Positions 1 to 64,000 of a stretch of DNA of 64,000 nucleotides are shown one piece after another. A program made the position numbers and the translations under genes. Position 1 is the first letter of the stretch. The number at the start of each line of letters is the position of its first letter. This DNA is from Gossypium raimondii (Eukaryota > Streptophyta > Magnoliopsida > Malvales > Malvaceae), in the NCBI RefSeq assembly GCF_025698545.1, contig NC_068570.1, positions 56,749,924-56,813,923 of the forward strand, read 5' to 3'. A model generated the notes under the pieces. It worked only from the letters and a program-made list of their open reading frames with translations, was not told where the DNA came from and made no database searches.

Positions 1-189
1 TCATAAAGTTCGACATAACATCATCCAGTTCCATTGGAAATTGGACTTGGGTGTTTCCTGCATGCTTGTTACTACATGAATTCATTGGATTGGCTAAGTG
101 AACTGTTCTTACTTCTAATTTAAATTTGATTCTCCCGTATGGTGTTTTTTTTCGAACTACTCTTTTCAATCCAAAACACAGGTACAATA

Positions 190-520
190 CAGAGTTGGAC
201 CTAAGTTAATGTCGACTTTGCTGAATTATGAGTCTAGTTTTCCTTTCATTGGCATGCAATCATTAGTTGATGAAGAGATAAAAACTAGGCTCTAGGCTCA
301 TAATCCAACAAAGTCGATATTATAGGGCTATTAGCAATGGATAGCACATGTTGATTGATCTCTAATTAAGAGCCGAGTTAATGTCGATTTTGCTGAATTA
401 TGAGTCTAATTCTTTTTTCCTTTGCAAACAACGATCAATTTAATCAAACAACGATGAAAAGATAAAAATTAGACTCATAATCCAGCAAAGTCGACATTAT
501 AGCCAATATCATTGGCAATG
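190..520. repeat. Two diverged hairpin-forming repeats
   Basis: Two inverted-repeat units lie at about 205-325 and 372-507. Each has a left arm containing gtcgactttgctgaattatg and a right arm with its complement (cataatccagcaaagtcgac). They are the same arm sequences as in the array at 1113-3060 but have longer loops and no regular period. No coding frame was seen. The flanks (1-190 and 520-1110) are AT-rich and show nothing I recognise. Confidence 0.7.
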
Positions 521-1112
521 GCATCCACCTCGGTATTTCTATATATTTACAAGAGGATGATAACGAGAGAGGTAAGGGGTAAACGTATTTATAGTTGAAG
601 CCTAATGAATGTTTGTAGAAAGGAAAAGAATCAATAATAAACAATTACATATTGATTGTTTTATGCAAATAGTTTATAATTTTTCCACAAAGGAAAATTA
701 CTTGGTAGTTGACGTTTCTTTTCCTTTTATTTATGAAGAATAAGGTGAGTTGACATTCAATGAAAATGATTTGTATCTAGAAAATTTCAATTTAAATTGT
801 TTAAAATTGAGTTTGGGCACTTGAAATCTCAAATTTATCCTTATAGTGTTTTAAAATAAAAGGTAAATTAGACAGTTGGTCACCCAACTTGTAATATTTT
901 ACAATGAATTACTTTGGTTTTTATAGGAAAAATTTGTGTTTTTACGAAGAAATATCTTTTTTTATTTACTTTATTTTTCATTTTTATTAAATTAAGGCTT
1001 AAGTACTAAAAACCCATGAAAATAATTCAAAAATCAATTGAGCCTCTCGTTGAAATGTGCAATCAATTGATCCCCTATAATATGGATTTCCAAGGAAGCC
1101 CTGACCGACCAT

Positions 1113-3065
1113 TAAGTCGACATTAATTTGGCTCTCAATTATAGATAAGCATTTATTAGGTAAACAAATTAGATCGATCGAAACTGGTCATGATCGATCT
1201 ATTAATTAATACACATTTATTTAATTTTAACACATATAAGATGCTTTCCTATGCTTGTAGCTTTATAATGTCAACTTTGTTGGATTATGAGCTTAATTTT
1301 TATTTCGTCATCATCGCATGCAAATGAAAGGAAAATTATACTCATAATTCAATAAAGTCAACATTAATGCTATACTATATGTCGATAATGGCAGTAGGAA
1401 GGATCGCAAAGCAATAAGAAAGAAAAATAAGAACACATAGATTTTACGTGAAAAACATTTTTTGGGAAAAACCAAAAGAAAAGAAGGAGAAATTCATTAA
1501 TGTTGAAAAACAACAATACAAAAGGTTTTCGACTACACACGTTTTTAAGGGTCAAACGATCCTGTTATAATCAATGTCTAATAGAATAAGTATAGTCATA
1601 TACAGATTCAACTTGTGCGGCATTTCATCCCCACAAATCCCCTATTTTGCCTCTCTATTTTATTTCTTTAACAAGTGAGTTGCACCTCGAACTTTTCAAG
1701 TCGGATCAAACGGGATTCAAGTCACAAAACTCTAACAATTAGATTGATTGAAATTGACTATGATCAATCTATTAATTAGTACCCATTTATCTAGTTTTAA
1801 CACATATAAGATGCTTTCCAATGCTCATTGCTTTATAATGTCAACTTTTCTGGATTATGAGCCTAATTTTTATTTCTTTGCATGCAAATGAAAGGAACAT
1901 TAGACTCATAATTTAGCAAAGTCGACATTAATTTGGCTCTCAATTAAGGATCAATATTTATTAGATAAACAAACTAGATCGATTGAAACCGACCATGATC
2001 AATCTATTAATTAGTACCCGTTTATCTAGTTTTAACACATATAAGATGCTTTCCAATGCTTGTGGCTTTATAATGACAACTTTGCTGGATTATGAGCCTA
2101 ATTTTCATTTCTTCATCATCAGATGCAAATAAAAGGAAAGTTAGACTCGTAATTTAGCAAAGTCGATATTAATTTGACTCTAAATTAAGGATCGACATTT
2201 ATTAGATAAACAAACTAGATCGATTGAAACTGACCATGATCAATCTATTAATTAGTACCCATTTATCTAGTTTTAACAAATATAAGATGCTTTCTAATGC
2301 TCGTAGCCTTATAATGTCAATTTTGTTGGATTGTGAACGTAGTTTTCATTTCTTCATCATTGCATGCAAATGAAAGGAAAACTAAACTCATAATTCAACA
2401 AAGTCAACATTAATTTGGCTCTCAATTAAGGATCAGCTTTTATTAGATAAACAAACTAAATCGATTGAAACCGACCACGATCAATCTATTAATTAGCACC
2501 CATTTATCTAGTTTTAACAAATATAAGATGCTTTCCAATACTCGTAGCTTTATAATGTCAACTTTGCTGGATTATGAGCCTAATTTTCATTTCATCATCA
2601 TCGCATGCAAATGAAAGGAAAATTAGACTCATAATTCAGCAAAGTCGACATTAATTTGACTCTCAATTAAGGATCAGCATTTATTAGATAAACAAACTCG
2701 GTCGATTGAAATCGACCATGATCAATCCATTAATTAGTACCCATTTATCTAGTTTTAACAAATATAAGATGCTTTCTAATGCTTGTAGCCTTATAATGTC
2801 AATTTTGTTGGATTGTGAACGTAGTTTTCATTTCTTCATCATTGCATGCAAATGAAAGGAAAACTAAACTCATAATTCAGCAAAGTCAACATTAATTTGG
2901 CTTTCAATTAAGCATCAGCTTTTATTAGATAAACAAACTAAATCGATTAAGACTGACCATGATCCATCTATTAATTAGTACCCATTTATCTAGTTTTAAC
3001 TATTTTCTAATACTCGTAGCCTTATAATGTCAACTTTCCTAAATTATGAGTCTGGTTTATATTGT
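1113..3065. repeat. Tandem array of ~240-bp units, each with a hairpin
   Basis: About seven units repeat at ~237-241 bp (unit starts near 1264, 1836, 2073, 2312, 2552, 2793 and 3025). The first interval is longer because an LTR is inserted. Each unit has a ~40-nt left arm (tgtcaactttgctggattat and on), a 15-25-nt spacer around the word catgcaaatg, and a right arm that is its near-perfect complement. An ~140-bp linker follows with tagtacccatttatctagtt. The arms could fold into a ~100-nt stem-loop if transcribed. The last unit is truncated. No protein frame is conserved. It could be an amplified foldback MITE or a small-RNA-producing locus. Confidence 0.85.
1378..1737 (-). mobile_element. Solo LTR remnant, Ty1/Copia-like (fossil)
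   Basis: Read on the minus strand it begins TGTTAGAG and carries the usual Copia LTR block around the word cacgtaaaatctatgtgttc near its 3' end. It sits inside the hairpin array and replaces about 50 bp of one unit. No internal region is attached. The 3' border is approximate. Old and broken. Confidence 0.6.
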
Positions 3066-3239
3066 TGAGAGAGATCTAGATTCAGAATCTAGCAAGGTCC
3101 ACGTTACCTTGGCTCTCAATGTCCATATTTACGGATTTACAAATTACAACTCAATCATTTCAATATTTTTTCCATCTCAGCTACAAATATTAACTCCATC
3201 CATCTTCTCCATTATCTCTATCACTACAACTTCTTAGCT

Positions 3240-4600
3240 TCAATTTAATCGAAAAATCATGATCAGGTTTGAAAGATTGTTGATTTTTGCCTATTAATTA
3301 TTATTTCAGATATTTGTTAAGTCACTACGTTTAGATATTATATAATTTTCAGATATTTTTCTTTTCTTTTATATATTATATAATTTATAATACATTTTTT
3401 GTTTAGAAATTTGATAAACATATATAATAGCAAAAGAAATATATTCTTTTTCTACTCGGTAATAAAATTTAGTTAATAAAGAAATGGATGGAGCAAAATG
3501 AAATTAAATTAAGAATTTAGACAGAATAAAATAAAATATAAAACTCATATTTAAAATTGTACCATATTTAGAATCTGATATATGAAACCTGAAATTGTGA
3601 CTTAATCATCTTAGCTTTTAATCTTGGCCAATATCTTTGACAAATTCACAAATTTTGAACAAATAATATTTTAAACTCAATCATAAGTGTAATTTCATCA
3701 TTTTAACAGTCTATATCTTTATAATTTTTAAAGGACTAAATCAAATTTTATCATTTTTGGGCCAAAGTATAATTTTACCATTAATAATTTAAATTTTTAT
3801 AAATTATAAAGAGCTTGAATTAAAATTTACTATTTTAAGGGGCCATGAATCCCGATGATATGATATTAAATTTATAAGATTAAATCCTTAAATTAAAAAT
3901 CGATAATAAGTCTAACATTTATCATTAAAGCTAAAACATGGATTTTATTTTATTTTTAAATTAGATAAAAAACTCGAAACAAAATTATGAAAATGTTTTA
4001 AACTAATCTATTTATAAAAATAATTTTAAACTCTGAATTTATTTTAAAGTATGTACAATTTAATTAAATATATTCTTATTTTATATTCATTAGACTAAAT
4101 ATATTCTAATATTTTTAAAATTTAATAAAGTCTCCTGTGGAATTTTAAACAGATATTGTTTGACGAATTATTATATCACATTGCTTAAAGTTTACAACAA
4201 AAAGAAGCTGGCTTCCTTACACATTGTTGGCCACCCAACAACCATATAAATAAATAAATACACATTCATAAAAGAGTACTTCTCCTGTTGAAACTATTTC
4301 GTCACAAATTTCATTTTTTTATGGGATGAAATACATATTTAATGAAATTCGCTTATAATTTTCCATATATGATAGGAATAGAGAAGAAAGGTTGAGCGAA
4401 TGGATGGAGCCTTGGGTAGTTTTTAAATTTGAATAGATTTGAGACCTCATGTAGAGGTCTTGTACAAAAACTCATCCAAGTTGAATGGTATGAATCGATT
4501 TAAAGATTTTAATTTTTTAAAGAATTTTATTATTTATAACTAAATTTAAATAAAACTTATCTTTTATTATATAAATAATTACCTTATTTCAATCTTCAGG
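3240..4600. other. AT-rich intergenic region upstream of metacaspase copy 1
   Basis: No gene was recognised. 3690-3850 belongs to a dispersed AT-rich repeat seen again at about 49580-49760 and 50195-50400 (shared words such as tctatatctttataattttt). The rest is low-complexity AT sequence. Confidence 0.5.
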
Positions 4601-4712
4601 AAAGATAAAATTTGGAAGCAATCTTCCGACACTTGAAAGGCATCTAACATTACATTAAGAAAACAAAGGTTGCTTGAACTATTTTCCAAGTCAACTATCA
4701 AATTTCATTTAC

Positions 4713-4719
4713 TATATAA
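4713..4719 (+). promoter_or_regulatory. TATA box of metacaspase copy 1
   Basis: TATATAA lies 109 bp before the ATG at 4828, in a block shared with the second copy. In the second copy the matching position (7542-7548) reads TAAATAA. Placing transcription start ~30 bp downstream gives a 5' UTR of about 80 nt. Confidence 0.5.
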
Positions 4720-4827
4720 TCCCAACCTCAAGCTTTCGGTTCTCACAACTTTTCGATATTCGATAATTACAATAACATTCGTCACATCTACAATCGTCGG
4801 TACGTTTTCTTCAACATCTCAGCATCA

Positions 4828-5884
4828 ATGGCCAAAGTTAACAAGAGATTGGCTGTTCTAGTGGGTTGCAATTACCCAAACACCCAATACGAATTGCATG
4901 GATGTATAAACGATGTGGTAGCCATGAAAGACGTGCTGGTTAAACGATTCGGGTTCGATCCAACAAATATCGAGCTCCTGACCGATGCATCGGCGGTGAC
5001 TGGAGAAGGGTCGTCATCGGTGGTTTTGCCAACAGGGGAGAACATTAAGGCAGCATTGAGTAAGATGGTGAGCCAGGCTGAAGCCGGTGATGTGTTGTAC
5101 TTCCATTATAGTGGACATGGAACAAGAATTCCAAAATCTGCCCACATTTTCGGCCACGATGAAGCAATTGTGCCTTGTGATTTCAATCTCATTACAGGTA
5201 AACTTTTTGCCACTATACTTTTAATTTTATTTTATACGAATCTCGAAATAAAAAATTCTTGACTTCACCTAATATGCATATGTGATTGTTGTAGACGTGG
5301 ATTTTAGACAATTAGTTAACCAATTACCCAAAGGAGCAAGTTTCACGATCTTGTCGGATTCATGTCACAGTGGTGGTCTCATTGATAAAGAAAAAGAACA
5401 AATCGGACCTTCTACCTATAGGGCAGCTTCATCACTTTCTTACAAGGCTAAGAACATCCCTTTTGAATCCATACTTGAGCACCTAACAACACTAACAGGG
5501 ATCAACACATCAGACATTGGTACTCATTTGTTAGAATCCTTTGGTGCCAATGCCAGCCTCAAATTCCTCACACCTCAGCTCGAGTCCGAGTTATTCGACT
5601 TCTTGAAGGCTGATGAGGGGATTTTGTTAAGTGGGTGTCAAGCAGATGAGACATCGGCGGACATGAACCCGATGGAGAGCGGTGGAAAAGCGTACGGAGC
5701 CTTTAGCAATGCCGTCCAGATGGTATTGAAAGAGAACTCCGGAAGATTAAGCAATAAAGAGGTTGTGATGATGGCTAGAAAAGTTTTAGAGGCTCAAGGA
5801 TTTGATCAACACCCTTGCCTTTATTGCAGTGATGAGAACGCCGATGCTACTTTCTTATGCCAGCCTGAGGCCAAGCCTTACTGA
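4828..5884 (+). CDS. Type II metacaspase, MC9-like, copy 1 (intact)
   Basis: Two exons, 4828-5197 and 5295-5884, joined at a phase-1 GT-AG intron of 97 bp, give 319 aa; Arabidopsis MC9 is about 325 aa. The product is a caspase-fold (clan CD) cysteine peptidase cutting after Arg or Lys; MC9 in Arabidopsis acts in xylem cell clearance. Visible in the sequence: an N-terminal p20 region with YFHYSGHGTR, giving catalytic His97, and SDSCHSGG, giving catalytic Cys147. The p10 region follows with SGCQADETSADMNP and ends in CLYCSDENADATFLC. The linker between p20 and p10 is short, as in MC9 rather than MC4-MC8. Zymogen processing in the linker is known for the family. The start is the first ATG of the conserved MAKVNKRLAVLVGCNYP block. 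The neighbour at 7657 is a tandem duplicate. Confidence 0.93.
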
Positions 5885-7656
5885 TATCGGTTTCGACAAT
5901 TTAAATATTGACTGCAACGTGATATTACCATCGTTATTTTACAAATTCGATTCTTCTAGTTACTAATGTTTAACAAAATTCACTATATCCGAAAATATGT
6001 TGGCAACAGCAATTTAAATTCCGATTTGAATATATGTATTTGCTTTGTGATTCATTTGCAATAACAAGATGTAATGTCAACCTCTTGTATGAGAAATTCT
6101 TAATCTATATTATATATGAATTTGTGAAACATTTCTTGTTAAACTAATTGCTAAGGACCATTATTTATGGGTTCATTTCTTGACTATGATGTAAGTAACA
6201 GAATGAATTTTATGAACAATTTTTAGCAGATCCGTGTCCGCCTAAATATCAAGGACCTGCTTATGAGGAGGAAAAAAGATTTACCTTGCTTGGAACTGTG
6301 TCAGTTTAAAGTTCAATTCTTGTTTCTGTGTCGACAGATTATATCGTAGTGGTGGTTTAGCTCTTCTCTGGAATTACAAGTATAATATTTCAATGACCAG
6401 CTTTTGTGGAAATCATAAGCGGCGCCTTTCTAGGTTTTATGGGTACCCCGAGGCCGCTCATAAGCAAGCTAGTTGGGAGTTACTTTGTTCTCTCGCTAGG
6501 GCTTCTAGGTTGTAGTGGGTTTGCATCGATGACTTCAACTATCTTCTTTCTTTGAATGATAAATGAGGTGGTGGTCACTACTCAACTGCTTGGTTAGACA
6601 CTAGTGATAGAACCAAGGTTGTTCATCACTGATTCGATTTTTGTTCAACATTGTTTGTCAGTTTAAACAGTGTTCACACAAGAATTTTAGTACAACCTAT
6701 GTGAGATGTTGGTATTTTTATAAGCAAATGAGTTTCAAAATGCGTTTTATTTCGTTCCAAATAATAGTGGGTCAAATTTAGATAATTGAAAGAACCATGA
6801 AATTGACATATCTTACTATTAAGGCTTATTTTTATCCTTACCTTTTTTTATCTTTTTGAGTTATTTATTTGGTAATTTATTTACTGTTTTCACTTGGCTA
6901 ATAAGGATTTATTTCAAGTTTTTACCTTATTAAGACTACCTAGATGTCAATTTTAGCTTATAAATAAATTATTGTGCCGCACATTTGGGTGTGCTTTTAG
7001 AGTGCTTTTGACTTGTTATTTGTGTATCTTTTACTTTTTTTTGCACTCTTGTGTTAGGCTTTCTTGGAGAATTTATAGTTGATGTATTGTTATTTGTGTA
7101 ACAATTGGGATTGGTGTTGGGGCTACAATTACTTCTTTAATGGTAGATTAGGCTTAAGCCAATAGGCGATATAGAAAATTATTGAATAAAAATCATTCAC
7201 CGAACGAGACTTTACAGAATAGGATTGGTGAATCTGAATTGCGTTAACAAATCTCTTGTGTTTATTTCTCTCTTTTCTTATTTTGCTTACTGTCTGTGTT
7301 TTCTTCGAACTCATATCATTCTTCAAAATAATTTAATTTTTGCAAAAAAATATTGTTTATAACTATACTATATAAATAATAAAACAGATTGGATTCTCTT
7401 ATTGAGTTGGAGGGGTTATCATAGCCGGATAAGTTTAATCATCAGCAAAGATTGAATGTTTGAAGCAATCATATCCCACGCTTGAAAGGCATCTAAAGGT
7501 TGCTTTAACTATTTTCAAGTCAACTATCAAATTTCATTTACTAAATAATCCCAACCTCAAGTTTTCAGTTCTCACAACTTTTCGGTATTCGATAATCACA
7601 ATAGCATTCATTACATCTACAATCGTCCATACTTTTTCTTCAACATCTCAGCATCA
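5885..7656. other. Spacer between metacaspase copies
   Basis: 5885-6060 is the 3' flank of copy 1, and 7440-7656 is a duplicate of the copy 1 upstream region (5' homology starts near 4605 and 7440). 6330-6620 is the LINE fragment. The remainder (about 6660-7430) is AT-rich with no recognisable gene. The duplication distance from ATG to ATG is 2829 bp. Confidence 0.6.
6330..6620 (+). mobile_element. LINE (L1-type) endonuclease remnant
   Basis: Plus-strand translation from about 6340 reads GGLALLWNYKYNIS, then RRLSRFYGYPEA, SWELLCSLARA and CIDDFNYLLS. This is the order of blocks in the apurinic-type endonuclease of plant LINEs (GGLALLW, FYGxP, SWxLLxxL, GDFN). The key GDFN block reads IDDFN here. 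In-frame stops interrupt it and no reverse transcriptase follows. It is a short dead fragment in the spacer between the two metacaspase copies. Confidence 0.75.
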
Positions 7657-8689
7657 ATGGCCAAAGTTAACAAGAGATTGGCTGTTCTAGTGGGTTGCAA
7701 TTACCCAAACACCCAATACGAATTGCATGGATGTATAAACGACGTGGTAGCCATGAAAGACGTGCTGGTTAAACGATTCGGGTTTGATCCAACAAATATC
7801 GAGCTCTTGACCGATGCATCGGCGGCGACTGGAGAAGGGCCGTCATTGATGGCTTTGCCGACAGGGGAGAACATTAAGGCAGCATTGAGTAAGATGGTGA
7901 GCCAGGCTGAAGCCGGTGATGTGTTGTATTTCCATTATAGTGGACCTGGAACAAGAATTCCAAAGCCTGCCCATCTTTTTGGACACGATGAGGCAATCGT
8001 GCCTTGTGATTTCAATCTCATTACGGGTAAATTTTTTATATTAAACTTTTAATTTTAGTTGAAATACAAAATTCTTGACTTCGCATCTTTTAATTGTAGA
8101 CGTGGATTTTAGACAATTAATTAATCAATTAACCAAAGGAGCAAGCTTCACGATCTTGTCGGATTCATGTCACAGTGGTGGTCTCATAGATAAAGAAAAA
8201 GAACAAATCGGACCTTCTACCTATAGGGCAGCTTCACCACTTTCTTACAAGGCTAAGAACGTCCCTTTTGAATCCATACTTGAGCACCTAACAACACTAA
8301 CAGGGATCAACACATCAGACGTTGGTACTCATTTGTTAGAATCCTTTGGTGCCAATTCCAGCCTCAAATTCCTCACACCTCAGCTCGAGCCCGAGTTATT
8401 CGACTTCTTGAAGGCTGATGAGGGGATTTTGTTAAGTGGGTGTCAAGCAGATGAGACATCGGCGGACATGAACCCGATGGAGAGCGGCAGAAAAGCGTAC
8501 GGAGCCTTTAGCAATGCCGTCCAGATGGTATTGAAAGAGAACTCCGGCGGATTAAGCAGTAAAGAGGTGATGATGATGGCTAGAAAGGTTTTAGAGGCTC
8601 AAGGATTTGATCAACACCCTTGTCTTTATTGCAGTGACAAGAACGCCGATGCTACTTTCTTGTGCCAGCTTGAGGCCGAGCCTTATTGA
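7657..8689 (+). CDS. Type II metacaspase, MC9-like, copy 2 (catalytic His lost)
   Basis: Exons 7657-8026 and 8100-8689, with the same phase-1 intron position as copy 1 (intron 73 bp), again give 319 aa with no stop or frameshift. The protein is nearly identical to copy 1 by eye. The conserved YFHYSGHGTR block reads YFHYSGPGTR, so catalytic His97 is Pro97 (CAT to CCT). Cys147 in SDSCHSGG and the p10 region are kept. With a Cys/His dyad mechanism, peptidase activity is not expected. It may be a pseudoenzyme, a dominant-negative partner, or a gene at the start of decay. Its TATA-like position is also altered. The reading frame looks real; catalytic function does not. Confidence 0.88.
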
Positions 8690-9098
8690 TATTGGTATCG
8701 ACAAATTAAATATCAATTGCAACGTGATATTACGATCGTTATTTTACAAATTCGATTTTCTAATTACTAATGTTTAACAAAATTCACTATATCCGAAAAT
8801 ATGTTCGCTGCTGCAATTTAGATTCCGATATGAATATATGTATTTGCTTTGTGATTCATTTCGGGTGAAATTGTCTATATTTTATAAGAATATGTGAAAC
8901 ATTTCGAGAATATTATTATTAATTAAACATTGGGTATAATGATAAGATATGTTCTATTTGAGAATTTAGATTTAAATATTAAACATAATATTATTGAAAA
9001 AGATAAAAAGTACAATCAGATAATAAGCCTGTAATAGCAAAAACCTTCACTAACTTTATTCAAAACATAATAATAATAACCCTAAACCCTAATAAAAA

Positions 9099-9773
9099 TT
9101 AAAGCCTAAGGGTCAAATCGATTTCTGAATCATCATTCTGATTAGTTGCTGGCCTATTGGCTCCAACATTTGCCTGAGAATTACGAGCAAAGCTCTCAAG
9201 TGGACCCCTTCCGGTAACCATTCTTGAAGAGGTTGAAGGCCCTGAGATTGCAATTCCACCATTGTTGTTGATGCTTAACCTGCCATTAAAACTTGGAGGA
9301 AGATGGTTCCTCATAGCTAGCCTAGGGTAACCATGACCGGAAAGATATCCACCGGATCCAAACAGTGTCCATGAATGTAAAGGCTTACGGATCATGGATC
9401 CTAGCCTAACCCCAAGGATTGATCTATTCAAAGATCCTTGATAAGGGGTTGAAGAAAGGGTTGGATAGGGGTAATGGGGATAGGTTGGAGGGGTAAAAGT
9501 TTGTGCTTGGATCTCTCGAAGCCTTTTGGCTAATGCACGCTCTTGCCTGTGGGCATTTTGGTGTCCCCCTAAGGCTTGAGGACTAGTGAACTTTGACCTG
9601 CAATAGTTGCAAGAGAAAGTCCTTTCGGGTTCAGGTTGGCTTTCGGAAGAAGTAATAATCGGGTTCATAGTGGTGGAAAGATTGAGTCCAATCTCTGATT
9701 CGCGCGATGAACGATTATCGTTGGAGAGGTTGCTAGATTCAACTCTAGATGCATTGGCAGCTTCACTAGCCAT
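9099..9773 (-). CDS. C2H2 zinc-finger protein, single finger with C-terminal EAR motif
   Basis: A 224-aa intronless gene. One plant Q-type C2H2 finger covers about residues 53-77: FSCNYC, then QALGGHQNAH, with Cys55, Cys58, His71 and His75 as zinc ligands. QALGGH is the plant-specific DNA-contact helix. The C terminus reads DSEIDLTLRL, an EAR repression motif (LxLxL) that recruits TOPLESS-type corepressors in this family. A second LxL-like stretch (EIGLNLS) lies at 27-33, before the finger. The middle is rich in Ser, Pro, Gly and Asn and probably disordered. It resembles the ZFP1/3/4/7 and KNUCKLES group of nuclear repressors; the exact orthologue cannot be fixed. The start ATG has a TATA box about 40 bp upstream. 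Confidence 0.88.
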   Translation of the reverse strand: MASEAANASRVESSNLSNDNRSSRESEIGLNLSTTMNPIITSSESQPEPERTFSCNYCRSKFTSPQALGGHQNAHRQERALAKRLREIQAQTFTPPTYPHYPYPTLSSTPYQGSLNRSILGVRLGSMIRKPLHSWTLFGSGGYLSGHGYPRLAMRNHLPPSFNGRLSINNNGGIAISGPSTSSRMVTGRGPLESFARNSQANVGANRPATNQNDDSEIDLTLRL

Positions 9774-9810
9774 GATTTTTGGTGTGAAGGATATTAATGA
9801 GGGATGTTAA

Positions 9811-9818
9811 ATTTATAG
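9811..9818 (-). promoter_or_regulatory. TATA box of the C2H2 gene
   Basis: On the minus strand this reads CTATAAAT, ending 38 bp before the ATG at 9773. A start site ~30 bp downstream would give a very short 5' UTR. Confidence 0.5.
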
Positions 9819-9829
9819 TGAAGTCGAGT

Positions 9830-10580
9830 TAGTAATATTGGTTCAATTATGGAAAGAAAATCTCATTTTGTAGTGTCAATGTGTATGAATTTTCCATCTT
9901 TGAGATTTTGTGACTTGGAATTTCTTGCCTATTAGGCACTAATTTACGTACTTAGTAGGTAGATAAAAATCTCAAGTGGCAAATTCATGCATCACGTTTA
10001 ACTAATTAATGTTTACACATATTCATTACCATAAAATAAAGGAAAAAAATCCAGATTATGAAGCTGTTATGGTAAATACAATTTTATACACTTATAGATA
10101 ACTTTGAAGTTTGCTTAATCAACATTACTTACGCTAATTAGACGTGTTCATAAATCGAGTTATTTATTCATCTTTTGTCTAGTTTGAGTTAAAATCGATT
10201 ACGATCGTATTTTATAATTTATTTAAAGATAAATTTCAATTATACATCATTTTGATTTATTATGAAATATGAAATATTAATTTAATTTTGTTCAATTGTA
10301 TATAAATTTTGATTTAAGTTCAATTTTTACAAGTGATTAACACACATTATCAATTTTTACTTAATACGTATTTAATTGAATTGTTATTCAAAACAAATAT
10401 AATTAAATCAAAATCAAAATTTAATTATAATTGAATTAACTATATGTCACATTATTTTATTTAAATTAACATGTATTGTTTATTAAATAAAAATAAAATA
10501 TATAATTTTAGGATTTAACTCCATAACTTACAATGGCTGAAATTTAAAAATATGGAAAGGAATTACAAAATTTTATTTGG
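9830..10580. other. AT-rich intergenic DNA
   Basis: No gene, RNA or known element was recognised. Confidence 0.4.
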
Positions 10581-10584
10581 ATTC

Positions 10585-11275
10585 TGATTTCAAACCAATT
10601 TTTTTGTCATACAGTCATTCAAGTTTTAGCGTGTTATTTTAATTTAGTCGCTCTTGTTAGATCAATTGTAATTCTTAATTACTTCACCAATAAAATGTCT
10701 TTTTGGTCACTAGGTGAAATGTTGATGTGGGTAGATATAATAATAAATTTAATCCTTAATATTTTATACATTCTATCAATTTAGTCTTAATTTAAAATTT
10801 AGCAAATTCAGCTGCAATATTGACACATTATATTATGTCAATTGATCTGATTTAGAAATTATAAAATTATTAATTACAAAAACAATACATAAAATTTTTA
10901 AAAATTATAATTTTTAATATTTTTGAAACTTATTTTTTGTAATTATTATTTTATGAATTTCTAAAATAAAGACTGAATTGAGATAATGTGTAAACATTGT
11001 AGGTTAAATTTGTTGAATTTTTAAAATTAGGATCAAATTGACATAATGTGTAGAATATCAAAGATTAAATTTGTTATTATACCTAGCCACATCATCATTC
11101 CGTCTAGTGACAAATTTATTTTGATGGTGGAGTGACTAAAAGTTACAATTAATCTAACAGGAGAGACTAAATTAACCAAAAAAAACTGTAGTGACCAAAA
11201 TAGAAACACGTTAAAACTTATGTGACTAGTACCCCAAAAAACACATGAAGTAGTCAAATTTTGATTTAAAAACAA
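10585..11275. mobile_element. Foldback (MULE-like) non-autonomous element
   Basis: The left ~300 bp and right ~300 bp are imperfect inverted copies. For example, gttagatcaattgtaattct at left matches the complement of gttacaattaatctaacagg at right; both arms also share the 'taatccttaatattttatac' and 'ttgacataatgtgtagaata' type blocks. The centre is AT-rich and non-coding. The long terminal inverted repeats resemble non-autonomous MULE or foldback elements. A clear target duplication was not found. Confidence 0.6.
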
Positions 11276-11284
11276 CTATAACAT

Positions 11285-11381
11285 TTGATATTGTTCGAGT
11301 ACGGTAAAGCGCATTATGCTCATATTTATAGGTTGGCGAGGGACTATGAGTAGTTCTAGCCTTTGTATCAAAAAAAAAAAC
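11285..11381 (+). repeat. SINE 3' part with poly(A) tail
   Basis: It starts in a box-B-like ttgttcgagt and continues gcgcattatgctcatattta, the body shared with the minus-strand copies near 42600 and 41830. It ends in a 12-bp A run (11370-11381). The 5' tRNA-like half is missing, as expected for 5'-truncated retroposition. Confidence 0.6.
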
Positions 11382-11715
11382 AGACATAATTAGAATCTAT
11401 AATGATATTGTTCAAAAAAATAAAAAAACAATTATAACATTTACGATGAACTCTTTTTTTAAAATATTTATGGTAAACTTTGTTTCAATACTAATATGGT
11501 TTTCACCCATGCTTCACCTTGGGTTGATTATTTGTTTGTTTTTTATTATGGATTAAAATTTTGAAGTTTGAAATATGTTTTAAGTCCCCATACACTCCGT
11601 GCATTTGGAATTTCGTCTCTTTACTTTTTATTTTAGAAATTTAGTCTTTTAATTTTTTAGATTTAAAATTCAAGTTATATTGTTATCACCATTAAAATTC
11701 TTTTATTAAATTCGG

Positions 11716-14290
11716 GTTAATATTTGATACACTAGCAGTGTAATCTTTTTCCACTAGCAGTGCAATTTTTTTTCCACTAGCAATATTAAAAATTGTCATC
11801 TATCTCTATTTTAATAAAATAGTTCAATTCATATTTTATTATACACAAATTTCAACTGGATTCTCTTTTAAATTATTCTGGTTTAAGTCTCATTATATAT
11901 GGGCTCTATCTATATTTATTATAGTCTAGATCTGAATTTATTTTGTTTATAAATTTATTGTATTTTGTAATATACTCGTATTTGTAAACTACTTTTTTTA
12001 AAAAAACTTCTCAAATTGAATATTTTCTCTCACTTGTATCTTAATTGTTGTCATAATTAAAGATGTTCATGAGTCGAGATAGACTTAAACATGATACTAA
12101 CGTATTTTATTCTTGTTCATGTCCAACCCGACTTAAAATATGTGTCCAAAATTTTACCAAAATCTGCCCATATCTATAAATGGTTAACCTAAACTCATTT
12201 TAAGTCCATTCATATTATTTTTCAAAAAATATTAATTTTAATTTAATCTATTTTTCATTCATTAAAATTTTATGCATAACCAACTTAATAGTTTTTAATG
12301 TTCACATTATAAACTATAAAGTAATACATTTAATTTTAGTGTAATTTAAGATAAGAATGAAGCTAAATAAAAATAAATTATAGTATGATTAAGCACTAGT
12401 CGGCATTAGGTTGTTTTATAATTTAAGATTTTATATTAGTTTATATATTCAGGTCGAATTCAAGTTTAAGATTTTTATTTTTAATGATGTCATTCGATTC
12501 ATTGTTAGAGAGGCTCATGGGACAGATTGGGTCAAACTGGGTCGAATTCGGGTTGGGTCTAAATAAAATATTAATATACTTTCTATTTATTTAAGCTCAA
12601 CCCAACTCAAAATATGAGCTTAAAATTTTGTCTAAACTTGTTCATTTTTACAAAAGACTAATACAAGCTCATTTTAGACCCTCCCATATTATTTTTTAAG
12701 AAAATTAAAAAAATTATATTATATTATTTTAATATTTAATAATTTTCTACATTTTTATTTATTGAAATTTTTATATAGTCATCTTAACATTATTTTAATG
12801 TTTACATTAGAGTAGTTTTATATATTTAGTATAGATTTTTTTCATGTGTTCTAAATTACATAATATATAAAATAATATAATATAAAGTATTATAAACTTA
12901 AAAATAGGTCGGGGCCGGTTATCTAAATTATTCCCAAGAATGTCCTTTTATATATAAAGGGATTTCGTAGTTCCAATTCATATTTTATTATACACAAATG
13001 TCATATGGATTCTCTTTTAAATTATTCTGGTTTAAATCTCATTATGTATGGGCTCTGTCTATATTTATTCTAGTCTAGATCCGAATTTATTTTGCTTATG
13101 AATTTATTGTATTTTGTAATATACTTGTATTTGTAAACTCCTTTTAAAAAAAACTTCTCAAATTGATTTTTTCTCTCACTTGTATCTTAATTGTTATCAT
13201 AATTAGAGATGTTCATGAGTCGGGTTAGGCTTAAACATGATACTAACGTACTTTATTCTTGTTCATGTCCAACCCGACTTGAAATATGGGTCCAAAATTT
13301 TACTAAAATCTGCTAATATCTATAAATGGTTAACCTAAACTCATTTTAAGTCCATCCATATTATTTTTCAAAAAAAATTAATTTTAATTTAATCTATTTT
13401 CCATTCATTAAAATTGTATGCATAGCGTACTTAATAGTTTTTAATGTTTACATTATAAACTATAAAGTAATACATTTAATTTTAGTGTCATTTAAGATAA
13501 GATTGAAGCTAATTAAAAATAAATTATAGTATGATTAAGCACTAGTCGGCATTAGGTTGTTTTATAATTTAAGATTTTATATTAGTTTATATATTCACGT
13601 TAATTAAAGTTTAAGATTTTATTTTTAATGATCTCCTTCGATTCATTATTGGAGGGGCTCATGGGACGGATTGGGTCGAATTGGGTCAAATTCGGGTCGG
13701 GTCTAAGTATAATATTAATATACTTTATATTTATGTAAGCTCAGCCCAACTCGAAATATGGGCTTAAAATTTTGTCCAAACTCGTTTATATTTACAAAAG
13801 ACTAATACAAACTTATTTTAGACCTGCCCATATTATTTTTAAAAATAATTGAAAAAATATATTATATTACATTAATATTTAATAATTTCCTACATTTTTT
13901 ATTTATTGAAATTTTTTATATAGTCATCTTAACATTATTTTAATGTTTACATTAGAGTAGTTTTATATATTTAGTATAGATTTATTATTTTTTTAAATGT
14001 GTTCTAAACTACATAATATATAAAAATAACATAATATAAAATATTATAAACTTAAAAATAAATCAGGGCGGGTTGGGCTCGAGCCTTGAAGGTTTAAGCC
14101 TGAGCTTGACCCATATTTTAAACGGGCCTAATTTTTTTGCCCAAGCTCATTTTTCGAACCTAATAGTTTTACCCAAACCTTCCTAAATTTCGGGTGAGCC
14201 TTCGAGCCTAAACGAGTAACCCGACCCGTGAACAAGTCTATTCATTAGTAATGTATAGAATTATACACTATCAATGCATCAAATATTAGC
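11716..14290. mobile_element. Possible DNA element with inverted ends holding a 1.15-kb direct duplication
   Basis: The left end (11716-11743, gttaatatttgatacactag) is the approximate complement of the right end (14261-14290, actatcaatgcatcaaatat). Between them, 11826-12950 and 12977-14100 are direct copies about 1151 bp apart. Both contain the words attattctggtttaa, catgagtcg and gcactagtcggcattaggtt. No protein frame was found. 14050-14240 is rich in gggtcgggtt/cccgacc motifs common in dispersed plant repeats. The inverted ends are short and imperfect, so the element call is tentative; the direct duplication is clear. Confidence 0.55.
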
Positions 14291-14299
14291 TTTGATTTA

Positions 14300-15235
14300 A
14301 ATTATTGGTGGGACGATAAGTCTAATCCAAATTTTTTTTAATAAATAAAATATCTTTATTTAAACTTAATTATATAAAATATCTAAATATTAATATAACA
14401 TTTTTAAACTTTATTAATATTGATCTGAACTTGAAGTCAAAACAATTTTTAGAGGCTAAAATTGAGTTATAATTTTTTAAAAGTTAAAATGAAAAATTTC
14501 ATTGTATTAATTTATAATTATACATTTTTAAAAGAATAAATCAAAATTTTATTAATATTATTATTTTTAGTGTCGATGCACTAATACTAAATATGATTTA
14601 ATATTAATGTTGTACAAGGTGTTGCTAATTGTATTCCCATCCTTTTAATTTAACATTTTGTTATGATTTCATCATTTAATCATCGACATAATGATTTATT
14701 TGATTCTTTAATTTTATAAAAGAATAATTATATATATTCATCTATTTTGTTGCGATGATGTTATTTTTCAAAGTTTTATATATTTTAATTAATTATATAT
14801 TTTTATATATTTTATCCATGTTTATTTTTAAAATATATATAATTTTCACACGTTAAAATTAATTGTATTTATATTTTGGAACACTATATATGTGCGTCAT
14901 GTTTATGTTGCTTTCATTTTGTAATATACTTTGTATAGTTTATCGTAATTATTTAATTTAAAGATATTATTCTTTTATCCATGTAATGTATCAATTTATA
15001 TCATATTTTACATAATTTATCATACAGATTCAATTTGTAGAAAAAAATCATATGTTCATATTATATTCATGTTATGTAGATTTTAACACATGATGTTTGT
15101 GTAATGTAAATATACTTTTTATGACATCTTATGTCATATTTTATAGTCTTTCATGATAATTTAATTTTAATTTTAAATTCATTTACTTAAAAATTACATC
15201 ATAACACTCGTATATATTTGATTCAATGCCTAAAT
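14300..15235. other. AT-rich intergenic DNA
   Basis: No gene or named element was recognised. Confidence 0.4.
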
Positions 15236-15236
15236 A

Positions 15237-15345
15237 AAACATCATCTCCCAATCCTTAAAGTGGAATAATACCCACTTAAGCGTATTCGAACTCGCATCG
15301 TCTAAATTATTGTAACAATAATGATGTCGATTGAGTTACTTATCA
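15237..15345 (-). repeat. SINE copy, tRNA-derived
   Basis: On the minus strand a degraded box A (taactcaatcgacat) is followed ~35 nt later by box B (gagttcgaat) and the family body gcttaagtgggtattattcc. No tail is visible. Confidence 0.55.
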
Positions 15346-15459
15346 TATATTAATATAAATATTTTATTTAAAAATTTAATTTATTTTTCCGAAACCAAAC
15401 GATGGTATATTCTAGAACTAATTATATTTATATTATTTTATTGTTATTATTTTTAACTG

Positions 15460-15757
15460 CAATGAAAATTCCTTGAGAAGTTATACATTTGTGTATTGAT
15501 GAGACCATTCACTATTTCTTGAAGCTTAATCTCTTCTCCCAAATGAATTATATAACCAAGAGAAACTATGATCTGGAATAGAAGAACTTGCCCAACCTAT
15601 GAATAAATATTTCATAGTAGGCTAGTTAGACATACATCATTCTTTGTTAATCTAGATAATAGGTAGGAGCATAAACTGAAACATTTTTAACTACAAAAAT
15701 AGTTATTAAATCATTAGCACGGCATAAGAACATTTCTCTTAGAGTAAATATTAATAT
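15460..15757 (-). pseudogene. Plastid ndhB fragment (NUPT), 3' part
   Basis: Read on the minus strand, the DNA follows plastid ndhB exon 1 from the GGMFLCGANDL region to the region coding EIVNGLINTQMYN. Words such as cttcaagaaatagtgaatgg and gtttcagtttatgctcctac are recognisable. It has in-frame stops and many substitutions, so it is an old plastid-to-nucleus insertion. It joins the second half at 18182-18564, interrupted by a Copia element. Confidence 0.85.
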
Positions 15758-18176
15758 TGTTAGAGTTGTGTGACTCAAATTCTAAGAGATTGCTTGCAAG
15801 TCAAGTTAAACAAAAATATATTTTCTTTCTAGAAGATTTAGTATTTATTAGTATAATATATTTAGTATTTATTAGCATAGTTTATTTGACATACTAATTT
15901 AGCCTATAAATAGGCTCTTTTACAACCTTAGAAAAATACACCCATTAGAGATTAGAACTCATAACACATTTAGAGAATTTTGTGTTCACGTTTTGAGGGT
16001 TCTTTGTTTTTCGGGTTTTTCGGGGTTTAGTTTTTTATCTCCATTTTTTGTACTCTTCGTTCTTTTGCCATTATAGTAAAATTATCTTTGCCCATGATTT
16101 TTTATCCTCTTTAGAGGAGTTTTTCCACGTTAAATTTATGTGTTCAATTTCTCAATTTATTCCACTATTTTTTGTTACTTGTTGCTTAATCGGGTCGATC
16201 CTAACAAGTGGCATCAGATCTAGTTTAATTTTCATAGATCAGCCCGTTCAGAGATGAAGCAACAAGGTTTGAAATTGAGAAGTTCGATGGTGAGACAAAT
16301 TTCAATCTGTGGCAAGTTTAGATGATGGAAATTCTAATTCAAACCGGCTTGAAAAAAGTTGTTACCAAGAAAAAGCCTGAGAATCTAAATCAAATAGAAT
16401 GGGAAGAGCTTGACGAAAAGGCCTTGTGTGCAATCTAGTTGTGCCTTGCGAATCCGGTATTGCAGGAGGTCTTGATGGAGAAGACATCATCTGCCTTGTG
16501 GAAAAGGTTAGAAACTCTTTATGCGACTAAGTCTCTGGCTAACCATTTAGTGTTGAAACAACGTCTATTTATGTTTTGCATGAACGAATGTGAGCTTCTT
16601 AGAGATCACATCATTTAATTCATTACTTTTTTAAATGATTTAAAGAATGTTGAGGTTCATATTAACAATGAAAATCAGGCTATGCTATTATTGTGCCCTT
16701 TACCCCCTTCATACAAGTCTTTTAAGGAGACCTTGATTTATAGTTTAGACAAACTATCATTCGAAAATGTGAAGGGTCATTTGTTGAGTAGAGACAAACT
16801 CAACAATGAGTTTGGTTTGGATAGCAAGGCAGATAGGCAAGCTTTCATTTTGGAAGCATCAAAGAAACGAGACAAAAGGTGTCGCTATTGTAAAAAGTTA
16901 GGTCACGTCAAAGCAGATTATTATAAACTACAAAATAAAAGAGCTACTGAGAGTAACGAGAAAGATGTAGCTCGTGCTAATTTGGCCGATGAAGGTTGTG
17001 ATGATTTCTTGTTAGCGTCAACAAGCAATAACTCCAAGCTTACGTCTGAGTGGATCCTAGATTCGGGATGTTCTTTCCACATGTGTTCAAATAGAGAATG
17101 GTTCTCCACATACAGTTCGATTGAAGGTGGAGTTGTGCGCATGAGAAACGATTATCTAGTAAGGTAATTGGTATTGGTACTGTTAAAATTAGGATATACG
17201 ATGGGACGATTAGGACACTCTCAGATGTCAGGTATGTACCTGATTTACGAAAGAATCTCATCTCCTTAAGTATTTTAAACTTGAAAGGATGCAAAATCAA
17301 CATCGAGTCGAGCGACGTTAAAGTATCTCGTGGAGCTCTCGTTTTGTTAAAAGGTAAAAGAACTGGCAGTCTTTATATCCTGGAAGGTTCTATAGTGACC
17401 GGTGAAATCTAATGTCTCTCGTCCGTTACCAAGTCAAAGTCAACTCGTTTGGAGCAGAGGCAACTTGGTCATAGGAGGGAAAAAGGTATGATCGTTTCGT
17501 TGAAGAGAGGTTCTCTTTTGGATGCAAGTTTTGAAAAGTTAGGACACTGTGTTTGTGAAAATCAGACCCGAGTTAGTTTTGATTTGACAGTGCACAAGTC
17601 AAAGGCTAGAAGTCTTCCAGCTTCTAAGCACGGATTCGACTCAATTAATTCCCTGCATAGTTCAAGATAGGCCCGTGGTGGGCTTTGGCAAAGATGGCGT
17701 TGAAAGAATTCGTGTCAAGGTAGAGATTGTTAGAGTTGTGTGACCCAAATTCTAAGAGATTGCTTGCAAGTCAAGTTAAACAAAAATATATTTTCTTTCT
17801 AGAAGATTTAGTATTTATTAGTATAATATATTTAGCATTTATTAGCATGGTTTATTTGACTTGCTAATTTAGCCTATAAATAGGCTCTTTTACAACCTTA
17901 GAAAAATACACCCATTAAAGATTAGAACTCATAACACATTTAGAGAATTTTGTGTTTAGCCTTTGTGGGTTCTTTGTTTTTAGGGTTTTTCGGGGTTTAG
18001 TTTTTTATCTCTATCTTTTGTACTCTTCGTTCTTTTGCCATTATAGTAAAATTATCTTTGCTCGTGGTTTTTTATCCTCTTTGGAAGAGTTTTTCCACGT
18101 TAAATTTGTGTGTTCAATTTCTCAATTTATTCCGCTATTTTTTATTACTTGTTACTTAATCGGGTCGATCCTAACA
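15758..18176 (+). mobile_element. Ty1/Copia LTR element (fossil), short internal region
   Basis: The 449-bp LTRs at 15758-16206 and 17728-18176 both start TGTTAG and end CTAACA. A 5-bp target duplication, aatat, lies at 15753-15757 and 18177-18181. The primer-binding site starts just after the 5' LTR (agtggcatcagatc, initiator-Met tRNA type). The internal region is only about 1.5 kb. It shows a gag domain, a CCHC knuckle (CRYCKKLGHVKADYYK) and a protease-like LDSGCSFHMC stretch; no integrase or reverse transcriptase is recognisable. The element is broken. The LTRs differ at about 23 of 449 positions by eye (~5%), which suggests around 2 million years at commonly used plant rates. Confidence 0.9.
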
Positions 18177-18181
18177 AATAT

Positions 18182-18564
18182 GAATAATAGTACTCTGCTA
18201 TAGTTATTTCTATACATTCAATATACTCTACAGGCAAAGGAATATATAGATTCAACATAGTAAAATAAGAAATTGAAAGATTTTATTGAAATTGTTTGAA
18301 AATTTCCTTAAAAGCTAATCATAGGTTCTTTATCTTTAATAAAACAATAAGGTCATTCTCGTTACTAAACTTATTGAAGAGAAGAAATATAATCAATGTA
18401 TTTTTTATTATAAGTTGAATCAATCATAAGAAAAAAATTAGGTAAAAATTCAGATACATTAAGGGGAAAATAAAGCTTCCATCAAAGAAAAGCAAATGAA
18501 AGCCTTTCATAAAATTTCTCGTAAAATTGAGAATGAAGTTTTCATTCTGTTGAGTATGACTCAT
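18182..18564 (-). pseudogene. Plastid ndhB fragment (NUPT), 5' part with start codon
   Basis: The minus strand from 18564 reads ATG, then cagaatgaaaacttcattct and ggctttcatttgcttttctt, matching the N-terminal coding region of plastid ndhB (QNENFIL, KAFHLLLFDGS). Further on it has the EEPMISFSGNFQ and VEYIECTE regions in degraded form. It continues directly into 15757 once the Copia element is set aside. The two halves cover about 680 nt of ndhB exon 1. It is not expressed as protein in the nucleus. Confidence 0.85.
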
Positions 18565-18654
18565 ATTTCAGTCAAATTTGAAAAATAATCTTCCAGTTGA
18601 ACTCTGTTTATTTGTTTCAATCAAACTCTGATTAGTCTAAATTATATTATTATT

Positions 18655-18984
18655 ATTTGACCTATGAATTTAGCCTATAAATAGACTCTTTTACAACCTT
18701 AGAAAATACATTAATTAGAAATTAGAATTTATAACACTTTTAGAGAATTTTTTTTTTACGTTTTGAAGGTTATTTGTTTTCGAGTTTTCGGGTTTTCGGG
18801 GTTTAGTTTTTATCTCCATCTTTTTTACTCTTCGTTCTTTTGCCATTATAGTAAAATTATCTTTGCTCGTGGTTTTTTTATCATGTTTGGAGGAGTTTTT
18901 TCACATTAACTTTGTGTATTCAATTTCTCATTTTTTTCCCGCTATTTTTACTTGTTCGTTGCTTAATCAGGTCGATCCCCAACA
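18655..18984 (+). mobile_element. Second Copia LTR remnant (same family)
   Basis: It shares most of the 3' two-thirds of the 449-bp LTR at 15758 (gcctataaatag, ttttgccattatagtaaaat, ttaatcaggtcgatcc) and ends caaca. The 5' part is missing. More diverged than the paired LTRs, so older. No internal region is attached. Confidence 0.75.
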
Positions 18985-19330
18985 CATTCTATACAAGCCA
19001 GCTTATGAATTAGGAATTGCATCTAATCTCTAAAAAAACCTCAATTGTTTCGAACTTTCTTTTCTTTGGAATGAGAATATTTATGGGATTCCCATGAGTA
19101 AGATCAAACCTTATTCCGTGGTATTATAAGATTTTTCTTTCTTATTCTTAAGCAAATATCTGGGAAGACTCAATTAATACATGATTTATGTTTCAGTTTC
19201 CATTCCTTTTCGTATGTTTTGAAAAAAATATTGATCAATTCTAAATCTTTCTTTTCTATTGATTCTTTTCGATCAAGATATGGATCCATGAATTTATGTG
19301 TTTACATCAAACTTTGTTCATGACTTAAAA
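18985..19330 (-). other. Possible further plastid-derived DNA upstream of ndhB
   Basis: This stretch has a codon-like composition on the minus strand resembling organelle DNA, and it lies upstream of the ndhB fragment. I could not assign it to a plastid locus. 19330-19540 is AT-rich with nothing recognisable. Confidence 0.25.
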
Positions 19331-19864
19331 AATTAATTAAATAACATAATAAATAATGAAAAATATTTTTTAATTTTTATTTATGCCTATTCTATTATAT
19401 ATAATTTAATTTTATATAATTTGATATTTAAACTTTTATAATATCATTAGTTAGTTTAAATATTTCATTTTAATTAAAATGTTTATTTGAATTTTAAAAA
19501 TTAAACATGGTTAAATCCAATTACATTATAATGTCATTTTGGGTTTTTTACGAAAATAATATAAAATTTAAAAAAAATACCAAAATGGCATGTTACAAAA
19601 ATTATGTACCAAAATGGTACATTTCAAGTGGTGGAGGGTGGTGCATAGGCGGCACCACCCTATTTCTGACGCCTCTGACACTAAAACAAAAACAAAGCTG
19701 ATGAAAAAAAAATAAAACTGATGAAAAATAGGTGATGGGAAAGCTGATGAGAAAAAAAACTGATGAAAAACAAGTGATGGGACAGCACGACACCGGTCAC
19801 ACTTAGGGAAGAGGTGGCACCAGTGCTGCAACAGCGATAGGACATTTCATGCCGTGACTTGTTT

Positions 19865-19885
19865 GGGGACCTTATAAAGGTCCCC
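19865..19885 (+). promoter_or_regulatory. TATA box inside a perfect 21-bp palindrome
   Basis: The sequence ggggacctt-ata-aaggtcccc has perfect 9-bp arms and places TTATAAA at its centre. It lies just upstream of a purine-rich leader (19905-20060, including an AAAG microsatellite at about 19985-20008). A donor-like gtaattttt follows at about 20098. It is the likely promoter of the PMD gene carried by the MULE. Confidence 0.45.
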
Positions 19886-21277
19886 AATAGCCATTTTTGG
19901 CTAGCCGGAAGAGAGAAAGAATTGAAGAAAAGAAGAGAAGAAAAAGAAGGAGAAAGAGAGGGCGGGAAGGGAAGGGAAGGGAAAAAGAAAGAAAGAAAGA
20001 AAGAAAGAGAAGCATAATAGAGAGAGGGAAAGAGAGAGAAGGAAAAAATAAGTAGAAAAAGAAATGGGAATTTGTTGTTTTAGGAGTTTAAGAAAAGGTA
20101 ATTTTTTTGTTATAAATTAATGTTAACTTAATTTGTTTTTGTTGTTATTATTGTTGATTTAATTTGGATTTAATTTTTAATTTTATTTTTGTAAGGTATT
20201 ATTTGGTTAAAAGAGCTATTAAGGTATGTTTGTATTTATTTTATATTTCCATTCATTCATAATTTATTTTAATATTTATTGAAGTAAAAAAGTCGATTTA
20301 TGTTATGTACAAAGAATGTTTTATTTTTTATGTAATTTATTTGTTATGTGTGTTTTAGGTTGATTAGATATATTTTTATGTAATTTATTTGGCATGTTAT
20401 TTTGATTATTTTAATATAATTTTTTATTTTTATGTAGGTAAAAGATGAGACCATTGATATGAAATTTGTGAGTGGGACAATTGAGTTGGAATTTATGAGA
20501 TAAATTAGGAATTAGTTTATATGTTTTAATTTTTTAGATTTTATATTTGAGAATAAGAGTTTATGTTTTAAATTTTATTTTATGTTTTTTTATAAATATT
20601 ATAAATGAAATTTCTTTTGAATCCTTCTACGCAAAAAAAAATTATATTTTTGACAATAATTAAGTTGGCATGTTATTATAGGGCAAATGACCAAAAAAAG
20701 CCCTTTTTTTTCAAAAATTACCGAAATGGGCCAATTATTTAATTATTTACCGAAATGGTCCATTTTTCGCGAAATCGCGTCCACGTCAGCGCGATGCCAG
20801 GGTACGCGCCAGGAAATCAAGTCCACGTCAGCGCGATTTGCTTACGTGGACACAAATTGCGCCCTCTAGGACGCAATTTGCTGACGTGGATGAACAGTTT
20901 CTCATTTTTAGCTTGGAAAACTTTGAAAGGCCATAATTTTTTGCTCGGTTGTCCGATTGAGACGAATTTTTTTTTGATTTCGAATAACTTTTCGAGATCT
21001 ACGCACTGACACCGAAGGCGATTTGCCGCACTTTTCGTCAAAAAAGATCCCTTTTTGCCCCTAAATTTTGATTTTTTTGGTTTAAAATTAAATTTTGAAA
21101 CATTCAAATCATTATTTTCCTTATTTATTTGAAGTAAACACCGGATTTTTTTACAGAATTGTTGTATTATTTCTTCTGATTTGACACGTGTATGGAATAG
21201 GTCCGATAAATCGTTAGAACGTAAGTAATATAATTAAGATAATAACAGTATTTTTATAATATATCAATTAATTAGTT

Positions 21278-21331
21278 TAGCTTAGTTGGTTAAGATGCTT
21301 GCTCTTTTCTCTTAGTACCTTGGTTCAAATC
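21278..21331 (+). repeat. tRNA-like relic with box A and box B
   Basis: Box-A-like tagcttagttgg (21278-21289) and box-B-like ggttcaaatc (21322-21331) are spaced as in a pol III internal promoter. Flanking stems do not close into a tRNA. It is probably a SINE head or tRNA relic inside the captured segment. Confidence 0.4.
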
Positions 21332-21525
21332 TTGTTGGTAACAATTTTGAATCTTTTTTGAATCAATAGCAACAAGTACAAAAAAGATTCAAATGGCACA
21401 TCACATTCCTCAACAGTCAACTCTTTTAGCATAGAAAAGGAATTCTTATGAAATTTGCTGTGCCATATCCTCTTTGCGTTCCTCAAATGACAGATTGTGA
21501 TTTTCTCCAAGTTAGGAAAAGTAAC
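21325..21525 (-). pseudogene. Captured NLR (CC-NBS-LRR) leucine-rich-repeat exon fragment
   Basis: Minus-strand translation from 21525 reads VTFPNLEKI, then RIWHSKF, SFSMLKELTVEEC and PFESF. This is the pattern of the C-terminal LRRs of plant CC-NBS-LRR proteins (FPNLExL, IWH, LKxLxVxxC). The frame starts right after an acceptor-like tgcag (21526-21530), so the captured piece seems to include an intron-exon border. Only about 65 codons remain, with no NB-ARC domain. It cannot act as a receptor; antisense or siRNA effects on the donor gene are possible. Confidence 0.72.
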
Positions 21526-22582
21526 CTGCATAATGATAGAAAGTGCTAATTACAATTAGAAATAACTTATATAAAATGTTAGCTCATCGATGCTTAGGCA
21601 AAGGCATCGGTAACTCATATAATTAAGACAGTTAGAATCATTGGTCGTTTGAGAAGAACTTAAATGAATTTAATATAAATTTATATTCAGTTGACTTTTC
21701 TGTACGTAACTATTAACATATACACACACTACAAATAATTATTTGAATGTTTCAAAATTTAATTTTAAACCGAAAAAATCAAAATTTAGGGGCAAAAAGG
21801 GATCTTTTTCGATGAAAAGTGTGGCAAACGGCCTTCGGCGGTTTGTCAGCACGTAGATCTTGAAAAGTTATTCGAAATCAAAAAAAATTCATCTCAATCG
21901 GACAATCGAGCGAAAAGTTATGGCATTTCAAAGTTTTCCAAGCTAAAAATGAGAAACTGTTCATCCACGTCAGCAAATCGCGTCCTAGAGGGCGCGATTT
22001 GTGTCCACGTAAGCAAAGCGCACTGACATGGACGCGATTTCCTGGCGCGTACCCTGACATCGCGCTGACGTGGACGCGATTTCGCGGAAAATGGACCATT
22101 CCGGTAAATAATTAAATAATTGGCCCATTTCGGTAATTTTTGAAAAAAAGGGCTTTTTTGGTCATTTGCCCGTTATTATATATTATATTTTTAACCAATA
22201 CATTTTACTTATTATTATTTTAAAATAATAAAATATTCGTATTTATTATATTGAGATAGTTTATATTATGTTTTTGTTATATTTTTATTGGCATGTTATT
22301 TTTATTATTTTAATATAATTTTTTTGTTTTTATGTAAGTAAAAGATTAAACCATTGAGATGGAATTTGTGAATGGGACCATTGAGTTAGAGTTTGAGTTC
22401 AATTTTAAGATATATTTATTTTGTTAATGTAGTATAGCAAAAATATGATGTGGACAAAATTGTTTGGTATTTTTTTGTTGTTAAAATCAATATATAAAAT
22501 TTAGGTATTTTGATAAATATTTAAAATGCACCAAACTTTGAAATTAATAACCGAAATTTGTTTTAGAATTGTAGGTATCGCA

Positions 22583-24591
22583 ATGGGTTCATTGATTAAG
22601 AATGATGGTCACATATCAAACACAGTTAATAATATGGTAATATGTTGTTATTTGTTAATCACGGGTTCCCTTAAAAAAAGTTCTACGTTATTTACGGAAA
22701 TAAATTATGTTATTATAACTATTTTCTGTAATTTAATAGTATCAAGGCCCGTACCGCGCATTAAGGGGTCAGGTGAATGGTATAGGATATTCTCCGAATG
22801 AACGGCTGATGCGTACTTGGAGTTAGTTGGATTCAGGTCAGCAACATTGATCCGAATGTTTGATTTGCGATACAATTTAATATCTGTATTGGTCGAGCGT
22901 TGGCGCTCGAAGACCCACACTTTTCATTTTCTGTGTGGGGAGTGCACTGTCACTCTGAAGGATGTTGTATTACAACTTGGGCTCCCAATCGGTGAGAGTG
23001 CCGTAACAGGCGTAAGTACGATAGCTAAGCTGGCTGCCCTTTGTTATAGCCTACTAAGAGTCTCGCCCAACGATGCTGAGTCCAATTTTATGAGTTTGAA
23101 ATTTTAATGGCTAAAAGCCAATTTTAAACATTTATCAATTAATGCCACTAAGCATGAGGTGATATGCGCAGCTCGAGCGTACATTATGCATATTATAGAG
23201 GTGTACTGATGCTGGATGGAAACAAAAACAGGGTTCATTTGATGTATTTATCCCTATTAGCTGATTTGCAGAATGTTCGCTCGTATAGTTAGGGTTCCGC
23301 AATTCTGGCTATGTTGTATCGTAAGCTTTGTCGGACAACAAAGCCTGATGCCATAAACATAGGCGGATGCCTTGTATTGCTGCGGTCACGGGCTCTTTAT
23401 CGAATGTTATTCTTGGAATCGGTTAAGCACCAAGTATACGTATTTCCACTAGCGAACAGGTGATAAAATTTAACTTGTTATAGCAATTAATTGACATTTT
23501 TTTTTCTAATGATATTATTCTAACGATACTATTCTAACATGTAATTTGTTTTCATAGATTGAGTTTTTATCCGGGTATCTGGAGGTCGTACACTATCCCG
23601 ATATATCATCTGATGATTGAACAACATGCCGGGGAAGGGGTAAGCTATTCCAATATTCGTGACATGTAATTACTTTGTATATCTTACTCTAACTGTGTTA
23701 AATTTTAACCATGTTATTAATCGTGCAGTTTATCTGGACGCCTTATCGGAGACCAGAAATTGGGGCTGTTATATCCTCATCTGCCCATATTCATTCTCAC
23801 ATGTGGTGCATTAATGCACCAATTATCAATTTCCAGACAGTCGAGTGGTACCACGGGGATCGAGTACTCCGGCAGTTTGGTTGCATCCAGTATATCCCAA
23901 CTCCGCCAATGCAGGTGGGGAAGATTCACGGGATTAACAAGAGAGGAAAACATGGAAATAATTGGGGGGTTGTGCACCAAAAATATATTGCAGTGTGGGA
24001 TAATCGGATGGTGCGGAGACCTCAGATTGATATTTCTTCTAATTTGCAACCATCGTTAGAGTACATACAATGGTACTCTAGTAATGGAAAACCATATTTA
24101 CTTGGTGGGCAGTCGACTATAGTCGAGGGCACATGCATCGACTTGGGGCATATGAGCTAGTACCAGGTATAGAGGCCGAGCCAGAGCCAAAACATCAGCC
24201 AGAGCCCAAGCCCGAGCAATCGCATACACATTCCACTAATAGTTCTTATCATCTAGAGTTACGGGTTAATGACTATTTCCCGGGCTCATCAAAACACGAA
24301 CATCATTCCAGGTTTGATATCTTTAGTCTAATACCACCGCAGTACAGCACTCCTACTGACCCATATCCACCGTATTACTCCACTCCTCCTGGGTCGTATC
24401 CACCATAGTACAGCACTCCTACCGGCTTAAGTTCGTCGATGACGTTCGGGGCATATAATTTTTCTTCCAAGTTTCGCACTCCCCTACTTACGACTGAAGA
24501 GGATGTTGATCGTCACAATCACCTACAACGTGAACGTCAACCCCCGCAGAAATATACCCCTAGGACCACACCATCAAACCATCAACTTTAA
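22583..24591 (+). pseudogene. Plant mobile domain (MAIN-like) gene inside the MULE, decayed
   Basis: The + strand codes a plant-mobile-domain protein of the MAIN-LIKE type: MGSLIKNDGHISNTVN (from 22583), TFHFLCGECTVTL and LQLGLPIGES (22917-23000), FIWTPYRRPEIGAV (from 23729) and LRQFGCIQYIPTPP. A C-terminal Glu/Pro tract and PPQYSTP-type repeats follow, ending TPSNHQL at 24591. Likely exons are 22583-22635, ~22746-23460, ~23558-23639 and ~23727-24591. It is broken: for example, a TAA at 23105-23107 falls where a Trp-rich block continues, the frame changes near 24135-24160, and a TAG at 24406 interrupts the PPxYSTP repeat. PMD proteins are often carried by plant transposons; host MAIN proteins act in silencing and meristem maintenance. 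Confidence 0.8.
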
Positions 24592-24914
24592 GGGCTTCTT
24601 GCAATTTAAATATTACAAAGTTTGTACTTTTTTATTCTAATAAAATATAAATTAAGAAAAAGACAATCTTTGTATTTATTTAATTAGATTAATTGCAACA
24701 TTAAAACTTGGAACAAACTTTGTGGTCATAAATTAGATTAATTGCAACATTACAACATTACAACATTAAAATTTGGAGCAAACTTTGTAGTCATAAATTA
24801 GAACATTACAACATTACAACATTAAAATTTGGAACAAACTTTATAATATAAATTTTGTAATATAAATTAAATACATTACAATATTAAAAATTGGAACAAA
24901 CTTTGTAATATAAA

Positions 24915-26262
24915 TTAGGTACATTAGATTACATAAGCTCAATTCCTACCCGATCGTGACGATTGTCCAATATGGTAGTTTCGTTTCGAGCATTTACTTC
25001 GATTATGACCAGCTAATCTGCATAATCCACAACGCTTACCGTCAGATTTCTCCTTAATGTCCATTTCATTATGGATTCAGGATGATTGCGGACGACCTTT
25101 TGAATTCCTACGCAACCTTTTGTCTAGGATAAGCTCGAAAGATGTCGGAAGCACCTCCAACATAGATAGGTCAAGTAGGATGGGGAACTCATTCTCCCAG
25201 ACACGCAACGTGCGCTTAAGGGCGTACACATCATCGACAAATTGTTCAACATTGAGCAAGACTTTAGCATATGCTGTCACGACATGCGTAAATGGATAAA
25301 AAAGTGTTTGGAATCTCTTGCAATCGCACCGTCTATTTCGGATATCAACTCCATAGGACCTAGATAGTATACCGGGTCGACGATCGATGGTCTCTGTAAC
25401 TCAAAACGGTTCAAGACATCGTGAATATACTTCTACATTCATCAACCTCGCAATCCGACGGTTTGCAACCATTGCATCCTTAACATCTTCAACAAACACG
25501 TGTTTCGCCTCCATCTGGTTGACTTGTTGCTGACCCATTCTTGGCATCAAGGTAGCCAATCTGTAGAATGTAGCCGAGAAGACAGATGAAATTAGGTACA
25601 ATGGATTACGTAAGCTTAATTCCTACCCATCGTGACAATTGTCCAATATGGTAGTTTCGCTGCGAGCATTTATTCCGATTATGACCAGCTAATCTGCATA
25701 ATCCACAACGCTTAACGTCGGATTTCTCCTATGGATTCAGGATAATTGCGGACAACCTTTCGAATTCCTACGCAACCCTTTGTCTAGGACAAGCTCAAAA
25801 GACGTCGGAAGCACCTCCAACATAGACAGGTTAGATAGGACGGGGAACTCATTCTCCCAGACACGCAACGTGTTCTTGAGGGTGTACACATCATCAACAA
25901 ATCGTTCAACTTTGAGCAAGACTTTGCACATGTTGCCCCGACATGCGTAAATGGATAAAGAAGTGTTTGGAACCTTTTACAATCGTACCGTCTATTTCGG
26001 AGATCAACTTCATAAAACCTAGATAGTATAACGGGTCGACGATCGATGGTCTCTGTAACTCGAAACGTTTCAAGTCATCTTGAATATACTTCTACATTCA
26101 TCGACCTCGCAATCCGATGGTTTGCAACCATTACATCATTGACATCTTCAACAAACACGTGTTCCGCCTCCATCTGGTTGACTTGTTGCTGACTCATTCT
26201 TGGCATCAAGGTAGCCAACCTGTAGAATGTAGCCGAGAAGACAGATGAAATCGAAAGATGTC
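24915..26262. repeat. Internal tandem duplication of the transposase 3' end (~665 bp x 2)
   Basis: 24915-25598 and 25599-26262 are direct copies. Both contain attgtccaatatggtagttt, gcacctccaacatagat/cagg and accattgcatccttaac-type words, and both code the SATFYRLATLMPRM to zinc-knuckle part on the minus strand. The copies have diverged, so the duplication is not recent. Confidence 0.85.
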
Positions 26263-27935
26263 GTGTTTTCAACAATATAGTATTGATCCCTTCCACCAAG
26301 TTTGTGGTCATTTGACCATAACAAAAGCCCTCTTCAAAAATTTGAGCACATTGTCACGGCTCAATGGTACCCAACCACTGTCGAAAAGATGTGTTCGTTT
26401 GACCCTCCATGTTACTCTCAAGTCGAGTTATTCTTTGGTGGAAAATGTGTGGCGAAAAATGTGTGGCTCTAGCTCGTGCGTTGTATATGTATTAAGAAAA
26501 GATAAGTTACAGTATTGCCCTAAAACATTAAAACTTATATTGAAAAGATAAGGTTATCCTTTACCCATTCTCACAACTTGTCTCCTCCAGTCTGTATTTT
26601 TATAATCTCGATGGAAGTTAGCCGCGATGTACCGGATGAAGTAAACGGATCTCTATGGTATATCAGAATGCCTAATGGCGGTAATTAATCCTTTCCTTCT
26701 ATCGGAGACGGTGCAAATATTATCATTGCTAATAACATACCTACGATTCTATGTTCTCCTTATCTATGATGGCAAATGCTATCGGGAGCACGTTCTTGTT
26801 ACCGTCTTGAGCAACCATAAGAAGTAGGATCTGTGTATATTTTCCGTATAGCTAGGTTCCATATACTTGCACAAATAGCTTGTAGTGGGGAAATGCGCGC
26901 GCACATGGATCAAATGTCCAGAACATCCGATAGAAAATTCTTTTTCTCGATTGTAGTTGGTCACCCGAGCCGTAATAAGGTAATGTCTGTAACTCAATGA
27001 CAGTCCCCGGTACGTACTCCCTTATAGCGGCTACCCATCCCTATAGCTCATTATACGACGCATCGAAATCCCCGTACAATTGCCCCATTGCCATCTGTTT
27101 TGCTATCCACGCCTTTCGGTATGATACTTGATACTAGAATCGTGCTTGCATTTCGGCAATCAGTACCGAAACTTTAATGGTCGGCATATTCTTCACCATT
27201 GGCATGATACACATACAGATAGTTTTGAAATCAAGTTTTCGATGATCTTCTATCATATGTGTTGATGTGTATGTGTGAGGCTCAACAAATTTTCATATCT
27301 CTCACATCTGCGAATTTTGAATAAATGTAACTCGTACCCGCCAATTGCAGCCTTCCGCTGACTTCCAACACTTCCGAATATATAATGTCGGTTTAGACAC
27401 TACGACTCTTTAGTCCACTGATATATTCATATTATGCCGCTTAATAGCAAATATGCATTCTTCCTTACTTTCAAATCTCTAGCCTACGAACAACTCCCCA
27501 AGATCGGAATCTACGGCTAGCCGGTGAGCATGTAGTATTTCAGGGTACTCCGGGAACTCGGCTATATGCGCCGCGTCTGGGTCTATGAGTGACGTGTGTG
27601 GCCCAGGATTATTGTGTATCACAATACGTCGAATCTAGTTCCCCACTGAAGGCGCGTTAATGATTCCATCGTCATTCATGCCTTCATCGTCAATATCATC
27701 GAGGACCTCGTCCACGTCGAGATCACTATCACTATCGACCTCTTGATCACAAAGATCACTACTATCGTATCCATCATCACCAACCACATCAATATCGGGT
27801 GCAACATTAAGATCGATATCGATCTCGCGTATAGTTGATTCACTATCAACGTACGATATTTGAGCCACCATACACAGTTCTTCAGCTCCATGTTCTTCAC
27901 CAGATGCAGTGAGATCTTCAGTTGGCTCCACACCA
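24940..27935 (-). pseudogene. MURA-type Mutator transposase, decayed
   Basis: Minus-strand pieces occur in the usual order. First comes an N-terminal acidic region (DIDLNVAPDIDVVGDD, from ~27830). Next are FAIKRHNMNISVD (~27460) and KSAEGCNWRVR (~27350), the MuDR DNA-binding type region. Then come QVSYRKAWIAKQ (~27130), FPHYKLFVQVYGT (~26890) and NVLPIAFAIIDKE (~26790) of the MULE catalytic domain, then TTNLVEGIN and SATFYRLATLMPRM, then the C-terminal zinc knuckle CGLCRLAGHNRSKC (~24980-25030). Many in-frame stops and the loss of most of the catalytic core between ~26700 and ~26320 make it dead. The 3' part is present twice (see repeat at 24915). Confidence 0.82.
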
Positions 27936-28499
27936 GCTAACTCAACAAATAACTGAATCAGTGTATTTTGGTCACTTCGATTCCCACATTAAAGTGCGAT
28001 CATTGTCTCCACGTCTTCATCGTTTACAAGTTTCATTTCGGTGAATTTGATGGGATTTGTCGAAACTGGGAACTTGTAGAAAAATTTCGAAATCCTTTTC
28101 CCACAACGTCTAACAATTTTGCACTAATCATTTCCTTCATATCATCAAACGAGACATTCATTTCTATTAAATCTCATTGCTATTTGTTGCTGACATTCAA
28201 ATAAACATCCAATGGTTGTTGTCAAGATGATTCCATCGAAATAAACGCATACGAAAAATTGGTTATCCATTTTCAATACTCAATCTGTTAAAAAAATAAA
28301 CAAAAATTCTCAAAACAATTTTTATTTATTTTTTGTTGTTATCACTAACTAACAATTAATTTATAATAGTTACTAACATAAAACTTTCAAATATTTTAAA
28401 AAATTTAAAACATAACATTCACAATAAACACATAATTAATCTAAACATAAAACATACTAACAAATCATAATAAACAAAATAACTTTAAAACAAAACATA

Positions 28500-28790
28500 A
28501 AAATAACACTAAACAAACTACATAATACTAACAAAATATTTTTTTCTTATCATTATTTATTCTATTTGAAAATAACAATAAAAATAATAATACATTTTCT
28601 GAAAATAACAATAAAAATAATAATACATTTTCTTTCTTTCTTTCTTCTCTTTTCTTTCTTTCTTCTGCTATTTATTTTTTTTACTGCTGCTTTAAAATAG
28701 AGGTAGAAGGGGGGGAGTGGGTGTCGCCTATGGGGATGGTGTGACCGATGCCGCCTATGGGGAAGGCGTGACTGGTGGCTGTCAGAACTA
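28500..28790. repeat. Simple repeats in the MULE right subterminal region
   Basis: A ~33-bp unit (gaaaataacaataaaaataa and on) is tandemly doubled at about 28568-28632. A tttc-rich microsatellite follows (28632-28675). 27940-28500 holds the AT-rich transposase leader, with no other gene. Confidence 0.6.
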
Positions 28791-29183
28791 GGGTGGTGCC
28801 GCCTATGCACCACCCTAAGTGTACCATTTTGGTACATAATTTTTGAAAGATACCAAATAAATATTTTTTTAATATTATTTTAGTAAAAACCCGTCAATTT
28901 TTTATATAAATATTAAGTGAATTTTTTATCTTAAAAAGTTGTACCAATAAATTTAATAAAAAATTATCATTGTTAATAAATAAACCTAAATTTTTAAATA
29001 AAATAAATGATAATGATAATAACATTTCATATTTATCTTCTAAACATCAATCATATATGTGTAATAACCAAGGTAAGATATTATATAAAATTCAAAATAA
29101 ATAAATAAAAAGCCAAAAAAAAAAATATCTGTAAATATCGTTGTCAGTTATGAAACATTAAAAACAGCCAAATAAAGTAATCA

Positions 29184-29189
29184 CACGTG
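29184..29189. promoter_or_regulatory. G-box (CACGTG) upstream of NF-YC11
   Basis: A palindromic ACACGTGT lies about 430 bp before the NF-YC11 ATG, in the only non-transposon stretch upstream. It is a candidate bHLH/bZIP (ABRE-like) site; a 6-bp motif alone is weak evidence. Confidence 0.3.
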
Positions 29190-29619
29190 TCACGAACGAT
29201 TTCTCTTCTTTAAATCAACTAATAAAGTCGACTGTTTAAACAAATAAATTAACCAACCTGTCAATTTATCAACCAATATCCACTTGACTTTTTTTTTTCT
29301 TCTTTGGAATTTTCTTTTTGTCAAACTTGAACCTGTGTTCGGTTTTGAAACAAAAGACTTCTCTGTTCATGTTTTTGGTTTTTCAGAACTAAATGGAAAA
29401 AGAAGAAAAAAAAAAAAGCAGTCTTGGATCTGAAATGGTTTTTTTCTTTTGGTTAGATTTTTATTTTTTTTAAATTTTTTTCATAATTTGAAATTATTAG
29501 AACAACATCGAATTTTTTTTTCTGAACTTGTTTTTTTAATATATTTATTTCGATTGTCTCTTTTCCTTTTTATTTTTAATATTTTAATAATTTAATGTTC
29601 CAAATCTGACACCCAAATC

Positions 29620-32518
29620 ATGAGAAAGAAGCTCGATACCCGTTTCCCAGCTGTAAGTTCTTTCTTCTTCTTTTTTTCTCCTTTTATTTTTCATTGAATT
29701 TGTTTAATTTCCTTTTTTTTAATACGATGTTAATTTGATTTGGGTATTCGATTTTTTATTGATTCGATGGAAAATGAAATCTGGGTCTTTTTTTTTTATT
29801 AAAGTTTTTGATGTTGTGATTGCCTTTTGTTGTTGCGATTCCGATTTATACGATCTAGGTCATCATTAGTTTACCATAGAATAGTTGATTGTGTGTTCAA
29901 TATTTAGGGTTTTTGGATATTTAGTTCAAAATTGTTTTAACTATATGGATTTTTCATGGACGGTGTTGTTTGATTTGTGTTTTTTCCTTGTTCTATGAAA
30001 GCCCAGGTTGGTTTAATAATTTTTATTTATTGTTTCTTCGAAATTGATCGATTTTTATGGAACTATGGGGGTTAAATTTCCCAAATATTATTTGATAATT
30101 CTTAGGCTGCTGAATATCTTGCTTACTTGTAGAACTTTAGTTTCTTTTCAATCATGTTCTAGTTTAGTGTTGATATCCTTAGCATTTGTGTTATTCCGAC
30201 TCTTCGTTTTTATTGAAGTACCCATACCCGGACATGGGTACGATAATATGACCTTCCAACGATGTTAGAAATGGGGAAAAAGAAAAGAAACTTCGAAGAA
30301 ATTGAACATACCGATGTCGAACACTATCCACATCCGACACTCGCACATAAGTTTGAGTAACATAGATTCGCAGCATTCTACTACTCACACCGGAGTTGGC
30401 ATATGGCACTTGGAACTTGCATTATGTTGATCAGTTGATGGTATTAAATCAGCAACTTACAATGACATGTGTCACACGATGTCTCATTTGATGGATTGAT
30501 AACGACGTTGATGAGTCAAAGATCCCATCTTCTTGTCTTGATATACTCTATATTTAACAAACCTTGTCGGGTTTCTTACTTGTCATGGTGCGTGCTGCTG
30601 TTTTATATTAGGATAACCCGATATTAGTATATAAATTTGATTGCTTAAGATGCACAGTTTTATGGTTCCACAAGTCGACGTATTGTTGCATCTTTCAAGC
30701 CGTTTTTTATCTCAAAAAATTATGCTTGTGATAAAGTGCTGAAACTTTCAAATGTATTTGTTTTTTCAGGCTCGCATTAAAAAGATTATGCAAGCAGATG
30801 AAGATGTCGGGAAGATTGCATTAGCGGTGCCTGTTTTAGTTTGTGAGCAGCTATAACTTTTCACGATTTGCCGAAATAATTCTTTCATGCATGTATATTA
30901 CTTGATCACGCATCTTTCCGTTACTTTGCAGCAAAAGCATTGGAATTGTTTCTACAAGACCTTTGTGATCATACGTATGAGATTACTCTTCAGAGGGGAG
31001 CAAAGACCATGAATTCATTGCATTTGTAAGTGAATAATTAGCGTTTTCTTTTTGTACCGTGCAATATCTGTGGTCTACTTTAGGGTTTGATGTTCTTTTC
31101 TGCATTTATTATGAATAAACGTTCTTTGAATGCTTTGCTTCACATTTCTTGATTAGTCTACATGTATTAGCGATGTAGATAGGAACAAAACAAATACAAA
31201 ATGCCTTAAACACTTTTGGAGTTTTACCTTAAATGCCTTAAATACAAGTTTTCCCACAGCTTTTGTCGATTTCATTTCATTTATGTTGGACTTGGTCCGG
31301 ATTTCCTCCTTTCGGGTCTGGAAGTATCATAAATCTGCTATGAGGGAAAAAATAATATATTTTTTCATCCTTTCTCGATCATGCTACAGATTTGGATTAA
31401 CAAGCCTTGTAATCAGCACGGTTTCTTATTATGCGTCTCTGGATCTCATTCTTTGTTACCCTTAGTGTTATGTATTTTCAGTGTATTGTCCATTGTTCTA
31501 ACAAAAGTTTTAAATAAACTGCAGAAAGCATTGTGTACAGAGCTACAATGTATTCGATTTTCTGAGGGACATTGTTAGCCGGGTTCCTGACTATGGTCAT
31601 GGCCATTCTGATGCTACTGCTGCTGCTGCTGCTGGTGGTACTGATGATCGAACTATTTCGCGGAGAAGGTTAGTGAAACCCTGGCTTTTTCCTGTTTCTC
31701 ACTTCTCGAGTTGTAAAAAAGGTCTCTTATTTGGTGATACTTTTTCGTATCATTCTGCCAGGAAAGCTACTGGAGATGAGGTCAATGACAGTGATGAAGA
31801 ATCAAAGAGAAGCAGAATGGTAAGATGGCTTACTTTCATATAAGAATTACTGGGTTTGTTTGATGCAGTGCGTGTTATACCACATGTATTATAATGTCAT
31901 TATTGGAGCATGCCATTTATGTCCGTGAATTTAAGTACTTTCACTAACACCTTCCCTCACTTGTATTCAACGCAGCATGATATGGGTCATGCAGGCACCA
32001 GTGGCAGAGGGAGAGGCCGGGGACGAGGCAGGGGTCGTGGAAGAGGAGCTCGAAATGTGGAAAGAGATGCTCATCGTGAAATAGAACCAGAACCCTGCTC
32101 AACTCTTCAGCAAAACAACAAAAGTCATTCAACCTCGGGAATGGTGATAGATGATGGTTCCGAGTTGAAGGAACCGGTGAAAGAGAACACAGCTGCTGAA
32201 GATGCCAATCAAGCTGTTCGGAATTTTGATCTGAATGCCGAGGTAGATGAGAATGTGGATACAAAAGCCTCAGCAACTGCTGCTAAAGTTGCTGCACCTG
32301 CATCCTCAGTCGGTGTTGCTAGTGCCACTGCTGCACCAGCAGCGCCAGCTGCAGCAGCTCAGCCTTCTACAGCAGAGCCTACAACAGAGGCCAAACATGA
32401 AGAATACCCAGGCTGGTCTCTTTCGGATATGGACAAGATAGCTATCGATCCTCTTCAACTTGCTCGGCTTGGTGGAAGGTTAGACGAGGATGAAGAAGAT
32501 TATGATGAGGAAGGGTGA
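29620..32518 (+). CDS. NF-YC11 / NC2-alpha (Dr1-associated corepressor)
   Basis: Six coding exons: 29620-29652, 30770-30842, 30932-31025, 31525-31668, 31762-31819 and 31976-32518. All introns are GT-AG and frames join to 314 aa. The N terminus MRKKLDTRFPAARIKKIM starts an H2A-like histone fold (about residues 8-92, including VPVLVSKALELFLQDLC). This is the NC2-alpha/DRAP1 subfamily, not a classical CCAAT-binding NF-YC. With NC2-beta (Dr1) it binds TBP on DNA and blocks preinitiation complex assembly. A Gly-Arg tract (residues 144-158, alternating RG) and an Ala-rich stretch follow, then an acidic tail ending DEEDYDEEG. Intron 1 is ~1.1 kb. The stop lies inside ggGTGAGT, a good donor, so an alternative 3' splice form is conceivable. 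Confidence 0.92.
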
Positions 32519-33319
32519 GTAGCTCGAAACTGGACTCCTAGAAAAAGTAGTGGTTGAGATCAGATTAGCAACCCAGTAGGAAAACCCGAAAATAGTCGGG
32601 ATGACCTTATTGGAGTATGGAAGTATATCCCATGTAGGTCTCTCAAGGACTCAAATGGATTTCTCTTCTCTATCTCTTTATTTATCTGTCACGGTTCGTT
32701 TTCTGTTATAGCATTTGCTAACATAACTTTAAAATGGTAGATTCTCACAGCCGAAAGACACTAGTCCACAAACCTACTTGTTATGCCACGAGAAATTTGC
32801 GGTTCCGTAGTGTAACTATGATCTTATTGTTCTTTCCATTTCGATTTAGCTCATTAACTTTAGTTTCATGATTGTCAAATGCATTAGTACTGTCCATTTC
32901 TTCAATTTCATTAACCAAGTTAAGCAATGGGAAGAACATGTTTGCCCGCCCGTGTTGCAAAAAGGAGCAATTCGGATCCCTCCCCATTGCTGGAACTAAA
33001 ACTGGGTAGTCTTTGAAGCTTTTGAGCTTGTGATAGATCATAGATGCATGGATGAATTGCATCTTTCTTTCCATGCATGAGAATTATAATACAATATATA
33101 TACATATTTCAATGACATGAAACTAATAGTAGGATTAACAATTTAACAGCATACCATATGTAACTATGTTGCCCTTGACCCTTATTTTCTTTAATTATAC
33201 ACCCATTCAGTGCCTACCCGAGTACGTAATCCCCGAAAAATCTTTCAAATGCATTACAGATATTAATATTCAATACTCACACACAACTCTTAAATAACGT
33301 AGACTATTATATGGTAACA
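32519..33319. other. NF-YC11 3' UTR and spacer to the cystatin pseudogene
   Basis: The first ~300 bp is probably 3' UTR of NF-YC11. No convincing gene lies in the rest. A 97-codon minus-strand frame at 32781-33074 resembles nothing I know and is treated as chance. Confidence 0.5.
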
Positions 33320-34459
33320 TTAGCATCTAGAGAGATGTGGCTCAATGCAACTGAGATGGAAAATTCCTTGCCTCTTATGGTCTACCTCCACCTTCAATTT
33401 CTCTTCCTCCTCTCCTCTCTTCACTATGAGAACCAATTCGATTCTCACCTAATCTTCCACCACCTATGTCTGAGATTCAAATGAAAACGAAATTACATAT
33501 AAACTCGGATTCAATTACAATAAAGCAATAAGAAAATAAAAGCTTCCCGTTTACAGCATACCTCGGCATTGGCATGAACGATTTCTTTAAGTTGATAAAG
33601 CACAAGGGAATTTGATCTCTGCTGAATGGTCTTCAGAGCATGAGTTGCAGCTTATTCAACTAAAGGATCGTGCGTCGGAATACATTGCAAACCAGGGCCA
33701 TGGCCATCTATTTTGGAGCAAATAATTAATTTGGGTTCAATATGAAATAATATATATATATACTCTTAGGTTTTCTTTCCACTCCCTCGTATTTTTTAAC
33801 TCTTTCATCCGATCAAACACACCCTCGAATTTTGGGTGTTATTTCAATACAACGATAGTTACCTTTAGTTTTCCATCTAGCAAACGAGTAATAATCAGAT
33901 CCCATGCGCTTTGCTCTTCGCTTCTTTGCGTAAGAGCTCCTGCCTGTACCGGGTAAAGGCTGCACAACTGCAAAATAGGAAAGGAGATATTCTTCATATC
34001 GTATCCCCCTGCATGAGTATTCTTAATAAGATACAAACTCTTTTTTTCTTTTTCTTTTTCTTTTCTTTTCTGAAATGCCGATAATTTCCTACAATAACTA
34101 TTCGAAGAAAATTTGAGTAATGAAGAACCTTTGTTGACCACAAGATCGGAAGTAGTAGAAGAAGGGGAAGCATGAGCATCACCGGCATGTTTAAATTCCT
34201 GCAACTGCTTGAAGTTCGACCAAGGTTTGACCCACACTTTGGCCTCATAAAGCTTCTTTCCGCCGGCATCAATGGCTTCCACCGTCAAATGGTGAAGCCT
34301 CCCGACTACCAGTGGCTCGGCTGCTTGATCCACCCTCACAAACACAACCGTACCGTCCTCTCTATTGTTGTGCTCATCGATAGCAAAGCAAGCGACGTTT
34401 TCGAGCTCTACGTTGATTGCCGAACCTCCGCCCAAAGTGACTGCGGTGGTGGTGGTCAT
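33320..34459 (-). pseudogene. Phytocystatin, tandem copy with broken C-terminal domain
   Basis: It has the same three-exon structure as the intact gene at 35148: exon 1 34129-34459 (from MTTTTAVTLGGG), exon 2 33562-33707, exon 3 33320-33463. The cystatin core is open: [19 protein letters not shown] and LQEFKHA. The inhibitory first loop QxVxG reads PLVVG, so the Gln is lost, and the [10 protein letters not shown] block reads VACFAIDEHN. The legumain-inhibitor domain (SNSL present) is cut by a TAA at 33652-33654, and a TAG at 33449-33451 interrupts exon 3. The ATG of the signal-peptide start is gone, though hydrophobic coding remains upstream. A truncated short cystatin could still be made, but weak papain inhibition is expected. 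Confidence 0.82.
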
Positions 34460-34639
34460 TGGTTCTAAGCTGAGGGTTAATTCCGCAGAGAGATTGATGA
34501 AGAAGAGAATTGAGATTGGTGTGGAGGATGAAAATGGAGAAGGCTCAAATGAATAATTTATTCTCACACTGTAGCTATTTTTTTCCTTTGGTTCTTGTCC
34601 CAAGTGTAACTCATCATGGTTGTAAGAAATTCTCATCGT

Positions 34640-35147
34640 GGTTGTCCGGATTAATGCAAAAATTTAGGTTGCTCGATTTAGAATTGAGATTAAAATTTTG
34701 TTCAAATTTGATTTAAATAATTAAATAAATAAATTCGAGTTTAATTTGCATGTGTTAAATTTTTTTATATTTTTTATATAAAAATAAATTTAAAAATATA
34801 ATACATTAAAAATATTTTATACTATAATTACAATTTAACAATAGTAGCAAAATTAATAATAAAATAAAAGTTAAATAATACCCAAATAAAAATAATAAAA
34901 TAATAATAAACAGTAGTAAAACAATAATAAACAGTAATAATAAACAATTGTAAAAAATTTTAAGCAAATTCGTGCCAACCTAAAAAGATCTTTCCGATTT
35001 TATTTTTTATCCAAACTTATTTTTCAACAATTTCATAAGATTTGGATAACATTAGGAATTTCCACTCTTTAATGTTTTCAAGTATAAAAGGATATAATCT
35101 TCCAAGAATCCATTGCCAAACCAACACATATTTGCATCCAAATGGGT
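34640..35147. other. AT-rich spacer between cystatin copies
   Basis: Mostly A/T simple sequence with aataat-type runs. The last ~60 bp is the likely 3' UTR of the intact cystatin. No other feature. Confidence 0.5.
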
Positions 35148-36008
35148 TCAAGAGTGATGTGGCTCAATGCGGTTGAGATGGAAAGTTCCATGGCTCAAAT
35201 GCTGTACTTCCACCGTCAACTTCTCTTCCTTGTCTCCTCTCTTAACCTTCAGAACCATTTCAAGTTTGGTCAAATCTTCCACCACCTGTGTATTTCCACT
35301 TTCATGTCAAAACCACTTCACTTCAATAATATTATTAAACAGGATGACACACCATACCTCAGCATTGGCATGAAGGATTTCTTTGAGTTCATAAGGCACA
35401 AGGGAATTTGATCTCTGCTGAATGGCTTTGAGAGCATGATTTGCAGCACCTTCAACTACAGGGTCATGTATTGGCACACCTTGCAATCCATGGCCATGCC
35501 CATCTATTTTCACCCAATAATTTATCTAAGTTTAATATCAACAATCAAAGAGGATTTGAGTTATGAACAAACCTTTCTTGATACCAAGATCCGAAGTTGT
35601 ACAAGAAGGGGAATCATCGGCATGTTTAAACTCCTGCAATTCCTTCACGTTCATCCATGGCTTGACCCACACTTTAGCCTCATAAAGCTTCTTTTTTCCA
35701 CCATCAATGGCTTCCACAGTCAAATGGTGAAGCGTCCCCGCCACCACTTGCTCCGTTGCTTTCACCACCCTCACAAACTCAACCATACCCTTCTCTTTCT
35801 TGTTGTGCTCATCGACGGCGAAGCGAGCGACGTTTTCGAGCTCCGCGCTGTTTTGGGATCTGCCGGACGGGCGAAATCCGCCCAAATTGGCGGCGGTGGT
35901 GGCCATTGGTTCAGAGCTGAGAGTTGATTCCGCAAAGAAATTGTTGAAGAAGAGAATTGAGATTGGTATGTAGAATAAAAAAGAGATTGCGAAACTGGGA
36001 TTTCGCAT
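35148..36008 (-). CDS. Long phytocystatin (CYS6 type), intact
   Basis: Exons 35573-36008, 35358-35503 and 35148-35285 give 239 aa. An N-terminal signal peptide (hydrophobic residues ~7-26) is followed by a cystatin domain with the Gly motif [14 protein letters not shown] (60-69), the inhibitory loop QVVAG (87-91) and PW (117-118). A C-terminal cystatin-like domain has SNSL (177-180), which in long phytocystatins inhibits legumains (vacuolar processing enzymes), while the N domain inhibits papain-like C1A peptidases. Met35 (ATG at 35904-35906) is an in-frame alternative start without signal peptide. A TATA box lies only ~6 bp before the first ATG, which favours Met35. It matches Arabidopsis CYS6 (At3g12490), whose neighbour is also NF-YC11. 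Confidence 0.92.
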
Positions 36009-36013
36009 TTGGG

Positions 36014-36022
36014 TTTATATAG
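36014..36022 (-). promoter_or_regulatory. TATA box of the intact cystatin
   Basis: The minus strand reads CTATATAAA, ending 6 bp upstream of the ATG at 36008. A start site 25-35 bp downstream would fall inside the signal-peptide codons and leave the ATG at 35906 as the first one in the mRNA. The true start may vary. Confidence 0.45.
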
Positions 36023-36024
36023 AA

Positions 36025-37420
36025 AATTTTCAGGATGAATCTAAAGAATTTTCTATTATGATTTTGAATCAAATTAAAGGTTTTTCTACTTTCGCCATTT
36101 TAACTTGAGCTAAGCAAAGAATATTGAAGCTTAAGTTGAAATACAACTTTAAGGTTAATTTCACAATAGGTCCTCTAACTATGACTTGAATTTTAAATTA
36201 ATCTTTAAATTTTAAAACATTCTAATTAATTCTCATAATATTAATATCATATCAGTTAAATCCTTCCATCAACTTAGCCATTAGCTTTCACATAAAATGC
36301 TACCTCAAATTTTATGTTAAGCATATTTAAACATATAAGTTAAATTGAAAATATATACTTACTATATTGACAGTTTAGATCTAATATATTCAGAAAAAAA
36401 TAGTTTTTTCCTAAATTTTAATGAAACTATTTTTATGATTTGTTCATAAATACACGTGTTTACAATTTGGTCTACATAATTTAAATATGTATAATATCAA
36501 ATTTGAAGCTGACTAAAAACCTGATTAATATAATTTTAATATTTTAAAGATTTAATTATAATTTTTCAAATTTAAGAACCATTTTGATGCAATTAATCCA
36601 ACTTTTCCTTAATTTGTAAGCAATGCAAAACCCCTTCATCACTAAGAAAGAACTCAAAATATAATATTTATTGCTCAAAATATAGTATTTATAGCATGAT
36701 TGTTGGAACTATAGATTGAATTAAACAATAATTGAAGTATCAATCCAAAAGAGACCATTGTTCAGTTGATTTGAGAACCAATCCGAACCGAATTAAAAAT
36801 TGGGAATTTTTTAATAATTTATTTAATTAAACTAGATAAACCGATCAAACCGATAACCTAGCGATAGTGTGACATTAGATTAAGATATCATGAACATGAT
36901 CATATGTAAAAAGTTGGATTTATTTCATAGATCATAACAAGTTCAGAAATTATGATTACAAGATTCACTGAACACATATTGTATATAATTCAATACAACA
37001 CAAACTCCAGTAAGGAGGAAAAAAACAAAGAGAAAATGATTAAAAAAAGTTCAGAAGATGGGGAAAGATAAAAAGTAGAGTTTTTGAGTTTTTTTTTTGT
37101 TTTTGTTTTGTTTTCACTGCAAATAGTGTCTCAAAGTGCTTCAAAAACAAACACTAAAATGCTTGAAATCAAATACTGCACTTTTTAAGACACTTTTAAA
37201 ACCATGGAGGATTACATGAGATTTGAAATATGCCCCATGTGAGATTATCCATAGGTAAGAAGCAATGAATGAGCTTCTCCGATGATTTTCGGAGGAAAAA
37301 GAGGGTGAGAATCAGGATGTCTTTCTCCATCAAAAAGCTGTATGACGAAAAAACGAAAACCGGAAAACAAGAGCAAACTAAGGGTTTAAGGATGACAGTA
37401 TGTATGTTTGTTATGGCTTT
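36025..37420. other. Intergenic DNA between cystatin and P450
   Basis: AT-rich. 36160-36600 has loosely inverted blocks (ggtcctctaactatgacttg at left, aagaaccattttgatgcaat at right) resembling a decayed foldback element. No gene was recognised. 37270-37420 may include P450 3' UTR. Confidence 0.4.
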
Positions 37421-40400
37421 TCAGTTATTCCTTCTTGCGAAAACTAGTTCGGAACTCAGAAAATCTTGAGACATCGAGTAGTTTGTCGACGGTTTTGAGT
37501 TTGTCTTTGATCCTGAACGAAGCCTCACCTGTTATATTGATTCAACAGAACAATCATTAGTCCACTAAGTTTTTCCGTGTATTTAGAGTACAGATTATAG
37601 ATAAGTTATTCGTAGGACAAACCTCGTATTGTTCGAGCAAGGAAGCAAACAACGTTGCAACTCCTTGAGTGACAAATTTCTGGCCAACGCAAGCACGAGC
37701 ACCAGAACCGAAGGGAAGAAAAGCCGGATTCTTATTCGGATCTTTCAAAACAAAAGTACATTTCCTTTGATCTTTAAGTTCTTCAGCATGTCCTAAAGCA
37801 AAGAAAAGCGATTAGATAGCTATCGTATATTAGTACCCCGTGACACTGAACGCAAACTAAATCCAAAAGAACTGACATGATCATAACACATAAGAGTATT
37901 TATCGGAAAAATGTATGATTTTATCTCGCGTAAGCTACATGGACAAGAAGAAGTCATTCCAGTGTATAAACATATAGCTTTGTGCTAAATCAGCAAACAA
38001 TACATAGCATAAACAAATCCGACCTAATAGACAGACATTTTGGAAAAAGTAGAGTGAAACCTGCAATGGACGCATCCATGTTTGGTGAAGCGGATGTCTT
38101 TTCTGTCTTAGACAGAAAACGATATGGATTAAATTTGCCAGCATCATTTCCCCTAGAATCATCGGTCTGCACCAACTGCATAGGTACGACAAGTATTGCT
38201 CCAGCCGGCACAATTACACCAGACTTAAGCCTCAAATCTTCAAAACACACAAGAATAATATTTGTATCAGTGACCATATAAGTAATAAATGTACCTGTTG
38301 CAAATTCCATGTCGATATTCAATGTAGTTCTCGTTTAATGACTCAAAAAACTGCTTACCGTGTTTCAGAGAACACCTCTGTAGCAAAGGTCCGGCTGGCA
38401 TAACACGAGCAGACTCATAGATAGTTGCCCACAATAAAGGCATCTTCTCTACAACAGGTTGAGCTTTGTCCTCCGAACCTTTCTTTGCCATGATTATCTC
38501 TGAGTATATCTGCAGAAGTTCAATTCCAAAGACATAAATCAACTGCAACCTGGGACCTTCAACTTCAAACTCGAACGTGAATATATATAAGGGTCTTTTA
38601 AGTTTTTAGTAAGTCCTAAGAGTACAGGAGTTAACGATAACGGGAAAACACAGAAACCGGAATAGAGAATGCTTACCTTATGCTGTATTTCTGGATGTGT
38701 AACAAGCCTCATCAACATATTATTAATCAAACCTCCGGTTGTTAAGCATCCATGGAACAGCAAGCTCATAATATTGCCGCAAGATTCATCTCTTACATTA
38801 TGACGGCCATTAATCTCTTGCAGGGAAATGTTATCTTGCAAAAAGACGCCGGCCTCCATTCCAAGATTCGCGCTTGGTTCCATGTGACGGTATTGCCTGT
38901 ATTTACTGCACTGTTGAACAAGGTCTTGAGTTAGCCATTTCAACTCTGTACATAATCGTCGATACCTCCAAAATCCTTGTTTCCAAAAGGGAATGACACT
39001 ATACGATGCCCAAAAGCAAGCATCTTTAGCAACCATCATCAACAGCTCCTCGTAAATAGTAGACTTCAACCAAGCCAAGAATGTGTCACCAAATATTGTA
39101 GCACCAAGCAAAGTGAAGGCCATATGCTGAGAAGTCATTTTACAATTGATACTTCCTTTGGTCATGTTCTGGTGTAATTCAGCCATGATATGATCAACAG
39201 CCTTGGTCGCGATTAAATTTGCTCTATCAAGCAACCTTACATTCAATTCAGATGCCAGTGACTCTCTTCTACTTTCTACCTAAAGAGGAAAAAGAATCCA
39301 TAGATTATCAGAAGGTCGTTCGATCATGCCATCAAAGTACACATATATCGAGTATGAACACATTCTTATATATGATTGCTATTAAATAACCATTTCGTTG
39401 AAACAATTTGAAGAGCAAATAAAACATAGAACAGGTCTTGCATAGCACATGAGGAAAATTATCTTCTTCAGACTCGGATGTCAGTGACAAAACCTAAAAG
39501 AGAATGACTAGAGGTGTTAGAACCAGTTCATGTTTTAAAAATCCGGTTAGCATTCCAAATTTCACATTTTAGAACCAATTATGAAGACTCAAACTGAACT
39601 TTGGGCCCCAAATTTCGAGCAGGCTCATACGGATTGAGATCGGCTCAGCTAGATTACACCCCTATCCTTAAAGACTAACAATTGTGTTACTGACTTGGAT
39701 AAGCAGTGACCATCTTCTTTACAAGTTCAACAACAACCATAACAGGTAAAAGAACTTGTAATTTAAGTACCTTATCAAAAGATGAAGCAAAGAGGGTGGA
39801 TCTTCCAAAGGCCAAATTGAAAGCCTTTCCAGTAAGTGGCAATTTATCCTTAGCTTTCAACAACATCTCTTTAATAATTTCTGGTTCTTTTATTGAAACC
39901 AAAAGCTGTTTAGGACTCAACCATAACTTCACAATTGAACCATATTCCTCATGTGAATCTGACAATACCTCTTCAAAAAAAAAAACAACGGATTCCATAT
40001 TTGATTAGTAAAATCAAAACCCGGATTATAAAATTCAACCCCTGATCATTTGCAATTGAAATTTTATGTAAATCTTTATAGAAAGACCATATGGTAGAAA
40101 AGTAAAAAATAGTGAGATTTGGTAAATCCATGAACAACCCAGATTCCAAAAACTCATATATTCATCATTCACATAAAAAAAAAGGAGTTTTTTTTATTAC
40201 CTGTGAGATTTTGTTTGGAGAGAGTAGTGAAATAACCATAAAAGGAAGGAGAAGGAGGACCTGGGATTTTGCAAGCTTGATTCCATAGCTTAAACAACTT
40301 AAAAAGCTTATAAGAAAGAAAATAAGTAATAGTTATAAGAGAAATCCAAAGAAAAGCATTGATTTCCCAAACAGCATAGTCTCTGAGAAAACGAGAAGTT

Positions 40401-40468
40401 TCCATGGAGGAAACTTGACAAGAGCTAGGATTCCATGCTTGTAAAACAAAGCAAAGGAAAGGGTTCAT
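37421..40468 (-). CDS. Cytochrome P450, seven exons, non-canonical I-helix
   Basis: Exons (minus): 40201-40468, 39771-39970, 38677-39279, 38359-38509, 38061-38237, 37623-37792, 37421-37528; all GT-AG, frames join to 558 aa. An N-terminal membrane anchor (~34-58) and the hinge KIPGPPSP are present. The K-helix ExxR is E389-S-A-R392, the PERF-type block is FNPYRF (443-448), and the haem loop FGSGARACVG has Cys501 as iron ligand. In the I-helix the usual A/G-G-x-D/E-T-T/S reads HGCLTTG (332-338), so Leu335 replaces the acidic residue. ATG at 40405 (Met22, better start context) is an alternative start giving 537 aa. It is an ER-bound monooxygenase-type protein. It may be a small single-copy family such as CYP727, but I cannot confirm this; the substrate is unknown. 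Confidence 0.85.
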
Positions 40469-40479
40469 CTTTTTTCTTT

Positions 40480-41814
40480 TTCAAACAGTTTGTTTCATAA
40501 GTAGGGAAATTGATGGAAAAGGTTTGGATTTTGATTGAAGGAATTGGATGAGATGAGATGAGATGAGATGGGATGCAGTTCCTGTGAAAAGAGAGAAAGA
40601 AGGAAAAATTGAAGTTAAAAGCTTTATGGTTGTGGGGGTGTGTGTATTTTTGACTTTGGGGGTGTTTGATTGATGGGACAATAATATGGGAAAAGCATGT
40701 GCCACTTGAGGAGAGACGTGGCTCCATTGACATGTCATTATTACGCCATAATTTAAGTCTTCTAATTTTCTTTGACATTCATTAGTCTTTTTTTGTATTT
40801 ATTGTAAATTTTTATGTCTGTTCTAAATTTATAATTTATATGAAATTTATATTTCCGATTAATTTATTAATTTTTTATTTCATGCAATTTTATTCAAATT
40901 CGATTTTGAAAATATTAATTTTTTGTTAATTTTAAAAAATTATTTTATTTTATTTTATTTTATTGAAGTTGTATGTGTTTGTGTTATTTCTATTATAACC
41001 TCATATTTTAATTATTTTTTATTATATAAAATTGTGTGCATCTGATCATAGTTGGTTCAAAGAAAACGAAAGAAGTAAATGAGGTGATAATTAATTACTC
41101 AGAAGGGCAATGGACCTAAAGTATTTGATGTTAGGTGTAATAGAAAAATGTATTTGGAAATAGGAAATGAAAACTTTAGTACCCGTCTTTGAGATTTACC
41201 TTCGGGTTTGTGATTATCTTTCTTAATAATATCATTTTTTAGGTTCAAATCTGAGTTTTCTTTTTAAAACTATCTCGTGTAGTACCACTTTACCTAACAA
41301 TTGTTGGTTAAAATCTATCATGTTTGTTTAATTCGACATCTTTTTCTTAATAGTATAAAGATTTAGAGTGAGAGTACTTGTGAAATCGATTTAATTCATG
41401 TACAGTTAAAAGAATTAAATAAGCTAATTAAATTGAAGCAGAGCTAACATTTATTGTTCAAAAATGATGTAAACATGATTATTTTTCATTTAGAGATTAA
41501 CTCCAAACAAAATATTTCATCCGCAAAATCATATAAAAGCTTTCAAAATATAACTATGTTAGGCAATCAACATTGTTTTTTAAACAATAGATGTTAAATC
41601 TAGTGAATTTTAGCCTTATTCGATTCCTTTTAATCGTATAATGACTAAATTAATCCATTTAATAGTAAAAAACTAATTTAATCTGCCTTTATAATAGAGA
41701 GACCCGTCAGTACAATCACCAAAGATTTAGTATGTATCATTTTTACCTATTTTGACTTCGTTGATAAGATTTAAAATTTTCACTAAAATTTTTGTTTTTT
41801 ATACAAGGTTTACT
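40480..41814. other. P450 upstream region and AT-rich intergenic DNA
   Basis: 40480-40740 is presumably promoter and leader of the P450, with tandem gatgagat copies (about 40548-40571). No gene was recognised in the rest. Confidence 0.4.
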
Positions 41815-41942
41815 TCTACCTATAATCCCTTCACAATCCTTAAATTTGAGGAAAAACGCACTTAAGCACGCTGGAACTCAATTCTCCTAGTTGCTACAAT
41901 AGCAACCGTGCCCACCGAGCTAAGGCTCAATTGACAATAAAT
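41815..41942 (-). repeat. SINE copy, tRNA-derived
   Basis: The minus strand starts ttgagccttagctcggtggg (box A) and has gagttccagc at the box B position. The family body gcttaagtgcgtttttcctc is followed by gggattataggtag. Same family as 42590-42745 and 15237-15345. Confidence 0.7.
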
Positions 41943-41951
41943 TAAATTTTT

Positions 41952-42326
41952 GGTTAAAATATGTTGTTAGTCCTTATACTTTATAGAATTTGAGATTTAT
42001 TCCTTGTACTTTAAAAGTTAAAATTTTAATCCTTGTATTTTTTTTCAATTTAAAAATCTCAATTCAATAATTATTGTTGTTGGTAGTTTTCATTAAAATT
42101 TGTCAACTTAACATGTTCTTTTTCATGAATTATATGCCACATCATATAACAACGACCTAATTAATATGCCAAATTGACAAATTTTGACAGAAAATACTTA
42201 CGGTTTTAATGACTGAATTGAGATTTTAAAAAAAGTAAAATAAAAAGACTTAATTTTAACTTGTTAAGTATAAGGACGAAATCTCAAACTTAATCAAAGT
42301 ACAAGGACTAACATCAAATTTTAACC
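41952..42326. mobile_element. MITE, family A, copy 1
   Basis: Inverted ends ggttaaaatatgttgttagt (left) and aaggactaacatcaaatttt...aacc (right) bound 375 bp of AT-rich non-coding DNA with no frame. The 9-bp flanks taaattttt and aaaatttgt are a poor match. Same family as 54368-54729. Confidence 0.75.
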
Positions 42327-42589
42327 AAAATTTGTTACAAGCAACATTAGGCAAGGGTCAGCATGAAATTTTGTTCAAAATTGGAATGATGTGAAAATCT
42401 GACATTTTGAAGAACTTTTACATCAATCATTTAAGTACTTCTAATTATTGGCCAACAGCATTCAATTCATTTTTGGTGAATGTGTTTCAGTTTAAGTTGT
42501 ATTATTACATTAAAAAAATTTTGAGTTTTATTATATAGAAATTAAAAAAACTAAAAAAACGTAAAATACTCGTATTATAGGTTTTGATC

Positions 42590-42745
42590 ATATTTGTTCA
42601 TTTAGGTACAATGTCTAAAACTATCTATAGTTTCTTTACCCATAAATAGGAGGATAATGCGTTTCAGCGCACTCGAAGCCACGTCATCCTACATTGGCAA
42701 CAATGTCCATGCCAATTGAGTTAAGACTCAATCAGCAAATATGCA
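42590..42745 (-). repeat. SINE copy, tRNA-derived (best preserved)
   Basis: On the minus strand: gattgagtcttaactcaatt (box A region), then caatgtaggatgacgtggct, tcgagtgcgctgaaacgcat (box B and body) and cctatttatgggtaaagaaa. The A-box to B-box spacing is ~35 nt. Body words match the poly(A)-tailed copy at 11285. Confidence 0.7.
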
Positions 42746-42749
42746 TGTT

Positions 42750-44150
42750 TTTTAAACACACCCTTATGCTCTAAATATATAATTTCGTGATGAAATTTCT
42801 AATAAATAAAATTTAATAAGATTTAAAGATACGTGTAAAAATTATAAACTGAAATTCAACGAATATGATTTGGTTTGTTCAAAGTTAGATATTGATATAT
42901 GGGCATTAGCATTAGCAACCACTCATTGTGTGGATTGGAATCGCAATCACATGTTTCACTTTGGAAATCACATGTTTCCCCATCCATCGTTTGCCCATAA
43001 ATTGTCCTTTCTTCAATCCTTTGTTTCATTCTTATGACTCAACTTCTATTCATTATTCATAGCAAAGTTCATAAATCCATTAGATATATCACAAATTTGT
43101 TGAAGTAAATTTTGTATTTGAAAAAAAACAATTAACTTTTTATTTAATTAGATGAAAAGAAAATAAATAAGATTGAAAAATTGAAGAGAAAATGATAAAA
43201 GGAAAGAAATTAAGAAAATATATATCTTTTCTCCAATAAAATTTTTCGTGATTTTATTTTGATTTTAATTTCAATCCACCATTATCGTGGTTTTATTAAT
43301 GGTCTCCTAACTTTATTCTGTCCGTAGTTTCATGGTTTTATTTTGTTCACTCTGTTTACTTTGAAAATAGAGGTGGTTTTATTTTTACTTTTAAATTTTA
43401 GTCATGTTCTAGCTTATATGTGAGATTTTTCAATATAAGGGTGTCGCCAGATTTATTAGGAACTATTTTCGAATGGATTTATCATGATATATTATTGTAA
43501 TGGTGATAGATTTGAGATGATGAGGAGAATGATAGGTCATCTAAGACTTGACCTTTTATGCATCATTGATGTAGTGAGTCTCTTGGGGCTTTTGAAAGTT
43601 TCTTCTTGGTTGATCGGTGTTCGTCGTCAAGTTGATTTGATGATGGCAAGGCTAGGATGAAAATTTCATTGATTTGATTAAGTTGATGCATTTCTGATTT
43701 GTTTTTGAATTATTCCAGCGTTGCAGTTACTGTCAATTTGTCTCTTTTTTTTTTTAGATTACTTTGCATACATGACATTTGTGCATTTGTTTATAGTGAT
43801 TTATTTATTGTTTATAAATATTTATTTATGTGCAATGTGTTTGTATTATTGTTGTTTATGGTTTCTGTTGAGGCAAAGTAAGCTGAGAGTTGCTAAGTGG
43901 CACTCGGTAGTGCTAACTGCAAACTACCATTGAAGTGGTTTAATACTTGTCTTATTTAGTTTGATAATTTAATGAAGAAAATATTTGGACATGTTAATAT
44001 GTTGTGTTATTAAAAATACTTTGGTCCATCTACGAAAACCAATCCTTGGAGTTTGAAGATGGGATTAGATTCGTGAGAATCAAATAAGTCCTTGGAATGT
44101 GGAGATCTGATTAAGATTGTTGTTGATCTTGGAGAGCAAATCTTCGATTG
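42750..44150. other. Intergenic DNA
   Basis: AT-rich. Short frames at 43699-43933 are hydrophobic by composition and look like chance. No gene was recognised. Confidence 0.4.
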
Positions 44151-44159
44151 TGCTTTAAT

Positions 44160-44610
44160 TATTATTAATGTAATAGCTATTTTCAAGGAACTTTGTATTC
44201 GCTTAGATTCTATGTTAGTATGGCGAACTTAATATATGTCTTAAAGTTTGTATAGGTTTTGTATGAGAGCTATGAGTGCATTCTAATCTTTTCATTTGAG
44301 GAACCATTTTGTGAAGGACTGCAAACTGATATTGTAAACATTGTTGAGTGTTTATTGCCCAAGTTCTCAGGGGAGAATTTGGAGGTGAGGATTCTAGTAT
44401 TTAAGTACAAATGAGAGATCTCTATACTTGGGGAGTGATGGAGTGTGATTTACTTGTACTGTGGATTAAAGATAGTGGAATTACTCACTGAGCTAAACTC
44501 TATGAACATAGGAAAATTGAATTGCGTAAACAAACCTTGGTAATTTTTGTTTGCACAATTTTCACAATACCAAACTGTAGTGGTTATTACATTCTAACAC
44601 TTCCATTACA
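44160..44610 (+). mobile_element. Copia-type LTR remnant (fossil)
   Basis: The block tcactgagctaaactctatg, followed by gaattgcgtaaacaaac, is the conserved 3' part of a Copia LTR type that is seen again at 53905-54235 (tcaccgagttaagctccaca, gaactacgtaaataac). Borders are uncertain and no internal region is attached. Confidence 0.5.
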
Positions 44611-44649
44611 ATTTTTATTTTAAACAAATAGACAACTCGAGGTAACAAC

Positions 44650-45225
44650 AATTTCTTTTCCCTCATCATGGCAAAGCCTCGATTATCTTAGTCCCTGGTT
44701 AAAATGAAACTCGAGTAGTTTAAGTCTCACTCAATAATCAACTATTCAATTTAAACCTTTTTAAAATAAAATTTTTTATTCTACTCAAAATTTTGTAATT
44801 TTATTTTGATCCTAACACCAATTTTTTTTTTTTACTTCGCCTCTATCTCTAATTTTACCTTCTGACACTCAAAATTTATTCTATTTTTAATTTTTTATCC
44901 TTTAAGAAAATGAAAAAAATCAATTTCATGGTAAGTTATTACCAAATTTTATCTCATTTTATTTCTCAAATATGTTATAATTCTTGCTATAAACTCTAAA
45001 TACTTTCAATTCATTGCCCCATTTTCTAACTCCTAACTCCAATTAAATATCTATCCATTAGTGGTCGGCTTGTCTGTCTTTATTCTCTAAGCCACTTGCA
45101 ACATTTGATTAGGGCTGCTGTCCTTATATGAACAGCTAAATAACATTTGGACTAAATAATTAATGTTATAAATAATGTTAAATTTATTTAATTAGTATAG
45201 ATATTTATTTTCATATTAGGTGTAC
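44650..45225. other. AT-rich intergenic DNA
   Basis: Nothing recognisable. Confidence 0.4.
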
Positions 45226-45230
45226 TGATT

Positions 45231-45771
45231 GTAGATCCTACTTAACTATACGTACACGAAATGAAAGAAATAATTAAAACATAATATAATAAAATGATAA
45301 TATGAATATGAATATGATATACATATCGGAAACAAACAGATGACGTCACGATGAGGAGATATGCGACGTCGCGACGATATCTCACCTAATGTAGTCACGT
45401 TTTAGACTCCAAGCAGGACTTCTTTTTCCAGTCGAACTTTGATTATTCCAGAGATATTCTAGTACGATTAGAACTTTAATATAAGCTTATTTAAAGGGGT
45501 CATTGTATCCATGTTTTGTGAAAATATGGTCGCATGTGAGTTTTGATGATAACTTTCATGGTAACTATAAAGAGAGCTTTGTTTTTGGGGTTTGAGTATG
45601 TACGTTTAGTATATTTAAGTTTATTTTCTCCGTATTATACTCATTTAGTGAAAAGTCGAAGCCTCATTTACCTGTGGTTTTTCCCTCTTTGAAGGTTTTC
45701 CACGTAAAATATTTATGTTCATTCTTCTTCACTTTTACTATCTCGTTGTTTATACGGGTCAGTCCCCAACA
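45231..45771 (+). mobile_element. Solo LTR, Ty1/Copia-like (fossil)
   Basis: It contains the LTR blocks gtggtttttccctctttgaa and ttttccacgtaaaatattta and ends gtcagtccccaaca. The U3-like part has gacgtcacgatg and gcgacgtcgcgacg motifs. No internal region follows and no clear target duplication was found. The left border is approximate. Confidence 0.65.
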
Positions 45772-47052
45772 ATATACAACTATGTTCAAACTTATGTAAT
45801 AAATATTAAAACATATCAAAATTTATATAAATAGACCCATAAAATTATATGAGTTTTAGGATTCTCAAATTTATTCTATATTATTAAAAAATTCAAATAA
45901 AATATACTAAATGTGCAAACAAATTGAAATTGTTTTTGTAGTTGATTTGCATGATATTTTTCCCGATCGATAGTGAAATATGTCAGAATTTGATCAGTCC
46001 AAATAGTTCAATTGAATAAAATATAAAAATTTATATATTAAAAATCGGTTTAACTGACTTTTGATACCAATACCCTGATTAATGTTCCATCCGACCAACC
46101 AATTTGGTCAGATTGAGATTACCATTTTTGATTTTGCTATTCATTTTTTTAAGTGAAAAGTGGAAAAGAAAAAGTCATATGATGTTAGAATAAGAAAACA
46201 ACTTGAAGTTAACTATATATTAAGATGGCACTGAAAATAATGATGATATTTCTCTTTTTTTTATTAGACCTATTGTTTACACCATTTTTTGTGAAAACGG
46301 AGTCGACTTGAGTTTTTGAAAAATTAAAACGAATATGAGAATCGCCACCAATCCTTTTTTGATGAGGTGTGATCGGGTCACCTCGAAAAATGATTATTTT
46401 TAATAAACGATTTGGTTTTATTAAAACAACGATTTTGGTCCACGAAATTCAAAAAAATATGTTCGGGAGTCGGTTACGTACGAGGAAGGATTAACACCCT
46501 CGTAACGCCCAGAATTGGTACCTAGTTGATTAATTAATGTCTTAATGTCGAAGATTTAAAACTTTAAAGAGATTTAGAATACGATCTTTTAATGAAATAT
46601 TGAAAATTTTTGGGAAAAGGGCATATTTTACGTTAATCGAGAAAGAAAATTATATTCAGTAAGTTAGAACACAATGTCTTGAATTCCCGATGTGTGAATG
46701 AATGCCAAAAATTTACTTATTTAAAAGATATTTAGCTATCTCGAGTTAAAAAAAGGGATCATGCCCAGTAAGTTAAGACACGATCTTTTCTTAATTCTAG
46801 AGATCGTTTAAAACTTGAGTTTAAAAAGATTCGTGTATTTAAACTTATTCAAAGATCATAATATGTTGATGTGCATACGGAAAAATGAGAAATGCATTTG
46901 TACGAATAACAATAAAAAAAGAAAATAACATAAACGCAAATAATAAATAACCAACGTTGAAACAAATAACGAAGGTAAAGAACTTAAAAATCAAAGTAAA
47001 AATGTTATAGAAATAAATGAATGTTGTATAAGACAATTTAGGTATAATGCGA

Positions 47053-47053
47053 C

Positions 47054-47090
<37 letters not shown>

Positions 47091-47091
47091 C
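47053..47091. repeat. (AAT)n microsatellite
   Basis: An uninterrupted aat run of about 12 units inside the solo LTR. The surrounding 47100-47420 is also aat-rich. Confidence 0.85.
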
Positions 47092-47433
47092 TAAGTTTTC
47101 GAAATTATAAAAGTATATAAATAAATATAAAAGGGAATAAAATAAATTAAATATATTTAAAATATTTAGGTAAATAAATAATAAAAATGATGCAAAAACT
47201 AATTAATTTAACAATATGGGAATAATAGTAAATATATAAATACAAAGGTAAGATAATAATAAGTATACAAGAAATATAATAATAATGGTAATGAAAGATA
47301 ATAATAATTATAATAATAATATCAATAATAATATTAATAATATTAATAAGAAAAAATAATAATAGCATTAATAATAATTTATATAATAATGTTAATAGTA
47401 ATAAAAGAACAATAAAACTTATAATAACAAGGC

Positions 47434-47466
<33 letters not shown>

Positions 47467-47491
47467 TGATGATGATGATGATGATGATGAT
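47434..47491. repeat. Compound (AAT)n-(ATG)n microsatellite
   Basis: About ten aat units run directly into about nine atg units, inside the solo LTR. Confidence 0.85.
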
Positions 47492-48716
47492 AAATTAATT
47501 AGTTTAATAATAATAAAAATAACAATAACAGGACTAAATTAAAAATAAAACAAAATCTCAGGGGACAAATCGGAAATAAAAGAAGGCAAAGGACTAAACT
47601 GTGACACGCGCGAAAGGAGGGGGACCAAATTGAAAACTAAATAAATTATAGGGTCGAATTAAAAAATCAAAAGGGACCACATTGCACAACAGCACGAAAG
47701 ACAAAGGACGTAGCGCGCAAATATCCCACCCGCACGAAAACACGCAGATCCTCTGACGGGTCGGGTCACGCACGCGGGTTATGGGTAAAACGACGCCGTT
47801 TTGGCTATTTATGCACAAGCCCAAAACGACGTCGTTTAAAGCACCTATTTAAGTCAGGTTTTTTTTTTTTTAAATTTCATTCTTCTTGCTTCTTCACAAA
47901 AAAAAAACAGAATTTTTTCTCTCAAATCCCCTCTTTCCCCAGTCTTGGCTCCGGCCGATGACTGCCATACCGACCACTTCTCGCCGGCGATGGCGTCGCC
48001 GCGCACGGTGGCCGAAAAATTGAAAAAACACCTTTTCACTCCTTTTTTCCGAGCAAAGCCCGATTTTGGGTTAAAACAGTCCAAAAGGCTCTCTAAAGCA
48101 AAAAAAAAAAAGAAAAAGAAAGGGAAAAAGAAAAAGAAACAAAAACCCTTCGGTTCCCTCCTCGCTGCCGGTGGGGTCCTTTCGGCAAGCCCGTTGGCCT
48201 GACCACCCTCAAGACGGAGGAGTCTCCGATTAGGCCCTCAAAGGTAACCGAAATCCAACCCTTTTTACTAATCCCTATTTACTTATTTCGAAATATGTAT
48301 ACAAAATAAAAAGATGAGCACCTTTTTTTCTTTGAATCTATTCAAACTTTGTTGGTTTTTTGTATTTAGAATCCGTCCCAAAAATTACATTGTGCTGGGG
48401 CTTTTAAAGCCGATTTACATTTTACTATTTCGCTACTGTTTGCCTGTCATTTGCTTGCTTTATTTGCAGGTCTGTTAGCGGAGTCGGTGGTGGCAGGTGG
48501 TGGCAGAGGGCGGAGGGTAGCGGCTAGGGTTTCTACCCCTCTTGTTTTTTTTTTTACTGAAAATTAGATAAGGTTTTGGGCTTATTCGGCAACTAGGGTT
48601 TAGGGCTTTGTAATTATAAAATTGGGCTAGGGTATTTTGGGTTAAATTTTGTTGTAAATGGACTTTTTTGTTTATTATTTTTTTAGGCCCTGGCCGAAAT
48701 TGGGCCTTACACCTAT

Positions 48717-50500
48717 ATTCCTTATTCGGTAGGAGTACTAATATTGTAATATGTCATCGTACCAAAAAATTATGTTTTTAAAATTAGATCGAATCAATCG
48801 AGTTCGATTATAAATTATTAAAATATTAAAATTATAAAATCTGATTCAATTATAAAATTAGATTTTAAAAATATTGATTTATTCTATTGTTATGTTGTTT
48901 TATATTTGTAAATTAGGTCTAATTTGATATTTGAATTTGTTGATCAGGTTCATTTTGAATCGTCCATCATAATTCGTTACGCTCAATTCGGTTCTCGATT
49001 TTTATATTAATTTTTGATTTATATTTCTAGACTTATTTTGAAAACATGAGGTTCGTTTTAATATTATTTGACAGTATTTTAAAATTTTTTTCATAAATAT
49101 TTTTAAAAAACAATAAAATTTCCAAAAAAAAATTAAAATATTTTTATTATTTTAAATATAAAATCCATACTTTTATATCATAAAAAATGATCTCAATACT
49201 TCAAATTGAATTGATTTTTGGTCAGCATGTAGCCTTTGCTGCCTCATCATAAGCAAAGAGAACGTTCCAAGCCCAAGCCTGTTGTTTGCTTTACTTGCTT
49301 GCTAGAGCAGCCTGCAAAGATTTTTATTTTTATTTTTTTAACGATGATGCCATCATAATTTATGTTTGATTGTAATCTCTAAAGAATTTAGCTCATTATG
49401 AACAAATATTGAGATGCAACATAACCAATGAGAAATAAATTCAACCCAGAATGATAATTAAATTTCAAAACCAGAGTTGAATATTCTAAGTGTTTCCAAT
49501 CTTCTCTAGATTGTCTCTCCTTCTCTAAAATCTTAAACTTCTGCTTTATACAGACGGCCATGGTCCAATTTAGGCTCTTTGTAATTTATAAAATTTTAAA
49601 TTAGTAAGAGTAAAATTACAATTTGACTCTCAAAAATGATAAAATTCCATTTAACTTTTTTAAAAATTATAAAGATATAGACTATTAAAATGATGAAATT
49701 ATATTTTTACGATTGAATTTCGACCCCTCAAAAAAGAATTTCTTGACTCCACCACTGTTTACACAAGGTATTTCCGAGGCAAACCCACGAACTAGAGTGA
49801 AAAGATCAAAGCTACACTAAAATTCTCAGGCCAAAGGCAGCAGTGCAGGAAAGTCCCTCTATTTTCAAATTTAAAAAATTGGTTCTATTTGTTAAAATCG
49901 TTAAAATTCTTTTATAAATTTGCTGGTGAGAAATTTTTGAAATTAAAAAAATGACTCGGTATCCATGTAATAAAAAATTAACATTGCAATTTACTTAAAT
50001 TTAATAGAGAGTTTTAACGAGCTAATAATTCTTAAAAATTCATATAAACATTTTAATCGAATAAAGTATTTAAATTAACTAAAATCATTCTAAAATTTGA
50101 AGCACTAAATTATATCAAAATTAAAGTATATAAATTAAGTTTGATATTTAAGTAAAATATAAAAAGTAAAACTAAAATTTTATTGGGGCGGAATTAAATT
50201 ATATGTTTTACGATAGTAAAATGTAATTTTACCATTTTAATAGACTATATCTTTATAACTTTTAAAGGATTAAATCAAATTTTTATTATTTTTGGAGGGT
50301 CAAAATATAATTTTATCATTACTAATTTAAAATTTTATAAATTATAAAGGGCTTAAATAAATAAAAATTCTATTTTAAGAAGATAGGGACTTGGCTCCAC
50401 AGCTAGAAATTTCCTTTTCTCTGAAATATCAATAATAATTAAGCATCACCATCAGAATAATAACACATAAATACAGGAAGGGCTAGGTCTAATTTGGGAA
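48717..50500. other. Intergenic DNA with dispersed AT-rich repeats
   Basis: 49580-49760 and 50195-50400 are two copies of the repeat also at 3690-3850 (49580-49760 in inverted orientation to 50195-50400). No gene was recognised. Confidence 0.45.
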
Positions 50501-50504
50501 AAGC

Positions 50505-50760
50505 GATATCGACAAGTTGAATTTGAATATAGTAATATTCTTTTTGATGCAATTAATTTTGTTTGTCAAATTTATTGATATTCCTCTTATGAAAATAAAG
50601 TTTGTATCTGTCATATTTCTCGAAATTATAATGCAGTTGCAAATTTCATGGCTAAGTAAGTTAGTATAAATTTTATTAGTCTACATTTGTTTTTGAACCC
50701 CTTCAAATTGTGCGGGAGTTAATCTAAAAAGATATTATGGGCTTTTAATTTTTGCTTATT
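50505..50760 (+). mobile_element. Possible LINE-type RNase H fragment
   Basis: Plus-strand translation contains CHISRNYNAVANFMAK, resembling the HVxRxxNxVAxxLAK motif of RNase H-like domains at the C terminus of plant LINEs, followed by a degraded tail (LNPFKLCGS). Stops are present. Short and weak. Confidence 0.4.
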
Positions 50761-51059
50761 TCTATAATCGCTAATATTGTTTCTATCTACCAAAAAATAA
50801 AATTTATTTTCCAATTATGATAATGGTGCTAAGAAGAAAAATTGTATGGCTTTTAATAATTTATTCAATTGAATCGATTCGAGAATCCATCTAATTTTGA
50901 AAATTTTACTGAATGGAAAAAAAAATCAATGTTTGCATGCTAAACATTTTTCAAATAACACCAAAGATCAAAATAAATATTTATTATAATGTTGACATAC
51001 ATATAGAAAAGCAACAAGCAATTAGAGCTTGACAACATCAATAAAAACTAGTACCTTTT

Positions 51060-52058
51060 TCAATGCTTATTGATGAACACTTTGATTCCTTCAATAAGTT
51101 CACCAGTTTGTGCAGCAGTAACAGGGTCAGTATCAATGGCAATCTTGTTAAGATAAAAGCTATGACCCATTTCAGTGCTAATAAACAACTCCACATCTTT
51201 GTTGGCTTTTTTCAGTAATTCATAATACTCCATCTCAGTGTCCTTGATCATGTCTTTCTCAGCCACACAATACATCAATGGAGGTAAACTTAGGGTTTCA
51301 ATTGGTGGGGCAAATGACCCCATAGGACAAGTAATGGGATGGTCCTTGGTGCACCCATTTGGCAATGCTAAGGCTAAGAACTTATCCACCATGTCTAAGG
51401 TTAAGAAAGGTGACTCGGGTTGTTCTAACTCGGACTTGCTTCGCTGAGCCCGAACGAACCCTGGGTGGATAGGGATAGCACCAGCGAGTCTTAGTGGGTT
51501 CAAATCAATGAACCCACTACGTGTAGCTACTTCATGCACGATGTTCCCTCCTGAGCTATCACCTATAAGGAAAACTCGGTTGAAATCACCATGGGTGTTG
51601 AGCCAAGGTTCGTTTGACTCACCTTTAGATAACGATTTAAGCCAAAGGAGAGCGGCGTAGCCATCGTCACAAGCTGCCGGAAGCTTGTTCTCGGGTGCTG
51701 GCCTGAGGTAAACCGAGACGACAATAGCTGGAATCGATTTGGCTAACCTAGTGTAAAACTGATAGTACATGAACCAATCAGCTTGGCTGATGCAAAAGCC
51801 ACCGCCATGGAAATGAAGTATGATCGGAAACTTGGGATTTTCCTCCTCCGGCAAGTAAATTCGAGCCCGGAGGCCTGAATTTTGATCGATGGTGACATCA
51901 CGAGTGGCTATACCATCAATGAATTGTTCATGGGGTGAGACTGGTTCAGCCATGAACTTGACCTCAGGGGGACCAGTCCAGGTTCGGTCGACTGAGCCAT
52001 CATCATAGACTCTTAGCCAACCAGATACGTCCTGGACTAGCTTCTTTTCTTGAACCAT
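51060..52058 (-). CDS. CXE-type carboxylesterase (alpha/beta hydrolase)
   Basis: An intronless 332-aa gene of the plant CXE family, related to hormone-sensitive lipases and to the GID1 receptor fold. Visible: oxyanion-hole motif HGGGF (84-88), nucleophile elbow GDSSGGN with Ser168, Asp269 in AEKDMIKD and His299 in EMGHSFY, giving a complete Ser-Asp-His triad, so it is an active esterase and not a GID1 receptor. The RPAPENKLPAACDDGYAALLWL block is the family hallmark. It should hydrolyse short acyl or xenobiotic esters in the cytosol. The frame stays open for 23 codons upstream, but without an ATG; ATG at 52056-52058 (accATGG context) is chosen. It is closest in style to CXE15/CXE17, uncertain. 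Confidence 0.92.
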   Translation of the reverse strand: MVQEKKLVQDVSGWLRVYDDGSVDRTWTGPPEVKFMAEPVSPHEQFIDGIATRDVTIDQNSGLRARIYLPEEENPKFPIILHFHGGGFCISQADWFMYYQFYTRLAKSIPAIVVSVYLRPAPENKLPAACDDGYAALLWLKSLSKGESNEPWLNTHGDFNRVFLIGDSSGGNIVHEVATRSGFIDLNPLRLAGAIPIHPGFVRAQRSKSELEQPESPFLTLDMVDKFLALALPNGCTKDHPITCPMGSFAPPIETLSLPPLMYCVAEKDMIKDTEMEYYELLKKANKDVELFISTEMGHSFYLNKIAIDTDPVTAAQTGELIEGIKVFINKH

Positions 52059-52129
52059 GGTTTTTGTTTTAAGTAGGGGAGAGAAAGACTTGAAGTGATT
52101 AGTAAAGGATGCACTTGGTTGTGCCACTT

Positions 52130-52530
52130 TTATCGACGAAAACTACAGGAAACCGCATGGTTATTTACTATGGACTTTAAATATTTATTTGCGTTTTTGG
52201 TGCTCCAAACTTCAATGGGTTTGCTTTTTGACTAAAAAAAAACGTGTTTTACTTTAATTGGAATTGACTGAATTGTAGTGAAGTCTTCCCAATCAACCTT
52301 ATATTTATTAAAAAAATTAATTTAATTTTAGTTAAAATTCAAAAATCAATAAAAAGATGGACCGTTGAATTAGTTATGAATTTTTATATTTTATTATTTT
52401 ATTATTATTGATTAAATTTGAGAATAGCTTATTTAAGCTGCTGTTGAGGTTGAAACTTAAAGAAAATTTAGTTGGAAGTGATCTAAATTGTAAATATAAT
52501 TAATATGAAATATATATATGTATATGATAA
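52130..52530. other. Upstream region of the carboxylesterase
   Basis: AT-rich. No clear TATA at the expected distance was identified. Confidence 0.3.
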
Positions 52531-52534
52531 ATGA

Positions 52535-52640
52535 TTCGATTGAGTCTTAGTTCAATTGACATGAATTTTATTATAAATGTAAGAAAATGTGAGTTCAAGT
52601 ACATATACATTGTGGAAAGGGGATTGAATATTGGACGTGA
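52535..52640 (+). repeat. SINE-like copy, tRNA-derived, degraded
   Basis: The plus strand has gattgagtcttagttcaatt (box A region) and gtgagttcaagta (box B) ~45 nt apart, as in the family at 42590. The 3' body is poorly conserved. Confidence 0.5.
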
Positions 52641-52644
52641 TAAA

Positions 52645-53900
52645 TGGGGGACAAAGAGATTTGACTAATCATGAAAGCACCCAAAGTTGTTGGGCTGCTT
52701 CCTTCAGTCCAAGGAAATTGGCAAGGAAAGAACATGAAAGAAAAGTTATCTAATTATAAAAATATTAATACTTTATGTATTATCAAGTAAAAGTTTTAAA
52801 TTTCACAAAAAGAAGTAATTTTGATTTTCCTTTAATTAAGGTGTAGTTTAGAAATATTTTTAAAAGTATTTTCGAGAAAAAGCTAAAATTTTTAATTTTT
52901 GAAAAAAATGATTTTGGACCAGTATTTAGCTTGGGAGAAACACTTTCAGGTATCTGTTTATGAAAATTTCTAAGAAGATTGAAAAAAATTTGAAATAAGA
53001 AAATATAGTAGGGCCTCCCAAGGACTTCCACTACACATTTTCACCAAGCACGCTTTTTTACTTTAGATAGTGGAGGGTCCATCTTCTCAACTGCCTGTAG
53101 AGCGTGAACTTGCTCTTGGGGCCCTTTTGCTACTATATTAGTCTCATTGTACACCGTGATTCCGCGTTTAGCTGTTTGAAGATAGCCATCGTAATATAAG
53201 ATAACAATCATTGATTTGCTAAGCAACCTGTCCCACTTCAAACGAGACCTACCACTCGAGCTAATGTGAACATGTTTCCAGTTCAACAAGAAGTCTATTT
53301 GAACTTAAGCATCTCATATTGATAGGATTTCAAGATAAGTGCTTATGGTTACCCATTACGCATTTAATAAGATTGAATGTTTATCTAATTATATTATGTC
53401 AATAGATGAGGTGACCCTTTCTAGAAATACACTAGAAAACTATGAACAAGGGATAAACCTAATAGAACCCTAAAGTTACTATAACCACTTATCCTCTTAG
53501 TCAGTCTGTCATCTTATCTTTGTTTTAACTCTCGATCTTTATAGGTAAATCGGCCTCCATTGCACCACATTGATCTCCTCTTCGCTCCTCCTTATCTTGT
53601 ATTCTGTATCAACAATCTAGAAGCACATTTTATTAAATTGTCCTTGTTATATATGATTTGATTTGTTAACAAATTTAGTTCCTTCAGTATTTTTTTAGTC
53701 TTGGTTTCCATAAAATTAAGATAAATTGTTACAAGTCTTACTTTTTATTACAATTAATATATTATTAAGTAAATATAAGATGTTGACATAAATTTATAAA
53801 TCATAATTAATTATAATAATTCATTAAAAGAATCGCATCACCAATTATAATTATGATTATAATTATAATCAATATACTAATATTTTAAAGTATGAGATCT
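52645..53900. other. Intergenic DNA, no recognised gene
   Basis: Minus-strand frames at 52783-53031 and 53041-53289 match no family I know. The second has a less biased composition and could be a remnant of a mobile element. Confidence 0.35.
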
Positions 53901-53904
53901 ATTG

Positions 53905-54235
53905 TTTCACTGTTAAGAAAAAGATACTCTAAAGTACAAGGGTGAGGTGAGAGTATTATTGCAAGAGTGCTATTTTGATGGTAAAATTTTGTGTTGTAGT
54001 TTTAGTGTATTTAGTGGTGAGAATATTGTGTGCAAGGATAAGGAAAATTATTACAGGGTGTGTGATCAAGTAGGTTCACTTTGTAATTGTTGAAGAGACT
54101 GCATATTTCTCACCGAGTTAAGCTCCACAGACGTAGGGAAACTGAACTACGTAAATAACTCTTTATGTCTTGTGTGATTTCGATTTTGGCATTTGGTACT
54201 TGAAGGAGTGCCCGCCATCTTAAACACTTCACTTG
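53905..54235 (+). mobile_element. Copia-type LTR remnant (fossil)
   Basis: It contains tcaccgagttaagctccaca, gacgtagggaaactgaacta and cttaaaca near the 3' end, as in Copia LTRs that carry a conserved accgagtt...gacgtagg block. Related to 44160-44610. No internal region; 5' border uncertain. Confidence 0.55.
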
Positions 54236-54367
54236 TAACAACTAAATCATTTCACATAATATTATAACTTGATAAAAACCTTTAAAATTATTAAAGATTA
54301 AATAAAAAAACATATTCTTTTAGTAAAATTATAATTTGAACATATCTAAACCATCAACTTATAGATT

Positions 54368-54729
54368 GGTTAAAATATGTTGTTAGTTCCTATATTTTGA
54401 TAAAATTTGAGTTTTAGTCTCTATATTAAAAAGTTAAAATTATGTCATCATACTTTCTTGATGTAAAAGTTTCAATCCAATCATTAAAATTGTAAGTATT
54501 TTCCGTCAATATTTGTCAATTTGACATGTTGATTAGGTTGCCCTCAAGTGACATGGCATATGATTAATATGAAGTAAACATGTCACGTTGGCAAATTTTA
54601 ACTGGTGATAATAAAATTGGACTAAAATTCTTAAATTGAAAAACAAGAAACTTGGATTTTAACTTTTAAAGTACATGGATTAAATCTCAAAATTATTCAA
54701 AGTATAGGGACTAACAACATATTTTAACC
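54368..54729. mobile_element. MITE, family A, copy 2
   Basis: Inverted ends ggttaaaatatgttgttagt (54368) and actaacaacatattttaacc (ending 54729) bound 362 bp without a coding frame. The flanks ttatagatt (54359-54367) and ttataaatt (54730-54738) match at 8 of 9 bases, a Mutator-sized target duplication. Confidence 0.85.
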
Positions 54730-54778
54730 TTATAAATTTGGATTTATTTGAATAAAATTCAAGAATCAAATAATAAAC

Positions 54779-54961
54779 ATATATATATATATATATGTGT
54801 GTGTGTGTATAATGGCCATGTACATGAAATGAAATTCTTTGGAAATTAAAGAGAAATTTGGTTGTAAATTGTTATCTGTACACCGCATGGCCATGTACAT
54901 GAAATGAAATTCTTTGGAAATTAAAGAGAAATTTGGTTGTAAATTGTTCTCTGTACACCGC
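54779..54961. repeat. (AT)n(GT)n microsatellite and a 75-bp tandem duplication
   Basis: An at/gt run at 54779-54809 is followed by two nearly identical 75-bp copies (54812-54886 and 54887-54961), each starting atggccatgtacatgaaatg and differing at about one base. Very recent duplication. Confidence 0.9.
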
Positions 54962-54964
54962 ATG

Positions 54965-55580
54965 TTTTACTTGCCCTTAAGAGAATGCATCTCACGTTTT
55001 TCTTTTTAGAATAACTTACAAATTAATATGACGATGACATGGTACCTTTTATATTCCGTTCTTAAATAAATTTAGTTTTCTTAAAATAGAGAACTAAAAT
55101 TGATTCAATTTGAAAAAATTAATAAAATAATAAATTTCAAGTTAATCGAATCAAGTTATTCGAGTTTGAGTTGAGTTGAATTTTACAATTCGGATAACTC
55201 AAATAATAGATTAGTATAAATATTCCTTTGGTCTATGTCAATTTTGAAAATGAACAAATTGGTCTATCTATCAACAAAATTAAAAAAATTCAAAATATTT
55301 ATAAAAATTCCAAATTTATATCTTTTTAAAAAATTAAATTTTGGGACTTAGATAAGTTAATTAATGATTTAAGTTTATCATACTAAAGTGTCCTTTTTTT
55401 TTCTTCTTATTTTGCTTTGAAAAAAATATGGTTTTGAATTTATGTTCTTTAACATAGAATTAGTTATACTGTAACAAAAATTTAATTCGACATGTTTATT
55501 TTTTTATTTAACTCGAACAATTTTACTCGATTCAACTCGACTCCACTCTAACCACTTAACTCGATTTAAAAAATTTTACA
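54965..55580. other. AT-rich intergenic DNA
   Basis: No gene was recognised. 55140-55570 has several ctcgattcaactcgac-type words of a dispersed plant repeat. Confidence 0.4.
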
Positions 55581-55583
55581 TTA

Positions 55584-56219
55584 GGAATCTTACTTCCCTG
55601 GCGATGCAGTGGAGCAGATTAAAGCTACAACGACGAATCTTGTTCCCGACATTGCAATTAAATAGATTGAAGCCGCAACGGCGAATCTCACTTCCCTGGC
55701 AGTACAGTGGAGCAGATTAAAGCTACGACGGCGAATCTTGCTTCCCTAATATTGCAATTTAAAATATTGAAGCCACAACGGTGAATCTCACTTCCCTAGC
55801 AGTACAGTAGAGCAGATTAAAGTTACGACGGCGAATCTTGCTTCCCTAATATTGCAATTTAAAAGATTGAAGCCACAACGGTGAATCTTACTTTCCTGGC
55901 AATGCAGTAGAGCAGATTAAAGCTACAACGGCGAATCTTGCTTCCCCGACATTGTAATTTAAAAGATTGAAGCCGCAACGGCGAATCTTACTTCCCTGAG
56001 GTTGCAGTAGAACAGACCAAAATAACAAATCCTATCTCTCTGTCGTTAAAATAGAGTGGATCAAGGCATCAGTACCTCTAAAGATGCAGTAGGCGGAATG
56101 AGGATACCTAAAGAAGAAAAGCTCCAAAATAAGTCAAATCTGGTGAGACCGGGCAAAATTGGTCCTTTTGAAGTCTTTGCTCCATTCTCGTTACACGACA
56201 ATGAGCAAAGAGGGGCAGC
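55584..56219 (+). mobile_element. 3' internal end of a Ty3/Gypsy element (fossil) with tandem repeats
   Basis: About 450 bp of alternating ~50-bp repeats (gattgaagccgcaacggcga and gattaaagctacgacggcga types) are followed by a purine-rich tract (aaagaggggcagc) directly before the LTR at 56220. It is the same type of sequence as 63060-64000. The left side starts abruptly, so the rest of this copy is missing. Confidence 0.8.
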
Positions 56220-58749
56220 TGTGAGACCCAATTTCTGCCCGGGGCCCAAATAACAAAACAAAAATAAACCCAAAAATAAAAAGTCCATTTACAAACAAGC
56301 CCAAACCAAACCTTAAGCCCAAATTAACCCAAGCCCGCAACATTAATAGTTTTGGCAGAACGGTACAGCAAACCCTAGGGCGCGCCGCATGCCTCTGCCC
56401 AATGCCCTAGCGCCGCACGATCTGCTGGCCCTCCTCGCTCATGCCTCTGCCACCACCGTTGGCCTGCTTTGACACCTGCAGAGAGGAGTGAATGCAAAGC
56501 AACAGAGGAATACAAAGAAGTAAAGAGCAAAAAACAAAAAAGATGAAGATAAAACAGGTGTAATACGGCTATAAAAGCCAAAGGATTCTCATTGTAACCT
56601 TTTTACGAACACACAGATATTGGAATCAAAAAACAGAAAACAAGATTTAAAAGGTTGATTTGAATTGCTTTCTCTTCATTTTTTCTTATCTTTTGCGTAT
56701 TTATTTTTTTTATTTCTGCAAATCGATCTTAAAAATAATCAATAGCAAAAAAGAAAGGAAAAGAAGCTACCTGAATAGGCCCTTAGGCCCGCCGTCGATG
56801 GTCCTCCACCGTCGTCGGACTTGGGTACAAGGAGGGGCCAAAGCTTTTCTCTTTCCCTTTGTTTCCCCGTTCCATAGCCTCGACCTCTGAATGCGCTTCA
56901 ATGCGCCGATAGTAGGTGCCCTCGCATGGCTCCGACCACCGGGCAGTGAGGAGGCGTGACGGCGGCGGGGTTCCTAACCTTGGAACCCTAGCAGAGAAAA
57001 GGAGTCTCCCTTTTGTTTTATTTTTTATTTTTTGTGTTCTTTGCAAAAGAATGAAAGCAGAAAAATGAGTAAATTTTTTACTTTTATGGTAATTAAAAAG
57101 CGCCGTTTGGGGGGAAATCTGCATGCTTTGCCCTAATGGGTAATTTATGCATTTAGTCCCTCCATTTTCTTGTTGAAGTGCAATCCAACTTTTATTTCTT
57201 TTAGATTTGGGCTGCAAATTTTGTTTTTGCTTCAATCGGTCCTTTGACCATGTATGGTCCCTTTATTGAAACGTTGCACTCTAAGATCGGGGTATATTGC
57301 CCGATTAGTCCTCCATTCTTCATGCGCGCGCCTTTTTAATCCCTCGTGTCCTATTTATGGTTTTGCAATTAAAACCCCAAGTTCTGATTCGATTCCAGTA
57401 GCACCCTGGTCCTTTTAATTTACTTATTTGTTTTTATTCAAAAACTCTTTTATTATTTTTTGTTATTATTTATCATTTATGGTAAACTGTTTTACATGCT
57501 ATTTATTTAATTCTCTTAATAGGTTATTCATTTTAAACCATATATGTACATAATCTTTTAAACTCTTATATGTATATGCATATATATATTTTAAATGTTG
57601 TGTGTCTTTTATTTATTTGTTTTAAACTATTATTATTCATTTTAAGTTTCATATGTTGTTTATTTGAAGCCTTTTATTATTTATTTTTTTTATTTTTTAA
57701 AATTGTTGTTGTAAATTATTTATTATTTACTTTGAATTGATTTGCATAATATTGTGTTTTGTTTACTTGATTGTTAATGCTAGTATTAAAATGATATACA
57801 TCATGCGTTTATCGCCATCATGTGCCCTTTTGTTTTTGCATATTTGTCATTCATTATTGTAACATTTTATTTATAAGTTGTCATTCTATGTTCTATATAA
57901 GCATCCTATCATTCCATCATTTTTAAAATGGCACTTAATGTATTTTTATATACCCATAATAAACCATTTTATTTTATCACAAAACAAATTCACCTCGTAC
58001 AAGTGTTGCACTTGTCATTATTCAAAAAGAAAAATTTTAAAATAAGGCAATATCTCGCGTTTTAGGAAATTCGAAGAATTGTACCCTAACTTACTGGGTC
58101 TCGATTTTCTCGTTAAACCTAAATAGCAAAATATCCTTTTAAATTTCTAAAAACTTAAAATTCGAAAAATAAAGGTAATATTCTATATTTAGAAAATTAG
58201 AAATCGTGCCCTAACTCACGGGTTTCGATTTTCTCGTATTGATCCTAAATAATCGAATATCCTTTTAAAATTGAAATGAATGAGGTTTGAATAAAAAGTG
58301 AAATGCAAACTTACTCTCAAAATATGAGATGTCGGGTCCTAACTTACTGGGTGTGACATCTTGTTACTTCGAGATAAGGAGGCATTTTCTATTTTTGATT
58401 TAATTAAAGCATTTTTAATTAACACAATATAAAGAAGGATCGTATTTTTAAATTCTTTTCGAGCTTTTAATTTTCGATACAAGGACACTAATTAATCAAT
58501 TAGGTACCAATTTTGGGCGTATCGAGGGTGATAACCCTTCCTCGTGCGTAATCGACTCCCGAACCTGTTTTTCTGAATTCCGTGGACCAAAATCGTTGTT
58601 TTAATAAAATATAAATCGTTTATTAAAAACAACCGCTTTTCAAGGTGATCCGATCACACCTCATCAAAAAAGATTGGTGGAGACTCCCATTTTCGTTTTC
58701 TTTTTTAAAATCCAAGTCGACCCCGTTTTTATCAAAAAAATGGTGTAAC
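56220..58749 (+). mobile_element. LTR (2.5 kb) of a Ty3/Gypsy, Tat/Ogre-like element (fossil)
   Basis: It starts TGTGAGACCC and ends TGGTGTAACA; the primer-binding region gcttggcgactccac follows at once. It is homologous to the solo LTR at 46274-48711. Internal sequence flanks both sides, so this LTR serves as the 3' end of one copy and the 5' end of the next. Frames inside it (for example 56783-57235) are chance. Confidence 0.85.
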
Positions 58750-61700
58750 AGCTTGGCGACTCCACTAGGGATCCAAAATAAGAGAGTCAAGCCACGTGTT
58801 GATTACTTTTTTGTCTTTTTATTGAAAATTGAAAATTTGGTTTAAATTTACGATCCTTTTATTGCATTTTCATTCGTCTTTGTTACAATCTTCATCTTTG
58901 TTGTTTTATAATTGTAATGTTGGTTTAAGTTTTGATGTATTTTTGCACATTGCATTGCATGACCATTGGCCACACCCTTTTAAGTGGGAGTGTGAAACTA
59001 GTCCTTCGTGAGGTTTTCACCTCCGTGCAGGATAGTGGATCGCTTTCGGGATACATCCGTACCTATGTCTTCGTGAGATTTTCATCTCCGTGCAGCCATA
59101 GGGAAATGTATTCCCCTGAACTGAACTCAGTCCGTATGAACCTATAATGGGTGAGGATCGAGGAATCTGCTGGTTCGGGTACCTTTGCTTTAGAACTAAA
59201 CCACATATAGTGAACCTAAGAGCCTACCCTAGGTAGAACCACTCCAAACCCCTAGTGGTCACCCGAATAGACGTTTCATTTATTCTTGCTTGCTTTTGCT
59301 TTGTACTAACATGTTTTCTTTTTTGTTATGATTGCATTGCATTTTCATCATAAAAAAGAGATGTTGATTCATGTTCAGTTGCTAAATAGAGAGCTTGTCA
59401 TAAGAAAATGGGTTTCTTGATAAAGTGGATGACAATAAGATTGTCCTAATATGGTCCAAGAAAGCGTGAAAAGAGAAGAATGATAGTTTACTGGAGGAGT
59501 ACACGACCTTGCCTCGTTGCCCAAAGACTCAAACTGATGAAGATTATTCGAGTGTTACTAACACAGTTAATGACGCGAGGACGAATGACCAATGGGGCAC
59601 GACCCGGATCAAGCAAACATGGAGGTAGAAGAGACACTCATTTGGAGAGTTCGCGAGATTCGATCTTAGCATTTGGACATAAGGATCGATGTCTTCACTT
59701 TGAGTATTAGGGCAATATATATCTGCTTTATGTAAAGAGATCTGTTTTCTAGTAAAGTTGTTCTAATGGAATTGAACCAAAATCAACGTCTCTTTTTGCA
59801 TTCATATATCTGCATCACATTTTATTGCATGCATCTTCTCCATTCATTAACATTACATTTCATTGCATACAATAAATTTCCTAAAATCCAAAAGTGCATT
59901 GAGTTCAGAACTCTAGTACAGAGCCAGATGGAGGATAAAGAATTGGAATTCTTTGGAGATATCTATGGTATGGAAAGGAAAAATGTTCGCGCCTTTTAAG
60001 AAAGAACTAAAAAACCTATTAGGGATTTATTTCTACATCTCTAGGGGCATTCTAAACAACCGGACTGTGAAGGAGATTCTTGTAATTTTTAGGACCATTT
60101 CAAAATAATATTTGGAATGCTTTTATTGCTCTAAGCCTGGGAGCAATAGAAAATCCTTTTGTGAAAAAGGTACATGTCCACTATTCTTTATTTCAACGAA
60201 ATGCATCTTTGTGTCTGGTTTTGGCAAACATTCTTTGTTCCTTCCATTTCATTCATACTCATACCACACAGATAATTACCCGTTGATTCATTTGTTCTTT
60301 CAGTCTTCTTTCGTTCCTATAACAGGTCTCCAGATATCAATGATATGAGCAACACTGCTATTGACTCAGAATCTCCTTTTCAACAAGATATGTGTCCAGA
60401 GGTACCTCAGGACTTTAAAGACGACCGAGACTGTGGTTTATCTCCTGATTTGTTAAGGATGGTAGAACAAGTCGAAACAGATCCTACCTTAGAAAAATCA
60501 GTTGGAAATTGTGAGCTTAGGAGAAGAGACAAAGGTGAAAATCAGAGCCTGTATCACCGCAGAGACAAAGCGGGACATAATTGAGTTACTCTGAGAATTC
60601 AAAGATGTTTTCGCATGACCAAGATATGTCAGAGCTACTAAGACGTGTGAATGCTGTTGAGGCTAAGAAAGTATTAGAAAATGTCCATAAGGGTGTCTGA
60701 GGAACACATGCATTGATTTTGCAATGGCCAAGCAAATCATGAGATTTAGGTACTGCTGATCCACCATGGAAGGGGATTGTATCAGTTATACCAAGAAACG
60801 CCACAAGGGAAAAATTTACGGAGACAAGATTTATGTGCTTCCTTTATCTCTTCATGTTATGACTTTTCCATTGACTTTCTCTATGAGTGGCATGGATGTC
60901 ATTGGGCCGACCTCGCCAAAAGCTTCTGGCGGTTATCGATTCATCTTTATGTTCGCCGATTACTTCATCAAGTGGGTAGAGGTTGTTTCATATGCCAATA
61001 TCACAAAGCTGACAATCAGCAATTTTCTTGAAGAATCATATGTCAATATGGAATACCAAAAAGGATCATATTAGACAATGCATTAAATTTGAACAACCGC
61101 ACGACATCAGAAGTTTGCAGTCTGTTCAAGATTAACACTATATCGCCTCAAAATAAACGGTTCGGTGGAGGTAAAAAAAACCAAAAACACAAAAACAAAA
61201 AAAAGAACCAAAGAGACAAAAAAATAAAAAACCTCTATTGGGGCATCTCATTTCTCATTGGTATATGGAATAGAGGCAGTCTTGCCCATCGAAGGTGATA
61301 TTTCTTCCCTTCGAGTCTTGTCAGAGTTGAAGTTGGATGAAGCAGAATGGATCCAAGCCTGATAGAATCAGTTAAATTTGATCGAAGAGTGAGGGTTGAA
61401 AGCTATCCGTCATGGTCAGATGTACCAAAAGTGAATGATACGAGTTCACCAAAAAAGGTTTGCTCCAGAGAATTCCATGAGGGGGACTTGATATCGAAGA
61501 AGATCCTTCCCATACAAAAGGACTTCAAAAGAAAATGGATGCCAAACTAGAAAGGACCTTATGTTGAAGGCCTTATCTAAAGAAGCATTGATATTGACCA
61601 AGATGGATGGCAAGAACCTGCCTAATCTTGAGAATTCTGATTCAACCAATAAACACTTCACTTGAAAAAAAGAAACACAAAAAGAAAAGAAGAAAGAAAA

Positions 61701-64000
61701 GAAGAAAAATGAAAAAAAAAAAGGTGAGGCCAAGGTGAAAACTCGCAAAGGGTACCTTGAGACCAAAGGGGTTTTGAATTGAAAACCCAAAAATGGGCAG
61801 TTCAAATATCGATCCAATGCGGGGCATGCGGTAGTCTTGCCCTCTCTGAATTAATAAGAAGGAGAGATGCTACATCTTGGGGCATCAACAAAGTCTTTTA
61901 GGACTTCTAAACACATATCAGGTTTAAAAGGGTCTTCAAGAAGTTTGGAGCAGAGAAGCTCATACTACGATATCGGGGGCACCTATTTCCATTTTATTCA
62001 TTTTTTGTATTTTGACAAAATACGCCATCTTGATTAATTTATTCTCATTTTGTATTCTAGCAAAATTTTGTATCTTGATTAATTTGTTCATTTAGAGCTT
62101 TGTTCTCAACAAATTTTCTTCTTATCCATTGTGATAATCTTTTTCATCTTATTCATCTCATATCTCAGCAAAATTTGCTATCTTGATTGATTTGTTTGTT
62201 TAGAGCTTTGCTCTCAACAAAATTTCATTTTGTCCATTTTGATAATCTTTTTCAAGTATTTTTCATTGAAATAACGATTAATGGACTGACAATACTCATA
62301 CAGAAGGAGTTCTGCATATTACTCTAAAAGTTTCTAAATAATACAGGGACCTAAAACAGGACTATTTTTAGAATTGACCAAACCTGAGGGTTGAAAACAT
62401 TTGAGAAAGGATAGTCTAAATTGAGACTATTTCTTTAAATCTTCTGTCAAAGATACTTGCTGAACGAGAAAACATCAGTGATAGAACCTTGATGAACAAC
62501 GAGGAACGACAACCCAAACATTAAAAAGGGATCATTCTCATGACATTCTACATTCATGCAAATATCATTCATACACATCTAGTTAGGAGCATTTGATTTA
62601 TTCTGATCATGTCATCCTAAACACTAGGCATAAATAGGTCCATAAAATGGATTTTACAGGTCATGTTCCCCAGAGAACAGATCAAAGAAACAGATCCTAA
62701 ACTCCTGAAGTTGCAGTGGGATGGATTGAAGTCATTAAAGCAGATCTTGTCTTCATGTATTGGCAGGAAGTGGATCGAAGATGTAGATCTTGTCTTCCCA
62801 TATTGGTAGGAAGTGGATCAAGATGCAAATCTTGTCTTCCCAAGCGAAGTAGATTGAAGAAAGGAGATCTTGTCTTCATGTATTGGCGTGAAGTAGATCA
62901 AAGATAGCAAGGTTTGTCTTCCTATATTGGTAGGAAGTGGATCAAGATGCATATCTTGTCTTCCCATATTGGCGTGAAGTAGATTGAAGAAAATAGATCT
63001 TATCTCCCAAAGTTGGTAGGAAGAAGATCTTATCAAACCTTGTCTTCTGGTGATGTAGTGGATCGATTGAAGCCACAAGAAGCGAATCTTGTTCATGACA
63101 TTACAATGAAAAAGATTGAAGCCAGTACGACCAATCTTACTTGGTAGGAAGTGGATGAGAGCGATTAAAGCTACGACGGTGAATCTTGCTTCTCTGACAT
63201 TGCAATTAAAAAGATTGAAGCCGCAACGGTGAATCTTACTTCCCTGGTGATGCTGTAGAGCAGATTAAATCTACGACGGTGAATCTTGCTTCTCCTACAT
63301 TGCAATTTGAAAGATCGAAGCGGCAACGGTGAATCTTACTTCCCAAGCGGTGCAGTAGAGCAGATTAAAGCTACGATGGTGAATCTTACTTCCCCAGCAT
63401 TGCAATTTAAAAAATTGAAGCCGCAACGGCGAATCTTACTTCCATGGCGATACAGTGGAGCTAATTAAAGCTACAACGGTGAATCTTGCTTCCCCGACAT
63501 TGCAATCTAAAATATTGAAGCTGCAACAGTGAATCTTACTTCCATGGCGATGCAGTGGAGCAGATTAAAGCTACAACGGCGAATCTTGCTTCCCCGACAT
63601 TGCAATTTAAAAGATTAAAACCGCAATGGTGGGGCAGATTAAAGCTACAACGGTGAATCTTCCTTCCCCAACATTGCAATTTAAAATATTGAAGCCGCAA
63701 CGGCGAATCTACTTCCATGGCGATGCAGTGGGGCAGATTAAAGCTACAACGGCGAATCTTGTTCCCCGACATTGCAATTAAAGAGATTGAAGCCACAACG
63801 GCGAATCTCATTTCCCTGGCAGTACAGTGGAGCGGATTAAAGCTACGACGGTGAATCTTGCTTCCCTGATATTGCAATTAAAGAGATTGAAGCCACAACG
63901 GCGAGATTGAAGCCACAACGGCAAATCTTACTTCCCTGGCGATGCAGTGGAGCACATTAAAGCTACAACGATGAATCTTATTCCCCAACATTGCAATTAA
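58750..64000 (+). mobile_element. Internal region of a Ty3/Gypsy, Tat/Ogre-like element (fossil), runs off the window
   Basis: It begins with the primer-binding site and a leader (58750-59270) holding two cttcgtgag...ttcacctccgtgcag copies. A pre-reverse-transcriptase region is recognisable near 60345-60580 (DDRDCGLSPDLLRMV). An integrase core lies near 60870-61080 (GMDVIGPTSPKAS, ADYFIKWVE), followed by the typical integrase C-terminal part (REFHEGDLI, ILPIQKDFKRKWMPN, 61440-61550). Gag, protease and reverse transcriptase are not recognisable; the element is heavily broken. Tandem repeats fill 62700-64000 and the 3' LTR lies beyond the window. Confidence 0.82.
62690..64000 (+). repeat. Tandem repeats in the Gypsy 3' untranslated region
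   Basis: Two subfamilies are present. At 62700-63060, ~55-60-bp units contain gatcttgtcttc and tattggtaggaagtggatca. At 63060-64000, ~50-bp half-units alternate (gattgaagccgcaacggcga with ttccctggcgatgcagt, and gattaaagctacaacggcga with cttccccgacattgcaatt), making a ~100-bp higher-order unit of roughly eight copies. Frames reported across it are repeat artefacts. Confidence 0.88.

Follow-up and report, generated by a model that had tools for sequence, protein, structure and literature searches.

A tandem AtMC9-like type II metacaspase with proline at the catalytic histidine position and an open reading frame

In the window (64,000 nucleotides of Gossypium raimondii DNA, C6:56749924-56813923), the AtMC9-like type II metacaspase of this genome is duplicated in tandem, and the second copy (copy 2) carries proline at the position of the catalytic histidine. 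Splicing and translation confirmed the preliminary description, which had reported that copy 2 reads CCT (Pro) at codon 97, where copy 1 reads CAT (His), and that it keeps both exons, the intron position, and all 319 codons. Its further statement that copy 1 retains the dyad also proved correct, His97 and Cys147 both being present there. In the explanation that we favour, copy 2 is a duplicate that has lost catalysis and has begun to decay while still intact; we rate this as somewhat probable. The evidence is mixed, and the dead, decaying duplicate is preferred over a pseudoenzyme kept by selection.

Both copies are free of frameshifts and, when spliced, encode 319 amino acids followed by a stop. 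They share an identical intron position in phase 1 with GT-AG borders, the introns being 97 and 73 nt long (Table 1); retention of the copy 2 intron would introduce stops. The duplicated unit is about 1.5 kb and includes roughly 230 bases upstream of the genes. In copy 2, the C14 domain (PF00656) was recognised at residues 6-302, spanning p20 and p10, with a score of 127.3 bits (cut-off 21.4), lower than the 138.5 bits of copy 1. The best match among solved structures was AtMC9 (PDB 9n3d, 8a53; E 8e-118), with which copy 2 is collinear over residues 3 to 313; the N-terminal prodomain is absent and the p20-p10 linker is present. Moreover, AtMC9 and the window pair grouped together against a distant cluster in an unrooted protein tree, with a support of 100. 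Apart from the missing catalytic residue, the domain of copy 2 is complete by sequence, and its fold is presumably intact. Two other elements lie close to the pair. A tandem array with a 241-base unit occupies 1061-3000 upstream of copy 1, its units being weaker (60-75%) from 1061 and 86-90% alike from 1866 on. Between both copies, at ~6390-6620, there is a broken reading frame that is LINE endonuclease-like by impression; a 34-residue part of this frame gave no Pfam match.

Table 1. Coordinates of the metacaspase pair in the window
Feature	Position	Strand	Basis or remark
Copy 1 duplicated unit, approximate ends	4594..6135	+	alignment and repeats D3, D4, D8
Copy 1 TATATAA, 115 bases before ATG	4713..4719	+	
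Copy 1 exon 1	4828..5197	+	spliced translation
Copy 1 codon 97 CAT, catalytic His kept	5116..5118	+	
Copy 1 intron, 97 nt	5198..5294	+	
Copy 1 exon 2	5295..5884	+	catalytic Cys codon at 5363-5365
Copy 2 duplicated unit, approximate ends	7430..8912	+	read from alignment
Copy 2 TAAATAA at the place of TATATAA in copy 1	7542..7548	+	putative altered TATA box
Copy 2 exon 1: N-terminal part of p20, codons 1-123 and base 1 of 124	7657..8026	+	spliced translation, tblastn
Copy 2 codon 97 CCT (Pro), aligned with the catalytic His95 of AtMC9	7945..7947	+	
Copy 2 intron, 73 nt, GT-AG, positioned as in copy 1	8027..8099	+	
Copy 2 exon 2: remaining p20, linker, p10, stop TGA	8100..8689	+	spliced translation
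Copy 2 codon 147 TGT, catalytic Cys kept (SDSCHSGG)	8168..8170	+	

The role of the altered position was evaluated by alignment with AtMC9. Codon 97, at which the copies differ by a single base, aligns with AtMC9 His95, and Cys147, present in both copies, aligns with AtMC9 Cys147. Cys26 and Lys176, also found in both copies, occupy the places of AtMC9 Cys29 and Arg183. We take AtMC9 residues 95 and 147 to be the dyad and residue 183 to be the processing residue. Both copies therefore match AtMC9 at Cys147, at Cys29, and in having a basic residue at Arg183; they differ from it in carrying Lys at the last of these, and copy 2 differs further in having Pro in place of His95. The dyad histidine is essential in this peptidase clan. 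Because the dyad of copy 2 is incomplete, with Cys147 present and Pro at position 97, copy 2 was classed as a homologue and not as an active member of the type II metacaspases (C14), whereas copy 1 has both residues. The motif around position 97 is otherwise intact in copy 2.

According to passages of one study, His86 and Cys139 of AtMC4 are each 3.2 Å away from the carbonyl group of Lys225, at which the enzyme processes itself (PMC7206013), a geometry in which loss of the histidine should stop both self-processing and substrate cutting. Judged by its residues, copy 2 has very probably lost proteolysis. The opposite reading, that another residue or a water molecule stands in for His97 and leaves copy 2 an active protease, can appeal to the intact Cys147, Cys26, and Lys176, but it is very improbable given the AtMC4 geometry and given that the alignment of copy 2 contains no new histidine. 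Of the conserved cysteines, Cys29 is described in part of a further study as affecting AtMC9 activity (PMC5756287).

Among the matches listed, 19 p20 stretches include position 97; histidine occupies it in 18 of these, and copy 2 alone has proline. The 19 stretches comprise copies 1 and 2 of the window; copies A, B, E, G, H, J, K, and L of an MC9-like cluster; one decayed remnant on C3; one MC4-like gene; and 7 type-I-like genes, the last two labels being our own reading. They are all the residue-spanning places among the best candidates scored in the assembly (750.8 Mb, 281 contigs), so that the genome holds at least 19, and four cluster fragments that end short of the histidine position are excluded from the count. 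The carriers of histidine include two truncated cluster copies and the C3 remnant (L024, ~4,941,180-4,941,525), a decayed metacaspase in which stops are present and the catalytic histidine motif SGHG is still kept.

That codon 97 reflects an error of sequencing or assembly, or an allele that is rare and happens to be carried by the sequenced plant, is in our view unlikely. A single assembly was available and one base suffices for the change; against this, copy 2 stands alone at four further invariant columns and differs from copy 1 at 45 codons in all, so that H97P fits a general trend. In addition, no third near-identical place was found among the 20 matches listed, the next best being 84% over 117 bases, which limits any mixing of copies to the pair, itself well separated. 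These arguments bear on the context of codon 97 and not on its base itself.

The differing codons divide into 22 nonsynonymous and 23 synonymous ones. Comparison of copy 1 with copy 2 gave dS 0.120, dN 0.030, and omega 0.25 by NG86, and dS 0.085 and omega 0.41, below 1 at p=0.005, by GY94. Noncoding divergence was K=0.10 overall (5' 0.088, intron 0.168, 3' 0.087); since the synonymous values are comparable to it, synonymous sites seem to evolve almost neutrally. Plant substitution rates of 2.6-7e-9 per site per year would put the age of the pair at ~6 to 23 million years. The preliminary description had left a choice between a pseudoprotease and a pseudogene of very recent origin. Loss of the dyad stood up, whereas the duplication is not very young, because dS is 0.085-0.12 and noncoding divergence 0.10. 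Gene conversion between the copies was considered and rejected, the longest difference-free run in the coding sequence being not unusual (p=0.30).

The amino-acid changes are unevenly shared between the copies. With AtMC9 as outgroup, copy 2 had 12 unique changes against a single one in copy 1 (p=0.003), a count that omits 9 of the 22 differences, at which the AtMC9 residue is missing or matches neither copy; without the loop 57-66, the count was 10 to 0, all on copy 2. Six distant paralogs used as outgroups pointed in the same direction in 6 of 6 cases, with p 0.065-0.39 singly over all sites and two of the six reaching p=0.039 without the loop 57-66. The branch lengths in the protein tree were 0.061 for copy 2 and 0.013 for copy 1. 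Furthermore, 96 columns are invariant among 7 relatives, and these contain 7 of the 22 differences, where random mutation expects 6.6. Sole departures from invariant columns are those of copy 2 at 64, 97, 135, 277, and 281 and that of copy 1 at 62. The truncated cluster copies G and J were excluded from this set of relatives and from the codon models. The 22 replacements had a mean BLOSUM62 score of 0.05 vs. -0.31 to -0.43 for random ones, slightly milder but not significantly so (p=0.10-0.16). Because the changes fall 12 to 1 on copy 2 and conserved columns are not avoided, relaxed constraint on copy 2 was ranked as more probable than selected retention.

The main competing explanation is that copy 2 was retained as a pseudoenzyme, a non-cutting copy kept as a decoy, a substrate trap, or a partner through which copy 1 or the targets of copy 1 are modulated. 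We hold this to be possible but clearly less probable. Preservation of the active-site Cys147, of Cys26, and of the processing Lys176 argues for it, as do the pairwise omega and two codon models in which omega 1 for copy 2 was disfavoured; the lopsided changes relative to AtMC9 and the unspared invariant columns argue against it. The equal-time model gave omega 0.30 for copy 1 and 0.50 for copy 2 (difference p=0.39), with p=0.066 for omega 1 in copy 2. In the no-clock model, which also placed more synonymous change on copy 2, the omegas were equal (0.295, 0.289), and for copy 2 an omega of 1 was rejected at p=0.034. Both tests are weak, and the background omega of 0.57-0.58 was taken as saturation; the outgroup paralogs are too distant, so that these branch models decide little. 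The preliminary description had proposed that dN/dS below 1 would support a retained pseudoenzyme. The pairwise value does formally lie below 1, but it is no proof that copy 2 was retained, because the figure averages both copies, because the changes fall so unequally on copy 2, and because the differences do not avoid conserved columns.

The condition of the reading frame bears on the same question. No disabling stop, frameshift, or splice-site loss was found in copy 2, whose spliced frame is open with GT-AG kept. Under neutrality of copy 2 from the duplication onwards, the probability of finding no stop or frameshift would be 0.001-0.01 when indels occur at the rate seen across all noncoding DNA that could be aligned (5 gaps against 37 substitutions), and 0.09 when a lower rate, chosen by hand to represent the flanks, is used. 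An open frame of 319 codons at this synonymous divergence thus speaks for the pseudoenzyme. A rough two-phase reckoning, which assumes an equal synonymous split, low omega before, and ~18 replacements on copy 2, agreed with a copy 2 branch that was 50-75% free of constraint; full neutrality was borderline (P=0.05 for at most 18 replacements), and one quarter free was too little (P=0.002 for at least 18). Taken together with the open frame, this reckoning suggested that copy 2 was probably functional during part of its history. However, an intact frame cannot tell what followed H97P, and the time since that change may be short. The open frame and the codon models are the reasons for which the pseudoenzyme keeps a share of our confidence.

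Splice damage was also considered as the break and rejected: the donor -2 base is changed in copy 2, yet GT-AG is kept and U1 pairing of the donor is little changed (-8.1 vs. -8.8 kcal/mol). Upstream, TATATAA of copy 1 is replaced by TAAATAA at the corresponding place in copy 2, and no TATAWAW occurs in the 200 bases upstream of copy 2. Assuming that copy 1 shows the ancestral state, the altered TATA box may weaken the promoter and expression of copy 2.

For the favoured decaying duplicate, we propose the following course. Copy 1 would carry on the protease function, and copy 2 would have lost the histidine of the Cys-His dyad through H97P. Cys147 without His97 would attack the peptide bond inefficiently, and copy 2 would then neither cut substrates nor process itself at the linker Lys176. 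During much of its history, copy 2 would have been under relaxed protein constraint, gathering most of the assignable amino-acid changes, some of them at invariant sites, together with the altered TATA box. It would not yet have met a stop or frameshift, and it presumably lacks a selected function.

Published precedents bear on the pseudoenzyme from both sides. As reported in passages of two studies, MCA1 and MCA4 of T. brucei are likewise metacaspases without a complete dyad, and MCA4, a pseudopeptidase, provides a precedent (PMC10896300, PMC6426788). These proteins are of type I and have His-Ser and Tyr-Ser in place of His-Cys, the Cys being lost (PMC6426788, PMC10896300), whereas copy 2 is of type II, keeps the Cys, and has His replaced by Pro. 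Bacterial pseudo-orthocaspases also have a p20 domain with a changed dyad, but p10 is absent and Tyr-Ser is commonest (PMC6426788). In the passages of that source, pseudo-forms make up 858 of 9,994 bacterial orthocaspases vs. 4 of 1,121 bacterial metacaspases, and pseudo-proteases of the family seem restricted to prokaryotic orthocaspases, with T. brucei MC4 named beside them (PMC6426788). Dead AtMC1 provides a second precedent: as excerpts of the study describe, the engineered C220A form co-purifies with immune components in plants, indicating that a plant metacaspase without activity can hold partners (PMC12069761). Unlike copy 2, it is an engineered Cys mutant. Moreover, its effect requires its prodomain, which type II metacaspases do not have, and dead AtMC2 is without such an effect (PMC12069761), both of which count against the parallel. 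We regard as more doubtful still the specific proposal that copy 2 is a retained twin, lacking the His and keeping the Cys, that associates with the substrates, inhibitors, or partners of its active neighbour without cutting and thereby restrains MC9-driven proteolysis. Among the literature matches listed, which reach little into subscription journals, there was no plant type II metacaspase without the dyad.

Pseudo-forms of caspase relatives have been described in bacteria and trypanosomes. If copy 2 is a true plant pseudo-metacaspase, the active twin alongside it leads directly to the question of whether dead metacaspases regulate living ones. If copy 2 is merely a decaying duplicate, it illustrates cleanly how a duplicate can be lost through its active site, and it cautions family surveys that count each C14-domain gene as a protease.

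A family survey of four cottons, as far as its passages go, reported 89 metacaspase genes, of which 41 are AtMC9 homologs, and placed tandem pairs on chromosome 10 in G. raimondii and on chromosome 06 in both G. arboreum and the D subgenome of G. hirsutum (PMC6679041). Contig C6 carries the window, and the survey has pairs on chromosome 06; its gene names are unmatched to the window, and those passages have no word on which pairs are AtMC9 homologs or on loss of catalytic residues (PMC6679041).

The MC9-like cluster lies on the minus strand of C6 at 56,378,900-56,510,000 (L009-L023), ~245-376 kb from the window pair, and consists of six long copies, two truncated ones (G and J), and four fragments. 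G/H and J/K form a repeated segment, ~16.2-16.4 kb apart. Copies B and A stand head to tail on the minus strand (C6 ~56,378,900-56,381,310; L009/L010); B is stopless, and its frame continues through ten residues into the ATG of A. A single spliced B-A transcript could thus yield two fused metacaspases, each with a complete dyad. Within the window, AT-rich DNA at 11825-13858 forms a direct repeat with ~1.15 kb spacing, 88-92% alike. Two adjoining genes for cystatin/SQAPI-type proteinase inhibitors are located on the minus strand at 33839-34636 and 35538-36008, so that the window holds a tandem protease pair and a protease inhibitor pair.
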